Assembly: GCF_009649955.1 (NCBI RefSeq)
Contig: NZ_CP045875.1
Location: forward strand, 1,965,501 to 2,029,500
Origin: Heliorestis convoluta
GTDB lineage: Bacteria; Bacillota; Desulfitobacteriia; Heliobacteriales; Heliobacteriaceae
Length of the DNA: 64,000 bases
Direction of reading: 5' to 3'
In this document: piece after piece, positions 1-64,000 of the stretch
Numbering within the stretch: position 1 is the stretch's first letter
Layout: every line of letters starts with the position of its first letter
Position numbers and translations under genes: made by a program
The notes under the pieces: model-generated
The model's input: the letters and a program-made list of their open reading frames with translations, nothing else
Database searches by the model: none
What the model was told of the DNA's origin: nothing

Positions 1-761
1 TTATGGTTATTGGTTTGCTGGCGATTGCAGGAATTCCGCCTTTTGCTGGTTTCTGGTCGAAAGACGAAATTGTTCTGGCTGCTCAACTAGGTGGCTATAC
101 AGGACTCTACTATTTGGCCAAAATCACTGCTTTTATGACGGCATTTTATATGTCTCGTATGGTTTTCGTAGCTTTCTTTGGCAAAGAAAACCCCGAGAAC
201 CATCCCCACGAATCGCCTCCAAGCATGCTCTTCCCAATGGGTGTTCTAGCTATCTTATCCATCTTTGGTGGTCTTGTAGGAGCGCCTTGGCTAGAAAAAG
301 GCTTCTCTTATTGGATTCGCTATGGCGAATATGTGCCTCACCATGCCGATTTAATGACGATGGCAAGCTCTGTTTTAGTTGCAGCAGCTGGTATCGGATT
401 GGCTTGGGTAATTTATGGCGCTAAATTGATCGATGCAAATAAATTGGCTGAAAAAGCATCTTTTCTACACAAACTTTCCTACAACAAGTTCTATATTGAC
501 GAGATTTATCAATGGATGAACAAGACAATTGTCGCAACTACAAGCCGAGCGCTTTACTGGGTAGACCTTCGCGTAGTTGATGGTGCCGTTGATGGTTCAG
601 CTAAGTTAACAGGCTGGCTTGGTGACAAATTGCGTCTTTCTCAAACGGGTCAATTACAACATTACGCCATGATATTCTTTGCTGCTGTTGTACTGCTAGT
701 AGCGATCATGGGAATGATGGGAGCAGAAACTGCTATGGCCCTGATCGGAGGTGGAAAGTAA
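1..761 (+). CDS. nuoL: NADH-quinone oxidoreductase subunit L, C-terminal part (5' truncated by window)
   Basis: This is the C-terminal ~252 residues of the large antiporter-like membrane subunit of complex I, which takes part in proton translocation in the cytoplasmic membrane. The frame is open from the window edge, so the true start lies upstream. Visible marks are the conserved AIAGIPPFAGFWSKDEI loop at the beginning, the typical NuoL segment SYNKFYIDEIY in the middle, and several hydrophobic helices, including a last one near the C terminus. The next gene starts one base after this stop codon. The nuoL-nuoM-nuoN order that follows confirms the call over a stand-alone MrpA/HyfB-type antiporter. 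Confidence 0.93.
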   Translation, partial: MVIGLLAIAGIPPFAGFWSKDEIVLAAQLGGYTGLYYLAKITAFMTAFYMSRMVFVAFFGKENPENHPHESPPSMLFPMGVLAILSIFGGLVGAPWLEKGFSYWIRYGEYVPHHADLMTMASSVLVAAAGIGLAWVIYGAKLIDANKLAEKASFLHKLSYNKFYIDEIYQWMNKTIVATTSRALYWVDLRVVDGAVDGSAKLTGWLGDKLRLSQTGQLQHYAMIFFAAVVLLVAIMGMMGAETAMALIGGGK

Positions 762-2279
762 GTGGACTTTCCTTTGCTTACCATCGCGCTACTAACACCG
801 CTCCTTGGGGCACTTGCCTTAGCTTTCGTTCCCAAAGATGAGCATAAAGTGATTAAGACTTTATCGGCTTTCTTTACAGGAATCCCCTTACTGATTACGA
901 TCTTTGCTTACTTCACCTATGATTTTGCTCAAGGTGGTATGCAGTTTGTAGAAGAAGTGCAGTGGGTTCAAGACTTAGGTATCACTTATATTATGGCTGT
1001 TGACGGTATTTCTTTACCCATGCTACTTTTAACCAATTTAATTGGTTTTAGTGCAGTTTTTGCTTCTTGGAATATCGAAAAGCGGCCGAAAACCTTCTTT
1101 ATCCTTTTGCTTATTCTGATTGCTGGTGTTATGGGGACCTTTATTGCACAAGACCTCTTCTTCTTCTTCCTATTCTATGAAGTTGTTGTTATCCCCTTAT
1201 ATATCATGGTTATTATTTGGGGTTCCAGCAAACGAGTTACCAAAGAGTATGCGGGTATGAAGTTAACGATTTACCTACTCGTAGGTTCCGCTTTGCTGCT
1301 CGTTGGCTTGTTGGCTATGTACCTCAATGCCTATCCCGCTGGTGAGAGAACCTTCTTAATTGAAAGCTTGCAACAAGCGCAATTTAGTGATGAGTTCCAG
1401 ATATTTGCCTTCTTGCTGCTCTTAATTGGATTTGGCTCACTCTTATCTATGTTTCCCTTCCACTCTTGGTCACCCGATGGCTACGCCGGTGCTCCGACGG
1501 CAGTTTCTATGATTCACGCGGGTGTATTAAAGAAAATTGGTGGATACGGATTAATTCGTATCGGTATTCTTGCCCTTCCTGTGGGTGCAAAATTCTGGGC
1601 TCCTTTGATAGCAATTTTGGCTGTCGCGAACGTAGCTTATGCAGCCATGATTGCTCTTTCACAGAAAGACTTGAAGTATGTTGTCGGTTACTCTTCTGTT
1701 AGCCATATGGGCTTTGTCTTAATTGGACTGGCCGCTATGAATGTCATCGGTATCAACGGCGCCATTGCCTATATGTTTGCTCACGGCGTCATGTCAGCAC
1801 TCTTCTTTGCTTTGATTGGACATGTTTACGAGAAGACCCATACTCGACACATCCCTGATCTTGGCGGTCTTTCTCACCAAATGCCTCGTACGGCCGTAGG
1901 CTTTATGATCGCAGGTATGGCAGCCCTTGGGTTACCTGGTTTGATATCCTTTGTTCCAGAATTCACCATTTTCATTGGTGCTTTCAAAGAGTATCCCATC
2001 ATGGCTGTAATTGCAATTACAGGTATTATCATTACGGCTCTTTACACGCTCCGACTATTGGCCAACGTTCTCTTTGGCCCTCGTCGTCCTGAGCTTGATA
2101 AATATCGGGATTTGCAAGGTGTTGAAATGGTGCCTTTGGTTCTCTTAGGTGCTGTCATTATCATCATGGGCTTCTTCCCAGCTCTCTTAATGGACATGGT
2201 CAATGCAGGCGTAGAACCTTTGCTTGGTCCGCTTTTAGAAATGCTTAGTGATACTCCGACCATAGGAGGTGGATTCTAA
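762..2279 (+). CDS. nuoM: NADH-quinone oxidoreductase subunit M
   Basis: This is a 505-residue polytopic membrane subunit of complex I, homologous to Mrp antiporters and forming one of the proton channels. The sequence is hydrophobic throughout, with ~14 predicted helices. It carries the family signature LYEVVVIPLYIMVIIWG (seen here as FYEVVVIPLY, about residue 139) with the conserved channel glutamate, and the HSWSPDGYAGAPTAVSMIHAGVLKKIGGYGL-type region around residues 233-265. The start is GTG, 9 nt after GGAGGT and immediately after the nuoL stop, so translation is probably coupled. Length is normal for the family. Confidence 0.95.
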   Translation: MDFPLLTIALLTPLLGALALAFVPKDEHKVIKTLSAFFTGIPLLITIFAYFTYDFAQGGMQFVEEVQWVQDLGITYIMAVDGISLPMLLLTNLIGFSAVFASWNIEKRPKTFFILLLILIAGVMGTFIAQDLFFFFLFYEVVVIPLYIMVIIWGSSKRVTKEYAGMKLTIYLLVGSALLLVGLLAMYLNAYPAGERTFLIESLQQAQFSDEFQIFAFLLLLIGFGSLLSMFPFHSWSPDGYAGAPTAVSMIHAGVLKKIGGYGLIRIGILALPVGAKFWAPLIAILAVANVAYAAMIALSQKDLKYVVGYSSVSHMGFVLIGLAAMNVIGINGAIAYMFAHGVMSALFFALIGHVYEKTHTRHIPDLGGLSHQMPRTAVGFMIAGMAALGLPGLISFVPEFTIFIGAFKEYPIMAVIAITGIIITALYTLRLLANVLFGPRRPELDKYRDLQGVEMVPLVLLGAVIIIMGFFPALLMDMVNAGVEPLLGPLLEMLSDTPTIGGGF

Positions 2280-2280
2280 G

Positions 2281-3696
2281 ATGAACTACAGCTTGCTATC
2301 CACCGAAATGCTTATGGCCGCCCTGGGCATAGGACTCTTAGTATTGACCATTCTTTCCCCAAGAGAAAAGGGACATCAAGGTATCGGTTATGCAGCTGTC
2401 CTTGGTATGTTTGGAATCTTAGTAGCATTAACCTTTCAATATGGGATCAACGAGACAACGTTCCGTGAGATCTGGATCGTAGATGACTTTGCTGTTTTTA
2501 TGAAACAAGTGTTTTTAATTTCAGCAATTCTGGTCACCTTAACTTCGATGCAGTATATTAGTACTTTGCCTCGTTATCATGGTGAATTCTTTGTCATGAT
2601 TGTCTTTGCCACATTGGGTATGATGGTGATGGCCTCTGCCAACGACTTAATTACCCTTTTCGTGGGAATGGAACTGATGACGGTTACCTTCTTTGTCTTA
2701 GTTTCATTTATTTTAGGCAATGGACGCTCTTCTGAAGCAGGTATGAAATACTTGATTCTTGGTGCCATGTCAACAGCGATTATGCTCTATGGTATGAGCT
2801 TGCTTTATGGCTTAACAGGAACAACGATCATTCCTGAACTTATGGAGCGACTAACTTGGAGCCCTGCACTCGCTGTTGCAGTTATCATGATTATTGCAGG
2901 CTTTGGCTTTAAGATTGCAACGATTCCTTTTCACATGTGGTCACCTGATATTTATGAAGGGGCGCCTACGCCGATTACAGCTTTTCTAGCCGTAGCTTCT
3001 AAAGCAGCTGGATTTGCCGTTATGATTCGCCTCTTCATTCAGGGTGTTCCAACCACAGGTGTTGATTGGATTGTTATTATTGCAGGTTTGGCATTGGTGA
3101 CCATGATCTTTGGTAATATCATTGCTATTCCACAAACAAATATCAAGCGCATGCTAGCCTACTCTTCGATTGCCCAGGCTGGTTACCTCCTGGTAGGTCT
3201 TATGGCAGCGGATGTAGCAGGTATTAAGAGTATCCTGTTCTATACGATGATTTATGTCTTTGCCAACATTGGAGCATTTGCAGTTGTCACCGTTGTTGGT
3301 AAAGAGCTTGGTTCCTATAAAATTTCTGATTATGCAGGCTTAGCGCAGCGTCAACCTTTATTGGCTACTGTGATGACGATTAGCTTGCTTTCATTGGCAG
3401 GTATCCCACCCTTAGCAGGCTTTGTAGGCAAATTATACTTATTTGCCGCTATCATGGATCAAGGCATTCTCTGGCCTGCTTTTGTTGGATTTGTAATGTC
3501 TATGATCTCAGTCTATTATTACTTGAATGTATGTCTCTATATGTGGAGAGACGATCCAACCGATGAGCGACCGATTCATGTGAGTGGTGCCATTAAGTTC
3601 ACTGTTGTGATTTCCATGGTTGTAACGTTGGTCTTGGGTGTCTATCCACAACCACTGGCTGAAATGGCCAATGTGGCAGCGAGAGTTTTGTTCTAA
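2281..3696 (+). CDS. nuoN: NADH-quinone oxidoreductase subunit N
   Basis: This is the third antiporter-like membrane subunit of complex I (~471 residues), completing the nuoL-M-N trio. It is hydrophobic with ~14 helices and has FHMWSPDIYEGAPTPITAFLAVASKAAGF, the NuoN version of the channel motif, around residue 220 (only described here in part: WSPDIYEGAPTP). I chose the ATG at 2281, which sits one base after the nuoM stop and 10 nt after GGAGGT. A longer frame from 2269 would overlap nuoM and has no better SD. A strong hairpin with a T tract follows, so this is probably the last gene of the nuo operon. Confidence 0.94.
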   Translation: MNYSLLSTEMLMAALGIGLLVLTILSPREKGHQGIGYAAVLGMFGILVALTFQYGINETTFREIWIVDDFAVFMKQVFLISAILVTLTSMQYISTLPRYHGEFFVMIVFATLGMMVMASANDLITLFVGMELMTVTFFVLVSFILGNGRSSEAGMKYLILGAMSTAIMLYGMSLLYGLTGTTIIPELMERLTWSPALAVAVIMIIAGFGFKIATIPFHMWSPDIYEGAPTPITAFLAVASKAAGFAVMIRLFIQGVPTTGVDWIVIIAGLALVTMIFGNIIAIPQTNIKRMLAYSSIAQAGYLLVGLMAADVAGIKSILFYTMIYVFANIGAFAVVTVVGKELGSYKISDYAGLAQRQPLLATVMTISLLSLAGIPPLAGFVGKLYLFAAIMDQGILWPAFVGFVMSMISVYYYLNVCLYMWRDDPTDERPIHVSGAIKFTVVISMVVTLVLGVYPQPLAEMANVAARVLF

Positions 3697-3711
3697 TATG
3701 TTTCAATGAAG

Positions 3712-3740
3712 AAGCAAGCCTTGTTAGGCTTGCTTTTTTC
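3712..3740 (+). terminator. Rho-independent terminator of the nuo operon
   Basis: The hairpin has 9-bp arms (AAGCAAGCC / GGCTTGCTT) around a 6-nt loop, followed at once by a long T-rich tract. It lies 16 nt after the nuoN stop. Confidence 0.9.
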
Positions 3741-3827
3741 TTTTTCTTTTTCTGTAGTTTTCTTATTGCTTCTTTCGTATCCTTACTCGAAAAGATAGTT
3801 AATTCATTTTCTTAGGGGGGAAATAAG

Positions 3828-4166
3828 ATGATTAGAGTCGCTGTTGCTAGTAGTGATGGAAAAGTTGTTAATCAACACTTTGGACGAGCTAAGCAGTTTT
3901 TAATCTTCGAAATTGTAGAGGATCACTTTCAATTTCTTGAAATCCGGTATACATCACCTGCCTGTACAGGGCAAGACCATCGTGAAGGTCAGATGAGTCA
4001 AACGATTGAAATGCTTGCCGACTGTAGAGCTGTTTTTGTAAGTCAAATTGGGCCTGGTGCATCTGAAAAATTACTAGCCAAAGGCATTGTTCCTTATAGA
4101 ATAGCTAACTTTATAGAAGAGGCTATTAAAGAATGGATGGTAATCGAAGGTCTCAGTTTCGATTGA
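3828..4166 (+). CDS. Dinitrogenase iron-molybdenum cofactor biosynthesis (NifX/NifB C-terminal domain) family protein
   Basis: This is a 112-residue single-domain protein of the NifX / NifB-C-terminal / NafY superfamily, whose members carry or protect iron-sulfur or FeMo-cofactor precursors. The family hallmarks are the N-terminal MIRVAVASSDGKVVNQHFG strand-loop with the conserved HFG, and AVFVSQIGPGASEKLLAKGI with the GpGA turn. The C terminus is short, as in stand-alone archaeal and clostridial members. It starts at ATG after a strong AGGGGGGAAATAAG SD. It is transcribed alone between the nuo terminator and a palindrome. No nif structural genes are in the window, so a role in nitrogenase is not shown. 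It may be a general metal or Fe-S cluster carrier. Confidence 0.82.
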   Translation: MIRVAVASSDGKVVNQHFGRAKQFLIFEIVEDHFQFLEIRYTSPACTGQDHREGQMSQTIEMLADCRAVFVSQIGPGASEKLLAKGIVPYRIANFIEEAIKEWMVIEGLSFD

Positions 4167-4189
4167 TTTTTTAAGTGAATCTGTCTAGA

Positions 4190-4241
4190 TTAACAATAAT
4201 TAAGGGACAGTTTAGCAGAACTGTCCCTTAATTATTGTTAA
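4190..4241. repeat. Perfect 23-bp inverted repeat (palindromic element)
   Basis: Two 23-base arms (4190-4212 and 4219-4241) are exact reverse complements around the 6-base loop TAGCAG. The arm core is TTAAGGGACAG. It lies between the NifX-like gene and the yraN remnant. No real T tract follows on either strand, so it is not a textbook terminator, although it would form a very stable RNA hairpin. It could be a bidirectional terminator, a REP-like repeat or a small non-autonomous element. Confidence 0.75.
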
Positions 4242-4322
4242 ATTTGCAAGAGTGGCAGGAATTCTCTACATTTAAAAGAAATGCCTAATAAAATTTAGAG
4301 TATAAAAATAGTAGGTGATAGG

Positions 4323-4752
4323 ATGAGTCAAAGAATAGCTTTAGGACGCTGGGGAGAAGAACAGGCATGTAACTTTTTATTATCAAAAGGTTGGAAACTT
4401 ATAGAATAACTTTTTATTATCAAAAGGTTGGAAACTTATAGAAAAAAACTATCGTTGTTCTTATGGTGAGATCGATCTAATCTTTCGCTATGAAAAATGG
4501 ATTATATTCGTGGAAGTCAGAACACGCTCTACAACTCGTTGGGGAAGAGGTGAAGAGACCATCGATTATAGAAAGCAAAGGCGTTTATTGAGAGTCGCTT
4601 CTTTTTTTCTACAAGAAAAAAGACCTTCTTTTGGACACCCGAGGTTTGACTTAGTTACGATACATAAGCTTGGTTGGCAAAATAAAGAGCATGGAAGTTT
4701 CGAGAAATCTTCATACGAGATTGATCATCGGATAGCTATTATAACACCCTAA
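4323..4752 (+). pseudogene. YraN/UPF0102 family (predicted endonuclease-like) protein, frameshifted by a tandem duplication
   Basis: Reading starts at ATG 4323, after an AGGTGATAGG SD, and gives the family N terminus (MSQRIALGRWGEEQACNFL...). It hits TAA at 4407, after 28 codons. The rest of the protein (NYRCSYGEIDLIF ... WIIFVEVRTR) is open in the next frame through 4752. Between the two parts a 37-bp segment (4370-4406) is repeated exactly at 4407-4443. Removing one copy restores a single frame of ~130 residues with the family motifs GEIDLI and FVEVR. YraN-family genes commonly sit beside comM/yifB and dprA, as here. The family has a restriction-endonuclease-like fold, but its biochemical role is unclear. 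Status: broken as sequenced; it might revert by loss of one copy. Confidence 0.88.
4370..4443. repeat. 37-bp perfect tandem duplication inside yraN
   Basis: Copy 1 is 4370-4406 and copy 2 is 4407-4443. They are identical base for base (each begins TAACTTTTTATTATC and ends TTATAGAA). Since 37 is not a multiple of 3, the second copy shifts the frame and brings in a stop codon at the junction. Confidence 0.95.
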
Positions 4753-4874
4753 TTTTAAGAAGAGAAAAAAGCGAGAATAAAAAAGGAAATAAAGGAATAA
4801 GTTGTCTCTTTGTCGAAGAGCCACAGTAAATAGAACGTTACAGTGTGGCTTACGAAAAGAGGGAGCGCTCCTAT

Positions 4875-6428
4875 ATGTTGTCAAGAGTTCAAAGTGTTGT
4901 TTTAGAAGGAATTGTAGCTAGACCTGTACTCGTAGAGGTTGATGTGTCAAATGGCTTACCTGCTTTTGATCTGGTAGGCTTACCAGCAATCGCAGTTCGA
5001 GAGGCAAGAGAGAGAGTTAGGACAGCCATTCGCAATAGTGGTTTTAATTTTCCTCTACATAGAATTACAGTAAATCTAGCACCAGCCAATGTACGTAAAG
5101 AAGGAACTTCACTAGATATCCCAATTGCTTTGGCGATTTTAGCAGCAACGGAACAAGTTTCATTAGCCAAAAATGAGGCACAATTTTTTGTTGGTGAATT
5201 GGCACTCGATGGTACTGTTCGACCCGTAGAAGGCGTACTTGCAATGGCCTATGGGTTATCAAAAAGTCATATAGCTCATGATAAAGAACTTCAATTTTGG
5301 GTGCCTGCAACGAACATAGGAGAAGCTTATTCGATTTCAGAAATCTATAGTCAGGGTATAACTTCTTTACGAGATTTGGTTGATTTGTTATCGCAGCCTT
5401 CCCTTCGTAAGAAAAATCGTGGTATGGACAGCCAAAGAAAGAGTAGTTATTATCAGGAAAGCGATGATAGCAATGATATTGGCAGAATAAAAGGTCAAAA
5501 CATAGCGAAAAGGGCTTTAGAGATTACAGCAGCAGGTGGACACAATTTGCTCATGACAGGCCCTCCCGGTACAGGAAAAACGATGTTAGCGCGATCTTTG
5601 CCTTCTATATTGCCGCCCATGACTTATGAAGAGTCCTTAGAGGCAACAATGATTTATTCTATTACAGGAGAGCTAGGAGAAGATGTAGACTGGCTTTACC
5701 AAAGACCTTTTCGAACGCCTCATCACCACAGTACGATGTCTGCACTTATTGGAGGAGGACGAACACCAAGGCCTGGTGAAATTACTTTGGCCCATCATGG
5801 TGTTTTGTTTATGGATGAGTGGCCTGAATTTCCAAGAGAAGCTTTAGAGTCACTCAGACAGCCTTTAGAAGACGGGGAAGTAACGATTTCAAGACAAGGT
5901 GGGACCTATACCTTTCCGTCTAAGTTCTTGCTTGTTGCTTCTATGAATCCCTGTCCCTGTGGATATCTGAGTGATGAAGACGTAAAGCCGTGTAATTGCA
6001 CACCCTATGCAATAGAAAGGTATAAAAATCGTGTATCGGGGCCTCTTTGGGATCGTATGGATATTCAAGTTAGAGTGACTCGACCTAAGTACGAGTCTTT
6101 ACGGGCTCAAGAAGAGTATGAAGAAAGTTCTGCTCAAGTTCGGGCAAGAGTCATTAAAGCAAGAGAGAGGCAACTTTCTCGAATCACGACATACCAAAAG
6201 AAAAGAAAAATTTTTTGTAACGCCCATCTTGATGGAGAGCTCCTTCAAAAGACTTGTACTTTAGAAAAAGAGGCAGAGCAAATGCTAGAACGGGCTTATA
6301 AACAGTTTCACCTCAGTGGGCGAGCTCTACACCGCTTGATCAAAGTGGCTAGAACGATTGCTGATCTAAGAGACAGTGATATTATTTCTACTGTTGATCT
6401 TGCAGAAGCATTACAGTATCGTTTATGA
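4875..6428 (+). CDS. comM: YifB/ComM family Mg-chelatase-like AAA+ ATPase
   Basis: This is a ~517-residue ATPase. In competent bacteria ComM is a helicase that promotes branch migration during natural transformation, but in many Firmicutes its role is untested. Domain order: an N-terminal Lon-protease-S16-like fold (MLSRVQSVVLEGI..., ~1-170), an AAA+ Mg-chelatase module with Walker A GPPGTGKTMLARS (~residue 230) and Walker B LFMDEWPEF (the family usually has DELPEF), and a C-terminal Mg-chelatase helical domain. A cysteine cluster NPCPCGYLSD...CNC is present, as is usual. I chose ATG 4875 because MLSRVQS is the canonical N terminus. An upstream GTG would add 10 residues. It is followed by dprA, consistent with a DNA-uptake role. 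Confidence 0.92.
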   Translation: MLSRVQSVVLEGIVARPVLVEVDVSNGLPAFDLVGLPAIAVREARERVRTAIRNSGFNFPLHRITVNLAPANVRKEGTSLDIPIALAILAATEQVSLAKNEAQFFVGELALDGTVRPVEGVLAMAYGLSKSHIAHDKELQFWVPATNIGEAYSISEIYSQGITSLRDLVDLLSQPSLRKKNRGMDSQRKSSYYQESDDSNDIGRIKGQNIAKRALEITAAGGHNLLMTGPPGTGKTMLARSLPSILPPMTYEESLEATMIYSITGELGEDVDWLYQRPFRTPHHHSTMSALIGGGRTPRPGEITLAHHGVLFMDEWPEFPREALESLRQPLEDGEVTISRQGGTYTFPSKFLLVASMNPCPCGYLSDEDVKPCNCTPYAIERYKNRVSGPLWDRMDIQVRVTRPKYESLRAQEEYEESSAQVRARVIKARERQLSRITTYQKKRKIFCNAHLDGELLQKTCTLEKEAEQMLERAYKQFHLSGRALHRLIKVARTIADLRDSDIISTVDLAEALQYRL

Positions 6429-6543
6429 AAAATTGGACTCTTACCTTGACAAGTTTTCATGAAGTGATTAATGTTAAATACAATCTATGGCACGATTATC
6501 CAGTCAATCTGGTAGCCTTGATTGTGCCTTGGAGGGACAGGTA

Positions 6544-7644
6544 ATGCATATACTTTCGGAAAGCGAGCGGACGTACTGGTTGGCACTGGCTTCTTTACCT
6601 GCCATTGGTGCTAGACGTTTTCATAGTATTATAGAACATTTTGGTTCGCCCCAGGCTGCCTGGTTGGCTCCGGAAAAAGATTGGGACGGCGTAGCAGGAA
6701 TGTCTTTGTCACGTTGGCAAAAAACATTACAATATCGTAGAAAGGATTATTTATCTTCCTTCTTGGAACGTATATATTATGGAGGCATTGAGGCACTGAC
6801 TTTACAAGATGAGCGCTATCCTGAATTGTTACGTTCTATCCCTGATCCGCCACCGGTCTTATATATGAAAGGTCAAATTCAGGAGAGAGATAAAGTTAAT
6901 ATAGCGATTGTAGGTACCCGAAAAGCAACACCTTATGGTGAAAAAGTTTGTTCTCAATTGACAGAAGAACTGGTTCAACAAGAGCGGACGATTGTTAGTG
7001 GACTAGCCAGAGGAATTGATGCGATTGCCCATCGTACAGCATTGGAAAAAGGAGGGCGTACCATTGCCGTTTTGGCTTGCGGCCTTGATAAAATATATCC
7101 AAAAGCGCACGAAGCATTGGCAGCAGCTATAACGGAGAGAGGTGCATTAATCAGTGAGTATCCTCCTGGATCGCCTGCAGAACCAGGTAAGTTTCCAGCT
7201 CGCAATCGAATTATATCAGGTCTTTCTCAAGGCGTTCTGGTTATTGAAGCAGGGGAAAAGTCCGGAGCCTTAATCACGGCCGATCAAGCCTTAGAACAAG
7301 GCAGAGAAGTATTTGCCGTGCCTGGACCGATTACTTCATCACAAAGCAAAGGGACACATCGCTTAATTCAGCAAGGCGCCAAACTCGTTACTTCTATTGA
7401 AGATATTCTTTCAGAAGTACAAATACAGTTTAACTTTCTAGCGAAGCCGAAGCAAGAAATTGATCTTGAACCGAATGAGAAGAAGCTTTTATCTCATCTT
7501 GATTGGGAAGGTAAGACTATCGATCAATTGATCCATTGTACAGGTCTAAAAGGACCAGAAATAGCTGTTTTATTGACCCATTTAGAAATGAAAGGAATGA
7601 TCAAATCACTGCCGGGAGGGGGGCACTTTGTCTCTTTGCTTTAA
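6544..7644 (+). CDS. dprA: DNA-processing protein DprA
   Basis: This protein (~366 residues) loads RecA onto incoming single-stranded DNA in natural transformation. The N-terminal helical SAM-like region is followed by the Rossmann-like core with IAIVGTRKATPYG, VSGLARGIDAIAH and FPARNRIISGLS, the DprA signatures. A winged-helix DML1-like domain ends the protein (NEKKLLSHLDWEGKTIDQL...). I chose ATG 6544, which has GGAGGG 7 nt upstream. A longer frame from 6487 lacks an SD. It sits between comM and topA, the usual Firmicute arrangement. Confidence 0.95.
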   Translation: MHILSESERTYWLALASLPAIGARRFHSIIEHFGSPQAAWLAPEKDWDGVAGMSLSRWQKTLQYRRKDYLSSFLERIYYGGIEALTLQDERYPELLRSIPDPPPVLYMKGQIQERDKVNIAIVGTRKATPYGEKVCSQLTEELVQQERTIVSGLARGIDAIAHRTALEKGGRTIAVLACGLDKIYPKAHEALAAAITERGALISEYPPGSPAEPGKFPARNRIISGLSQGVLVIEAGEKSGALITADQALEQGREVFAVPGPITSSQSKGTHRLIQQGAKLVTSIEDILSEVQIQFNFLAKPKQEIDLEPNEKKLLSHLDWEGKTIDQLIHCTGLKGPEIAVLLTHLEMKGMIKSLPGGGHFVSLL

Positions 7645-7724
7645 AAAAATTGCGTTGGCAATAATAGCCGATAAGCAGCTAGTTTTTATATGAAAAATAT
7701 TCTCAGGTGAACGAGGTGAACCTG

Positions 7725-9848
7725 TTGTCTGATAAAGTACTTGTCATCGTTGAATCTCCTGCAAAGGCCAAGACGATTGGGAAATTTTTAGGTAGACGGT
7801 ATCAGGTGAAAGCGTCTATGGGGCATGTGCGCGATCTACCGAAAAGTCAGTTTGGAGTGGATGTTGAAAGTGACTTTGCTCCAAAATATATCACCATTCG
7901 TGGCAAGGGAGATTTGTTGAAAGAATTACGTAGCGCGGCCAAAAAATCTACCAAAATTCTCCTAGGGCCTGACCCGGATCGGGAAGGAGAAGCGATTGCA
8001 TGGCACTTGGCGCACATTCTTGGTGTAGAAGAGCAAGCCTTATGTCGCATTGAATTTAATGAAATTACCAAAAAGGCAATTCAAAGTGCAGTAAAAAATC
8101 CAAGAACCATTGATTTTGACCGCGTAGAAGCGCAACAGGCTCGTCGAATTCTGGATCGACTTGTTGGCTATAACCTCAGCCCCTTACTATGGAGAAAAAT
8201 TCGCAAGGGACTTTCTGCGGGAAGAGTACAGTCTGTAGCCGTACGACTCATATGTGATCGAGAAGAAGAAATTCAAGACTTTAAACCAGAAGAATACTGG
8301 TCTTTAACGGCTACCTTTGAAGCAGCGAAAGGTACAATTTTGGCGAAGCTGCAACGACAAGGTGACAAAAAAATTGAAATAACCAGTCAAGAGCAGATGA
8401 ATCTAATCTTAGCCGAAATTGAGGAAAAACCTTTCTATGTTTCCGAAGTAAAAAAGCGTGAGAAAAAAAGAAACCCAGCACCTCCTTTCACAACGAGCTC
8501 TCTACAGCAGGAAGCCTATCGCAAGCTTGGTTTCACAGCTCGTCGTACCATGATGGTGGCGCAACAATTATATGAAGGCATTGATCTGGGGCAAGAGGGC
8601 ACTGTCGGTTTGATTACCTATATTCGAACCGACTCTGTACGAATCTCTGAAGATGCCATAGAAGAATCGCGTTCTTATATTGAAAGTCGATTTGGCAAGG
8701 AATACGTACCGACTGAAGCAAGACGATTTGAAACAAAAGGAAAAGCGCAAAATGCCCACGAAGCAATTAGACCAACTTCTATAGAACATGAACCAGAAAA
8801 AATTAAATCTGCAGTTACGACAGATCAATATAAATTGTATAAACTTATTTTTGAACGATTTACAGCTAGCCAGATGAGCTCTGCTGTTATGGATACAACG
8901 ACTGTCGATATTGCTGTAGAGAGTTACCTCTTTCGAGCTTCAGGCTCCGTTATGAAGTTTCCAGGCTTTATGAAAGTTTATATTGAAGGGAAAGACGACG
9001 ATACCAAAGAAGAAACGGGCCTTCTTCCAGAAGTAGAAGTTAAAGAAAAGCTAGAACTAAAAGATCTAGAACCGAAGCAACACTTTACACAACCACCGCC
9101 ACGGTATACGGAAGCAACACTAGTAAAGGTATTGGAAGAAAAAGGGGTCGGTCGACCTTCCACCTATGCACCGATTATCGAAACAGTAGTAGCACGAGGT
9201 TATGTCCTTCGAGAAGAAAAGCAGTTTTTCCCAACAGAGCTTGGAGAAGTTGTTGTAGAGCTACTGAAAGAACATTTTCCAGAAATTCTTGACGTAGAGT
9301 TCACAGCTACCATGGAAAGTAAGCTTGACCAAATAGAAGAAGGTGCCGCTGAATGGCGAGAAGTACTTCGACAATTCTACAGCCCCTTCCAAGAGCGTTT
9401 GGAGGAAGCTGAAGAAAAAATAGGTTCTATTGAACTCACAGTAGAGGTAAGCGATCAGGAATGTGAAAATTGTGGTGCACAAATGATTGTTAAGCAAGGG
9501 CGTTTTGGTAAGTTTTTGGCTTGTCCTCGTTTTCCAGAATGTCGCTACACCAAGCCATTGCTTGAAGAAATTGGTGTACCTTGCCCAAAGTGTGATGGTG
9601 CTATTGTTTTGCGACGAACCAAAAAAGGTCGCAAATTTTATGGTTGTGCTAACTATCCCGATTGTGACTATGTATCATGGGAACGCCCGACCGATATACC
9701 GTGCCCACAGTGTAAAACGCTTCTAGTGCAAAAAGAGTCTAAAAAATTAGGCACTCGTAGAGTCTGCCTTTCTGAAGGGTGCGGCTATGAAGAAATTGTA
9801 GTTGCAGAAGATGGAGAAGAAATGGAACAGAAAGAGGCTACGAAATAG
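7725..9848 (+). CDS. topA: DNA topoisomerase I (type IA)
   Basis: This enzyme relaxes negative supercoils. The order is Toprim ([17 protein letters not shown] at the start, then [14 protein letters not shown]), the type IA core with the catalytic tyrosine in [13 protein letters not shown] (about residue 299), and three C-terminal zinc-ribbon segments. Two of these are clear four-cysteine motifs (CENCGA...CPRFPEC; CPKCDG...CANYPDC), and the last is CPQC...CLSEGC. The start is uncertain: TTG 7725 has GAGGTG 6 nt upstream and gives the typical [11 protein letters not shown] start, while GTG 7716 and GTG 7707 are in-frame alternatives. The stop shares one base with the trmFO start. Confidence 0.96.
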
Positions 9849-11155
9849 TGAAAGTAACCATAATTGGAGCTGGATTGGCTGGTGCAGAAGCGGCCTGGCA
9901 AGTGGCACAACGAGGGATTGCTGTACAACTCATAGAAATGCGTCCACAACAAATGACAGCAGCGCACAAATCAGGAGATTTTGCAGAATTAGTTTGTTCA
10001 AATTCTTTACGAAGCGCCTCTATTGAAAATGCTGTTGGACTATTGAAAGAAGAATTGCGTCAATTAGGTTCACTTATTATGGAAGCTGCAGATGCAGAAG
10101 CCGTGCCAGCAGGAGGTGCTCTTGCTGTAGATCGTCATAAGTTTTCTGCTACTATCACCCATAAAGTGACAGAGCACCCTTTAATCGAGGTGATTCGAGA
10201 AGAAAGCGCAACCATACCTTCAGAAGGTATTACCATTATAGCTTCAGGACCTCTTACATCTACAGCTTTGTCAGAAGAGATTGGAAGACTAACAGGTACA
10301 GAGTATCTCTATTTTTACGATGCAGCTGCGCCTATTGTAGATGCTGAAACGGTGAACCAAGAAATTGCTTTTTGGGCTTCTCGCTATGACAAAGGCGATG
10401 CTGATTACTTAAACTGCCCAATGACAGAAGAGGAATATGAGCGTTTTTATCAGGCTTTGATTACAGCGGAAGTCGTTCCACTCAAAGAATTTGAAAAAGA
10501 GATATTTTTTGAAGGTTGTATGCCCGTAGAAGTGATGGCACAAAGAGGTCGTGAGACTTTGACCTTTGGTCCCTTAAAGCCTGTAGGCCTTTACGATAAA
10601 CGTACAGGTAAGAGACCCTATGCTGTCGTACAACTGCGCAAAGAAAACCGAGAAGGTACGATGCTTAATCTAGTAGGATTTCAAACTCACTTAAAATGGC
10701 CAGAGCAAAAAAGAGTTTTCTCGCTTATTCCAGGCTTAGAAAAGGCTGAATATATTCGTTACGGTGTTATGCACCGCAACACTTTCATCAATAGTCCCTT
10801 GCTACTAAAGCCTACTTATCAACTTGCTAAAAAAGAGACCATATTTTTCGCAGGTCAAATAACGGGTGTGGAAGGATATATTGAGTCGACAGCATCAGGC
10901 TTTGTGGCGGGCTTAAATGCTGCTCGTTTAGCCCAGGGTATGGAGTTGTTGACATTTCCACAAGAAACAGCCTTGGGGGCTTTAGCCCATTATATAACCA
11001 CAGCTGACGCAAAGAACTTTCAACCTATGAATGTAAACTACGGGCTTTTCCCACCTTTGCCGGGTAAAGTAAAAGGCAAAAGTATGCGTCAAAAAAAGCA
11101 CAGTGAGCGAGCTTTAGACTCAATCCAATCGTTTATGTCACAGAAGAGTCTATAG
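9848..11155 (+). CDS. trmFO: Methylenetetrahydrofolate-tRNA-(uracil-5-)-methyltransferase TrmFO
   Basis: This enzyme methylates U54 of tRNA, forming ribothymidine in the T loop, using methylene-THF and FADH2. The 435 residues begin with the FAD-binding [20 protein letters not shown] and the conserved [14 protein letters not shown], which contains the catalytic cysteine, follow. The C-terminal [18 protein letters not shown] completes the GidA-like FAD fold. Start GTG 9848 uses the last base of the topA stop, suggesting coupling. In many Firmicutes xerC follows trmFO. Here a terminator and then hslV follow instead. Confidence 0.96.
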
Positions 11156-11177
11156 AAAGATAAGAAGCAAAAAAGAT

Positions 11178-11200
11178 AGCCGCCTGGCGCGGCTTTTTTC
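11178..11200 (+). terminator. Rho-independent terminator after trmFO
   Basis: The hairpin AGCCGC / GCGGCT has a 5-nt loop (11178-11194) and runs into six T's. It ends the comM-dprA-topA-trmFO transcript. Confidence 0.9.
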
Positions 11201-11227
11201 TCTATTTGCTTCGAAAAATGATTGTTA

Positions 11228-11256
11228 TTTACATAGTTAATGCATAATGATAAAAA
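11228..11256 (+). promoter_or_regulatory. Possible sigma-A promoter for hslVU
   Basis: TTTACA (11228-11233) is separated by 17 bp from TAAAAA (11251-11256). A nearby CATAAT (11243-11248) is an alternative -10. The match is moderate. The position between the trmFO terminator and hslV makes a promoter here likely, but the exact boxes are uncertain. Confidence 0.4.
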
Positions 11257-11318
11257 TACAAAGAATGAGTACTACTGAAAAGTAAGAACGAGTTCTGATA
11301 AAGGAGTCTTTTGAACCA

Positions 11319-11867
11319 ATGAAAATGAAAGGCACTACCATTGTAGCCGTCAAAAAAGGGAAACAAGTTGCCGTGGCTGGTGACGGCCAGATTACATTTG
11401 GTGATAAAACAGTGATGAAAGGTTCGGCCAGAAAAGTTCGACGACTTTATCAAGGGAAAGTGATTGCAGGCATCGCTGGTTCTGTGGCCGATGCCCTTAC
11501 ATTGCTAGACAAACTAGAATCAAAAATACAAGAATATCGTGGCAACTTACTACGCGCATCTGTTGAATTGGCGAAAGAATGGCGCACTGACCGTTATCTT
11601 CGCCATTTAGAAGCGATGATTATTGCAGCCGATCAAGATCAATTATTGATATTATCGGGCAATGGAGAAGTGATAGAACCTGATGATGGTGTAGCTGCCA
11701 TTGGCTCAGGGGGAGCCTATGCCTTATCAGCCGCACGAGCTTTGGTTAGACATACAGACTTGTCAGCAGGAGAAGCAGCGAAAAATGCATTGGAAATTGC
11801 TGCTGAGATATGTGTTTATACGAACAATCATATTACCTTAGAAGTAATAGAAAGGGCGGAGTTGTAA
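11319..11867 (+). CDS. hslV: ATP-dependent protease subunit HslV (ClpQ)
   Basis: This is the proteolytic chamber of the HslVU (ClpQY) cytoplasmic protease, an N-terminal-nucleophile hydrolase. In the 182 residues, the threonine pair of [21 protein letters not shown] contains the catalytic N-terminal Thr after removal of a short propeptide. [21 protein letters not shown] is the family core. Start ATG 11319 follows AAGGAG by 12 nt, and ATG 11325 is an alternative. hslU begins on the base after the stop. Confidence 0.95.
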
Positions 11868-13265
11868 ATGGATGGCGAAAACCTTACCCCAATTCAAATT
11901 GTAGAAGAGCTTGATCGTTATATTGTAGGGCAGCGATTGGCCAAAAAAGCGGTAGCCATTGCACTACGGAATCGTTATCGTCGTAAACGATTGCCCTCTC
12001 ATCTTCAAGAAGATATAACACCGAAAAATATACTTATGATTGGGCCCACTGGTGTAGGTAAGACAGAAATTGCACGACGACTGGCAAGGCTTGTACAGGC
12101 GCCTTTTATCAAAGTGGAAGCAACCAAATTTACAGAAGTCGGTTATGTTGGTAGAGACGTAGAATCAATGGTTCGCGATCTTGTTGAGACATCGATTCGT
12201 ATGGTAAAAGCAGAAAAATTAGAAGAAGTGCAAGGGGCTGCGGAAAAAGAAGCGGAAGAGAGACTGGTAGAACTACTTGTTCCGCAACCTCGAACAAATA
12301 GAACAATGACCAACCCTTTTGAGATGCTTTTTGGTTCACAGCAACAACAAAGCAATAAGACAACGCCTGTAGAGCCTGATCTTCAAGAAAAACGTTCCAT
12401 CGTTCGACAAAAACTGAAACGCATGGAATTAGAAGATCAGATGGTAGAAGTGGAAGTTGAAGAAAACATAAATCCTTTTGGTGATATCATGGGCTCAAAT
12501 GGCTTAGACGATATGGGTCTTAATAATATTCAAAATATGCTTGGTCAGGTCTTCCCCAAAAACAGAAAGCGTAGACGTGTAGCTGTTCGTGATGCTCGCA
12601 GAATCTTAGCCCTACAAGAAGCACAAAAACTGATTGATATAGAAGCCGTCAATAGAGAAGCTATTGAAAAAGCAGAACAATCAGGAATTATTTTTTTAGA
12701 TGAAATCGATAAAATCGCATCAAAAGAAGGTGGCCAGGGCGCCGATGTCTCTCGTGGTGGTGTACAACGAGATATTCTACCTATTGTTGAAGGCTCTACG
12801 GTGATGACCAAGTATGGACCTGTAAAAACGGACCACATCCTTTTTATCGCAGCGGGTGCTTTTCATGTCTCTAAGCCTTCTGATCTTATTCCCGAATTAC
12901 AAGGTCGCTTTCCTTTGCGAGTGGAATTAGAAGCATTGAGTCAAAAAGACTTTCAAAGAATCTTAACAGAACCAGAAAACTCCCTATTAAAGCAGTATAT
13001 AGCTTTGCTGTCTACGGAAGATGTTGAGCTACAATTTGCAGAAGAAGGCATTGATGCGATTGCTTCCATTGCCTATCGCGTTAATGCTCAGACTGAAAAC
13101 ATCGGTGCACGTAGATTGCATACAATTTTAGAGAAAGTATTAGAAGACATATCTTTTCAAGCACCGAATATGATCGAAAAAAGTATTATCATTGATCGAT
13201 CCTATGTAGAGTCTCGATTGGAAGATATCGTAGAAAAAGAAGATTTAAGTAGATATATTTTGTGA
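11868..13265 (+). CDS. hslU: ATP-dependent protease ATPase subunit HslU (ClpY)
   Basis: This is the AAA+ unfoldase ring that feeds substrates to HslV. The 465 residues carry Walker [16 protein letters not shown] (~54-68), an intermediate I-domain (~110-240) with a glutamine-rich patch, Walker [12 protein letters not shown] (~270), and the C-terminal ending EDLSRYIL, which docks into HslV. Length and domain order are normal. The ATG directly follows the hslV stop, with an SD in the end of hslV. Confidence 0.96.
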
Positions 13266-13269
13266 AAAC

Positions 13270-13278
13270 TGTTATAAT
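13270..13278 (+). promoter_or_regulatory. Extended -10 promoter element upstream of codY
   Basis: TGTTATAAT is a perfect -10 box (TATAAT 13273-13278) with the TGn extension. No good -35 is seen, as expected for extended -10 promoters. It starts 5 nt after the hslU stop and 82 nt before the codY start, so codY may have its own transcript. Confidence 0.55.
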
Positions 13279-13359
13279 AGAAAACTAGAATTGAAAATTT
13301 GCCCTCTGGCTTGTATGATACATTTTTACCTATCGATTTAAGGAGGCAATTAGGGTACT

Positions 13360-14142
13360 ATGCGGACCTTATTGGAGAAGACACGAACCGTAAATAAACT
13401 AATACAAAAAAATGCAGGACATCCCGTAAATTTTGACGAAATGGCTAAGATAACAAGCGAACTGATTAATGCGAACTGCTACATTATAGGTCGACGCGGA
13501 AAGATCCTTGGCTTTTCTTTTATGCCTCATTTTAACTGTCGAATCATGGCTGATATTGTACATCACTCTGAACGTTTTCCCGAAAGTTACAATCAAGACT
13601 TAATGCGTATAAGTGAGACACAAGCTAATTTTTGTCAAGTAACGAATTCTTGTGTCTTCAATTATGGAGAGACTTGCTCTTATGGTCATAAATTAATGAC
13701 TGTAACTCCTATATTAGGTGGTGGGCAACGACTGGGAACGCTTGTATTAGCAAAATACAATGAAGAATTTACGGATGAAGATCTGATCTTAGCAGAATAT
13801 GCTTCCACAGTCGTAGGTATGGAAGTTCTTCGATCCAAAGCGGAACGAATGGAAGAAGAAGCTCGTAAAAAAGCAGCCGTACAAATTGCTATAGGGACCT
13901 TGTCTTACAGTGAGTTAGAAGCTGTTGAGCATATCTTCTCTGAACTTGAAGGGAACGAAGGTCTACTGGTAGCATCGAAGATCGCGGATCGAGTTGGTAT
14001 AACTCGTTCTGTCATTGTAAACGCTTTACGTAAATTTGAGAGTGCTGGTGTAATAGAGTCAAAATCACTAGGCATGAAGGGCACTTATATTCGAATTCTT
14101 AATGACAATCTATTAGATGAACTAGAAAAATTGCGTCATTGA
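13360..14142 (+). CDS. codY: GTP-sensing transcriptional pleiotropic repressor CodY
   Basis: CodY is a DNA-binding repressor that senses branched-chain amino acids and GTP, controlling nutrient-limitation, competence and motility genes in Firmicutes. The 260 residues start [18 protein letters not shown], typical of CodY, followed by an N-terminal GAF-type ligand domain. The C-terminal winged helix contains [31 protein letters not shown]-type sequence (~205-235), with the near-invariant [21 protein letters not shown] core. AGGAGG lies 13 nt before ATG. It follows hslVU and precedes the flagellar operon, as in Bacillus. Confidence 0.96.
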
Positions 14143-14212
14143 GAAGTTGCTGCGATTCAAACTGTTGATTCTCAGCATAAGTAGAGATAGAATGAGAGAA
14201 TGGGTGGAGAAG

Positions 14213-14246
14213 AGGTTAACCATAGGGTTAACCTTTTCTTTTTTTA
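14213..14246 (+). terminator. Rho-independent terminator after codY
   Basis: AGGTTAACC and GGTTAACCT pair perfectly around the loop ATAG (14213-14234). They are followed by a T-rich tract (TTTTCTTTTTTT). Confidence 0.85.
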
Positions 14247-14374
14247 GAAAGAGGGATTTTAGCAGAAATAGCGAATATGAAACGAAAGCTGTGGGATTGA
14301 GGTATAGAGAAAATCACCCTTTTTATGGTAGACAAACAAAGGTCGCAATGGAATGCCTTCTGTCGAATTCTATA

Positions 14375-14416
14375 TGTGATATGCAATTAACAATGTGTGA
14401 TATGCACTTAACAATG
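14375..14416. repeat. 21-bp tandem direct repeat (two copies)
   Basis: Copies 14375-14395 and 14396-14416 differ at one position (core TGTGATATGCA, then ATTAACAATG versus CTTAACAATG). The spacing of 21 bp is two helical turns, and the repeat ends 50 bp before flgB. It may be a regulator-binding site or simply a slippage duplication. Confidence 0.8.
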
Positions 14417-14465
14417 GGAATGCCTTTTTTCTCCAAAAGAATGGGTTGAGTAAAGAGGTGAAAGA

Positions 14466-14882
14466 ATGAGATTTTTTGATACAGCATCAACAAACTTGCT
14501 AGAGAAAGGGTTAGACGCAGCAGCCTTACGTCATAGGGTTATTGCAGATAACATTGCCAATGTAGATACACCAGGATATAAAAGAAAAGAAGTTCATTTT
14601 GAGCAAGAGCTTGCACAGAAGCTTTCTCATTCCTCTATGATGAGACTAGAGGGAACCGTGAACAACAAGAGACATATTTCCCTAGGCCATTTCTCTACAG
14701 ATAATCTCAAAGGCAATATTATTGACACCGGTCAGCAAAAGTATCGTAATGATGAAAATAATGTAGATATTGACAAAGAAATGACCATGCTTGCTAAGAA
14801 TACCTTGTGGTACGATGCAATGCTTACTCAAATTGCACGACGTCTATCGGGTTTAAAAACGGTTATAAAGGAGGTTCGTTAG
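14466..14882 (+). CDS. flgB: Flagellar basal body rod protein FlgB
   Basis: This is the proximal rod subunit of the flagellar basal body, exported by the flagellar type III system. The 138 residues contain ALRHRVIADNIANVDTPGYKRKEV, the conserved N-terminal rod/hook motif. The C terminus (NNVDIDKEMTMLAKNTLWYDAM) is the matching coiled-coil helix. It is the first gene of the fla/che operon, with GAGGTG 6 nt before ATG. FlgC follows 4 nt later. Confidence 0.95.
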   Translation: MRFFDTASTNLLEKGLDAAALRHRVIADNIANVDTPGYKRKEVHFEQELAQKLSHSSMMRLEGTVNNKRHISLGHFSTDNLKGNIIDTGQQKYRNDENNVDIDKEMTMLAKNTLWYDAMLTQIARRLSGLKTVIKEVR

Positions 14883-14886
14883 AACA

Positions 14887-15372
14887 ATGAAATTTCTGAG
14901 TTCTATGGATACGAGTGCCTCTGCGTTAACAGCGCAAAGACTTCGTATGGATATCATTGCTAACAACCTAGCCAACGTTAACACAACTCGTTCTGGTAAT
15001 GTCGATGCAGAAGGCAATGTATTGCCCTATCGGCGTCAAACAGCTCTTTTTGCAGCAAGGCCTGCTCATGAAGCAGCTTCTTTTGCTACTACTTTAACCA
15101 AAGCAGAAGAACGATTAACGGCGCCTGGAGCGGGTGTCCGCGTCGTCGGTATCGTAGAAGATCAGAAACCATTCAAAATGGTCTACGATCCTGATCATCC
15201 AGACGCAATACGAGAAGGACCTGAGGCAGGGTATGTTCGCATGCCCAATGTGAATACAGTAACGGAAATGGTAGATATGATTTCTGCTACGAGAGCCTAT
15301 GAAGCCAATATTACAGCTATTAACTCGGCAAAAACCCTGGCTATGAAAGCACTGGAAATCGGAAGAGGCTAG
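14887..15372 (+). CDS. flgC: Flagellar basal body rod protein FlgC
   Basis: This is a proximal rod subunit. The 161 residues have the rod motif LRMDIIANNLANVNTTR at the N terminus and the C-terminal NVNTVTEMVDMISATRAYEANITAINSAKTLAMKALEIG, which is diagnostic of FlgC. It starts at ATG after GGAGGT (14871-14876). It overlaps nothing and is followed by fliE after 42 nt with its own SD. Confidence 0.95.
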   Translation: MKFLSSMDTSASALTAQRLRMDIIANNLANVNTTRSGNVDAEGNVLPYRRQTALFAARPAHEAASFATTLTKAEERLTAPGAGVRVVGIVEDQKPFKMVYDPDHPDAIREGPEAGYVRMPNVNTVTEMVDMISATRAYEANITAINSAKTLAMKALEIGRG

Positions 15373-15414
15373 CATCTAAGGTAAAGTGACAAAAAAACAA
15401 AGGAGGCAGATAGG

Positions 15415-15723
15415 ATGAAAGGGCTGCCCATTGCTCAGAATCAGTTATTACCCTATCAAAGTCTGCTCCAAAATGGACAGCCAAAAGGGGAAGCTGTAGG
15501 GGGAAAAAGCTTTTCGGCTTTTCTAAAAGATTCGATTGACAGTGTGAACCAATTGCATAGCGAGTCAAGTCGTCAAACAAAAGCGCTTGTTTCCGGTCAA
15601 ACAGAAAATATTCACGAAGTTATGATTGCAGCAGAAAAAGCTAGTATTGCTACTTCAATGACCTTACAAGTGCGCAATAAAGTTATGGAAGCTTATCAAG
15701 AAATTATGAGGATGCAGGTATAA
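15415..15723 (+). CDS. fliE: Flagellar hook-basal body complex protein FliE
   Basis: FliE is a 102-residue adaptor between the MS ring and the rod. It has the conserved C-terminal helix ENIHEVMIAAEKASIATSMTLQVRNKVMEAYQEIMRMQV, of which VMIAAEKAS and AYQEIMRMQV are the family hallmarks. A strong AAAGGAGG precedes ATG 15415. The order flgB-flgC-fliE-fliF is standard. Confidence 0.95.
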   Translation: MKGLPIAQNQLLPYQSLLQNGQPKGEAVGGKSFSAFLKDSIDSVNQLHSESSRQTKALVSGQTENIHEVMIAAEKASIATSMTLQVRNKVMEAYQEIMRMQV

Positions 15724-15749
15724 TTCCTAAAGTGAAGGATTTCTGATCA

Positions 15750-17342
15750 ATGAATGAAATATACGAAAGACTGCGCACTCAACTGAATGAGCTTCTTAAC
15801 AGATTGACAAAGCAGCAGAAAATCATTCTTGCTGGATCGATTTTTGCTGTTTTTTTTACGATACTTGCTTTTGTTTTCATTGCAGGACGTCCTGATTATG
15901 TGCCTCTATTTTCTCGTCTTGATCCGACCGATGCCGGAGCCATTCGAGCAAGATTGATGGAAATGAATAGAGATTTTAAGATATCTGATGATGGCACAAC
16001 CATTTATGTGCCCTCTAAAGATCAAGCCAATTTACGATTGGAGCTGGCCAACGCCGGATTGCCTCGAGGCACAGGATGGGGTTTTGAGACTTTTAGTGAG
16101 AGTCGCTTTAGTGAAACAGAACGAGAAAGAGAGATTCGCCTTAAAGTTGCAACGGAGACAGAGCTAGCAAGAACACTGCAAAATATTCCCGGGGTAGACA
16201 ATGCACGTGTTATGATTGTCCCTTCTACAGATTCTCTCTTCCGAGAGAATTCTACTGATGCCACAGCCTCTGTTATGCTAATCATGAGACCGTTCAGTCA
16301 ATTAGAAGACAATCAAATTAGAGGGATTGTTCACATTGTATCGCGAAGTGTAAAGTCCTTAAAGCCAGAAAACGTAACCGTTGTAGACCAAAATGGTATA
16401 GTATTAAGTGAAGGTCTTTTTAATGATGACTTTGCAAGCCTACAATTAGATGGCCTTACGAAGCATCAGATTGATGCGAAGCGTCAATTTGAAAGGCATT
16501 TAGAACAAAAAGCTCAGGAAATGCTGAATCGCGTTGTCGGACCAGGCAATGCTGTTGTTAAAGTAGCTACAGAACTTGACTTTTCTCAACAAGAGACAAG
16601 AGACTCTCAGTATGGCAGGCCTGTAGGACCTCTCTCAACTCGCGAAATTTATGAGAGTGGAGAAGGAAGTACGGGTGGAGCTGCGCCGGGTGTAGATGCC
16701 AATATTCCGATGCAACAGGAGATGGAAGCCGGCACAAGTCGTTATGAGAGATCCGATATTATTATTAACAATGAAATTCCAAGAACAGAAACTCATATTA
16801 TTACACCACCTGGATCGGTAATCAATCGACTCACTGTCTCGGTGATGATTGATAGCAACCGAATTGATGGGGAATTTGACGATATAAAGCAACAACAGTT
16901 TGAGCAGGCTGTAGCAAGAGCTGTTGGAATTCAATATCCGATTGTAGAGCCTGTGCCAGGTGGACGGGTTGAGCAAATCAGTGTCGTTGCTATGCCTTTT
17001 GATCGCTCTGCAACGGAGGAACTAAATCGTCTTTTAGCAGAAGAAGCAACGATGAGAAACTGGATTCTTATAGGTGCCGCTGTAGCAGGACTGCTACTTG
17101 TTCTTGCTTCTGTCTTTTTCATTCGCAAAGCTTTGGCGAAGAAAAAAGAAGAAGAAAAACCAGTTGAAGCAATAAGAGAAGAACCATTGGAAGACATAGC
17201 ACCACCACCGTTGGAAGCACAATTGTCGCCTGAAGAACGAGAAAGAATCAAGATTCGAGAGCAAATAGAAGAATTGACAGAAAAGGATCCAGAAGCGGTC
17301 GCGCGCTTACTAAAAACATGGTTAGCTGAAGACTCGAGGTGA
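15750..17342 (+). CDS. fliF: Flagellar MS-ring protein FliF
   Basis: This protein forms the MS ring in the cytoplasmic membrane. The 530 residues show a first transmembrane helix (~24-45), the YscJ-like ring-building region with NAGLPRGTGWGFE (~90), a second membrane helix (~430-452), and a cytoplasmic tail ending EELTEKDPEAVARLLKTWL, the FliG-binding helix. The start ATG follows GAAGGA. Length is typical. The tail is worth comparing with that of the small membrane protein at 41914-42285. Confidence 0.96.
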   Translation: MNEIYERLRTQLNELLNRLTKQQKIILAGSIFAVFFTILAFVFIAGRPDYVPLFSRLDPTDAGAIRARLMEMNRDFKISDDGTTIYVPSKDQANLRLELANAGLPRGTGWGFETFSESRFSETEREREIRLKVATETELARTLQNIPGVDNARVMIVPSTDSLFRENSTDATASVMLIMRPFSQLEDNQIRGIVHIVSRSVKSLKPENVTVVDQNGIVLSEGLFNDDFASLQLDGLTKHQIDAKRQFERHLEQKAQEMLNRVVGPGNAVVKVATELDFSQQETRDSQYGRPVGPLSTREIYESGEGSTGGAAPGVDANIPMQQEMEAGTSRYERSDIIINNEIPRTETHIITPPGSVINRLTVSVMIDSNRIDGEFDDIKQQQFEQAVARAVGIQYPIVEPVPGGRVEQISVVAMPFDRSATEELNRLLAEEATMRNWILIGAAVAGLLLVLASVFFIRKALAKKKEEEKPVEAIREEPLEDIAPPPLEAQLSPEERERIKIREQIEELTEKDPEAVARLLKTWLAEDSR

Positions 17343-17346
17343 TTCA

Positions 17347-18357
17347 GTGGCAACGAAAGGAATATTAACAGGAAAACAGAAAGCAGCTATCTTTTTGATT
17401 TCTTTAGGCCCTGAGAAGTCAGCGAAAATATTTCAACACTTAAAAGACGAAGAAATTGAGCAAATGACGCTTGAAATTGCCAATGTTCGTAAGGTTTCCT
17501 CGGAAAACCGTGATGTTGTCTTTAATGAGTTTCATCAGATACTCATGGCTTCAGAGTACCTCACCTCGGGCGGTATTGATTACGCCAAAGAAATTTTAGA
17601 GAAAGCCTTGGGCTCCCAGAAAGCGCTTGATATTATTAATAGGCTCACTTCATCGTTACAAGTTCGTCCTTTTGAGTTTGTTCGTCGTACTGATCCAGCA
17701 CAATTGTTAAACTTTATTCAATCAGAGCATCCGCAGACAATAGCCTTGATTCTAGCCTATCTAAGTTCTGAGCAAGCTTCTATTATTTTGTCAGCTCTTC
17801 CACCAGACCGACAGTCCGATGTAGCTCGCAGAATTGCTTTAATGGATCGAACGTCGCCGGAAGTCATTCGAGAAGTAGAAATGGTATTAGAAAGAAAATT
17901 ATCATCTCTCGTCTCACAAGAGCATACCAGTGCAGGTGGTATTGAAAATGTTGTTGAGATGCTCAATAGGGTGGATAGAGGAACAGAGAAATCTATTATG
18001 GAAGCATTAGAAATTCAAGATCCGGAATTGGCTGAAGAGATCAAGAAACGTATGTTTGTCTTCGAAGATATTGTTATGCTCGATGACCGCTCTATTCAAC
18101 AAGTGCTTCGAGAAGTGGATACAAAAGATCTGGCATTGGCCCTTAAAGGTTCGAGCGAAGAAGTTATACAAAAAATCTTCAAAAACGTATCCAAAAGAGC
18201 AGGAGAAATGTTGCGAGAAGACATGGAATTTATGGGACCTGTCCGCTTGCGCGATGTAGAAGAAGCACAACAGAGAATTGTGAATATTATTCGCAAATTA
18301 GAAGAAGCAGGTGAGATCATCGTCGCTCGTGGCGGAGGTGATGAACTCATTGTCTAA
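17347..18357 (+). CDS. fliG: Flagellar motor switch protein FliG
   Basis: FliG is the C-ring protein that couples stator torque to the MS ring and sets rotation direction. The 336 residues contain LTGKQKAAIFLISLGPEKSAKIFQ at the N terminus (FliF-binding), a middle ARM domain with EHPQTIALILAYL (the EHPQ motif) and a C-terminal domain with the charged torque helix (LALALKGSSEEVIQKIFKN). It has a GTG start after GAGGTG. The 3' end overlaps the start of fliH. Confidence 0.97.
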   Translation: MATKGILTGKQKAAIFLISLGPEKSAKIFQHLKDEEIEQMTLEIANVRKVSSENRDVVFNEFHQILMASEYLTSGGIDYAKEILEKALGSQKALDIINRLTSSLQVRPFEFVRRTDPAQLLNFIQSEHPQTIALILAYLSSEQASIILSALPPDRQSDVARRIALMDRTSPEVIREVEMVLERKLSSLVSQEHTSAGGIENVVEMLNRVDRGTEKSIMEALEIQDPELAEEIKKRMFVFEDIVMLDDRSIQQVLREVDTKDLALALKGSSEEVIQKIFKNVSKRAGEMLREDMEFMGPVRLRDVEEAQQRIVNIIRKLEEAGEIIVARGGGDELIV

Positions 18358-19219
18358 GGTTATCAAATCATCTACACTGCTTGCTAACAAACCAAAGCTG
18401 TTAAAGCTAGGGTTTCTTGAAGAAAATAAAGAACAATCTTCTACCTTTATTCCTGTGCCTACAACCGAAGTTACATCAAAAGCTTTAGGCGATGTCACTT
18501 CAACACAGCAAGAAGAGAAAAAATCTATAGATAATCAAGATATGGTTATTCTTGCGCAAGAACAAGCGGAACAGATATTGCAGGAAACCCATGAAATGGT
18601 ACAAGAACTTCTTCAGAAGGCAAAAGATCAGGCTCATAAAATTTTGATAGAAGCCAAAAAAGAAACTGAAGAAGTTCTTTCTATCGCGCAAAAAGAAGCC
18701 GAAGAGCTAAAAAGGCTACGTTCTGAAGAAGGTTATGCCAAAGGCTACGATGAGGGCTACAAAGGCGCGATAAAGAAAGCCAAAAAAGAAGCAGAAAAGA
18801 TTGTCGTAGAAGCTTACAACGAAGCAGAGGCAGCACGACAAGCGCGGTTGGCTTATTTAAAAGATCAGGAGAAAGACTTGGTAGACCTTGCTGTCATGAT
18901 TGCAGAAAAAATTATTCAATATGAGATTGATCGCAATGATCAGGTTGTTTTTCATATTACGGAAAATGCTTTAAATAAAGCACGTGATATGAGCCACGTT
19001 ATCATCAAAGTTAACCCTGAAGACTATCCCATATTGCAAAACTACAAAAGTGATCTTATGAGCTTAATCAAAGGCTTGCGTACCTTGAATATAGAAAAAG
19101 ATGAGACCATTGGAAGAGGCGGCTGTATTATTGATACGGCCTATGGCTATGTTGATGCTCGAATTGATGCGCAGCTCGACGAATTGCGTCGTGTTATTAG
19201 TGAAGTTATGAACAGGTAG
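18350..19219 (+). CDS. fliH: Flagellar assembly protein FliH
   Basis: FliH regulates the export ATPase FliI and resembles the peripheral stalk of F-type ATPases. The ~289 residues have a long charged, glutamine/lysine-rich coiled coil (~60-190), AYGKGYDEGYKGA-like glycine-repeat residues (YAKGYDEGYKGAI), and a C-terminal FliH/HrpE domain with GRGGCIIDTAYGYVDARID. I chose TTG 18350 (MSKVIKSS...) with GGAGGTG 9 nt upstream. ATG 18341 is possible but lies too close to that SD. It overlaps fliG by 8 nt. Confidence 0.93.
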   Translation: MSKVIKSSTLLANKPKLLKLGFLEENKEQSSTFIPVPTTEVTSKALGDVTSTQQEEKKSIDNQDMVILAQEQAEQILQETHEMVQELLQKAKDQAHKILIEAKKETEEVLSIAQKEAEELKRLRSEEGYAKGYDEGYKGAIKKAKKEAEKIVVEAYNEAEAARQARLAYLKDQEKDLVDLAVMIAEKIIQYEIDRNDQVVFHITENALNKARDMSHVIIKVNPEDYPILQNYKSDLMSLIKGLRTLNIEKDETIGRGGCIIDTAYGYVDARIDAQLDELRRVISEVMNR

Positions 19220-19229
19220 AAGAGTGTTT

Positions 19230-20528
19230 ATGAAAAAATACATGGCTGCCATTCAAAAAGCGGATTTTGTACGGTTAAATGGAAAGGTAAGTCAGGTGAT
19301 TGGTCTAGTCGTTCAGTCGGACGGACCCAGTGCACATCTAGGAGAACTTTGCTACCTTTCAACGCAACAAGGCAAAGAGAGAATTGGTGCAGAAGTCGTT
19401 GGCTTTCGTGACAAAAAAACATTGCTTATGCCCTTAGGGGATATAACGGGCATTGGCCCTGGTGCTCAAGTGCTTGCTTCTGGTGACTTCCTAAAAGTCC
19501 CTGTAGGAAAGGGCTTGCTTGGTCGTGTTCTTGATGGACTGGGGAATTTCATTGATGGCAAAGGACTCGTGAATTTTACGGAAGCCTACCCCTTAGATGC
19601 AGCGCCACCCCATCCTTTGCGCAGACAACGGATTCAACAGATACTCCCTTTTGGTGTAAAGGCCATCGATGGATTCCTAACTTGTGGTAAAGGTCAGCGA
19701 CTCGGTATTTTTGCTGGTTCTGGTGTAGGAAAAAGTACCTTGCTTGGCATGATTGCGCGAAATGCAAAAGCTGATATTAATGTGATAGCATTAATTGGGG
19801 AGCGGGGACGAGAAGTTCGAGAGTTTTTAGAAAAAGACTTGGGTCCCGAGGGTTTAGCGCGCTCTGTTGTTGTTGTTGCCACATCAGATCAACCGGCTCT
19901 TGTTCGACTCAAAGGAGCCCTGGTTGCAACAGCCATTGCAGAATATTTTCGAGATCAAGGCAAAGATGTCATGCTAATGATGGATTCGGTAACTCGTTTT
20001 GCCATGGCTCAGCGGGAAGTAGGCCTTGCAGTCGGTGAACCGCCAGCAACAAGAGGGTACACACCTTCTGTTTTTGCTTTATTGCCAAAACTATTGGAAC
20101 GCTCGGGAACGTCTGCCCATGGAACCATTACGGGCCTCTATACCGTGCTCGTCGACGGAGACGATATGAATGAGCCTATCGCTGATACGGTGCGAGGCAT
20201 CCTCGATGGTCATGTTGTTTTGTCGCGAGACCTAGCAGCGCAAAATCATTATCCGGCTATTGATGTGTTACGCAGTGTGAGTCGTGTTATGATTGAACTG
20301 GTTGAACCAGAACATCGACAACTGGCAGCACGACTGCGACAAGTACTTGCCACTTATAACGAAGCCAAAGACTTACTTGATATTGGCGCTTATCAAGCCG
20401 GTGCCAATCCAAAAATTGATTATGCTCTTCAAAAAATAGATGAATGCAATGATATTTTAAAACAACAAATTGAAGAATCGATTCCATTAGAAGAAACGTT
20501 ACAACGGCTAAGAGAGTTATTTGTATGA
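19230..20528 (+). CDS. fliI: Flagellum-specific ATP synthase FliI
   Basis: FliI is the cytoplasmic ATPase of the flagellar type III export apparatus, homologous to the F1 beta subunit. It is ~432 residues with Walker A GIFAGSGVGKSTLLGMIARN (about residue 165), Walker B DVMLMMDSVTRFAMAQRE, and EPPATRGYTPSVFALLPKLLERSG, a strong FliI/SctN signature. ATG 19230 is preceded by GAAGAG. An in-frame GTG at 19224 is an alternative. The end overlaps fliJ by 4 nt (ATGA). Confidence 0.97.
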   Translation: MKKYMAAIQKADFVRLNGKVSQVIGLVVQSDGPSAHLGELCYLSTQQGKERIGAEVVGFRDKKTLLMPLGDITGIGPGAQVLASGDFLKVPVGKGLLGRVLDGLGNFIDGKGLVNFTEAYPLDAAPPHPLRRQRIQQILPFGVKAIDGFLTCGKGQRLGIFAGSGVGKSTLLGMIARNAKADINVIALIGERGREVREFLEKDLGPEGLARSVVVVATSDQPALVRLKGALVATAIAEYFRDQGKDVMLMMDSVTRFAMAQREVGLAVGEPPATRGYTPSVFALLPKLLERSGTSAHGTITGLYTVLVDGDDMNEPIADTVRGILDGHVVLSRDLAAQNHYPAIDVLRSVSRVMIELVEPEHRQLAARLRQVLATYNEAKDLLDIGAYQAGANPKIDYALQKIDECNDILKQQIEESIPLEETLQRLRELFV

Positions 20529-20980
20529 TGAAGCCTTTTACTTTTAAACTACAGCGGCCATTAGACTTGAAGGAAAAAGAAGAAGCACACCTCAAGTCAG
20601 AACTACAGCGACAGCGCAATAGAGTAGAAGACTGTCAACGTATGATAGAAGAGAACAAGCAGGCAATGACAGAAGCTTTGATAGAATGTAAAAAAATGCA
20701 AGAACCTTACTTTGACGTAAGCCAGCGCTTACTCTTTCCGTACTATTGGCATCGTTTGCAAGAAACAGAGGCAGAGCTTCATCAACAACTGGCCCAAGAA
20801 CAAGAGAAAGAGCAAGCGCTACAAGAACAGCTTATGAAAACGATGCGTGATCGAAAAGTCTTAGAAAAATTACGGGATAAACACTTGACAGCTTATAAGA
20901 AAGAAGCATTACGAGAAGAACAAATCATATTGGATGAAATTGCTCTTAATCGGTTTATGGCAAAAGATAAAGGAGAATAG
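20525..20980 (+). CDS. fliJ: Flagellar export protein FliJ
   Basis: FliJ is the coiled-coil stalk that links the FliI ring and the export gate. The 151 residues are almost entirely charged helix (MMKPFTFKLQRPLDLKEKEEAHLKSELQ...), rich in Gln and Glu, as is normal for FliJ. Identity rests on position after fliI, length and the coiled-coil nature, plus the FxFxLQ.vLdLkekeE-type start. The ATGA overlap with fliI implies coupling. Confidence 0.9.
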   Translation: MMKPFTFKLQRPLDLKEKEEAHLKSELQRQRNRVEDCQRMIEENKQAMTEALIECKKMQEPYFDVSQRLLFPYYWHRLQETEAELHQQLAQEQEKEQALQEQLMKTMRDRKVLEKLRDKHLTAYKKEALREEQIILDEIALNRFMAKDKGE

Positions 20981-20994
20981 GAGGGAGATAGGGC

Positions 20995-21831
20995 TTGGCC
21001 AAAAAAGAAGAAACAAACAGTAAAAAATCAACCTTTCCGTGGCTATTATTTTTTATTCTGGCCATGCCTGTCTTTCTTCTAGGCTCCATCAGTGCTGCAC
21101 AAGTAGCTGGTGTAATCGATGTAACAAACTACGTGAGACAAATTCCGGTCATTGGAACGATGATCCCTGAAAAAGAAGAGGAAGCTTTTTTTCAACAAAC
21201 TTTTGAAGAGCATCGTATCGCCCAGCTTGAAGAAGAAAAAGCAGAATTAGATAATCAACTTCGAGAACTGCAACAACAACTTGTTATGGTAGAGCCACAA
21301 GAAGATTTGTGGGAACAAGAAAAAAATGAGCTAGAACAATCACTGCAAATCCTTCAAGAGCAGTTAGAGCAGTTACAAAATGCACGGGTCGATCAAGAAA
21401 GTCTTGTGGAACGACTACGACTTATGAGACCGGCCGATGCTGTAAAAATTATGGAGAATCTACCGGACCAGACTATTAATGCTTTGCTTGCTGAAATGGA
21501 CGTAGATGAGGCCGCGCGTCTTATGGCGCTTTTCGATCCTGTGCGAGCCGCTCGGTTGGCCTATCCCGATATTAGAGAAGAGCTAGAAAATCAAAATCGC
21601 TCTCAACAAGCCACGCAAGAAAGAGCGGCTACATTGCAAAGCTTAGGTAGAACCATGGCAGCCATGCAACCCAATGAAGCTTCCATGCTGATTGAAAATT
21701 TATCGAATGATATGGCTGTTGCTATTCTTAAAGAAATGGACGATGCATCAAGAGGAAGAGTCCTGTCTTCTTTATCGACGCAGAACCCAGTACGAGCAGC
21801 TCAACTTGTGACAATGATGGGGCAATCATAA
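20995..21831 (+). CDS. MotE-like / YlxF-type protein with MgtE N-terminal-like domain
   Basis: This is a 278-residue protein with one N-terminal membrane helix (~15-36, FPWLLFFILAMPVFLLGSI), a long coiled coil (~60-125) and a C-terminal MgtE_N-like helical domain. That domain contains LRLMRPADAVKIMENLPDQTINALLAEMDVDEAARLMALFDPVRAARL-type repeats; the short marks are PADAVKIMENLP and IENLSNDMAVAILKEMD. MotE family members act as stator chaperones or basal-body assembly factors. YlxF holds the same place in Bacillus, between fliJ and fliK. The start is TTG 20995 with GGAGGGAG upstream. Confidence 0.85.
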   Translation: MAKKEETNSKKSTFPWLLFFILAMPVFLLGSISAAQVAGVIDVTNYVRQIPVIGTMIPEKEEEAFFQQTFEEHRIAQLEEEKAELDNQLRELQQQLVMVEPQEDLWEQEKNELEQSLQILQEQLEQLQNARVDQESLVERLRLMRPADAVKIMENLPDQTINALLAEMDVDEAARLMALFDPVRAARLAYPDIREELENQNRSQQATQERAATLQSLGRTMAAMQPNEASMLIENLSNDMAVAILKEMDDASRGRVLSSLSTQNPVRAAQLVTMMGQS

Positions 21832-21926
21832 CGAAAGGGGTGATGACAAAAGGGATACAATTTACGAATATGTGAATTTGCGATTTCAATTTCCTAGGCG
21901 GTTACAGGAGATAAGGAGGCCAAAGA

Positions 21927-23516
21927 TTGAGAGAATTAGCGATTTTTGCCTCTTCTGTTCATGATCCAAACAAAATAAAAGACCAGTCCAAAAGGATAGA
22001 GCAAGAAGAAGTAAAAGGACAGGACAACTTTCTAAGTTTATTAAATGCCTTTGTCTTACCGCAAGTTCAAAAGAGAAATAATGATGCTTTTTTTCTGCGG
22101 GACTTATCATTGAATGATCCTCGAAGGAGTGAAGGGAACCGCTATCAGCAAAGCAGAGATAGCAGAGCCTCTTCTTATTCTCAAGCAAACAATGAAAGAA
22201 GAAGTGATCACAAAGCTTTATCATCCGATCACGCCTCAAGACAAAAGAAGGACCATGAAAGCACAGGTAAGGCTAGAAATGCTCAAAGCAATGAAAGTAC
22301 TGGTAAGGTTGATAAAAGCGATGAAAGCATCAAAAGGCACAGAATTGAGCTAGAAAATAGGTCAAAAGAAAGTTATACAATCAAAGGGAATCATGAAAGC
22401 AAAGTCGCAGACTTTAAAGAGGTTGCTGTTTTATCAAATGATGAGAATCAACTGTTAACAAATCAGTTTTCAAAAGAAAAGGCAACGCAGTTAAAAGTAA
22501 TGGAGGAAAGCGCCTCTAAAAAGAAAAATGAAAAAGCTTTGCTGTTCAAAGATCGTGAAGGGCAAATGGGAGAACTAGAAGAGATAGAGGCGCAAGGAAA
22601 GAAAAAAGTACTACAAGAGCGTGGCAGTTTACTTATATCAGGGAAACAAAATCGTGAAGATCTTTCTATAAAAATCTCAGAAGAGAATTCTAAACATTTT
22701 CTAGAGCCTGAACCGGCTCAACTGCCTTTATTAGCAAAATTACAGAAGGCTCGAGAAAAACATAAGAGTCGTCAAGAAGGCAAAGTAGCAGAAACTACTT
22801 TTATTGAACAAAAGGATCAAGAAAAAGTAGGGTTACAGAATCCTCTCTTACCTTTTCAACATGTGGTGAGACAGGAAGGCTCTATACAACAACCAATAGG
22901 GCATCAAGCGATGGTAAGAGACGGAATTTTTCAGGAACATAATGAAAAAAGCTTACAAAGTAAAAACAATCTATCAAACTATGCAGGTGTAACAGAGACA
23001 AATCGACCTTTTTTCAAAGGAAAGATATCAAATCTCGCAAAACAAGCACCGATGCCCCAACGACAAGAAGTTTTTAGTCAAATTATTGCACAAGCCAAAC
23101 TATTAAACAAAGCAGGTGCACAAGAACTAAAAATACAGTTGAAACCAGATTTCCTAGGACCTTTAAAAATGAGACTTATCATGGAAGACGGTCTTGTTTC
23201 CATTCGTATTGCTGCAGAAAATCCTCATATAAGGCAGATGATAGAATCGAACTTATCTCATTTAAAGCAGTCATTGGAAGAACAAGGCGTTAAATTTGAC
23301 CGCATTGAAGTAAATCAAGGTGAGAGCAACAAAGATATGTTTCGTGATAAAAATCAGCAAGATTTTTTACAAAATCAACAAGGTCGCAGACAAGAAGAGG
23401 GAATTCCCACCTACACGAAGGATCGAGAACTTGGTGAAAGTGATGAACTTGATTCGAGTGACAAAGTGGAACGTTATTATGGCCAAGAAAGTAGCACCAT
23501 TGAGTATTTAGCTTAA
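21927..23516 (+). CDS. fliK: Flagellar hook-length control protein FliK
   Basis: FliK is the secreted molecular ruler that stops hook growth and switches export specificity through FlhB. The N-terminal ~370 residues are hydrophilic and very low in conserved sequence, as is usual. The C-terminal domain (~380-470) carries LKIQLKPDFLGPLKMRLIMEDGLVSIRI, the FliK C-terminal core with the LxPxxLGpl pattern. The TTG start follows a doubled SD (GGAGATAAGGAGG). The stop lies one base before the first possible flgD start. Confidence 0.9.
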   Translation: MRELAIFASSVHDPNKIKDQSKRIEQEEVKGQDNFLSLLNAFVLPQVQKRNNDAFFLRDLSLNDPRRSEGNRYQQSRDSRASSYSQANNERRSDHKALSSDHASRQKKDHESTGKARNAQSNESTGKVDKSDESIKRHRIELENRSKESYTIKGNHESKVADFKEVAVLSNDENQLLTNQFSKEKATQLKVMEESASKKKNEKALLFKDREGQMGELEEIEAQGKKKVLQERGSLLISGKQNREDLSIKISEENSKHFLEPEPAQLPLLAKLQKAREKHKSRQEGKVAETTFIEQKDQEKVGLQNPLLPFQHVVRQEGSIQQPIGHQAMVRDGIFQEHNEKSLQSKNNLSNYAGVTETNRPFFKGKISNLAKQAPMPQRQEVFSQIIAQAKLLNKAGAQELKIQLKPDFLGPLKMRLIMEDGLVSIRIAAENPHIRQMIESNLSHLKQSLEEQGVKFDRIEVNQGESNKDMFRDKNQQDFLQNQQGRRQEEGIPTYTKDRELGESDELDSSDKVERYYGQESSTIEYLA

Positions 23517-23517
23517 A

Positions 23518-24120
23518 ATGTTATCTATTGGAGGTGAAAAGAGTGTCCTATACAATCAACAACATACAATCGGCGCAAGCCCCCTGTCCCAAACCCTTAA
23601 AACAGAGAAAAACAATACTGTGATGGGCAAAGATGACTTTTTGAAATTGTTGGTTACACAATTGAGATACCAAGATCCTATGAAGCCTATGGAAGACAAA
23701 GAGTTTATTGCGCAGATGGCCCAATTTAGTTCTTTAGAACAGATGCAAAACATGGCAGAAGGTTTTATGGAACTGAAAGAAGCACAAATGAAAATGCTAC
23801 ATGAAAACTATGTAGCACAGGCTGTAAGTTTTATTGGTAAAGAAGTCGAAGCACTGACGATGCAAAGAGACGGACAGGGAAAAACGATATACGACGAAGA
23901 AGGTCGGGCTTTCACAGAATTGGTGCAGGGAGAAGTACGAGGCGTAAAATTTGAGCAAGGTCAACCGGTTTTACAAGTACAGTTTGTGAAGGGTGAACAA
24001 TCGGTGACTCGTGCTGTGCGCTTGGAAGAAGTTAGCAAAGTTATGACCAAGAAAGAGCCAGTAGAAGTCCCGACTTTGCCGAAAGAGATGGGAGAAGAGG
24101 CGATGAAGGACCATGGATAA
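23518..24120 (+). CDS. flgD: Flagellar hook assembly protein FlgD (start region ambiguous)
   Basis: FlgD is the hook cap scaffold needed for hook polymerisation. The core MGKDDFLKLLVTQLRYQDPMKPMEDKEFIAQMAQFSSLEQM is diagnostic (key part KDDFLKLLVTQLRYQDP). The C-terminal half is short, as in the Bacillus form (YlxG). The start is odd. The frame opens at ATG 23518, one base after the fliK stop, without an SD. The strong SD GGAGGTG (23530-23536) instead serves GTG 23543 in another frame. That frame reads MSYTINNIQSAQAP and stops at 23621. See the separate finding. Confidence 0.9.
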   Translation: MLSIGGEKSVLYNQQHTIGASPLSQTLKTEKNNTVMGKDDFLKLLVTQLRYQDPMKPMEDKEFIAQMAQFSSLEQMQNMAEGFMELKEAQMKMLHENYVAQAVSFIGKEVEALTMQRDGQGKTIYDEEGRAFTELVQGEVRGVKFEQGQPVLQVQFVKGEQSVTRAVRLEEVSKVMTKKEPVEVPTLPKEMGEEAMKDHG

Positions 24121-24508
24121 ACCTTTTTTTCATCCTCAACCCATGATTCCCGGTGTGGGAAAAGCAACAAGCACAGGTAAAAGTTCGACAAAGACCTCGA
24201 ACCATACCGATAAGGACAGCTTTCAGAAAATCTTACATCAAGAAGCGAGTAAGGTTAAGTTTTCATCTCATGCGCAGCAACGATTGAACCAAAGGAATAT
24301 TTCGTTTGGTGAAAAAGAGATGACACAACTTACAGAAGCGCTTTGTAAAGCTGAAAGCAAAGGCGCAAAAGAAGCGCTGGTCATGATGAAGGATCTGGCC
24401 TTAGTCGTATCAATTCAAAATCGTACAGTGATTACAGCAGCCCATGGAAATCAACTGAAAGATAATGTATTCACAAAAATTGATAGCGCCGTTATCATCC
24501 CAGAATAA
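24113..24508 (+). CDS. Flagellar operon protein, TIGR02530 family
   Basis: This is a 131-residue protein of the conserved but uncharacterised 'flagellar operon protein' family found between flgD and flgE in many Firmicutes. The conserved block is KFSSHAQQRLNQRNISF, followed by a LVVSIQNRTVITA strand. The N-terminal ~45 residues are polar and variable. The start overlaps flgD by 8 nt. No catalytic motif is visible. A role in hook assembly is inferred only from position. Confidence 0.85.
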   Translation: MDKPFFHPQPMIPGVGKATSTGKSSTKTSNHTDKDSFQKILHQEASKVKFSSHAQQRLNQRNISFGEKEMTQLTEALCKAESKGAKEALVMMKDLALVVSIQNRTVITAAHGNQLKDNVFTKIDSAVIIPE

Positions 24509-24603
24509 GAGGCCGGACCTCTAGGAGGAAGCCTAGACTGTGGAGCGATAGAAGCAGTCATAGGGAGATAAGGTCGCAAAACATAAATGGGGGTCATAAA
24601 GAT
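24509..24603 (+). other. Structured spacer upstream of flgE
   Basis: The 95-bp gap holds three short stems in a row: GAGG/CCTC (24509-24521), CTAGG/CCTAG (24521-24536) and GACTG/CAGTC (24536-24559). They are too short and lack a T tract to be a terminator. The gap is longer than most in this operon and may be an RNA-processing or translation-control region. It does not match the GEMM c-di-GMP riboswitch consensus as far as I can see. Confidence 0.35.
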
Positions 24604-25899
24604 ATGATGCGTTCTTTATACTCAGGCGTTACTGCTTTGAGGAACCATCAGACGCGCATGGACGTAATTGGTAACAACATCGCCAACGTTAATACTTTGG
24701 GATTTAAGAAAAGTCGTGTTACCTTTCAAGATGTTTTGAACCAGACGGTTCGAGGTGCGTCGGCACCGCAAGAAGGAAGAGGCGGCACCAATCCAATGCA
24801 AGTTGGTTTAGGAATGAATGTAGCCACCATTGAAACAGTTCATACAGGCTCTAATCCCCAGGGTACAGGGAAAAATACAGATCTAGCCATTCAAGGCGAT
24901 GGCTTCTTTATTTTAGACAATGGCTTAGGTGGTGAAGTCTACACAAGAGCAGGCGCTTTTGATTTTGATGCGGTAGGGAATCTCATTAACACGTCCAATG
25001 GCATGTTAGTGCAAGGCTATATGTTTAATGAATCAGAAGAAAGAGACACGGTACTCACAGGCATAAGTTTGGCAGAGAAAAAGCTAATGCTACCAGCCGC
25101 TACGGATAGGGCTAGTATTGGAGGGAACTTGGACTCCACGAAAACTTATGGAGAAGTGCACACAATTGAGTTTCAGGTCTTTGACAGCCTTGGGAATTCT
25201 CACCCTGTAAAACTAGATTTTTACAAAACAACATCGGAAGGAGAAGATGCTGATCCCGAAACTGTTTGGACAGTAGCAGCATCAAATGGTCATAGTATTA
25301 CTATGGAAGATGAAGAGGGTGCTGACCCAGATGCCGGTAATGTAGTGCTTCGATTTGACTTAAATGGAAGACCTGATATCGCATCAATTCAACTAACATT
25401 AGCAGGTATTGCAATACCTGCTCTAGATGAGGATGGAGAGATGGGAGAAGAAGACCTAACCGTAAATATTGATTTATCCAATCTTAGACAAACAGCAGGC
25501 GAATCAACGGCTGTTGTAACAGAACGAAATGGTTATCGTGCTGGTGAGCTGCAGGCGCTCAATGTCGATGCAACAGGCACCGTTACAGGCTCCTATTCAA
25601 ACGGTAAAAACATGCGATTGGCACAAGTGGCCATAGCTGCCTTCAACAATCCTTCAAGCCTAACGAAGCTCGGAGACAACCTTTATAGTGTATCAAACGC
25701 AACCGGTGAAGCTAACATTGGAACTGCCAACTCTGGTGGCCGTGGCTCTATTATCCCTGGTGCCTTGGAAATGTCTAATGTTGATCTAGCCCAAGAATTT
25801 ACAGATATGATTGTTACCCAGCGTGGTTTCCAGGCAAACAATCGCATTATTACCGTCTCTGACACAATGATTGAAGAACTGGTTAATCTCAAACGATAA
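24604..25899 (+). CDS. flgE: Flagellar hook protein FlgE
   Basis: FlgE is the major hook subunit. The 431 residues begin MMRSLYSGVTALRNHQTRMD and continue with IGNNIANVNTLGFKKSRVTF, the rod/hook signature. The middle domain (~150-300) is variable. The C terminus has IIPGALEMSNVDLAQEFTDMIVTQRGFQANNRIITVSDTMIEEL, the FlgE/F/G C-terminal motif (key part SNVDLAQEFTDMIVTQRGF). It is placed after flgD and TIGR02530, so hook rather than FlgF/FlgG. ATG 24607 is an alternative start. Confidence 0.95.
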   Translation: MMRSLYSGVTALRNHQTRMDVIGNNIANVNTLGFKKSRVTFQDVLNQTVRGASAPQEGRGGTNPMQVGLGMNVATIETVHTGSNPQGTGKNTDLAIQGDGFFILDNGLGGEVYTRAGAFDFDAVGNLINTSNGMLVQGYMFNESEERDTVLTGISLAEKKLMLPAATDRASIGGNLDSTKTYGEVHTIEFQVFDSLGNSHPVKLDFYKTTSEGEDADPETVWTVAASNGHSITMEDEEGADPDAGNVVLRFDLNGRPDIASIQLTLAGIAIPALDEDGEMGEEDLTVNIDLSNLRQTAGESTAVVTERNGYRAGELQALNVDATGTVTGSYSNGKNMRLAQVAIAAFNNPSSLTKLGDNLYSVSNATGEANIGTANSGGRGSIIPGALEMSNVDLAQEFTDMIVTQRGFQANNRIITVSDTMIEELVNLKR

Positions 25900-25911
25900 C
25901 TTGCTCTAGAG

Positions 25912-25946
25912 AGCGAGCGGGTTTGAGCCTCAAATCCGCTCGCTTT
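25912..25946 (+). terminator. Strong intra-operon hairpin between flgE and flbD
   Basis: Arms 25912-25926 and 25930-25944 pair over 15 bp with one G-U, around a 3-nt loop. The arm core is AGCGAGCGG. Only two or three T's follow, so termination is probably partial. Alternatively it protects the 3' end of an abundant flgE mRNA. Confidence 0.6.
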
Positions 25947-25975
25947 CCTATTAAAAGCCGAGGAGGCTAGGGCAC

Positions 25976-26200
25976 ATGATTAAGGTAACTCGATTGAACC
26001 AGCGTGAAATGGTTGTCAATGCGGACCTCATTGAGTTTATCGAATCAACACCGGATACCTTACTCACTCTAACGACAGGCAAAAAAGTTCTCATTACAGA
26101 ATCAGTAGATGAAGTAATTGCACGTGTCATATTTTACAAAAAAGCTTATCACAGAGGCATTGATTCCAATGATCCCCTCGAAGAAAAAAGAAGGAGCTAG
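25976..26200 (+). CDS. flbD: Flagellar FlbD family protein (SwrD-like)
   Basis: This is a 74-residue FlbD family protein. The B. subtilis member (SwrD) raises flagellar motor power. It starts MIKVTRLNQREMVVNADLIEFIESTPDT, the family signature, with a following TLTTGKKVLITESVDEVI. AGGAGG lies upstream of ATG. The order flgE-flbD-fliL-fliM matches Bacillus. It may be read less than the upstream genes because of the hairpin at 25912. Confidence 0.9.
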   Translation: MIKVTRLNQREMVVNADLIEFIESTPDTLLTLTTGKKVLITESVDEVIARVIFYKKAYHRGIDSNDPLEEKRRS

Positions 26201-26302
26201 CGAGAAAGCCTAGAATGAATATATAATGAATAAGAGTCGGCTTTTTCGTAGCGAAAGCAAGCGCAAGGCCAGTATAACTCAGGAAGGAGCGCTTCTGCAG
26301 AG
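26201..26302 (+). other. 102-bp spacer before fliL with two possible stems
   Basis: CGAGAAAGCC (26201-26210) can pair with GGCTTTTTCG (26239-26248) across a 28-nt loop that contains TATAAT. AAGCGC (26259-26264) can pair with GCGCTT (26289-26294), which touches the fliL SD AAGGAG (26284-26289). These pairings are suggestive only. Confidence 0.3.
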
Positions 26303-26797
26303 ATGGCTGATAATGAAAAAAATGAAGAAAAGAAAAAGTCCTCTATAAATATAAAGCTTATTGCCATAATTGTATCGGTAATGCTTGTTACAACTGTCAT
26401 CGCCATCGGTGCATTTCTCTTCTTTCTATCACCAGGAGGCTTGTTCGGCGACTCAACGGTACAAGAACCTGTAAGGGCGCCCGGTGTGCTTTATGATCCA
26501 GGCGGAGAGTTCAGAACGAACTTAGCCGATCCGGGTGGAAGAAGATACCTTATAACACAGATCTCCTTAGAGTTGAATATGCAAAAAAGAGATGAAAAAG
26601 TAATTTCTGAATTAGACGAACAGCTTCCTATAGTTCGCGATCGAATACTATCAGTATTAAGTGCCAAGTCGGTTGAAGAGTTTCAAAGCCACGAAGGAAG
26701 AGAAAGGGTAAAAAGGGAAATTCTTATCTCGTTAAACAGACAATTTGGGGCCGATAGATTTCGAAATGTCTACTTTGTAGACCTCGTTTATCAATAA
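26303..26797 (+). CDS. fliL: Flagellar basal body-associated protein FliL
   Basis: FliL is a single-pass membrane protein that surrounds or supports the stator units. The 164 residues have a short cytoplasmic N terminus, one helix (IKLIAIIVSVMLVTTVIAIGAFLFF, ~18-42), and a periplasm-facing SPFH-like domain with EFRTNLADPGGRRYLITQISLELN and VRDRILSVLSAKSVEEFQSHEGRERVKREI. These marks (NLADPGGRRYL, RDRILSVLS) are typical. The SD AAGGAG is 13 nt away, which is a little far. Confidence 0.93.
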   Translation: MADNEKNEEKKKSSINIKLIAIIVSVMLVTTVIAIGAFLFFLSPGGLFGDSTVQEPVRAPGVLYDPGGEFRTNLADPGGRRYLITQISLELNMQKRDEKVISELDEQLPIVRDRILSVLSAKSVEEFQSHEGRERVKREILISLNRQFGADRFRNVYFVDLVYQ

Positions 26798-26848
26798 GGT
26801 GCAACAGAATGACGCAAGGTTTAAGCAAGAGGAGGTGAGGGTACATCA

Positions 26849-27847
26849 ATGGGCGACGTTCTGTCACAATCGGAAATTGACGCTCTATTAAACGCCCTTG
26901 CCAGTGGTCAAGTTACGGCCGATGAAGTAAAGCAAGAAGACTTGGCCAACAAAGTACGCCTCTACGACTTTAAAAGACCGAATAAGTTTTCAAAAGATCA
27001 GATTCACACTCTGCAAGTTATTTATGAAAACTACTGTCGCAGTTTAACTACATACTTTTCTGCACACTTACGGACACTTGTTCAAATATCAGTCATGTCG
27101 GTCGACCAATTGACTTATGAGGAATTTATTCGTTCCATACCCAACCCAACGATTGTTAATATTTTTAAGATGACGCCCTTAGAAGGCAATGGTATCATGG
27201 AAGTAAATCCTAGTATTGCTTTTTCTATTATTGATCGTCTTTTCGGAGGCACTGGACAACCTCCGAACAAGATTCGAGGCTTAACAGAAATTGAACAATC
27301 TGTTTTTCAGAAAACGACGAGAAGAATGTTGGATAACTTCACAGAAGCATGGGAAAATATTGCTCAAATTCATGCTAGCTTAGAAGTAATAGAAACAAAT
27401 CCACAATTTGTTCAAATCGTGGCACCTACAGAGATGGTCGTCCTAGTAACCTTGGACTGTCGTATTGGTGAGACTGAGGGCATGATTAACATCTGCTTGC
27501 CTTATATATTGCTAGAGCCCATTATTAGCAAGCTTAGTGCCCACTTCTGGTTTTCCAGCTCAGCCAAAGGGCGGACGCAAGAACAACTAGACGCTTTACG
27601 AGCGCGATTACAAAAAGCTGAAGTACCCCTTACCGTATTGCTAGGTCAAACCACATTGAACGTAAGTGAATTGCTCGATCTTCAAAAAGGTGATGTAATC
27701 CAACTAGACAATCAAGTTTCTGAAGAACTTGTCATAATGGTAGGTCAACGCAAAAAGTATTTAGGACGGCCTGGTGTGGTCGGTTCAAAACTAGGTGTAC
27801 AGATCACCTCTACCTTCGATGAAGGAGTTGAGATAAATGATGAGTAG
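26849..27847 (+). CDS. fliM: Flagellar motor switch protein FliM
   Basis: FliM is the C-ring protein that binds CheY-P. The 332 residues start with GDVLSQSEIDALLNALASG, the CheY-binding helix. A CheC-like middle domain follows (YEEFIRSIPNPTIVNIF), and a C-terminal SpoA domain ends the protein (VLLGQTTLNVSELLDLQKGDVIQLD). A strong SD GGAGGTG precedes ATG. The stop overlaps the fliY start by 11 nt. Confidence 0.96.
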   Translation: MGDVLSQSEIDALLNALASGQVTADEVKQEDLANKVRLYDFKRPNKFSKDQIHTLQVIYENYCRSLTTYFSAHLRTLVQISVMSVDQLTYEEFIRSIPNPTIVNIFKMTPLEGNGIMEVNPSIAFSIIDRLFGGTGQPPNKIRGLTEIEQSVFQKTTRRMLDNFTEAWENIAQIHASLEVIETNPQFVQIVAPTEMVVLVTLDCRIGETEGMINICLPYILLEPIISKLSAHFWFSSSAKGRTQEQLDALRARLQKAEVPLTVLLGQTTLNVSELLDLQKGDVIQLDNQVSEELVIMVGQRKKYLGRPGVVGSKLGVQITSTFDEGVEINDE

Positions 27848-29138
27848 TGGTGTTCTTTCTCAAGAAGAAATAGATGCCCTACTAAAAGGAGCCGATCAGG
27901 AACCTTCCTCTTCAGAAGGTTTTTCTAATGCAACAGAACCCGAAAACAATGTAAGTGACATGGAAAAAGATGTTCTTGGTGAGATTGCCAACATCTCTAT
28001 GGGGACTGCTGCAACAACCTTATCGACACTGCTTGGCAAAAAAGTAGAAATCACCACACCAAGAGTATCAATTACAAGGAAATCGACGATACAAAAAGAA
28101 TATCCTGCTCCTTTCATCGTAGTAGATGTACACTATACGGCAGGGCTGGAAGGTAACAACGTACTTGTCATCAAAGAAGAAGACGTAGCAGTCATTGCTG
28201 ATTTGATGATGGGTGGTGATGGCGTAACACCACCGCCAGAGTTAACGGAATTGCATTTTAGTGCTATCTCTGAAGCAATGAACCAGATGATGGGCTCAGC
28301 CTCAACTTCTATGGCTACCATGTTAAACAAAAAAATCGATATATCACCACCAGAGCTAAACAAAGTTGATTTTTCCAGTGAAGATTTGCAACATCCCCAA
28401 AGTGACCCTGTCATAAAAGTTTCTTTTCGAATGGTCATTGAAGGGTTAGTTGATAGTGAACTGATGCAGATTTACCCTATACCTTTTGCCAAAGCCTTGA
28501 CCAAAGGGTTAATGGGAGATGAAGAAGAGTCTGCTGCATCTATGACTACAGAAGCGCCAAGCTCTTACGGAGGAACACCCATTTATGACCTTCCTGGTGC
28601 GCAAGCACCGCCTCCTATAGCAGCAGCACCCAATCCCGCACCGAAGCCACCGGAACATCCTATGCAAGGACCGCCCAACTTTGGTCAAGATCCTTATAGT
28701 GGAGCTGCCATGCCGCCGCCCCATTACTACTACGGACCACCGCCTGGCTATGGACAGCATCATCACCCGCAGGGTATGATGTATCCTACACCACCATCAC
28801 CACCACCATCGCCATCTGCAGTTCCTGTACAACCCGTTCAATTTTCACCTCTACAAGGACAACAGACCAGCAAAGATATGGGCAATCTGAACCTAATTAT
28901 GGATGTACCATTACAAGTAACTGTTGAGCTTGGCAAAGCAAAAAAAACAATTCGAGACATTTTAGAGTTGGGAACAGGTTCCGTCATTGAATTAGATAAA
29001 ATTGCTGGTGAACCTGTCGATATCTTGGTGAATGGAAAGCTGGTGGCCAAAGGCGAAGTGGTTGTCATCGATGAAAATTTTGGTGTCCGCATCACAGACA
29101 TTGTAAATCCCATTGAGCGGATAGGAAATCTACAGTAA
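27837..29138 (+). CDS. fliY: Flagellar motor switch phosphatase FliY (FliN)
   Basis: FliY combines a CheC-like CheY-P phosphatase with a FliN SpoA domain in the C ring. The 433 residues show an N-terminal LSQEEIDALLKGA helix as in FliM. Both phosphatase sites have the S/D-xxx-E-xx-N pattern (DVLGEIAN and SAISEAMN). A long Pro/Gly/Tyr/His-rich linker (~235-345) and a C-terminal SpoA domain (VTVELGKAKKTIRDILELGTGSVIEL) follow. Both sites being intact suggests an active phosphatase. ATG 27840 is an alternative start. Confidence 0.94.
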   Translation: MMSSGVLSQEEIDALLKGADQEPSSSEGFSNATEPENNVSDMEKDVLGEIANISMGTAATTLSTLLGKKVEITTPRVSITRKSTIQKEYPAPFIVVDVHYTAGLEGNNVLVIKEEDVAVIADLMMGGDGVTPPPELTELHFSAISEAMNQMMGSASTSMATMLNKKIDISPPELNKVDFSSEDLQHPQSDPVIKVSFRMVIEGLVDSELMQIYPIPFAKALTKGLMGDEEESAASMTTEAPSSYGGTPIYDLPGAQAPPPIAAAPNPAPKPPEHPMQGPPNFGQDPYSGAAMPPPHYYYGPPPGYGQHHHPQGMMYPTPPSPPPSPSAVPVQPVQFSPLQGQQTSKDMGNLNLIMDVPLQVTVELGKAKKTIRDILELGTGSVIELDKIAGEPVDILVNGKLVAKGEVVVIDENFGVRITDIVNPIERIGNLQ

Positions 29139-29156
29139 ACGGAGGATGAAGTGATC

Positions 29157-29519
29157 ATGGCCAATCGTATTTTGATTGTCGACGATGCTGCTTTCATGCG
29201 TATGATGATCAAAGATATTCTAACGAAAAATGGTTATGAAGTTGTTGGAGAAGCAGAGAATGGGGCAGTTGCCGTAGAAAAATGGAAAGAACTAAAACCA
29301 GATCTAACAACAATGGATATCACCATGCCAGAAATGGATGGTATTAATGCTGTTCGTGCCATTCGAAAAGTTGATCCTAGTGCTAGAATCATCATGTGCA
29401 GTGCCATGGGTCAGCAAGCAATGGTCATCGATGCCATTCAAGCTGGTGCCAAAGATTTTATTGTAAAACCCTTTCAGCCTGATAGAGTCTTAGAAGCTGT
29501 AAAAAAAGCAATTGGCTAA
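29157..29519 (+). CDS. cheY: Chemotaxis response regulator CheY
   Basis: CheY is a single-domain receiver that binds the switch when phosphorylated by CheA. The ~120 residues begin MANRILIVDDAAFMRMMIKDIL (acidic pair DD). The phosphorylated aspartate is in TMDITMPEMDG (residue ~54), and the conserved lysine in FIVKPFQPDRV. ATG 29157 is 10 nt from GGAGGA; GTG 29151 is an alternative. Its place between fliY and fliO matches Bacillus. Confidence 0.96.
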   Translation: MANRILIVDDAAFMRMMIKDILTKNGYEVVGEAENGAVAVEKWKELKPDLTTMDITMPEMDGINAVRAIRKVDPSARIIMCSAMGQQAMVIDAIQAGAKDFIVKPFQPDRVLEAVKKAIG

Positions 29520-29587
29520 TCGCAACAAATCATAGCTTGTACCTTTATTTGTACTCTAATTTTCTCTCCAGGTTAGGCGGGACATTT

Positions 29588-30253
29588 ATGAATGTATATG
29601 GGCATTCTGGCCGCCGAATCGTCGGCGGCCTGGTATTTTTCTTCGTACTTCTCTTTGTACTCATAAACCCACTTAGCGCCTTGGCTAGTTCTGAGGTAGA
29701 AAGTGGGACCATGCAAGAACGGCTTTATCCATCGTCAATGACTTTTGAAGACCGTTCAGAAAGCATGCCAGGTACAGGAGAAGTTGTTTTTCGGCTGATT
29801 ATCACTCTTTCCATATTAGCAATAGTCGCCGGGATAGTCCTGCGATATGTAAAAGGAACAAGAAAAGCTTTTTTACCAAAAGGAGAATGGCTTGCCGTAC
29901 ATGATCAAGTTTCATTAGGACCTAATAAGAATTTATATATCACAGAGATCGCTGGCAAATACGTCGTCCTTGCTGTAACAGATCAATCGATTCAGCCCAT
30001 TATGGAAATTAACGATCCGAATAAAATTGAATCAATTCGTCGTTCCCTAGAAGAGCGACAAGAACCCAAAATTCCCAATCTTATCTCTGATATTCGCAAC
30101 TTTGCTGCTAAAACAAAAAGAGAAGAAGAAAGCAAAAAGGAATTATCTTTTCATAGTGAAATGATAAGACAAATCAATCGATTGAATTCCCTACAGATGG
30201 GAGATGAAAGGCAGAATAACCATAAAGGCTCCAAAGAAGGAGAGAAGATGTAA
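29588..30253 (+). CDS. fliO: Flagellar biosynthetic protein FliO/FliZ
   Basis: FliO is a membrane protein that helps FliP assemble in the export gate. The ~221 residues carry an N-terminal signal-like helix ([20 protein letters not shown]), a second helix near residues 62-82 ([16 protein letters not shown]), and then the FliO domain ([32 protein letters not shown]). I chose ATG 29588 after AGGCGGG, because a longer frame from 29537 lacks an SD. A GC-rich hairpin sits inside the signal-peptide codons. The stop shares a base with the fliP start. Confidence 0.9.
29609..29640 (+). terminator. Terminator-like hairpin inside the 5' coding part of fliO
   Basis: GGCCGCCGA (29609-29617) and TCGGCGGCC (29622-29630) pair perfectly over 9 bp, almost all G-C, around the loop ATCG. 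TGGTATTTTT follows. It begins 21 nt after the fliO start codon. Stem plus T tract looks like an intrinsic terminator downstream of cheY, but it lies in coding sequence, so it could also be coincidental. Confidence 0.45.
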
Positions 30254-31026
30254 TGAAGTCCCTGTTCGGCAGAGGTGCCTTCTTCGCTTTGCCCTTATAT
30301 TTGTTATTATTTCTATTCCTCTTGCCTACAGAAGGGCTGGCCAATCCTTTACCCATTCCAACGATTTCAATTGGAGTGGAAGGCACTGACGACCCTGTAG
30401 AAGTATCTAAAAGTCTACAAGTACTTTTTCTACTAACGATTCTTTCACTAGCACCAGCCATCTTGATTATGATGACATCGTTTACTCGCATCATTGTTGT
30501 TTTGAACTTTACTCGTACCGCACTGGCCACTCAAACAATGCCACCCAATCAAGTTTTGATTGGACTCGCCTTATTTCTAACCTTTTTTATCATGGCTCCA
30601 ACGTGGTCTGCCATCAATGAAGAGGCATTACAGCCTTACATAGCTGGTGAGTTAACACAAGATGAAGCGCTAGAAAAAGCGCTTGACCCTCTTCGCGAAT
30701 TTATGCTGAAACAAACAAGAGAAAAAGATCTGGCACTCTTTGTAAATATGGCAGAAATTGAACAACCAGAAACGTATCGAGATATACCGACGAGAGTTTT
30801 AATCCCTGCTTTTATATTGAGTGAATTGAAGACAGCATTTCAGATTGGTGCTATCATTTATCTACCTTTTATTGTGATAGATATGATCGTTGGCTCCGTG
30901 CTCATGTCGATGGGGATGATGATGTTACCCCCCATGATGATTTCATTACCTTTTAAAGTACTCGTCTTCGTTCTTGTTGACGGCTGGTATCTTATCGTAC
31001 GCTCTCTTGTACTCAGTTTTCAATGA
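30253..31026 (+). CDS. fliP: Flagellar type III export gate protein FliP
   Basis: FliP is the core export-gate membrane protein. The 257 residues have a cleavable-looking signal peptide (~1-30), then [55 protein letters not shown] (marks: [32 protein letters not shown]). The C-terminal [26 protein letters not shown] is also FliP-specific. It overlaps fliO by one base. Confidence 0.97.
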
Positions 31027-31095
31027 ACCTTTTCCTATTGACACTCAATAGATCAAGGAAGGCTCAATTCGTTTTCAACAGGGGGAGGGAAGACC

Positions 31096-31371
31096 ATGCC
31101 ACAAGATGTTGTTATACAATTGGCTCGTGATGCCCTCGTGGCAGTATTGACGATTGGTACACCGATTTTGGCAGGAAGTCTTGTGATTGGACTGGCCATT
31201 AGCTTATTCCAGGCTACCACACAGATTCAAGAAGCAACGCTTGCATTTGTTCCCAAGATTATTGGCGTATTCCTCATTATTTTTATCTTAGGCCCTTGGT
31301 TGTTGCAAAGCATGCTTCAATATACAGGTCAGTTGCTTGGAGAGTTACATCTCTATACCTTTATACGATAA
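31096..31371 (+). CDS. fliQ: Flagellar export gate protein FliQ
   Basis: FliQ is a 91-residue protein with two membrane helices, part of the FliPQR pore. The TPILAGSLVIGLAISLFQATTQIQEATLAFVPKI core is characteristic (mark: SLFQATTQIQEATLAFVPK). SD GGGGGAGGGAAG precedes the ATG. Confidence 0.96.
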   Translation: MPQDVVIQLARDALVAVLTIGTPILAGSLVIGLAISLFQATTQIQEATLAFVPKIIGVFLIIFILGPWLLQSMLQYTGQLLGELHLYTFIR

Positions 31372-31399
31372 ATTATTAACGAGAAAGGGATTATAACGC

Positions 31400-32200
31400 G
31401 TGGAAACAGTCATCCCCAATGTACTAGTTCACCTTGATGTGTTATTGATGATGATGACCAGGGTTGCTGGTATTCTGGTGATGGCGCCTATTTTCAACAC
31501 GCCTGGTTTTAACAACATCGCTAAAATAGGACTAGCTTTTTTTGTTGCATTAACACTTTTTCTCGCTATGCCGGAAAGTAGATACCCAGAGGTACCGACT
31601 GATCTTTTTCACTTTACTGTTACCGTCGTTCAAGAAGTAGTTATAGGATTGTCCATTGGTTTTATCTTTCAATTAATGTTTGCAGCTATCATGACGGCCG
31701 GCCAGTTCATTGATTACCAATTGGGTTTTGGTATTATTAACGTGGCTGATCCGATGTGGGGAACGCAGGTTCCTATGACGGGTCTCTTTCTCCAAATGGT
31801 AGCGCTGTTTCTATTTGTTCTTTACGATGGCCATCTTCTTATTATTCAAGTGTTAGCCGATAGCTTCCGGCTTATTCCCGTAGGTTTAGGACCTTTTACT
31901 GGTGACATCGCAAGCAGTCTCGCGGCGTACATCGTTCATCTTTTTGTTAGTATATTTTTAATTGCTGTGCAGTTGGCCTTGCCAATTATAGGTGTTATCC
32001 TCACGACCGATATTGCTTTAGGCATTATGGCGCGAACGGTGCCGCAGCTTAACTTGTTTGTTATTGGTTTACCCTTAAAGATTGGTATTGGAATTTTCTT
32101 CCTATGGGTACTGATTCCTTTTTATATTGAAAGCTTAGGTCACCTTTTCTATATCTCCCTATCCCATGTAGAAGGCTTTTTATCTATTCTGGTTCGCTAA
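31400..32200 (+). CDS. fliR: Flagellar export gate protein FliR
   Basis: FliR is a 266-residue membrane protein with about six helices and the third FliPQR pore component. RVAGILVMAPIFNTPGFN near the N terminus, QEVVIGLSIGFIFQLMFAAIMTAGQFIDYQLGFG in the middle (mark: AGQFIDYQLGFG), and RTVPQLNLFVIGLPLKIGIGI near the C terminus identify it. The start is GTG after AAAGGG. Confidence 0.96.
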   Translation: METVIPNVLVHLDVLLMMMTRVAGILVMAPIFNTPGFNNIAKIGLAFFVALTLFLAMPESRYPEVPTDLFHFTVTVVQEVVIGLSIGFIFQLMFAAIMTAGQFIDYQLGFGIINVADPMWGTQVPMTGLFLQMVALFLFVLYDGHLLIIQVLADSFRLIPVGLGPFTGDIASSLAAYIVHLFVSIFLIAVQLALPIIGVILTTDIALGIMARTVPQLNLFVIGLPLKIGIGIFFLWVLIPFYIESLGHLFYISLSHVEGFLSILVR

Positions 32201-32231
32201 TCAAAAGAAATTGATAAAGGATTGACCCATC

Positions 32232-33311
32232 GTGGTAAAATGGGACCTCCAATGGTTTGCGGGAGAGAAAACAGAAAAAGCAACGCCAAAAAAGAAACAA
32301 GATGCTCGTAAAAAAGGCCAAGTTGCGAAAAGTCAAGAAATCAACTCTGCTTTAATTTTGCTTGTCACTTTTATTACACTCTTTTTTCTCGGTCAATATA
32401 CCATGGATGGAATTCAGCGACTTACTTCTCATATTCTCGGCGTTGTGACAGGCGTAACACTTACGCCCACAACAGTTCTCGCAATCGGGCTCGATGTTAC
32501 GATCCTTTCCGCTCTGTTGGTAGCACCTTTCTTACTTGTAGCCATGGTTGCTGGAATAACGGCAAGTTATCTACAGGTAGGTTTTTTATTTTCTACGGAA
32601 GCCATCAAAGTAAAGTGGAATCGAATCAATCCTTTGTCAGGATTTAAAAGAATTTTTTCCAAAAGAGCTCTTGTTGAGCTATTAAAATCACTTTTGAAAG
32701 TAACCTTCGTGGGCTATGTAGTCTACATGGTAATCATGGAGAATCTATATATATTCCCTAAAATGATAGGAATGGATATAGCGACGGCCGTCTCAATTAT
32801 GGCTAAGATTGGTTTTGATGTCGGTTGGCGTGTTGCTCTCTTACTAATTTTTGTAGCTGCCATTGATCTATGGTATCAGCGTTACTCTCATGAAGAGTCC
32901 ATAAAAATGAGTAAACAAGAAGTTAAAGATGAACACAAACAAGCGGAAGGAGATCCGCAGATCCGTAGTAAAATTCGACAAAGAATGAGAGAAGCAGCCA
33001 TGCGGCGCATGATGCAAGAGTTGCCACAAGCTGATGTGGTTATTACCAACCCTACGCATTTTGCGATAGCCTTAAAATATGATGGTACTTCTATGACAGC
33101 CCCTCGTGTCATTGCCAAAGGACAAGATTTTCTTGCTCAAAAAATAAAGGAAGTTGCCCAGGCACATGGAATACCAATGGTGGAAGATAAGCCTTTGGCG
33201 CAGACTCTTTATCGCACCGTTGACATTGGGCAGCAAGTGCCTGCGGAACTATTTCAGGCTGTGGCGGAAGTCTTTGCTTTTGTTTTCCGGTTGAAGCAGA
33301 AAAAAGCATAG
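32232..33311 (+). CDS. flhB: Flagellar export switch protein FlhB
   Basis: FlhB controls the rod/hook-to-filament specificity switch, which requires autocleavage. The 359 residues have an N-terminal DLQWFAGEKTEKATPKKKQDARKKGQVAKS, four membrane helices and a cytoplasmic domain. The cleavage motif NPTH (in VVITNPTHFAIALKYD, ~residue 275) is intact. The start is GTG. Confidence 0.97.
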   Translation: MVKWDLQWFAGEKTEKATPKKKQDARKKGQVAKSQEINSALILLVTFITLFFLGQYTMDGIQRLTSHILGVVTGVTLTPTTVLAIGLDVTILSALLVAPFLLVAMVAGITASYLQVGFLFSTEAIKVKWNRINPLSGFKRIFSKRALVELLKSLLKVTFVGYVVYMVIMENLYIFPKMIGMDIATAVSIMAKIGFDVGWRVALLLIFVAAIDLWYQRYSHEESIKMSKQEVKDEHKQAEGDPQIRSKIRQRMREAAMRRMMQELPQADVVITNPTHFAIALKYDGTSMTAPRVIAKGQDFLAQKIKEVAQAHGIPMVEDKPLAQTLYRTVDIGQQVPAELFQAVAEVFAFVFRLKQKKA

Positions 33312-33385
33312 AAATGTCTTTTTTCAGAAAGAGGCATGATAGGTAGCAACCATTATGGTGATGCACCGGGAAAGGAAGAGTTTAG

Positions 33386-35446
33386 ATGGCCCAAATGGAG
33401 GCGCCAAACCAGTCTTTTCGATATTCAGATATAGTAGTTGCTGTTGCTGTTCTGACGACGGTCATTATGATGATCATCCCTCTAAGCCCTGTTATATTAG
33501 ACATGCTCCTGATCTTTAACATCACTATAGCCATGCTTATCTTGTTATCAACCATGTTTATTAAAGGGACTTTAGAGATATCTGTATTTCCATCTTTACT
33601 ATTGATAACAACACTTTTTCGACTGTCCTTGAACGTTTCTTCTACACGACTCGTTCTTCTCGACGGATATGCTGGACAGGTAATTGCCAAATTCGGCTCC
33701 TTTGTTCTAGCCGGTTCTGTTATTGTTGGCTTTATTATTTTCTTGATCCTTGTGGTGATTCAATTTATCGTTATCACCAAAGGATCAGAGAGGGTAGCCG
33801 AAGTAGCGGCACGCTTTACTTTGGACGCTATGCCAGGGAAACAGATGGCTATAGATGCAGATCTGAACGCAGGTTTGATTAACGAAAGTGATGCCAAGCA
33901 ACGGCGTAAAGATATACAGAGAGAAGCAGACTTTTATGGTGCTATGGATGGTGCAACTAAGTTTGTAAAAGGCGACGCCATTGCAGGGATTGTTATCGTT
34001 ATCGTCAATATTATTGGAGGATTTATTATTGGTGTCCTTCAAAGAGGCATGTCCATCGGTGAAGCAGCCAGTGTTTATACATTGCTTACAGTCGGTGATG
34101 GTCTTGTTACGCAAATTCCAGCCTTATTAATCTCAATCGCTACGGGTATCATTGTCACGAGAGCTGCTTCCGAAGGAAACTTAGGTCAAGATCTTACCTC
34201 TCAGCTTTTTCGCAGGCCGAAAGTTCTTTTTATTGCCGCAGGTTTACTCGCCTTGCTTGGTACCATTGGCTTGCCCCCTCTTCCTTTCTTCACCATCAGC
34301 ATTCTACTAGCTATCCTAGGCTATCGCATGATGAAATCCGAGGAAAAAACAGCGGTCGCGGAAGTAGAGAAAGCACAAGAGGAAGAAATGGAAGAGATCA
34401 AAAAACCAGAAAATGTAATCTCTTTATTAAACGTAGATCCTTTAGAATTAGAAATGGGTTATGCTCTTATCCCTCTTGTAGATGCTCAACAAGGCGGCGA
34501 TTTACTGGATCGAGTCATTATGATTAGAAGGCAATGTGCTTTAGAATTAGGTCTTGTTGTACCGCCAATTCGTTTGCGTGATAATATGCAACTAAAGCCG
34601 AATACATACTCGATCAAAATAAAAGGAGTCGAAGTAGCTAGTGGTGAATTATTGCTCGATCACTATCTGGCCATGTCACCGGGCTTTGAAGATGATACAA
34701 TCTCAGGTATAGAAACCATCGAGCCTGCCTTCGGCTTGCCCGCCAAATGGATTACGACAGACATAAAAGATCAAGCAGAGCTAGCTGGATATACTGTTGT
34801 AGATCCACCGAGTGTGGTAGCGACTCATCTAACAGAAGTTATCAAATCACATGCCCATGAGATAATGGGTCGTCAAGATGTGCAGTCACTCGTTGACCAT
34901 GTAAAACAAAGTCATCCCGCTGTCGTGGCAGAACTAATTCCTGATCTTATGACCATCGGTGAACTTCAAAAAGTACTCTCAGGATTATTAAAAGAGCGAG
35001 TGCCCATTCGAGATCTGGTCACAATTATGGAATCTCTGGCTGATCATGCTAGAATGACGAAAGACAACGATGTATTGATTGAATATGCACGACAATCCTT
35101 AGCTCGTCAAATTGTAAAAACCTATATCGTACCTGGAACGAATCAATTATCAGTGATCGCTTTAGATCCATCCTTAGAGAATCAGATCAGAGAATCGATT
35201 GAACAGACAGAACATGGTACCTATTTAGCCCTCGATCCAACACAAGCACAGAGAATCTTAAGCGCTTTGGTTAGCGAAGTGGAGCGAGTCTCTCAATTAG
35301 GATACCAACCAATCGTGCTTTGCGCACCCATTGTACGTCTATACTTTAAGCGTTTAACAGAAAGAGTTGTTCCGCAGCTAACAGTTTTATCTTATAACGA
35401 AGTTGGAACGAACTATGAAATCCAAACAATTGGGATGGTGAGCTAG
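33386..35446 (+). CDS. flhA: Flagellar export gate protein FlhA
   Basis: FlhA is the ring-shaped export gate component that uses the proton-motive force. The 686 residues have eight N-terminal membrane helices and a loop with TKGSERVAEVAARFTLDAMPGKQMAIDADLNAGLI (FHIPEP signature; mark: FTLDAMPGKQMAIDADLNAG). The large cytoplasmic domain starts around residue 345 and binds export chaperones. Confidence 0.97.
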   Translation: MAQMEAPNQSFRYSDIVVAVAVLTTVIMMIIPLSPVILDMLLIFNITIAMLILLSTMFIKGTLEISVFPSLLLITTLFRLSLNVSSTRLVLLDGYAGQVIAKFGSFVLAGSVIVGFIIFLILVVIQFIVITKGSERVAEVAARFTLDAMPGKQMAIDADLNAGLINESDAKQRRKDIQREADFYGAMDGATKFVKGDAIAGIVIVIVNIIGGFIIGVLQRGMSIGEAASVYTLLTVGDGLVTQIPALLISIATGIIVTRAASEGNLGQDLTSQLFRRPKVLFIAAGLLALLGTIGLPPLPFFTISILLAILGYRMMKSEEKTAVAEVEKAQEEEMEEIKKPENVISLLNVDPLELEMGYALIPLVDAQQGGDLLDRVIMIRRQCALELGLVVPPIRLRDNMQLKPNTYSIKIKGVEVASGELLLDHYLAMSPGFEDDTISGIETIEPAFGLPAKWITTDIKDQAELAGYTVVDPPSVVATHLTEVIKSHAHEIMGRQDVQSLVDHVKQSHPAVVAELIPDLMTIGELQKVLSGLLKERVPIRDLVTIMESLADHARMTKDNDVLIEYARQSLARQIVKTYIVPGTNQLSVIALDPSLENQIRESIEQTEHGTYLALDPTQAQRILSALVSEVERVSQLGYQPIVLCAPIVRLYFKRLTERVVPQLTVLSYNEVGTNYEIQTIGMVS

Positions 35447-35449
35447 TCT

Positions 35450-36646
35450 GTGCGTGTAAAACGTTTTGTTGCCAAAACGATGCAAGAAGCCATGAATAAG
35501 ATGAAATCAGAAATGGGTCAAGATGCCGTAATTTTACACACTCGTAAAATTAAAGAAGGTGGCATCATGGGCTTCTTCGCCAAAGAAATGTTTGAAGTTA
35601 CAGGCGCCATAGAGAATATTCCTGTTGGCGCAAAGAAAAAAGCGACAAACCCTCCAAAACTACAACCGGTCGTAGAAGAAGCCTTAGCAGCACTAGAAAA
35701 TGACAAAACTGCGAGATCAGAAAGTTGGAAGGATTCCAAACTATTACTACCGCAAAAGTCAAACGATGATGGTGTAAAAAAAGAAATTAGCCAAATGAAA
35801 ACCATGATGGGTGAAATTCTTCAGCGTCTGACAAGAGATAAAAATGAGTTACCGTCAGAATTTCAGCAGCTTCAAAAAGAGCTTGTTGATAATGAAGTAG
35901 ATCCAAAGCTAGCCCAGAATATTATCACCGAAATATACCGAGAAGTCGGTGATACCTACAAAGATCAGGAGTTCCTTTTAAGACAAAGATTACACGATAA
36001 GATTAAGAAAATGTTAGGTACTGCAAAGCCATTCTTTACAGCTGATGGGAATCGCCAAGAAATTTTTATTCTGGTAGGACCAACTGGTGTAGGAAAAACG
36101 ACAACGGTCGCAAAGCTTGCTGCTACATTTTCAATTGTTGATAAACGTAAAGTAGGCCTTATTACCGTTGATACTTACAGAATCGCAGCGGTAGAGCAAC
36201 TAAAAACTTTTGGCGAGATAATTGGTGTACCTGTCGATGTTGTTTTTACACCTGATGCATTAGATGCGGCCATTTTACGTCATCGCGATAAAGATCTACT
36301 TTTAATTGATACAGCTGGAAGAAGTTATAAAAATGATGAGCAAATCGAAGAACTAAAAGGATTTGCTGATGCCTACCCCCACTCTAAAGTGATGCTTGTT
36401 TTATCTTTGGCAACCAAATATGCAGACTTAGAAAAAATCATCGAACGTTTTTCATTCTTAAATATTGATCGTTATCTCTTCACCAAATTAGATGAAACGA
36501 ATCACTACGGATCGATTTTAAATATCTTGCATAAAACCAAGAAGCCTGTTTCATATGTTACAACAGGACAAAATGTTCCAGATGATATGGAAATCGCTGA
36601 TACGAATAAACTTGCTAAACTAATTTGTGGAGAGACGGACCTATGA
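35450..36646 (+). CDS. flhF: Flagellar biosynthesis GTPase FlhF
   Basis: FlhF is an SRP-type GTPase that controls flagellar number and position. The 398 residues start MRVKRFVAKTMQEAMNKMKSEMGQDAVILHTRKI (B domain). A variable linker follows, then the NG domain with [16 protein letters not shown] (~residue 204), LITVDTYRIAAVEQLKTF and DTAGRS. The start is GTG four bases after the flhA stop. It overlaps flhG by 4 nt (ATGA). Confidence 0.97.
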   Translation: MRVKRFVAKTMQEAMNKMKSEMGQDAVILHTRKIKEGGIMGFFAKEMFEVTGAIENIPVGAKKKATNPPKLQPVVEEALAALENDKTARSESWKDSKLLLPQKSNDDGVKKEISQMKTMMGEILQRLTRDKNELPSEFQQLQKELVDNEVDPKLAQNIITEIYREVGDTYKDQEFLLRQRLHDKIKKMLGTAKPFFTADGNRQEIFILVGPTGVGKTTTVAKLAATFSIVDKRKVGLITVDTYRIAAVEQLKTFGEIIGVPVDVVFTPDALDAAILRHRDKDLLLIDTAGRSYKNDEQIEELKGFADAYPHSKVMLVLSLATKYADLEKIIERFSFLNIDRYLFTKLDETNHYGSILNILHKTKKPVSYVTTGQNVPDDMEIADTNKLAKLICGETDL

Positions 36647-37530
36647 AAGATCAAGCAGAAAAACTACGTATCATGATGAACAACATGCGCCAACAAGTAG
36701 AATATGAGATAGAAGGAAAAGAAACCCCAACACGCATTATCTGTATTTCTAGCGGTAAAGGTGGCGTAGGGAAAAGCAACTTGACCCTAAACTTAGGATT
36801 GGCTCTCGTTGACTATGGCCAACGGGTATTGATTCTTGATGCTGATATGGGTATGGCTAACATTGATGTTATATTGGGAAAAGTACCTCCTTATAATCTC
36901 TATCATGTAATTAGAGGAGAGAAAAAGCTTTCAGAAGTAGTAACAACAGGACCTAAAGGAATTAGCTTAATATCAGGTGGATCTGGTATTGTAGAACTAG
37001 CCAATTTGGAAGCGCCTGATCTAGATCGATTCATTGAAGGACTCGCTGAATTAGATGGAACAGTAGATGTACTTTTAATTGATACAGGAGCAGGTATATC
37101 AAGAAATGTACTTTCTTACATATACGCTGCCGATGAATTAATTGTCTTAACAACGCCAGAGCCAACAGCGATTACGGACGCCTATGGTCTCATTAAATCT
37201 GTTGAAATGGTACAAAAAAAGATTCCCATATCACTTGTTATTAATAGAGTGGAGAATGAAAAAGAAGGCAATGCAGTTTCGCAAAAATTAGTTGTGGCCG
37301 TACGACAGTTTCTAAATAGAGATATTACTGTTATAGGTTATATTCCTGATGATCCTATCGTTTCTCGATCTGTAAAAAATCAAAAGCCTTTTTATCTCCA
37401 AAATGAAAATGCAGGCGCTTCCTTGGCCATTTCACGTTTAGCAGCTACGCTATGTAATGCACCTAGCAAAACAGAAACGCATGGTACCTTAACGCGCCTG
37501 TTTCACCGCATGAAAAGCTTTTTTAGATAA
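36643..37530 (+). CDS. flhG: MinD/ParA-like ATPase FlhG (YlxH)
   Basis: FlhG is a MinD-family ATPase that stimulates FlhF GTPase activity and limits flagellar number. The ~295 residues carry an N-terminal amphipathic activator segment (DQAEKLRIMMNNMRQQV), the deviant Walker A SSGKGGVGKSNLTLNLG, and VLILDADMGMANIDVILG and LLIDTGAGISRNV. I chose ATG 36643, which overlaps the flhF stop and has GGAGAG upstream. Confidence 0.95.
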   Translation: MKDQAEKLRIMMNNMRQQVEYEIEGKETPTRIICISSGKGGVGKSNLTLNLGLALVDYGQRVLILDADMGMANIDVILGKVPPYNLYHVIRGEKKLSEVVTTGPKGISLISGGSGIVELANLEAPDLDRFIEGLAELDGTVDVLLIDTGAGISRNVLSYIYAADELIVLTTPEPTAITDAYGLIKSVEMVQKKIPISLVINRVENEKEGNAVSQKLVVAVRQFLNRDITVIGYIPDDPIVSRSVKNQKPFYLQNENAGASLAISRLAATLCNAPSKTETHGTLTRLFHRMKSFFR

Positions 37531-37629
37531 GTCGAGCGAAAAAGGGCAGGAAAAAAACTTAGTAACGTGGAAGATCTTTATATTCTGGTGAATAGTTTAA
37601 TCTAACCCCATTTGGCCAGGAGTGATAAC

Positions 37630-38778
37630 ATGCCAGTTATTAAGGTATTGGTCGTTGATGACTCAGCCTTTATGCGTAAAATGATATCTGATATGATAAC
37701 CTCTGAGCCCGGTATGACTGTTGTGGGAACAGCACGTAACGGTCAGGACGCATTACAAAAGCTTGAGCAGTTAGCACCAGATGTTGTAACTTTGGACATA
37801 GAAATGCCCATTCTCGATGGACTCTCCACTTTAGAAAGAATCATGAGTGACAAACCATTACCTGTGATAATGATCTCAAGTTTAACTCAAAAAGGTGCAG
37901 AAGCGACGATGCAAGCTTTACAAAAAGGTGCAGTTGACTTCGTACCTAAACCGTCAGGGACTATCTCACTGGATATTCATAAAGTGAAAGAAGAGCTTCT
38001 TGGCAAAATCAAAGTTGCTGCTGTTGCAAAAGTGCGTCCAAAATCTCTCCCTCACAAAAAAGCATTTGTGCCTTTCGGTTCTTCTTCCACAAAGCCAAAG
38101 ATTTTTCCAATACCAGAAAAAGCTTATTCTTCAGAAGTACAGGAAGCAACAGTTTCTACAGAAAAAACAACGCAACATCAAGGTATATTAAATAAAATAG
38201 TCTTAATCGGCACTTCTACAGGTGGACCGAAAGCGCTCTATGAAGTGATCCCAAAGCTTCCTTTAACTTTAGATGCAGCTGTACTTGTTGTTCAGCATAT
38301 GCCTCCCGGCTTTACCCGTTCGCTTGCAGAACGTCTTGACGCCAACTCACCTCTAAAAGTAAAAGAAGCCGAGCATAACGAGGAAATACGACCTGGTGTT
38401 GTCTACATAGCACCAGGAGACTACCATCTAAAGGTTCATCGAACAGAAAAACCAGGTTTCGGTAAACAACTATGGGTTCGTTTAACGCAAGAACTTCCTG
38501 CAAGCGGTCATCGACCTTCTGTAAACGTGATGATGTCATCAGTCGTTGAAAACTTTTGGTCTAAAATAGTTGGTGTAATCATGACTGGAATGGGCAGTGA
38601 TGGCACAGAAGGTGTAAGAGGTATTAAAGAACGTCAAGGGAAAACGATTGCCGAAGATGCTTCCACCTGTATCGTCTATGGTATGCCAAAAGTAGCCATT
38701 GAATCAGGGAATATAGACAAAGTGGTTCCACTTACTGAAATGGCTGATGAGATTACAAAAGCCATTAGGGAACGCTAG
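37630..38778 (+). CDS. cheB: Chemotaxis response regulator protein-glutamate methylesterase CheB
   Basis: CheB demethylates and deamidates chemoreceptors during adaptation. The ~382 residues have an N-terminal receiver (VLVVDDSAFMRKM; phospho-Asp in VTLDIEMPILDG, ~residue 56), a linker (~130-190), and a C-terminal methylesterase with the nucleophile Ser in GTSTGGPKAL, QHMPPGFT, and the catalytic Asp in GMGSDGTEG. AGGAG is 7 nt from ATG 37630. No cheR is seen in the window. Confidence 0.96.
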   Translation: MPVIKVLVVDDSAFMRKMISDMITSEPGMTVVGTARNGQDALQKLEQLAPDVVTLDIEMPILDGLSTLERIMSDKPLPVIMISSLTQKGAEATMQALQKGAVDFVPKPSGTISLDIHKVKEELLGKIKVAAVAKVRPKSLPHKKAFVPFGSSSTKPKIFPIPEKAYSSEVQEATVSTEKTTQHQGILNKIVLIGTSTGGPKALYEVIPKLPLTLDAAVLVVQHMPPGFTRSLAERLDANSPLKVKEAEHNEEIRPGVVYIAPGDYHLKVHRTEKPGFGKQLWVRLTQELPASGHRPSVNVMMSSVVENFWSKIVGVIMTGMGSDGTEGVRGIKERQGKTIAEDASTCIVYGMPKVAIESGNIDKVVPLTEMADEITKAIRER

Positions 38779-38805
38779 ATTGATAACTGTGGAGGTGTGG
38801 ACAAC

Positions 38806-40911
38806 ATGGATATGTCCCAATACCTTGATATGTTTTTGGAAGAATCGCGTGAGCATCTTCAAGCTCTGAATCAAAAAATTTTAGAGCTTGAAGACAATCC
38901 CCACAACGTTTCTGTACTAGACGAGATATTTCGCTCTGCTCACACGCTTAAAGGCATGTCAGCAACAATGGGATTTGAAGGCATTGCAGAACTTACTCAT
39001 GAGATGGAGAACGTACTATCTTATCTAAGAGGCACGCCAGAAGCAGTAACCACTGTTGTAATAGACTTGCTTTTTCGGTGCTTAGACTCTTTAGAGAGTA
39101 TGGTAGATGCTATTGTTAGTGGCGATGATAGTAAAGGGAATGTAGAAGAGCTTGTTGCCTTATTGCGCCAAGCTGGCACAGGCGGATTGAAAAATGTAGT
39201 TCCAAGCATCAGAGAAAGAAAAGAAATAGAAGACAGTGACAAGAAAAAAAATACTAAGATAGAAGAGCAGGAGACTTTACTAGACTTCTTTAACATCAAT
39301 CAATATGACTTAACAATTCTGAAAGAAGCAGACCGCAAACAAATGAATGCATTTCATCTTCAAATAGAACTAGATGCAGGATGTGTAATGAAAGCGGCTC
39401 GGGCTTTTATGGTTTTTCGCAACTTAGAAGAATCAGGAGAAATCATTAAGTCAGTTCCCACGGCACAAGAGCTAGAAGATGAAAAATTTGATAGAGATTT
39501 TGAGGTTGTCGTTGTAACACCTGATAGTAGAGAACAGGTCATAAAATTGCTTGAAAGTATTGCTGAAGTCAAAGTCAATTCTGTTTCAGAGATTAATATT
39601 GACGAAGTAAAAGCGAAAAAAGCAGTAGAAATATCATTGTCTCACGATGAAGCGACAGAAAATATTATCAGTTCAGAAGATCTCGTGCTTCAGAAAGATG
39701 ACAAGGATGCGAAAAAAACATCAAAAGCAGTTCAAACAGGCAATGAAAATGCAAAAAGAACCAAAACAAACCCAACAGTTCGTGTAGATATAGAGAGACT
39801 GGATAATTTGATGAATCTAGTCGGAGAATTGGTCATCAGCAAAACAAGACTAGAGCAAATCTCAACAACAAGCAATCTGGCAGAATTGAACGAAACAATA
39901 GAACATATTGATCGCATCACCACAGATTTGCAAACAGTGGTGATGAAAGTGCGTATGGTTCCAATTGAGCAAGTGTTTAATAGATTTCCTCGCATGGTCC
40001 GTGACCTAGCTAAAGAATTGGGCAAAGAAATCAACTTAATTATTGAAGGCAAAGATACAGAGCTTGATCGTACCGTTATAGACGAAATTGGTGATCCTTT
40101 GGTGCACTTAATTCGTAATGCCATTGACCATGGAATAGAGCTACCAGAAGTTCGCCGTCAGAAAAACAAATCGATTGAAGCGGTTTTGCGCCTTGTAGCC
40201 AAGCATGAAGGCAACAATGTTGTTATAGAAGTGGAAGATGATGGTCAAGGTATTAATCCAGAAAAACTGAGAAATAAAGCAATCCAAAAAGGTCTCATTA
40301 CAGCGAAAGAAGCAGAGCAACTGGATGATCAAGGAGCTGTTAACCTCATCTGGATGGCGGGCTTTACAACAGCTGAAAAAGTATCCGATGTTTCCGGTCG
40401 TGGTGTTGGTCTAGATGCAGTTAGAACAAAGATTGAATCATTAAGTGGTTCTGTAGAGATTGAGACCCAAGTTAACAAAGGAACCAAGTTTAAGATCCGA
40501 TTGCCTTTAACCCTGGCTATTATTCAAGCACTGCTTGTAAATGTAGGCGATGAGATATACGCTATTCCATTAGGAGCCATTGACGAGACAACGAGCATTG
40601 AACAAGAGCATATTAAGAAAGTACAAAATCAAGAAGTCGTCTTATTACGAGGCCAAGTTCTTCCGCTAGTACGTCTTGATCAAGTCTTAGAAGTTCCCCG
40701 TGTAAATAGCCATACAGAGGAGCTCTATGTTGTAGTGGTACGCAAGGGAGAAAAGAAGGCTGGATTGATTGTTGATTCCTTAATTGGTCAGCAAGAAATT
40801 GTTATTAAATCACCTGGTAAATTACTTCAAGGCATCTGTGGCATAGCAGGTGCTGCAATTTTAGGCAATGGCCATGTTTCCTTAATTCTTGATGTAGGAA
40901 CTCTCTTGTAA
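38806..40911 (+). CDS. cheA: Chemotaxis sensor histidine kinase CheA
   Basis: CheA is the chemotaxis autokinase that phosphorylates CheY and CheB. The ~701 residues carry an HPt domain with the phosphorylated His in SAHTLKGMSATMG (~residue 46), a P2-like domain (~160-265), and a dimerisation domain (RLDNLMNLVGELVISKTRLEQ). The HATPase domain has HLIRNAIDHGIE, DDGQGI and GRGVGLDAV, and a C-terminal CheW-like domain follows. ATG 38806 lies 9 nt after GGAGGT. Confidence 0.97.
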   Translation: MDMSQYLDMFLEESREHLQALNQKILELEDNPHNVSVLDEIFRSAHTLKGMSATMGFEGIAELTHEMENVLSYLRGTPEAVTTVVIDLLFRCLDSLESMVDAIVSGDDSKGNVEELVALLRQAGTGGLKNVVPSIRERKEIEDSDKKKNTKIEEQETLLDFFNINQYDLTILKEADRKQMNAFHLQIELDAGCVMKAARAFMVFRNLEESGEIIKSVPTAQELEDEKFDRDFEVVVVTPDSREQVIKLLESIAEVKVNSVSEINIDEVKAKKAVEISLSHDEATENIISSEDLVLQKDDKDAKKTSKAVQTGNENAKRTKTNPTVRVDIERLDNLMNLVGELVISKTRLEQISTTSNLAELNETIEHIDRITTDLQTVVMKVRMVPIEQVFNRFPRMVRDLAKELGKEINLIIEGKDTELDRTVIDEIGDPLVHLIRNAIDHGIELPEVRRQKNKSIEAVLRLVAKHEGNNVVIEVEDDGQGINPEKLRNKAIQKGLITAKEAEQLDDQGAVNLIWMAGFTTAEKVSDVSGRGVGLDAVRTKIESLSGSVEIETQVNKGTKFKIRLPLTLAIIQALLVNVGDEIYAIPLGAIDETTSIEQEHIKKVQNQEVVLLRGQVLPLVRLDQVLEVPRVNSHTEELYVVVVRKGEKKAGLIVDSLIGQQEIVIKSPGKLLQGICGIAGAAILGNGHVSLILDVGTLL

Positions 40912-40924
40912 AGAGGTGACGATG

Positions 40925-41386
40925 ATGGAAAAGGCAGACATTTATGATGAATCTCAACTGGTAGCCTTTATGTTAGATGGCGAGGAATATGCTGTTAATA
41001 TTCACTATGTCCAAGAGATTAATCGCTTGCTGACAATAACACGGGTTCCCAAAGCACCTTTTTATGTTGAAGGGGTAATTAACTTAAGAGGAAACGTTGT
41101 GCCAGTCATCGACCTGCGCAAACGCTTTTCTCTACCTCCCCGAGAAACAACCGATAGAACTCGAATTATTATAGTTAAAGTAAAAGACATCACTGTAGGT
41201 GTTATCGTCGATGGCGTATCAGAAGTCATTAGCTTACCGAATGATAATATCGAACCACCACCAGGATTGCAAAGTTCTTTAGATCAAGACTATATTTATG
41301 GTGTTGGTAAGATTGAAGAACGTCTTTTAATTTTGATCAATATTGAAAAAATTTTAGCCATAGAAGCTTTAATCGAAAACGATTGA
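40925..41386 (+). CDS. cheW: Chemotaxis coupling protein CheW
   Basis: CheW links chemoreceptors to CheA. The ~154 residues show QLVAFMLDGEEYAVNIHYVQEI, then VEGVINLRGNVVPVIDLRKRF, the core CheW motif, and a second SH3-like lobe (RIIIVKVKDITVGVIVDGVSEV). The SD GAGGTG is 6 nt from ATG 40925. Two in-frame starts lie just upstream (40916 GTG, 40922 ATG). Confidence 0.96.
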   Translation: MEKADIYDESQLVAFMLDGEEYAVNIHYVQEINRLLTITRVPKAPFYVEGVINLRGNVVPVIDLRKRFSLPPRETTDRTRIIIVKVKDITVGVIVDGVSEVISLPNDNIEPPPGLQSSLDQDYIYGVGKIEERLLILINIEKILAIEALIEND

Positions 41387-41422
41387 ACATGGCACTGCTC
41401 GGAGTGAAGGGATGATGATGGC

Positions 41423-41902
41423 GTGCTGATAAAAGTGGGCATGGCCGATTTAAAAGTTTCAAAAGCACCTCAAAATCTAATGACCTCTGGCTTAGGTTCT
41501 TGTATAGGAATTTGTCTCTATGATGGTACAGCTCGAGTCGGAGGTCTAGCCCATATCATGCTCCCTGCATCAACGCAGGCCCGAAGCTCAGATAATAAAG
41601 CAAAGTTTGCAGATACAGCGATACCTTTTTTGATAGATGAGATGCGACGTCTAGGTGCCGTAAAAAGCCGCCTGGTAGCAAAAATTGCTGGGGGTGCACA
41701 AATGTTTGCTTTTCCCGGCTCTTCGGATGTAATGCGGATTGGGGAGCGAAATGCAGAAGCGGTTATTATACATCTAAGACGAGAAAATATACCTTTGCTG
41801 GCGAAAGAAACTGGTGGCAATTATGGTCGTACTATTGAACTAGATACAAGCACAGGAAAATTGCATATACGTACTATTGATCGTGGAGAAAAAGTGCTAT
41901 AG
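41423..41902 (+). CDS. cheD: Chemoreceptor glutamine deamidase CheD
   Basis: CheD deamidates receptor glutamines. The 159 residues carry the catalytic Cys in TSGLGSCIGICLYD and His in GGLAHIMLPAS, plus AKIAGGAQMF. The start is GTG. In Bacillus cheC lies between cheW and cheD and its product binds CheD. Here cheD follows cheW directly and cheC is absent from the operon. Confidence 0.95.
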   Translation: MLIKVGMADLKVSKAPQNLMTSGLGSCIGICLYDGTARVGGLAHIMLPASTQARSSDNKAKFADTAIPFLIDEMRRLGAVKSRLVAKIAGGAQMFAFPGSSDVMRIGERNAEAVIIHLRRENIPLLAKETGGNYGRTIELDTSTGKLHIRTIDRGEKVL

Positions 41903-41913
41903 GGGGAAATGTG

Positions 41914-42285
41914 GTGTTTACTGTCGCCATATGGTTCTCCGCTGGTATGGCTCTTTTTGTTGGTTTACTTACAGCAATTGTTGCTTTTGGAGCATCCATT
42001 GGTTGGACTACAATTCTAACTAGAAGTATGGTGGCAGCACTTGTAACGGGAGGATTAACTTTTGCCATAGCTTTTTACTTTGTGAAAATCCTAGAGAAGA
42101 ATGATTTGGCAGAGCACACTATACCAGAGGACGTAGAAAAATCGAAAGGAAACAATCTTGATGTACAAATTCCTGCAGAAAAGCCTTTTGTTCCAGGTCA
42201 GATAGAGGCTGAACTAGAAGAACTGTTAGCAACAGATCCGGCCCGGGCAGCAGAAATCATCCGGAAGATGCAACTGGAGGAGTGA
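41914..42285 (+). CDS. Small two-helix membrane protein of unknown function with FliF-tail-like C terminus
   Basis: This protein has ~123 residues and I do not recognise a named family. Two membrane helices (~5-27 and ~37-57) are followed by a charged cytoplasmic region. The last ~25 residues (ELEELLATDPARAAEIIRKM, then QLEE) resemble the end of this organism's own FliF (IEELTEKDPEAVARLLKTWL). In FliF that helix binds FliG. By inference, this protein might touch FliG or the MS ring. The start is GTG 41914, 7 nt after AGGGGG; GTG 41911 is also possible. It sits between cheD and fliA, inside the operon. Confidence 0.75.
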   Translation: MFTVAIWFSAGMALFVGLLTAIVAFGASIGWTTILTRSMVAALVTGGLTFAIAFYFVKILEKNDLAEHTIPEDVEKSKGNNLDVQIPAEKPFVPGQIEAELEELLATDPARAAEIIRKMQLEE

Positions 42286-42291
42286 ATAAAC

Positions 42292-42339
42292 ATGGGGGTA
42301 CCTCAGGCCAGTTTACTCATCTGTGAAGGGGCGGTATAG
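42292..42339 (+). CDS. Possible 15-codon leader ORF before fliA
   Basis: ATG 42292 follows GGAGGAG (42277-42283) at 8 nt and encodes MGVPQASLLICEGAV. The stop TAG (42337-42339) touches an in-frame GTG for fliA at 42340 and lies 12 nt before ATG 42352. The peptide is unrecognised. It may couple translation to fliA, or it may be a chance ORF. Confidence 0.35.
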   Translation: MGVPQASLLICEGAV

Positions 42340-42351
42340 GTGGTCGTAACA

Positions 42352-43146
42352 ATGACGTTGTCTCCGACCAAAGAGGATCAGGCCAGGCTCTGGAAACAAT
42401 ACAAAGTAAGCAAAGACGATACAGCAAGAGAAGAGCTAATTTTACTGTATGCACCGCTCGTCAAATACGTAGCAGGAAGACTCTCTATGCTCTTGCCTCC
42501 GAATGTTGATAGAGATGATCTTACCAGCTATGGAATTTTTGGACTTATTGATGCAATCGAAAAGTTTGATCTTTCTCGAGGCCTCAAATTTGAGACTTAT
42601 GCAATTGCTCGAATTCGAGGCTCCATATTAGACGGATTACGAGCAATGGATTGGGTACCTGCTTCTTTGCGGCAAAAAGCAAAAGAAGTGGAAAAAACAA
42701 TGGCTTCTCTAGCGCATCAGTTGGGTCGAGAAGCAACTGATGAAGAAGTAGCACAAGCCATGGGCATAACAAGTAAAGATTATCAGAAAATCATACATGA
42801 TCTAAAAGCAACGACTTTATTATCTTTAGATGAATACTGGCCATCTGACAGAGATAAGAGTGAAACAGTATCGCTAATTGAGACAATTGTAGATGAAAAC
42901 GTTGAAGATCCTGGTATGTCAATAGAATTTCAAGAAATTAAAGAAATTTTGACGAAAGCTATTGATAGACTTTCAGATAAAGAACAGAAAGTAATAGCCC
43001 TCTACTATTACGAAGGCTTAACTTTAAAAGAAATTGGCGTTGTACTTCAATTATCAGAGTCTCGTATTTCACAAATCCACACAAAAGCTATATTACGACT
43101 TCGAGGACAACTGGCTCGGCAAAAGAAAAAAATATTTAACGTATAG
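42352..43146 (+). CDS. fliA: RNA polymerase sigma factor for flagellar operon FliA (sigma-D/sigma-28)
   Basis: This sigma factor directs late flagellar, motility and chemotaxis genes. The ~264 residues have region 2 (LPPNVDRDDLTSYGIFGLIDAIEKFDLSRGLKFETYAIARIRGSILDGLRAMDWVP; mark: GIFGLIDAIEKFD), region 3 and region 4 with a helix-turn-helix (LTLKEIGVVLQLSESRISQIHTKA). I chose ATG 42352 with AGGTGG upstream; GTG 42340 is in frame. No FlgM anti-sigma is seen here. Confidence 0.95.
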   Translation: MTLSPTKEDQARLWKQYKVSKDDTAREELILLYAPLVKYVAGRLSMLLPPNVDRDDLTSYGIFGLIDAIEKFDLSRGLKFETYAIARIRGSILDGLRAMDWVPASLRQKAKEVEKTMASLAHQLGREATDEEVAQAMGITSKDYQKIIHDLKATTLLSLDEYWPSDRDKSETVSLIETIVDENVEDPGMSIEFQEIKEILTKAIDRLSDKEQKVIALYYYEGLTLKEIGVVLQLSESRISQIHTKAILRLRGQLARQKKKIFNV

Positions 43147-43158
43147 GGAGTTGTGAAA

Positions 43159-44601
43159 ATGACGGAAGAAAGAAAGGTGAAGTCTAGAGAAGAAAAAGAA
43201 GAAGAGCAAGTAGAGAGAAAAGACGGAGAGGCTCATGTAACTGTTTCACGAGATGAAATGGAAGCCTACTTAACGATAGTGCCACCAAAAGGCGGCGCGC
43301 CTGTTACACGAGAAATAGCAAAAAAAGCACTATTAGAAATGGGTATTCAATACGGTTTTATTGAAGAAGAAATAGATAGAGCTATTCTTGAAATGAATCC
43401 TATGGATAGTGTTTTAGTAGCAAAAGGCAAAGTAGCCACTCATGGGAAAGATGGAATCATAGAATATCGATTTAGCACTGATAACAGAATTCAGCCTGTA
43501 GAATTAGACAATGGTCGAGTAGACTTTTATAACCTAAATTTAATTAAGAATGTACAAGTTGGCGAAATATTGGCTGTAAAAATAGCACCTACAGCGGGAG
43601 AATCAGGAATGACTGTGAAAGGCAATGAACTAAAAGCCAAGCCTGGCAAAGATGTTCGAATTGCCTTTGGTAAAAACACACAACTGAGCCCTGACGAAAT
43701 GATACTCACAGCTACATTGGCAGGCCATGTTCATGTGAACGGAGGTAAGATTAGTGTCGATCCCGTTTATGAGTTGAGAGGTGACGTTGACTTTGCATCA
43801 GGGAACCTAAACTTTTTAGGTACCGTTCTTGTTCGCGGCTCTATCACTTATGGTTTCTCCGTTCAATGTGAAGGAGACTTAGAAATAGGAGGTTCCATTG
43901 ACGGGGGTTCTGTCACTGTTGGAGGCAACCTTACAGTACGTCAAGGTATACAAGGTCAACAACGCTCTATCATTGATGTGAAAGGCAATGTCTTATCGAA
44001 ATTTATTCAGAATGCAACAATTAAAGCAGGTGGCGATGTAATGGTAGGAGAGGCCATCATGCATTCTTACATTGATGCAGGCACCAATCTTATGGTCGGT
44101 GGAAAAAAAGGACTCATTGTTGGTGGACAATGTAGAACCGGTCGAGAGATTGCTGCAAAAACTATAGGCTCTCTTCATGCTACAGTTACTGAATTAGAAG
44201 TAGGCGTTTGCCCAAGGGTTCGTCAAAAATACAGTGAAGCTATAAAAAAGCTCGAAGAAAACCGCTCTAATCTGGACAAAACACAAAAAGCAATCAAAGT
44301 TTTAAAAGACTGGGAAGCAAGACTCGGCTCATTGGCAGAAGATAAACGAATGTTACTATTGAGACTGACACGTACACAATTTCAACTACTAAAGACAATT
44401 AAAGATTTAGAAGCAGAAAGAGAAGTCTTAGAACTTCGTTTAGATGAAGGCAATCGAGGAAAAATTCGAGCAGCCAGTTGTATTTATCCAGGAGTGGCTA
44501 TAAAAATAGGTCAATATACAACACGAATTCGTGATAAAATTGACTTTGCAACTGCTCTTGTTGAAGATGGGGAGCTGCATTTCAAACCTTATAACTACTA
44601 G
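43159..44601 (+). CDS. FapA family protein (DUF342)
   Basis: This ~480-residue protein belongs to the FapA/DUF342 family. It has a polar N-terminal region, the beta-helical domain (repeated GG/ DGGSVTVGGNLTVRQGIQG, IKAGGDVMVGEAIM turns, ~210-340), and a C-terminal coiled coil (~355-435). In Vibrio FapA takes part in flagellar placement control and signalling. In Firmicutes the gene sits next to sigD/swrB without a firm role. AGGGAG lies upstream of ATG 43159. Confidence 0.88.
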   Translation: MTEERKVKSREEKEEEQVERKDGEAHVTVSRDEMEAYLTIVPPKGGAPVTREIAKKALLEMGIQYGFIEEEIDRAILEMNPMDSVLVAKGKVATHGKDGIIEYRFSTDNRIQPVELDNGRVDFYNLNLIKNVQVGEILAVKIAPTAGESGMTVKGNELKAKPGKDVRIAFGKNTQLSPDEMILTATLAGHVHVNGGKISVDPVYELRGDVDFASGNLNFLGTVLVRGSITYGFSVQCEGDLEIGGSIDGGSVTVGGNLTVRQGIQGQQRSIIDVKGNVLSKFIQNATIKAGGDVMVGEAIMHSYIDAGTNLMVGGKKGLIVGGQCRTGREIAAKTIGSLHATVTELEVGVCPRVRQKYSEAIKKLEENRSNLDKTQKAIKVLKDWEARLGSLAEDKRMLLLRLTRTQFQLLKTIKDLEAEREVLELRLDEGNRGKIRAASCIYPGVAIKIGQYTTRIRDKIDFATALVEDGELHFKPYNY

Positions 44602-44646
44602 ACAGGTATTAACTTTTTTATTCTACAATGTTAGGAGTGTAAGGTT

Positions 44647-44967
44647 ATGACCGTTCGTTCTGTAGATATGCAGGTTATGCTTCCGAAAGTTTCTCACGTA
44701 GGAAAGCAACAAAGTGTACAACAACAAGCACCTCAAAATCAACAAGACTGGATGGGACAACAGGCACAACAAAATGCAGAAGCCAATCAAAAAAAAGTTC
44801 TACAAACACCCCAATCAGAAGATGCAAAAATAGACGCACAAAGAGAGGGTAATCAATCCAAAGAGGAACAAAAGAAAAAGCAAAAAAACAAATCAGAATC
44901 CAAGGATAGTAAGAAAGAGACATCCAATGATCCTCATAGTGGAAGACACTTCGATATTCGAGTATAA
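44647..44967 (+). CDS. Small Gln/Lys-rich hypothetical protein in the motility operon
   Basis: This 106-residue, highly charged and probably disordered protein has an N-terminal SVDMQVMLPKVSHVGKQQ. A Gln/Lys-rich middle follows, and the C terminus ends GRHFDIRV, a short hydrophobic patch. Small proteins of this design, with a DIRV/DIKI-like ending, occur near fliA/swrB in other Clostridia to my recollection. No function is known to me. AGGAG precedes ATG. Confidence 0.65.
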   Translation: MTVRSVDMQVMLPKVSHVGKQQSVQQQAPQNQQDWMGQQAQQNAEANQKKVLQTPQSEDAKIDAQREGNQSKEEQKKKQKNKSESKDSKKETSNDPHSGRHFDIRV

Positions 44968-44987
44968 ATTCAGTGGGAGGTTGAAGT

Positions 44988-45596
44988 GTGGATATTGGTC
45001 TAGCACTTGCTGTTACAGGCACATTGCTGATGGCCGCTGGAATCCTCTTAATTTCAAAGCAGCAGCAAAAAAAAGAAGCAGCGCTATTAGAAGCAGAAGA
45101 GATCGAGAAAAAACTCGTAGAAGTAAAGTTGGTTGAGCGAGATCTACAAGAATTGCTGAAAGTAGCAACAATGCATAGTGAAGATATTGTGAACAAGATT
45201 CAACATGAAGTTGCCCAAGCGAAAGAAACCTTGTCAAATATAGAGGAAGATAAAAAAGGAAAAGATATCAAAAGTCTTACTCCTAATGAAACCATTACTT
45301 CGGCTTTGATGGAGAATGCAGCAACGGCTTCTTACTATCAGAAAGAGTCGATAGTGCAACGAAAAAGGAAAAATACCCCTAAAGACAGGGTTAAAGAGAA
45401 AAATTTATATCTGCAAGCAGAAGTATATATTCAGTCTTTAAATAAAGGCAAACCCCAGTCATGGAGTAAAGCAGAGCGTTATGCACAGATTCCACCTTTA
45501 CAAAAGATCGGGATCAAAGACAGTGAGATTGCCCAGCTTCTCCATATCGGTCTAGGAGAACTTCAATTGATCAACCAGTTGAGTAGGAGGGCATGA
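44988..45596 (+). CDS. SwrB-like membrane-anchored coiled-coil protein (DUF6115-like)
   Basis: This 202-residue protein has one N-terminal helix (~4-22, ALAVTGTLLMAAGILLI), then a Glu/Lys-rich coiled coil (~25-90) and a C-terminal helix-turn-helix-like segment (IGIKDSEIAQLLHIGLGELQ). The location between fliA and rpsB is that of swrB in B. subtilis, whose product promotes flagellar type III secretion activation. The fold is similar but the sequence is diverged. The start is GTG after GGAGGT. Confidence 0.7.
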   Translation: MDIGLALAVTGTLLMAAGILLISKQQQKKEAALLEAEEIEKKLVEVKLVERDLQELLKVATMHSEDIVNKIQHEVAQAKETLSNIEEDKKGKDIKSLTPNETITSALMENAATASYYQKESIVQRKRKNTPKDRVKEKNLYLQAEVYIQSLNKGKPQSWSKAERYAQIPPLQKIGIKDSEIAQLLHIGLGELQLINQLSRRA

Positions 45597-45600
45597 ATCA

Positions 45601-46113
45601 TTGGGCAGCAACCATCTATCTGATCACAGAACCTTCTCTGCCAATCGTTCAAGAGGAGCGATCGACGGGAAGGTTCTCTTTGTTGTAGGCGTGCTCCTAT
45701 TTTCTGTAGGCATCTCGACGTACTATTTAGGAGGAGACGAAAAAGATCGTAATGAGCAAGGTATAGAGCCTCTCGCCATTCATGAGAAAGAAAAAGATGA
45801 TTTTCATAAGACCTACAACAATGAAAAAGTTGCAATAGAGATAGCAGAAGAAAAGATAGTGGTAAATGAAGAGAATCTTTTAGAGGAAGTAAACAGGGAA
45901 TACAAAGATTTTACCGTTTATTGGGGAGAAACATCTACAAGAGTGGCAAGAAGGCTAGAAAATGCTGGGATCATAGATGATAGAATGCGTTTTAACAACT
46001 ATATGATTACCCAAAACTATGTTCGACGCATACAGACAGGAACCTATCAGTTTTACTATGGCATGACAGACGAAGAAATTGCATCTTTCTTGCTCACCGG
46101 ACCTGAAAAATAG
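45601..46113 (+). CDS. Membrane-anchored MltG N-domain (LysM-like) protein without catalytic domain
   Basis: This 170-residue protein has one N-terminal helix (~24-43) followed by a charged linker and a C-terminal domain (~100-168). The segment WGETSTRVARRLENAGIIDD and later RIQTGTYQFYYGMTDEEIASFLLTG resemble the LysM-like part of endolytic transglycosylase MltG (IPxGxSxxxIAxxLexxGvI ... aGtYxlxxGms). The MltG catalytic domain is absent. The role is unknown; it may bind peptidoglycan. Start TTG 45601 follows TAGGAGG by 10 nt. Confidence 0.65.
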   Translation: MGSNHLSDHRTFSANRSRGAIDGKVLFVVGVLLFSVGISTYYLGGDEKDRNEQGIEPLAIHEKEKDDFHKTYNNEKVAIEIAEEKIVVNEENLLEEVNREYKDFTVYWGETSTRVARRLENAGIIDDRMRFNNYMITQNYVRRIQTGTYQFYYGMTDEEIASFLLTGPEK

Positions 46114-46122
46114 ACATTTTTC

Positions 46123-46151
46123 TTGCCAACCCTTCTTAACTATGATAAAAT
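46123..46151 (+). promoter_or_regulatory. Sigma-A promoter for rpsB-tsf
   Basis: TTGCCA (46123-46128) and TAAAAT (46146-46151) are 17 bp apart. Both boxes match 5 of 6 consensus positions. The promoter lies ~120 nt upstream of rpsB, leaving a leader long enough for regulation. Confidence 0.7.
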
Positions 46152-46172
46152 TCATTTTGGTGTGATTACACA

Positions 46173-46241
46173 CGGTTGACCGATTATCTCGTCTGGTTCC
46201 CTTGAGAAAGCCAAGGGTGGCGAGAGTGAATGAAGCAACCG
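46173..46241 (+). promoter_or_regulatory. Candidate structured 5' leader of rpsB
   Basis: Three nested stems can form: CGGTTG/CAACCG (46173-46178 with 46236-46241), CTCG/CGAG (46188-46191 with 46221-46224) and CCCTTG/CAAGGG (46199-46204 with 46212-46217). It lies between the promoter and the rpsB SD. Ribosomal protein S2 leaders that bind S2 are known in other bacteria. Whether this is one is an inference. Confidence 0.5.
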
Positions 46242-46272
46242 GAGGAAGAAAAACCTGGAAGGAGGTGGAGTT

Positions 46273-46971
46273 GTGGCGGTTATCTCCATGAAGCAATTAT
46301 TAGAAGCTGGTGTTCATTTTGGACATCAGACACGACGCTGGAACCCTAAGATGGCCCCCTACATCTTCACTGAGCGTAACGGAATTTACATTATTGATCT
46401 ACAGAAGACGGTACGCAAAGTAGACGACGCTTATAACTTTATTCGTGAAGTGGCGGCACAGGGCAAAAAGATTCTTTTTGTTGGTACGAAGAAGCAAGCA
46501 CAAGACTCTGTAAAAGAAGAAGCAGAACGTTGTGGCATGTATTTCATCAACCAGCGCTGGCTTGGTGGTATGTTGACAAACTTCCAAACGATTCAAAAGC
46601 GCATTGCACGTTTGCGTGAGCTAGAGAAGATGGAAGAAGACGGCACCATGCAATTGTTGCCCAAAAAAGAAGTCTCTCAATTGATACACGAAAAAGAGAA
46701 GCTTGAGCGCTTCCTTGGCGGTATTAAAGATATGAAGGAACTTCCTGGCGCTATCTTTATCATTGATCCTCGTAAAGAGCGTATTGCTGTAGCCGAGGCT
46801 CGTCGCTTAGGAATTCCACTCGTTGGCATTGTAGATACAAACTGCGATCCCGATGAGATTGATTACGTCATTCCTGGTAATGACGATGCTATCAGAGCAG
46901 TAAAGCTGTTAACAGCAAAAATGGCTGATGCTGTTCTTGAAGGCAACCAAGGACAATCGGAAGCCCAATAA
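46273..46971 (+). CDS. rpsB: Small ribosomal subunit protein uS2
   Basis: This is 30S ribosomal protein S2. The 232 residues start [27 protein letters not shown], typical of S2, and contain [13 protein letters not shown] and [18 protein letters not shown]. The start is GTG after AAGGAGGTGG. It is probably cotranscribed in part with tsf, with a terminator between them. Confidence 0.98.
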
Positions 46972-46976
46972 GTGAA

Positions 46977-47015
46977 AGGGGTGACCGGGGTAAACCCCAG
47001 GGTCACCCTTTTTTG
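46977..47015 (+). terminator. Terminator between rpsB and tsf
   Basis: GGGTGACC...GGTCACCC with an inner GGGG/CCCC stem around TAAA is followed by six T's (~47009). Transcription into tsf must read through or use a separate promoter. I see none that is clear. Confidence 0.85.
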
Positions 47016-47082
47016 CTAGATTATTCTCTTATAACGAAGGGAATACTAACTGAGTGAGCGAAATCGTAGGGAGGAATCGTTT

Positions 47083-47730
47083 GTGGTTACAGCAGCCATG
47101 GTGAAAGAATTACGCGAGCGCACGGGCGCAGGTATGATGGACTGTAAAAAAGCACTGGCAGAGACAAAAGGCGATTTAGAAAAAGCCGTTGATTTACTTC
47201 GTGAAAAAGGCTTAGCCGCAGCAGCAAAAAAATCAAGCCGTATTGCAGCAGAAGGCCGCGTAGAGTCTTATATTCATGGTGATGGACGTATTGGTGTACT
47301 GATTGAAGTTAACTGTGAGACTGACTTTGTGGCAAAAACAGATGACTATCGCAGCCTATGTCGTGATTTGGCTATGCAAGTAGCAGCTGTTAAGCCTGAA
47401 TATGTTAGACGAGAAGAAGTTCCAGCTGCTAATATTGAGAGAGAGAAAGAAGTACTTCGTTCACAAGCTCTCAACGAAGGCAAGCCTGCACATATTGTCG
47501 ACAAAATGGTTGATGGTCGAATTGACAAGTATTATAAAGAAATCTGCCTAATGGAACAAAGCTTTATCAAAAATCCCGATCAGACTGTAGAAGAGATGAT
47601 CAAAGAAGCAATTGCTCGTATTGGTGAGAACATCAATATTCGACGCTTTGTTCGCTTTGAATTGGGAGAAGGCTTAGAAAAGCGGCAAGATGACTTTGCA
47701 GCTGAAGTAATGGCTGAAATGAACAAGTAA
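47083..47730 (+). CDS. tsf: Elongation factor Ts (short form)
   Basis: EF-Ts is the guanine nucleotide exchange factor for EF-Tu. It starts [27 protein letters not shown], the universal N-terminal UBA-like signature, and has [11 protein letters not shown] (here [14 protein letters not shown]). At 215 residues it is shorter than the ~290-residue Bacillus form and resembles the short core version of Thermus or cyanobacteria. The start is GTG after GGGAGGA. Confidence 0.96.
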
Positions 47731-47742
47731 ATGCTGTTATAA

Positions 47743-49132
<1,390 letters not shown>

Positions 49133-49136
<4 letters not shown>

Positions 49137-49348
49137 TCCTTCTGACAGAAGAAGAAACTAAAAAGGCTGTAGGGCTCAACCTTAAGGCAATTCAAAAGCA
49201 ATATGAAGATCTGGGTTTTTCTGTAGAGAGTCGTCTAACTGGTAAAGTGTTAAGAACAGAAGCAGCCCAACCCATACCTCGCGTCTTGCAAGTACAGGTC
49301 AAAGAATCTCAACAGATCGAACTCCTCTATGCTTTTTTTCAAAGATAA
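49133..49348 (+). CDS. Small hypothetical protein between frr and uppS
   Basis: This 71-residue protein is not recognised. It has a charged N-terminal helix (TEEETKKAVGLNLKAIQKQYEDLG), then a beta-rich part (KVLRTEAAQPIPRVLQVQVKESQQIELLYAFFQR). TTG 49133 overlaps the frr stop by 4 nt, with GAGGAG upstream, so it is probably translated. A terminator follows. Confidence 0.55.
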
Positions 49349-49368
49349 ACATTAGGTAAAAAACATGA

Positions 49369-49405
49369 CCCCCTCGGGGCTCCGAGGGGGTTTCCATCTT
49401 TTTTT
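49369..49405 (+). terminator. Rho-independent terminator upstream of uppS
   Basis: CCCCCTCGG and CCGAGGGGG pair over 9 bp around GGCT, and a T-rich tract follows (TTT and later TTTTTTT). It ends the pyrH-frr transcript. Confidence 0.85.
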
Positions 49406-49413
49406 GTTATAAT
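49405..49413 (+). promoter_or_regulatory. Extended -10 promoter element for uppS
   Basis: TGTTATAAT (TATAAT at 49408-49413) directly follows the T tract of the terminator. The sequence is identical to the nine bases before codY. It lies 46 nt before the uppS start. Confidence 0.55.
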
Positions 49414-49459
49414 TATAAAAACGATCTTTTATGGTAAAAACTAGAAGGGGGAGTTGGGT

Positions 49460-50233
49460 TTGACGAGGCGTTTTTGGCCCTTTAGCCAGCAAAAGAACAC
49501 ACCGTCAGAACAAGAGCTCATTAAGCAAATTGACCCCCAACGAATGCCCAAGCATATTGCTATTATCATGGATGGCAATGGGCGATGGGCCAATCGTCGA
49601 GGTCTGCCTCGTGCAGCAGGTCATCGGGCTGGTGTAGAGTCATTAAGACGAGTTTTAGAAGCTTGCGAAGACTTACGAATTCCTGTTCTAACGGTCTACG
49701 CTTTTTCCACAGAAAACTGGAAGCGTCCAGCCGATGAAGTCAATGCTTTAATGGATCTTTTGGTCGAATATTTACAACGAGAACTGAATGATCTTCACCA
49801 GAAAGGTGTACGTATCTCTACAATTGGCCTTATCTCAGAATTACCAGAAGCGCCACGCCGAGAACTGGAAAAAGCTATCCAAAAAACGGCAAAGAATGAT
49901 AAAATGATATTGAATGTAGCATTGAACTATGGAGGACGCTTAGAAATCGTAGAAGCGGTCAAAAGAATCGCTGAAGAAATTTCCCAGGGTCGCATGACAA
50001 CAGCTGAAATAAACGAAAAGTTATTTGGACAGTATCTATATACAGCTGGAATACCTGACCCCGATTTGTTAATTAGACCTTCTGGTGAACTACGACTTTC
50101 TAACTTTCTATTATGGCAGTCAGCTTATACAGAGATCTGGGTAACACCGACTTTATGGCCTGATTTTGGACGAATTGAACTTATGCAAGCCATCATTGAT
50201 TTCCAAAAACGAGATCGACGTTTGGTGGCGTAA
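49460..50233 (+). CDS. uppS: Isoprenyl (undecaprenyl) diphosphate synthase
   Basis: UppS makes undecaprenyl diphosphate, the lipid carrier for cell-wall synthesis. The ~257 residues carry HIAIIMDGNGRWANRRGLPRAAGHRAG (FPP-binding, catalytic Asp), YAFSTENWKRP and the C-terminal RPSGELRLSNFLLWQSAYTE. Start TTG 49460 lies 6 nt after GGGGGAG. A Z-type enzyme, it leads the isoprenoid and lipid operon. Confidence 0.97.
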   Translation: MTRRFWPFSQQKNTPSEQELIKQIDPQRMPKHIAIIMDGNGRWANRRGLPRAAGHRAGVESLRRVLEACEDLRIPVLTVYAFSTENWKRPADEVNALMDLLVEYLQRELNDLHQKGVRISTIGLISELPEAPRRELEKAIQKTAKNDKMILNVALNYGGRLEIVEAVKRIAEEISQGRMTTAEINEKLFGQYLYTAGIPDPDLLIRPSGELRLSNFLLWQSAYTEIWVTPTLWPDFGRIELMQAIIDFQKRDRRLVA

Positions 50234-50255
50234 AAGTATAGGGGGAATTTTCCTC

Positions 50256-51053
50256 GTGCTTTGGAAGCGAATTGTAAGTGCTATTATAGGTATCCCTGTG
50301 CTCATAGCCATCGTCTATCAAGGTGGTTGGTGGATGACGATTGCAGTCGCAATCTTGGCTTTAATCGGTTATCGTGAATTTCAGGTTATGGCTAGACGGA
50401 TGGACTATCGCCCCCCCTTGTGGATTGCCTACCCCTTGGTAATTGCCTTGGTACTGGTTGCTCACTATGGCGGACAGGGGCTTACTTGGTTAATAGCGTT
50501 AGCTACACTAGCCGTCTTAGCTCATTTTACCATTACCTTTCCGGAGGGGCAGCCGCAAGATGGTGCCATCGCTGTAGTCGGTGCTTTACTAACGGGTTGG
50601 CTCCTTGGTCACCTTATTTTATTACGACAATTGCCTAACGGATTAGAAATACTTCTGCTTACTTTTTTTATCACCTGGGCTACCGACACAGGCGCTTACT
50701 TTGCAGGAAGAGCCTTTGGAAAAAGACCGCTAGCAAAGCAGCTTAGCCCCAATAAGACAATCGAAGGTTCTATAGGAGGCATTCTCCTAGCCACAGTTAT
50801 TGGCGTCACCTTTGGTTCTCTCTGGTTTCCCAACGTGAATCTATCTTTGTTGGTTGCACTATCGATTCTATTATCAATACTTGGTCAATTTGGTGATTTA
50901 GCTGAGTCAGCGCTGAAAAGAATGGCCCACGTAAAAGACTCTGGCACCCTCATCCCAGGTCATGGTGGCGTCTTAGATCGTTTTGATAGTATCTTATGGA
51001 CTGCTCCAGCGGCCTATTATTTTTTTCTAACAATTGAGGTGTGGCTGCGATGA
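50256..51053 (+). CDS. cdsA: Phosphatidate cytidylyltransferase
   Basis: CdsA makes CDP-diacylglycerol from CTP and phosphatidate in the membrane. It has ~265 residues with about seven helices and the CDP-diglyceride signature SPNKTIEGSIGGILLA and KDSGTLIPGHGGVLDRFDS. I chose GTG 50256 after AGGGGGA. A longer frame from 50166 would overlap uppS. It overlaps the next gene by 4 nt. Confidence 0.96.
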   Translation: MLWKRIVSAIIGIPVLIAIVYQGGWWMTIAVAILALIGYREFQVMARRMDYRPPLWIAYPLVIALVLVAHYGGQGLTWLIALATLAVLAHFTITFPEGQPQDGAIAVVGALLTGWLLGHLILLRQLPNGLEILLLTFFITWATDTGAYFAGRAFGKRPLAKQLSPNKTIEGSIGGILLATVIGVTFGSLWFPNVNLSLLVALSILLSILGQFGDLAESALKRMAHVKDSGTLIPGHGGVLDRFDSILWTAPAAYYFFLTIEVWLR

Positions 51054-52153
51054 AAGATTGGCAAGATTCCCTGTCTCTCCTCTTGAAGTTGGCCACTTGG
51101 ACGCTTGGTTTCATCTTAGCTTTACTAGTTATTAATTTTATTCTTCCCCTTTCGGGCGAGCTAATGAGTCGGCTAACAGTTTATCTTTTTCCATTTATCG
51201 TTGGTGCGACCATTGCAGTACTCATGGATCCTCTGGTCGAATTTCTAGCAAAGAAAGCTAAGATTTCACGAGGCTGGTCCTCTTTGATCTCGCTTATCCT
51301 TTTTATTGGTCTACTTAGCTTTACAGTTTTTTTTATCGTCAGTCGCCTTGTCGTTGAATTATTAAAAATAGCAGCGAATTTACCATCGCCACAGAAAATT
51401 AGTGATTTTTTTACGGACTGGATTAATGCAGCAGAGCCCTATTACGCTTTGCTTTACTCATCACCAGAAGTTGTTGCAACCATACAAAGAGTCACTTCTG
51501 ATGCTTTAGTTACTGTAAAAAACATGATGGTATCTTTATCTAACTTTTTATTAGAAGCCCTTGCGGCTTTGCCTGAATTTTTTACAGTCTTGCTTTTTAC
51601 CATCATTGCAACATTTTTTATTAGCCGTGATAAAAGAGTTATTTTAGGACTTTTATACGGTGTACTACCACGACAAAGAGCAAAGCAAACACGACAAGTA
51701 TTGTTAGAGATGAGTAGAGCCTTTATGGGCTTTATTCGAGCTCAATTTATTTTAATCACCATCACAGGAATTTTAACAATTTTAGGGCTTTACATAATCG
51801 GCGTGGAATATGCATTTACAATTGGGATACTTGCTGGTGTACTTGATATTCTACCGATTATCGGTCCCGGTCTTTTATTCATCCCTTGGATTGGATGGGA
51901 ATTGCTCACCGGAAATTATGGACTAGCCTTGAAATTAGCTCTTTTATACGGCTTTTTAGCCGTAAGCCGCCAAATGATTGAACCAAAAGTAGTGGCAGAT
52001 TCTATAGGTCTTCATCCCCTTGTGACATTATTGGCAATCTACGTAGGCTTACGAGCTTTTGGATTTATTGGCATTATAATTGGACCTACCATTGTACTAT
52101 TGTTGATGTCTCTCTATCGAGCTGGAATATTTCGTGATTTTCAAACGAGGTGA
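51050..52153 (+). CDS. AI-2E family transporter (YtvI-like permease)
   Basis: This is a ~367-residue polytopic membrane protein of the AI-2E/PerM family, which includes YtvI; substrates are mostly unknown. About eight helices are visible. Marks are PFIVGATIAVLMDPLVEFLAKK near the N terminus and LAGVLDILPIIGPGLLFIPW and LHPLVTLLAIYVGLRAFGFIGIIIGP near the C terminus. It lies between cdsA and dxr, where Bacillus has no gene. Confidence 0.82.
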   Translation: MKDWQDSLSLLLKLATWTLGFILALLVINFILPLSGELMSRLTVYLFPFIVGATIAVLMDPLVEFLAKKAKISRGWSSLISLILFIGLLSFTVFFIVSRLVVELLKIAANLPSPQKISDFFTDWINAAEPYYALLYSSPEVVATIQRVTSDALVTVKNMMVSLSNFLLEALAALPEFFTVLLFTIIATFFISRDKRVILGLLYGVLPRQRAKQTRQVLLEMSRAFMGFIRAQFILITITGILTILGLYIIGVEYAFTIGILAGVLDILPIIGPGLLFIPWIGWELLTGNYGLALKLALLYGFLAVSRQMIEPKVVADSIGLHPLVTLLAIYVGLRAFGFIGIIIGPTIVLLLMSLYRAGIFRDFQTR

Positions 52154-52158
52154 AGTTG

Positions 52159-53334
52159 TTGACCAAAGCAATTGCAATTTTAGGTTCAACGGGCTCTATC
52201 GGCAAGCAAACTTTAGAAGTGGTCGATCAACATCCTCAGGCCTTGCAAGTTGTCGCCTTAGCAGCTCATTCGAATTGGCAAGAACTACTTGAGCAGACAA
52301 AAAAATACAAACCCTCTCTGGTTGCAATGATGGATTCAACAGGTGCGCAAGAATTAGCACAAGCCCTCTATGAGCAAGCTATCGATGTTCCTGTAATGGT
52401 CGGAGAAGAAGGCCTAATTGCTGTAGCGACTCATGAACAAGCCGATACGGTAGTAACGGCCGTTAGTGGTGCTATTGGGCTTAGACCTACTGTCTCTGCC
52501 ATTGAGCAAGGGAAAAACATCGCCTTGGCCAACAAAGAGACACTTGTTGCTGCAGGTGCCTTAATTATGGATATGGTAAAAGAAAAAGGCGTTTCCTTGT
52601 TACCTGTCGATAGTGAGCATTCAGCCATTTTCCAATGTATACAACAACAAGATTGTGAGCAAGCACGACTCATCTTAACTGCTTCAGGCGGACCTTTCCG
52701 AGATTATTCGCTAGAACAACTGAAAAAAGTAACAGCAGAAGACGCTCTAAGACATCCGAACTGGCGAATGGGCCCTAAAATAACCATCGATTCTGCAACG
52801 TTGATGAACAAAGGGTTAGAAGTGATTGAAGCCCGATGGTTATTTGATGTGGATTTTGATCGTATTGATGTATTAATTCATCCTCAAAGCATTATCCACT
52901 CTATGGTAGAATTTACAGATCGTTCCGTAATAGCACAGCTAGGCTTGCCTGATATGAGATTACCCATCCAATACGCCTTATCGTACCCACAGCGGTGGGA
53001 GAGCTGCTGGCCCAAACTCGACCTAACAACCCTAACAGGGCTTACGTTTCAGCAGCCTGACTATAAGCGCTTTCCAGCCTTAGAGCTGGCTTTAGAAGCC
53101 GGACGAGCTGACGGTTCAATGCCTGCTGTTATGAATGGTGCGAATGAAGTGGCAGTACATGCTTTTTTACAACGTAAGATTGGCTTTATGGATATTCCGA
53201 AAATCGTTAAAGAAACAATGAATCGTCACGAATGGGTCGCGAAGCCGCAGTTAGCTCATATTCAAGAAGCCGATCAATGGGCAAGAGAATTTGCCATTTC
53301 AATGGTGAAGCTTACTAGGGAGGACTCAGAATGA
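52159..53334 (+). CDS. dxr: 1-deoxy-D-xylulose-5-phosphate reductoisomerase
   Basis: Dxr makes MEP, the second step of the non-mevalonate isoprenoid pathway, using NADPH. The ~391 residues have AILGSTGSIGKQTLEVVDQ (NADPH fold), ANKETLVAAG, PVDSEHSAIFQCI and NWRMGPKITIDSATLMNKGLEVIEA (mark: ITIDSATLMNKGLE). TTG 52159 lies 6 nt after GAGGTG; TTG 52156 and GTG 52150 are alternatives. It overlaps rseP by 4 nt. Confidence 0.97.
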   Translation: MTKAIAILGSTGSIGKQTLEVVDQHPQALQVVALAAHSNWQELLEQTKKYKPSLVAMMDSTGAQELAQALYEQAIDVPVMVGEEGLIAVATHEQADTVVTAVSGAIGLRPTVSAIEQGKNIALANKETLVAAGALIMDMVKEKGVSLLPVDSEHSAIFQCIQQQDCEQARLILTASGGPFRDYSLEQLKKVTAEDALRHPNWRMGPKITIDSATLMNKGLEVIEARWLFDVDFDRIDVLIHPQSIIHSMVEFTDRSVIAQLGLPDMRLPIQYALSYPQRWESCWPKLDLTTLTGLTFQQPDYKRFPALELALEAGRADGSMPAVMNGANEVAVHAFLQRKIGFMDIPKIVKETMNRHEWVAKPQLAHIQEADQWAREFAISMVKLTREDSE

Positions 53335-54446
53335 CGTTCCTTGCTACGGTCTTTGTATTCGGGTTGTTAATTGTGTTTCATGAATTTGGTCATTTTATTG
53401 TGGCCAAAATGTCAGGCGTTCGTGTCTTAGAGTTCAGTGTTGGCATGGGTCCAAAAATATTTGGATATCAGCGAGGACCGACTTTGTATGCTCTTCGTGC
53501 TTTGCCAATCGGTGGTTATGTGCGAATGGCTGGCATGGATCCCGAAGAGAACAAAGAAAGTCAAGGAAGAACTGAGCATGCAGACAGCGATGAAAGTGTA
53601 GATTTTAAAGAAAACAAAGAAGTTCGTGGAAATACGTACGACTCAGGTAGTTTTAGTAACAAATCAATCTCTAAGCGAGCTGCCATTATTTTTGCTGGTT
53701 CTTTTATGAACTTTGTTCTTGCTTTTCTGCTCTTTATCTATATTTACGCAATTGTAGGAACCCCCATGTTCACCAATATAATTGGCGATGTCATACCAGA
53801 ACGACCTGCTGCTATGGCAGGGATAGAACCTGGAGATCGTGTCGTTGCTGTTGATGACAGGCCAGTAAGCAACTGGGCTGAATTAATCCAAGAGATTCAT
53901 CCGCGAGCAGGGGAAGAGCTACGACTGTTAATTGATCGTCAAGGTTCCGTACAGGAGTTTCGTGTAACACCCATGCTGGATCCTGAAAGAAATGTAGGCC
54001 AGCTTGGAATTGTGGTTGATGAAGGTACTATCTATCATGAAAAGCAAAGCTTATTAACATCGATTCGCTTGGGCTTAATGAATACGTACATGCTCACAAG
54101 TTTGATCTTAGAGAGTCTCTTTCAAATGATCACAGGTGCGGCCCCAGCTGATGTAGGTGGACCAGTCATGATCGTAAGTGAAATAGGCAAAGCAGCAGAA
54201 ACGGGTTGGTCTAACCTTCTCATGTTAGCTGCAATTTTATCTGTGAACCTAGGGATCATTAACTTACTGCCCATTCCAGCCTTAGACGGAAGTCGGTTAA
54301 TATTCTTAGGCATAGAAGCAGTACGAGGCAAACCAATCGATCCAGCCAAAGAGAATATGATTCACTTGATCGGCTTTGCTTTCCTCATTGCTCTAATGAT
54401 CTTGATTGCTTATCGAGATGTAATTCGCTTAATGGGAGGCGGATAG
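53331..54446 (+). CDS. rseP: RIP site-2 metalloprotease RseP/RasP
   Basis: This is a membrane-embedded zinc protease that cuts anti-sigma factors and signal-peptide remnants. The 371 residues have HEFGHFIVAK (~residue 17) with HExxH, a polar insert (~70-110), a PDZ domain (PAAMAGIEPGDRVVAVDDRPVSNW), and the second site NLLPIPALDGSRL. About four membrane helices. The start overlaps the dxr stop. Confidence 0.96.
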   Translation: MTFLATVFVFGLLIVFHEFGHFIVAKMSGVRVLEFSVGMGPKIFGYQRGPTLYALRALPIGGYVRMAGMDPEENKESQGRTEHADSDESVDFKENKEVRGNTYDSGSFSNKSISKRAAIIFAGSFMNFVLAFLLFIYIYAIVGTPMFTNIIGDVIPERPAAMAGIEPGDRVVAVDDRPVSNWAELIQEIHPRAGEELRLLIDRQGSVQEFRVTPMLDPERNVGQLGIVVDEGTIYHEKQSLLTSIRLGLMNTYMLTSLILESLFQMITGAAPADVGGPVMIVSEIGKAAETGWSNLLMLAAILSVNLGIINLLPIPALDGSRLIFLGIEAVRGKPIDPAKENMIHLIGFAFLIALMILIAYRDVIRLMGGG

Positions 54447-54447
54447 G

Positions 54448-55518
54448 TTGATCGTTCCTCTACCGCGAAAAAAAAGGCGTCTAATCCATGTTGGTTCTAT
54501 ACCTATCGGGGGCAATGCCCCCGTTTCGATTCAGTCCATGTGCAATACCGATACAAGAGATCGAGAAAAAACAGTAAAGCAAATTGAAAAGCTAGCCGAA
54601 GCAGGCTGTGAAATAATTCGACTGGCTGTACTCGATCAAGAAGCGGTAGAGGCATTGGAGGAAATTGTAAAAAAGTCTCCCATGCCAGTAATTGCCGATA
54701 TTCATTTTGACTACAAGTTAGCGATTGGCGCTCTTAAAGCAGGTGTTCATGGATTAAGATTAAATCCTGGAAACATTGGTGGAGCTCAAAAAGTACGAGA
54801 AGTCATCGCTGCCGCCAGAGAGAAAAAAATTCCCCTTCGAATCGGTGTTAACGCAGGTTCTCTTGAAAAAAACATCCTAGCAAAATATCAGGGAATTACG
54901 CCAGAAGGTATGATTGAAAGCGCTTTAGGGCATATTCGAATCCTAGAAAATGAAAACTATCCCTGGATGAAAATATCCCTCAAAGCATCGTCCGTTCCGT
55001 TGATGGTAGCAGCCTATCAGGGTCTAGCAGAAAAAGTTGACTACCCCTTACATGTTGGTGTAACAGAAGCAGGGACCCATCGCTCCGGCGTTATTAAATC
55101 GGCCGTAGGCATAGGAGCTTTACTTGCACAAGGTATTGGTGATACGATTCGAGTCTCTTTAACAGGCGATCCCCTACCAGAAGTTCATACAGCTTGGGAG
55201 ATCGTCAAATCACTAGGATTGCGTAAGCGTGGCCCGGAACTGATCTCCTGTCCTACCTGCGGCCGCTGCCAGATTGACCTAGCTGCTGTTGCTGAAGCCG
55301 TCGAGCAAGCACTCACCCAAGAAAAAAGAGCAATTACTGTTGCTGTTATGGGTTGTGTCGTCAATGGACCAGGAGAAGCAAGAGAAGCTGATGTCGGAAT
55401 AGCAGGTGGTAAAGATTGCGCCTTGCTTTTCCGACAAGGAAAAGTTATTAAAAAAGTTTCTCAAGAACAGATGGTACAAGCCCTACTGGAAGAAATCAAG
55501 CAGTTACCAGTAGAATAA
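54448..55518 (+). CDS. ispG: 4-hydroxy-3-methylbut-2-enyl-diphosphate synthase (IspG/GcpE)
   Basis: IspG is a 4Fe-4S enzyme that makes HMBPP, a late step in the MEP pathway. The 356 residues have [13 protein letters not shown] at the start, [10 protein letters not shown] in the TIM-barrel part, and cluster cysteines in CPTCGRC and [17 protein letters not shown]. The start is TTG after GGGAGGCGG. With dxr it gives two MEP genes in one operon. Confidence 0.97.
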
Positions 55519-55538
55519 TTAGTGGAGTGAATCGATCC

Positions 55539-57263
55539 ATGAAAATGAGTAAGCTAATGGTACCAACGCTACGACAAACTCCTGCAGAAGCAGAAGTGAT
55601 CAGTCACCAACTCTTACTTCGAGCAGGCTATATAAGACGTTCTTCGGCGGGTGTCTATCACTATCTCCCTTTGGCCCAGCGGGTCCTACAAAAAATAACT
55701 CAAATCATTCGAGAAGAAATGAATGCCGCCGATGGACAGGAAATTGTGATGCCTGTGATACAACCAGCAGAACTCTGGACAGAATCAGGTCGATGGCACG
55801 TTTACGGTGATGAGCTTTTTCGATTACAAGATCGACATAATCGAGACTTTTGCCTTGGTCCTACCCATGAAGAAATCGTAACAGATCTGGTGCGGAATGA
55901 CATACGTTCTTACCGTGACCTTCCTCTTCTGCTCTATCAAATTGCTAATAAATATCGCGATGAGCGCCGCCCTCGTTTTGGTTTATTGCGAGGTCGTGAG
56001 TTTATCATGAAGGATCTTTACTCTTTTGATCGAGACGAAGAAGGATTGCATAGAACATACGAGAGTATGTTTCAGGCTTATAGTAATATATTCAAACGTT
56101 GTGGACTAACCTTCCGTCCTGTTGAAGCTGACGCCGGAGCAATTGGTGGAACCGGTGGAACCCATGAGTTTATGGTTATCGCCGATTCAGGAGAAGGTGC
56201 AATTCTATTTTGTCATCAATGTGACTATGCAGCCAACGTGGAAAAAGCAGAAAGTAGCCTTTTGACAGATGAAGAATCTTTTCATGAACCTTTGGACATG
56301 ATTGTAGTAGACACACCAAACCAAAGAACGATTGAAGAGGTAAGCAAATTTTTATCAGTTACTCCAGCAGAAACAATCAAAACAATGGTCTATCGTGCTG
56401 ATGAAGAGCTTATTGTCGTAGTAATACGAGGCGATCGACAATTGAACGAAGTGAAATTAGCCAACGTAACAAGAGCTCTTGATCTATCACTGGCAACAGA
56501 GGAAGAGTGCAGAACCATAAGCAACGGTGGCAAAGGCTTTTTAGGGCCACAAGGGCTTCAAAATATAAAAATCTATGCCGATCGGGAAGTAATGAAAATG
56601 TCCCGAGCCGTTGCTGGGGCGAATGAAGAAAATAAACACGTTAAAAATATTTGCCCGGGAAGAGATTTCCAAGTTACCTTTGTGGACGATTTGCGTATGG
56701 TAGAAGAAGGAGAACCCTGTCCGAAATGCGGTGCGCCACTTGAAGCAGCGAGAGGTATAGAAGTCGGACAGGTCTTCAAACTGGGAACAAAATACACAAA
56801 AGCTTTAGGATGTACGTTTATTGACGAAAAAGGTCAAGAGAAACCGATGGTCATGGGATGCTACGGCATAGGTGTAAGTCGTACAATGGCTGCCACAGTC
56901 GAACAGAATCATGATGAAGCAGGTATTATATGGCCTATGTCCGTAGCGCCTTATCAAGTTATAGTTGTACCTGTTTCTTATAAAGATGAAAAACAAAGGG
57001 CTATTGCTGAAAATCTCTATCAGGGAATGCAACAGCAAGGTTTGGAAGTAATTTTAGATGATCGAGATGAAAGACCGGGTGTAAAATTCAAAGATGCCGA
57101 TCTCATTGGAATTCCCATAAGAGTTGTTGTTGGCAACAAAGCAATCAAAGAAGGAATTGTAGAAATAAAAGTACGTAAAAGTGGAGAACAATACAACATA
57201 GCGATAGAAGAGGCCCTACAAAAAGTTGCGACCCTGATAGAGCCAGGTTTCGGCAATACCTAG
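55539..57263 (+). CDS. proS: Prolyl-tRNA synthetase
   Basis: ProS charges tRNA-Pro. It has ~574 residues of the bacterial type with an inserted editing domain. Class II motifs include [33 protein letters not shown] (motif 2) and [21 protein letters not shown]. The editing domain is ~230-380, and the anticodon domain is C-terminal ([14 protein letters not shown]). I chose ATG 55539 after GGAG. GTG 55527 is an alternative. Confidence 0.97.
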
Positions 57264-57286
57264 TCACGATTAGGGGTGGGTAGTAG

Positions 57287-57913
57287 GTGTCTGTTTCCGT
57301 CATCATACCGGCCTATAATGAGGAGCCCAGAATTGCTGAGGTCGTAGAGGTTGTTATGACATCACCCTATCATCGCGATGTCATTGTAGTCAGTGATGGT
57401 TCCACCGATTCCACAGCTGTTGTAGCAAAGCAAGCAGGCGCTAGCGTGGTAGAACTGCCTACAAATATTGGCAAAGGTGGTGCGATGAAAGTAGGTGTGC
57501 AAGAAGCTAAGTATGAAATACTACTTTTTCTCGATGCAGATCTTATGGGTCTGAAAAGGGAACACTTGCAAAGCCTTGTAGAACCTCTGTTGAAAGGGAA
57601 TGTAGAGATGACTGTCGGCGTTTTCGAAAGAGGACGACTGGCTACTGACCTAGGGCAATTGATTACGCCCTATTTGTCAGGACAAAGAGCTGTCTTGAAA
57701 AGCATTTTTTTAAATGTTTCTGAATTAGAAGCGAGTCGATATGGTGTGGAAGCAGCCCTAACGCAACATTTTAGACGTTCTCAATCACTACGGAAGATAG
57801 AAGTTCTTTTGCCAGACTTAACGCACATGATGAAAGAAGAAAAGCTTGGTTTGCTCAAAGGATTTAAAGAACGCATGAAAATGTATTGGGAAATTGCTAA
57901 GTGGGTAAAATAA
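57287..57913 (+). CDS. Family 2 glycosyltransferase
   Basis: This is a 208-residue GT-A glycosyltransferase. SVIIPAYNEEPRIAEVV and SDGSTDSTAVVAKQ are family 2 motifs. NIGKGGAMKVGVQEA and the metal-binding FLDADLMGL also match. There are no membrane helices. It lacks a long C-terminal domain, so it may act alone on a lipid or small acceptor. It starts at GTG 24 nt after proS. The donor and acceptor cannot be told from sequence. Confidence 0.88.
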   Translation: MSVSVIIPAYNEEPRIAEVVEVVMTSPYHRDVIVVSDGSTDSTAVVAKQAGASVVELPTNIGKGGAMKVGVQEAKYEILLFLDADLMGLKREHLQSLVEPLLKGNVEMTVGVFERGRLATDLGQLITPYLSGQRAVLKSIFLNVSELEASRYGVEAALTQHFRRSQSLRKIEVLLPDLTHMMKEEKLGLLKGFKERMKMYWEIAKWVK

Positions 57914-57950
57914 TCTCTACGAAAATTTAATATCATGCAAGGAATTACAA

Positions 57951-57982
57951 TAGAGCCCGTGAAGATTTCTTCACGGGCTCTA
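57951..57982. repeat. Perfect 14-bp palindrome after the family 2 glycosyltransferase
   Basis: Arms TAGAGCCCGTGAAG and CTTCACGGGCTCTA are exact complements around ATTT. No T tract follows on either strand. It may still end transcription of the upstream gene, or protect the mRNA 3' end. Confidence 0.6.
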
Positions 57983-58001
57983 AAACATAACAATCAATTC
58001 A

Positions 58002-58031
58002 TTGACAGGGCTTAAGCAATAGTGGCATCAT
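58002..58031 (+). promoter_or_regulatory. Possible promoter for the MGDG-synthase-type gene
   Basis: TTGACA (58002-58007) is a perfect -35 box. The best -10 at 18 bp spacing is CATCAT (58026-58031), a 4 of 6 match. TAAAAT at 58032-58037 is better in sequence but too far. Weak evidence. Confidence 0.4.
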
Positions 58032-58077
58032 TAAAATAGATGATAGGACATTGAAGACCGTAGCAGGAGAATCGTGG

Positions 58078-59238
58078 ATGAGTTTAAGCGATGTTTTAAT
58101 ATTATCAGTAGAAGCGGGAGCAGGTCATATTCGAGCCGCCCAAGCGCTACATAGTGCGCTTAAAAAAAGAGGTATACGAAGTCATATAGAAGATATCTTT
58201 ACTTGTGGCCCATCTTGGGTTTTTCGCTTTACCATTGGAAGCTATATGCATATGCTTCACTATACTCCGGGGCTATATAGAAAGCTTTATGATACATCAG
58301 CAACACTCAAAGTAGGCTCACTGAGTAAAAGTTTTTTTAATCAATCCTTGTGGAAATACCTAGGACCTGGCTTGAAAGCGCTATTACAAGAACACAAGCC
58401 TCGAGTCGTGATCTGTACACACCCCTTTCCACTAGGACTCTTATCTGTGCTTAAGAAAGAAGAGTCACTAGATCTAAAAACAGCAGGTGTTGTTACCGAT
58501 TTCTCGTTTCATCCTTTTTGGATTTATTCAGACTGCGATCGCTATTATGTAGCGGCGGAAGATTTGATCGATGAAATAGAAAAGTTAGGAGACAAAAGAG
58601 AGAAAGCTGTTGTAACAGGAATTCCAATCGATCCTTCCTTTTTGACAGTAACAGACATGAAAAGAGAAGCAGCAGAAGAAGTAGCAGCACTTTCTAGTGC
58701 AAGCCATCGCATTTTAATTATGGGAGGAAGTTTAGGCTTAGGGGCCTTAGATGTCTGGGTTAACAGTTTATTGTTACAAATGCAGAATAGCGATATCGAC
58801 ACATGGCAAATTGTAGTCGTAGCCGGAAAAAATAAAAGTTTAGAAGAGCGGCTCAGTGCAATAGAGAGTCCACATCTGAAAGTATATGGCTTTACGGATA
58901 AGATAGCCTACCTTATGGCATCGTCTGATTTATTAATCACCAAACCAGGAGGTCTTTCATCATCAGAAGCAATTGCTTTAGAATTGCCTCAATTACTCTT
59001 ATCACCTTTGCCAGGCCATGAAGAACGGAACTATCAATTTCTACTAAAAAAAGATGTGGCAAGAGGTGCCTCTACGGTGGAAGAACTGACAAAATTAACG
59101 ATTCAACTGATTAAGGACCACAAAGAACGCTCTCTTCTTCAGGAGGGTGCAAAAAAACTTAAAAAAGCCCAGGCCGCTTACCATGTAGCAGAAGATATTG
59201 ATAAAATTCTTTCACAAACTTCAGTCATGGGCTCATAG
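58078..59238 (+). CDS. MGDG synthase family glycosyltransferase (GT28 type)
   Basis: This ~386-residue GT-B enzyme resembles monogalactosyldiacylglycerol synthases and processive diacylglycerol glucosyltransferases. The N-terminal MGDG domain has LILSVEAGAGHIRAAQALHSAL. The C-terminal part has IMGGSLGLGAL and the nucleotide-sugar site KPGGLSSSEAIALELP. It probably makes a glycolipid by adding a sugar to diacylglycerol; the sugar is not determinable. I chose ATG 58078 after CAGGAGA. It precedes polC. Confidence 0.87.
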   Translation: MSLSDVLILSVEAGAGHIRAAQALHSALKKRGIRSHIEDIFTCGPSWVFRFTIGSYMHMLHYTPGLYRKLYDTSATLKVGSLSKSFFNQSLWKYLGPGLKALLQEHKPRVVICTHPFPLGLLSVLKKEESLDLKTAGVVTDFSFHPFWIYSDCDRYYVAAEDLIDEIEKLGDKREKAVVTGIPIDPSFLTVTDMKREAAEEVAALSSASHRILIMGGSLGLGALDVWVNSLLLQMQNSDIDTWQIVVVAGKNKSLEERLSAIESPHLKVYGFTDKIAYLMASSDLLITKPGGLSSSEAIALELPQLLLSPLPGHEERNYQFLLKKDVARGASTVEELTKLTIQLIKDHKERSLLQEGAKKLKKAQAAYHVAEDIDKILSQTSVMGS

Positions 59239-59255
59239 AAGAAGGGAGAAAGGTA

Positions 59256-62200
59256 ATGTCCCAACCTTCTAATGTGATAATAAACAATCAACGATATGAT
59301 AATAAAGTTTTTCGTATCCAACAATTTCTTATTAATCAAAGGGGTCAAGAAGCTCTTCTTTACCTCCAAGCAACAGGGCCCTGGCAGGAAGAAGATTTGC
59401 TTCAATGGAAAGAGAAAGTAGCAGCGATTTTGCCGGAATGCAATTGTCTTCACCTTACTATACAATGCAAAATTGCTACGATTGAAGAGTTATTGCAAGA
59501 GTATTGGTCTTGTTGGATTCACCTTGCTACACCAGACCAACCTTTGCTTCGCTCGACCTTACAAGCACTAAAAGGCACTGTCGAGGGAAACCGAATTATT
59601 TTCAAAGTAGAACGAACGAAAATAGATTTACTCAAAAGTCGCCAATGTGTACATTCCTTGGTTCAACAGGCTGAGCAAGTTTTTGGACTTTCCATAAATA
59701 TTTCACTTGAAGAAGTAGAAAATCTATGTGATGATAGCTATCTGCAAAATAGAGAAGAAGAAGAAAGAAGATTGTTTTTAGAAGCCTGTAAAAGCCAAAG
59801 TGCTGATGAAAAGGTTAAAGAAAGTAAAGATAAAGAAGAAAACAAGAAAAGCAATCAAAACCAAGAAATATACGGTAAAAAAATTGACACTTCTATGGTA
59901 ACTCCTATTAAAGACATAGAAGATGAAGAACGATCTGTTGTTATAGCAGGAAGAATATTTGGCCTAGAAACTCGAGAAATGAAATCAGGTCGTCGTCTTA
60001 TTACTTTTCATATAACAGATCTCTCCGATGCAATTACTGTAAAAGTTTTTGAAGGGGAGAAAGAGGATCTTTTGGAAAGCGGAGAGTTGAAAGAGCATCG
60101 CTGGGTAAAAGTACGAGGCTCTGTTCAATTCGATAAATATCAACAAGAACTAGCCCTGTTAGCACGAGATATTAACAAGGCGGAAGAACCAGTATCACGA
60201 TTTGATAATGCACCGATAAAAAGAGTAGAGCTACACGCCCATACAAAAATGAGCTCTATGGATGCAGTCCTTTCAGCCAAAGATTTAATCGCTCGAGCAG
60301 CAGCCTGGGGGCATAAAGCGATTGCAATTACAGATCACGGTGTCGTACAAGCTTTTCCTGAAGCAGCCGATGCCGGGAAAAAACATAATATTAAAGTAAT
60401 CTATGGCGTAGAAGCATATCTCGTTGATAAAGCGCCCGCAACAGGCGAAAAAGTAAAATCCTATCACATCATTTTGCTTGTTCGTAATAAGACAGGCTTA
60501 AAAAATCTATATCAATTAATTACAAAGTCTCATCTCCAATATTTTCATCGCCGACCCCGAATTCCTCGAGACCTCTTAGAAGAATATCGAGATGGATTGC
60601 TTCTCGGAAGTGCTTGTGAAGCTGGAGAACTTTACCAAGCCCTTCTTCAGAAAGCATCGCCAGAAAAAATCGAAGAAATCGTAAACTTCTACGATTACTT
60701 AGAGATACAACCGATAGGTAACAATCGATTTCTATTACGAAAAGGACACGTTCAATCAGAAAATGAACTACAAAGCATCAACGAACATATTGTAGGATTG
60801 GGACAAAAAGCCGGAAAACTCGTAGTAGCTACTTGTGATGTACACTTTCTAGAACCAATTGATGAATACTATCGTCGCATTCTAATGGCTGGGAAAGGCT
60901 TTGATGATGCTGACGACCAGGCACCGCTTTACTTTCGAACGACAGAAGAGATGCTTGAAGAATTTTCTTATCTTGGCAAAGATAGAGCCCATGAAGTGGT
61001 CGTTGCTAATCCAGGACAGATTGCTGACCAGATTGAGATGCTGCAACCAATTCCTGACGACTTTTTTCCACCCATCATCGAAGGGGCGGAAGAGCAGATT
61101 CGGCAGATGACGGAAGATTGTGCCGCCACACTGTATGGTAATCCTTTACCGGACATTGTACAAAAACGAGTTGATAAAGAACTGAACTCTATTATCTCCA
61201 ATGGCTTTGCTGTTCTGTACCTAATATCACAAAAACTCGTCAAAAAATCAAATGACGATGGCTATCTTGTCGGTTCAAGAGGCTCCGTTGGCTCGTCCTT
61301 GGTAGCAACTTTTACAGGGATTACAGAAGTTAACCCTTTGCCACCTCATTATCGCTGTAGTGCTTGTAAATTCTCTGAGTTCTTTACGGATGGAACAATT
61401 GGTTGTGGTGCCGACTTACCGGATCGGAATTGCCCTACCTGCGGCAAAGAATTAGAAAAAGATGGACATGATATCCCCTTTGAAACATTTCTAGGCTTTG
61501 AAGGTGATAAAGTACCTGACATCGATTTGAACTTTTCCGGTGAATACCAACCTAGAGCTCATAAGTTTACAGAAGAACTTTTTGGACGAGACTACGTCTT
61601 TCGGGCAGGCACCATTTCTACGCTCGCAGAAAGAACGGCCTTCGGCTTTGTCAAGAACTACTTAGATGAAAAGAAAATGCACTGTCGCAATGCTGAAATT
61701 GCGCGCCTTGTCGGTGGCTGCACAGGTGTAAAAAGAACAACAGGTCAACACCCTGGCGGATTAATGGTTGTGCCCAAAAATGCTGATATTCATGATTTTA
61801 CACCCTTGCAACGACCGGCAGATGATGTCAAATCGGAAACAATTACGACCCACTTTGATTACCACTCTATATCGAGTCGCCTTGTTAAGCTAGACATTTT
61901 AGGCCACGACGACCCGACTGTGATCAAGATGTTAGAAGACTTAACAGGTGTAGATGCTCGTAAAATTCCACTGGATGAACCCAAAACCATGTCACTATTC
62001 TCTACTACAGAAGCCTTAGGCGTAACAGCAGAACAAATACGATCGAACGTAGGCACCTACGGTATCCCTGAATTTGGAACTAAATTTGTTCGACAAATGC
62101 TAGAAGATACAAGGCCAAAATCATTTTCTGAACTGGTGCGTATTTCCGGCTTTTCTCATGGTACAGACGTCTGGTTAAACAACGCCCAGGATTTGATCAA

Positions 62201-62936
62201 AAGCGGTACTTGTCAAGTTAATGAAGCCATCTCAACACGTGATGACATCATGGTGTACTTAATCTATCAAGGTCTTCCACCGAAAAAAGCTTTCTCCATT
62301 ATGGAAAGCGTACGTAAAGGAAAAGGCCTTAAGCCAGAAGATGAGGAATTGATGCGTCATCATCAAGTTCCGTCATGGTATATTGAATCTTGCAAAAAGA
62401 TCAAATACATGTTTCCCAAAGCACATGCTGTCGCTTACGTGACGATGGCCTTTCGTATTGCCTATTTCAAGGTCTATTATCCTGAAGCCTTTTACGCTTC
62501 TTTTTTCACAGTTAGAGCCGATGAATTTGATGGTGATATTATCTGCAACGGCGTTCATCCTGTGCGCATGAAAATTGAAGAAATAGAGAAAAAAGGACAC
62601 GATGCTACTCAAAAAGAGAAAAACCTGATGACCATTTTAGAATTGGCATTAGAGATGTACGAAAGAGGCATCGCCATGCAAAAAGTGACTTTGCTACGCT
62701 CCCATTCTACAAGATTCCTTATAGAGCGGGAGGGCTTACTGCCACCTTTTGCAGCCTTAGCAGGTCTTGGTGAGGCGGCCGCTCAAAATATTATGACGGC
62801 TCGAGAAGAAGTACCTTTTACATCTATTGAAGACATACGCATTCGAGCTAGAGTAAGTAAAACGGTTATAGAAGTATTACAGAATCACGGTGCTTTAGAA
62901 GGTCTATCAGAAACGAATCAAATCTGTCTCTTCTAA
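59256..62936 (+). CDS. polC: DNA polymerase III alpha subunit PolC, apparently without the inserted exonuclease domain
   Basis: This is the replicative polymerase of Firmicutes. The 1226 residues contain an N-terminal domain (~1-215), an OB fold (VVIAGRIFGLETREMKSGRR, ~230), PHP (HAH at ~327, ITDHG, CDVHF), a zinc motif (CSACKF...CGADLP...CPTCG, ~701-730), the palm with PDIDLNFSGEYQ (~755), and a C terminus ending SETNQICLF, typical of PolC. In B. subtilis (1437 residues) a DEDD exonuclease is inserted in PHP. Here VKSYHIILLV follows YGVEAYLVD after ~10 residues, and no DxET motif is seen. See the finding. Confidence 0.96.
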   Translation: MSQPSNVIINNQRYDNKVFRIQQFLINQRGQEALLYLQATGPWQEEDLLQWKEKVAAILPECNCLHLTIQCKIATIEELLQEYWSCWIHLATPDQPLLRSTLQALKGTVEGNRIIFKVERTKIDLLKSRQCVHSLVQQAEQVFGLSINISLEEVENLCDDSYLQNREEEERRLFLEACKSQSADEKVKESKDKEENKKSNQNQEIYGKKIDTSMVTPIKDIEDEERSVVIAGRIFGLETREMKSGRRLITFHITDLSDAITVKVFEGEKEDLLESGELKEHRWVKVRGSVQFDKYQQELALLARDINKAEEPVSRFDNAPIKRVELHAHTKMSSMDAVLSAKDLIARAAAWGHKAIAITDHGVVQAFPEAADAGKKHNIKVIYGVEAYLVDKAPATGEKVKSYHIILLVRNKTGLKNLYQLITKSHLQYFHRRPRIPRDLLEEYRDGLLLGSACEAGELYQALLQKASPEKIEEIVNFYDYLEIQPIGNNRFLLRKGHVQSENELQSINEHIVGLGQKAGKLVVATCDVHFLEPIDEYYRRILMAGKGFDDADDQAPLYFRTTEEMLEEFSYLGKDRAHEVVVANPGQIADQIEMLQPIPDDFFPPIIEGAEEQIRQMTEDCAATLYGNPLPDIVQKRVDKELNSIISNGFAVLYLISQKLVKKSNDDGYLVGSRGSVGSSLVATFTGITEVNPLPPHYRCSACKFSEFFTDGTIGCGADLPDRNCPTCGKELEKDGHDIPFETFLGFEGDKVPDIDLNFSGEYQPRAHKFTEELFGRDYVFRAGTISTLAERTAFGFVKNYLDEKKMHCRNAEIARLVGGCTGVKRTTGQHPGGLMVVPKNADIHDFTPLQRPADDVKSETITTHFDYHSISSRLVKLDILGHDDPTVIKMLEDLTGVDARKIPLDEPKTMSLFSTTEALGVTAEQIRSNVGTYGIPEFGTKFVRQMLEDTRPKSFSELVRISGFSHGTDVWLNNAQDLIKSGTCQVNEAISTRDDIMVYLIYQGLPPKKAFSIMESVRKGKGLKPEDEELMRHHQVPSWYIESCKKIKYMFPKAHAVAYVTMAFRIAYFKVYYPEAFYASFFTVRADEFDGDIICNGVHPVRMKIEEIEKKGHDATQKEKNLMTILELALEMYERGIAMQKVTLLRSHSTRFLIEREGLLPPFAALAGLGEAAAQNIMTAREEVPFTSIEDIRIRARVSKTVIEVLQNHGALEGLSETNQICLF

Positions 62937-62973
62937 AAGAAATAAAAAAGCTCTACCACAACTTGATAAGTAA

Positions 62974-62982
62974 TGCTATAAT
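62974..62982 (+). promoter_or_regulatory. Extended -10 promoter element downstream of polC
   Basis: TGCTATAAT carries a perfect TATAAT (62977-62982) with the TGn extension. It could drive the gene at 63156 with a ~165-nt leader. Confidence 0.5.
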
Positions 62983-63082
62983 TAGGATTGAACAGTATTA
63001 TCATTATACCCTCTAAGAAGTATAGCTGTGCTACAAAATAATTAATTAGTTTGAAATATAGAATTAAAGATTAAGATGCACA

Positions 63083-63129
63083 AAAGCCTGCTCCTCACTA
63101 CGTTTTGTTGAAGGAGAGGCTTTCTTTGT
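63083..63129 (+). terminator. Hairpin with weak T tract between polC and the sensor gene
   Basis: AAAGCCT/AGGCTTT (63083-63089 with 63117-63123) and CTCCT/AGGAG (63091-63095 with 63112-63116) pair with a one-base bulge and a 16-nt loop. TTTCTTTG follows. It lies downstream of the -10 element at 62974, so it may act as a polC terminator or as an attenuator in the next gene's leader. Confidence 0.6.
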
Positions 63130-63155
63130 AACTAGGATAGAGGAGACGGTGTAGA

Positions 63156-64000
63156 ATGCGAGAAAAGATAAAAGGAATACTTAGAAAAATATATCCTCTT
63201 CCACTTACCAAAAGAGTGTACTTTTCTATCCTATTTTTGGTGCTTTTATACACTATCGGCATGACAGGTATCGTTCATCTAGGATTCATCAAAAAAGAGC
63301 GGTATGAGCGTAACTTCACACTTCATGAGATAACCTATGCCATGGCAGAGCGGATCGCGCATATCTATCAAGAACTTGCTCAAAAAGAAGAAAAAGTTGC
63401 TGAGACGAATTATGAAAGCCAGCTGAATGAAAGTATGCAGTTTTTCCTAGCAGAACTGGCCAGAAAATATCCTGGTGTCAACATGGCCTTTTACTACAAT
63501 GAAACGGGCCAATTAATCAATTATGAAGAAGACAAAAAAATCAACATTCAAGTTATTGATCGGATTTTTCCAGTTGATAATTTCCGATTCAAAGTTTCTG
63601 AAACAAACAAAGAAATAATCACGATTCTAGAGAAAGAATTACAAAAAGGATTAAGTCCAACAGAGCAAAGTATCAAATACTTCTCTTGGACTGACGATCC
63701 TTCTATTTACGTCATCCGTCCCGTTTATGCAGATGACAAACTAATTGGCTATTGCTGGGGAAGTATCAACAAAAATAAATTTCACGGCATCGTTAACTTG
63801 AGAACAGCAGAAGTCGCTTTTATTCAGATGTTTATCGCAGCACTATGCATTCTACTAGCTTGGCATATTTTCCGTCGCCTAAAAATAGAGATGGAAAGTT
63901 TTGGCGTAGCAGCCACACAAACCGATGAAGCCTTACTCCTACAAACCAGCTTTCCAGAGCTACGTCCATTGCTAGAAAAAATGAGTACGCACAGCCATGA
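63156..64000 (+). CDS. Membrane sensor protein, probably a sensor histidine kinase (3' truncated by window)
   Basis: The frame is open from ATG 63156 (after GAGGAGACGG) to the window end, ~281 codons, with no stop. It encodes a helix near residues 22-44 (VYFSILFLVLLYTIGMTGIV) and an external domain of ~175 residues. A second helix follows near 221-240 (FIQMFIAALCILLAWHIF), then a cytoplasmic segment ending FPELRPLLEKMSTHSH. Two helices flanking a sensor domain are typical of sensor histidine kinases. The kinase domain itself lies beyond the window, so this is inferred. Confidence 0.7.
   Translation, partial: MREKIKGILRKIYPLPLTKRVYFSILFLVLLYTIGMTGIVHLGFIKKERYERNFTLHEITYAMAERIAHIYQELAQKEEKVAETNYESQLNESMQFFLAELARKYPGVNMAFYYNETGQLINYEEDKKINIQVIDRIFPVDNFRFKVSETNKEIITILEKELQKGLSPTEQSIKYFSWTDDPSIYVIRPVYADDKLIGYCWGSINKNKFHGIVNLRTAEVAFIQMFIAALCILLAWHIFRRLKIEMESFGVAATQTDEALLLQTSFPELRPLLEKMSTHSH

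Follow-up and report, generated by a model that had tools for sequence, protein, structure and literature searches.

A perfect 37-bp tandem duplication interrupts yraN in the genome sequence of Heliorestis convoluta

In the genome sequence of Heliorestis convoluta, a phototroph of soda lakes, the yraN gene is interrupted by a perfect 37-bp tandem duplication that shifts the reading frame and places a stop codon at the junction of the two copies. The gene lies in a window of 64,000 nucleotides of the chromosome, and positions given below are those of the window unless they are stated to be chromosome positions. The interruption is probably a real and recent loss-of-function duplication which is private to strain HH(T) or to the sequenced culture. 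Alternatively, the second copy could be an error of assembly, a reading that we take seriously but consider less probable than a real duplication.

Organization of the interrupted yraN gene

The chromosome of H. convoluta HH(T) (CP045875) is listed in its genome report as 3,218,981 bp (PMC7143216), and the nearest named matches of H. convoluta sequence are those of Heliobacterium mobile and H. chlorum. The gene order around yraN is nuoN-like, NifX-like, yraN, yifB/comM, dprA-like and topA-like, where the names of the nuoN-like, dprA-like and topA-like genes were assigned from sequence and order. The NifX/NifB-C-terminal-like gene upstream of yraN (3828-4166, forward strand) and the yifB (comM) homologue downstream (4875-6428, forward strand) are both intact according to the frame list and profile matches, and the dprA-like gene that follows (6487-7644, forward strand), which was named from its sequence and position, is an intact open frame. 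The NifX-like gene and yraN are separated by a terminator-like hairpin (4190-4241), whose 23-bp arms pair perfectly around a 6-nt loop and whose T tract is weak; this inverted repeat occurs once in the whole genome.

A preliminary description of this DNA had claimed that yraN is broken by a perfect 37-bp tandem duplication at 4323-4752, and this proved exact in its coordinates. A repeat search and TRF agree on two head-to-tail copies of the unit TAACTTTTTATTATCAAAAGGTTGGAAACTTATAGAA, each 37 nt long and 100% identical to the other, which form an array of exactly 2.0 copies at 4370-4443 on the forward strand (copy 1 at 4370-4406 and copy 2 at 4407-4443). Chance is excluded as the source of the repeat, since exact lag matches at lags of 12-60 reached no more than 14 nt in any of 40 Markov versions of the 64-kb window.

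Since 37 equals 3 x 12 + 1 (37 mod 3 = 1), codons 1-28 run into a TAA at the junction. The frame that opens with the ATG at 4323, MSQRIALGRWGEEQACNFLLSKGWKLIE, encodes 28 residues that form a normal YraN start. This 5' fragment (4323-4409, forward strand, by frame translation) contains copy 1 and ends with the premature TAA at 4407-4409, with which copy 2 begins, just as the preliminary description had it when it attributed both the frame shift and the stop to the second copy. The 3' fragment lies in the shifted frame at 4405-4752 on the same strand, where 115 open codons that include copy 2 are followed by a stop codon at 4750-4752. Its 114 amino acids (4408-4749) match both NF009150 (E=5e-25, 87.8 bits against a cut-off of 81) and Pfam UPF0102 (PF02021; E=7e-25, 88.8 bits against a curated cut-off of 23.6). 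The shifted frame is closed on its 5' side by a TAG at 4402-4404 and holds no ATG, GTG or TTG before 4510; its first start, the GTG at 4510, would give a product of 80 aa that starts too late to include the G-E-x-D of the nuclease motif. Given the stop at the junction and the lack of a start before this GTG, yraN as written encodes a 28-residue peptide from which the nuclease domain is absent. The gene is thus like other members of the YraN family (UPF0102, PF02021, NF009150) in its sequence, in the motif G-E-x-D ... F-V-E-V-R-T-R and in its site beside yifB/comM and dprA, but where a single continuous frame is expected of YraN / UPF0102, that of H. convoluta is interrupted after codon 28 and is shifted from there on.

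Distribution among relatives and conservation of the remaining gene

A profile search of the whole H. convoluta genome found no second yraN, which rejects the possibility of an intact copy elsewhere. The 37-mer likewise has no further copies elsewhere in the genome when up to 3 mismatches are allowed, and membership of the repeat in a dispersed family was rejected on that ground. Among the other genomes of the class that were searched, yraN is in an open frame in 76 of 82. Counting H. convoluta, the family match is present in 77 of 83 class genomes and in 53 of the 54 that are of good quality, and no internal stop occurs within the yraN matches of the class genomes. The break truncates the start of the profile match in H. 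convoluta alone, leaving model positions 6-80, whereas nearly all other matches begin at position 1. In eight other heliobacteria, the congener included, one frame runs straight through the site and the repeat is absent, so the repeat is not an ancestral state that H. convoluta shares with its relatives.

Synonymous sites are saturated between heliobacteria, which makes pairwise dN/dS unusable, and constraint was assessed instead from relative-rate and invariant-column counts. H. convoluta retains the shared residue at all 30 yraN positions that do not vary among six heliobacterial relatives, and GEIDLI...FVEVRTRS of the PD-(D/E)XK motif is present. In the relative-rate counts, which used five outgroups, changes unique to H. 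convoluta number 5-8 compared with 7-17 in the congener. The rest of yraN has no further stops or frame changes and is under constraint like that of its relatives; additional lesions or relaxed constraint, as would be seen in an ordinary pseudogene that arose by decay, were not found in the gene. The absence of differences over the 37 positions sets a loose bound on the age of the repeat, as about 3 changes in 74 sites (4% divergence) could be missed at the 95% level.

The private state of the duplication, together with the undecayed remainder of the gene, implies that the duplication is either young or not real. The same pair of options, a very recent event or an assembly artefact, had been put forward in the preliminary description and holds up as an alternative, given that the relatives are open in one frame and that yraN shows no other decay. 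That description had also named an observation which would point away from a recent change, namely relatives with the same two-copy state along with decay elsewhere in the gene, and this combination was looked for and not found.

Proposed origin and predicted effect of the duplication

If the duplication is real, a single slippage or misrepair event most likely copied 37 bp head to tail. Homology between the breakpoints is limited to 5 of 20 matches and the array has exactly 2.00 copies; these give no visible trace of simple slippage between short repeats, and slippage between short flanking repeats was rejected for lack of breakpoint homology. Of the 14 nt over the junction (CTTATAGAATAACT, 4398-4411), 13 are identical to those at 4093-4106 within the NifX-like gene upstream, a resemblance of which about 0.001 cases are expected in that gene before the post-hoc choice of the match is counted. 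A template switch into the NifX-like gene at 4093-4106 was considered and rejected because such a detour would leave extra bases, which are absent here.

YraN is a predicted PD-(D/E)XK nuclease (PMC1189080). As cited in PMC12455585, a preprint by Hardy et al. (2024) describes YraN as a helicase-associated nuclease which, together with the ComM helicase, promotes extended recombination events during natural transformation. Translation of the interrupted gene would halt at the junction TAA and leave the PD-(D/E)XK nuclease domain unmade, which would make this a loss-of-function allele. Short tandem duplications that break the frame are known to inactivate capsule genes of the pneumococcus, according to the accounts in PMC4243769 and PMC4022640. 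Since yifB/comM, the dprA-like gene and comEC, which is located elsewhere, all stay open in H. convoluta, only the accessory role of YraN would be lost, although the duplication may also have a polar effect on downstream expression.

Assembly error as an alternative

It is possible that the second copy arose during assembly or finishing, either because two contigs were set end to end with their 37-bp overlap left uncollapsed or because a loop in a short-read graph was walked twice, in which case yraN is intact in the strain. We give this explanation considerable weight, though less than we give to a real duplication. Reads from the 454 GS20 and GAIIx instruments have about the length of a 74-bp array, which is near the limit of what they span or beyond it. 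Copy number thus rests on few informative reads. The genome report describes a Velvet assembly of two read sets, Roche 454 GS20 at 14x and Illumina GAIIx at 35x (PMC7143216). A remainder of yraN that is seemingly under full constraint is also in keeping with an intact gene, and exactly 2.00 copies without breakpoint homology is an outcome that an unmerged overlap would produce as well.

The quality of the assembly was checked by comparing the reading frames of relatives with about half of the H. convoluta genome, taken as evenly spread 20-kb stretches. Many candidates from the scan for split frames were discarded by eye as rRNA, tRNA, antisense or intergenic frames. Besides yraN, three conserved genes among about 390 conserved intervals have frame breaks of single-base size. 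One is the RNase J gene, which appears to be broken two thirds along its length near chromosome position 2,053,820 and is intact in relatives; the others are a gene for an unnamed conserved protein (near chromosome position 650,619) and a third conserved gene (near chromosome position 1,771,602). Given the importance that RNase J usually has in this bacterial group, the frameshift in its gene is probably a sequence error, and at least some of the breaks of this size probably are. The reverse comparison found frame breaks in none of 53 conserved intervals in one relative with a complete genome (G005) and a single doubtful one in 176 in the congener (G001).

Errors of a single base, however, differ in kind from a 37-bp duplication, and a graph assembler must have the k-mers of a junction in order to write that junction. 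In the approximately 1.66 Mb of H. convoluta that was sampled, the duplication in yraN is the only gene-breaking exact duplication of at least 30 bp. Samples of the relatives contain similar exact duplications of 19-38 bp (for example, 19 and 22 bp with 2.0 copies), and the H. convoluta sample has neither an excess of exact duplications over them nor a repeat length that recurs. Unmerged contig overlaps as a systematic fault are disfavored by this, because such a finishing habit would have left more duplications.

A comparable case is Mycobacterium tuberculosis Erdman, where tandem-repeat copy number differs between reference assemblies; the same paper shows that published reference genomes can contain errors and that short reads leave tandem-repeat copy number uncertain (PMC12817950). 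In both organisms the copy number in a reference may be either an error or real variation in the culture, which short reads are poor at telling apart. The cases differ in that long reads settled the copy number in M. tuberculosis Erdman, whereas H. convoluta is known from an older short-read assembly.

Phase variation and translational bypass as improbable alternatives

The preliminary description had further suggested a reversible on/off state, for which the only indication is the instability that tandem repeats have in general. Such a switch would require that yraN alternate between an off state with two copies and an on state with one, often enough to be of use in switching the gene within the population, and we regard it as very improbable. 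The model for it is the pneumococcus, in which spontaneous frame-breaking tandem duplications in cap3A, cap8E (wchA) and tts lead to high-frequency phase variation (Waite et al. 2001, 2003, as cited in PMC4243769 and PMC4022640). The yraN allele shares this architecture, in that a short exact frame-shifting tandem duplication inactivates a gene which is otherwise intact, but a young allele or an artefact would equally leave the remainder intact. Loss of one copy reverses the pneumococcal duplications, whereas the yraN duplication is known from one H. convoluta genome and may be an artefact. The pneumococcal genes also concern a surface structure, while yraN encodes a cytoplasmic accessory of DNA processing, and contingency genes typically have surface or selfish functions. 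No relative has the repeat at this site in yraN, no breakpoint repeat predisposes the site to duplication, the one assembly, besides which the searches turned up no further record of the strain, gives no sign of both copy states, and a selective reason for the switching of YraN is lacking. Less probable still is the more specific proposal of yraN as a contingency gene, with YraN, and hence the way transforming DNA is integrated, toggled in part of the population as the 37-bp copy is gained and lost. Reversal of the duplication is possible in principle, as slippage could delete one copy and restore a frame, but this would be a by-product of the repeat, and an evolved switch has no support.

Least plausible of all is that the break is bridged in translation, either by a +1 frameshift of the ribosome at GAA-TAA-C (4404-4410), which would yield a YraN carrying 12 duplicated residues, or by re-initiation that would give a C-terminal fragment, for although the frames meet at the stop (the upstream one runs to 4406 and the downstream one is open from 4405) and +1 slippage is geometrically possible, GAA in the P site would re-pair poorly on AAT, the Shine-Dalgarno-like stimulator that stands in front of the prfB frameshift site has no counterpart here, and the first start in the downstream frame, the GTG at 4510, is itself past the catalytic aspartate.

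Other repeats in the genome

A further small tandem repeat in the window, at 14375-14416, consists of 2 copies of a 21-bp unit that are 95% identical. Elsewhere in the chromosome, the parS-like palindrome TGTTCCACGTGGAACA occurs eight times in a tandem array of units of about 71 bp (chromosome positions 809957-810468) and a ninth time at 814331, 3.9 kb from the array, and these nine exact sites are all that the genome contains. The array could be a loading site for ParB. Adjoining it is an exact 107-bp tandem duplication which carries a terminator-like hairpin (chromosome positions 809741-809955). A CRISPR-like array with the repeat GTTTCAATTCCGCAAGCGGAATAACC... lies at about chromosome positions 2781200-2781599, and in it units of repeat plus spacer are exactly duplicated.

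Implications

Neither a real mutation nor an artefact would open a new mechanism, and the case is an ordinary one. If the second copy is an artefact, yraN is one spot, among several frame breaks, that needs correction in the only complete Heliorestis genome. If, as we favor, the duplication is real, the type strain of H. convoluta would be without YraN, through an allele that could revert, and this would bear on studies of DNA uptake or genetics among the heliobacteria.
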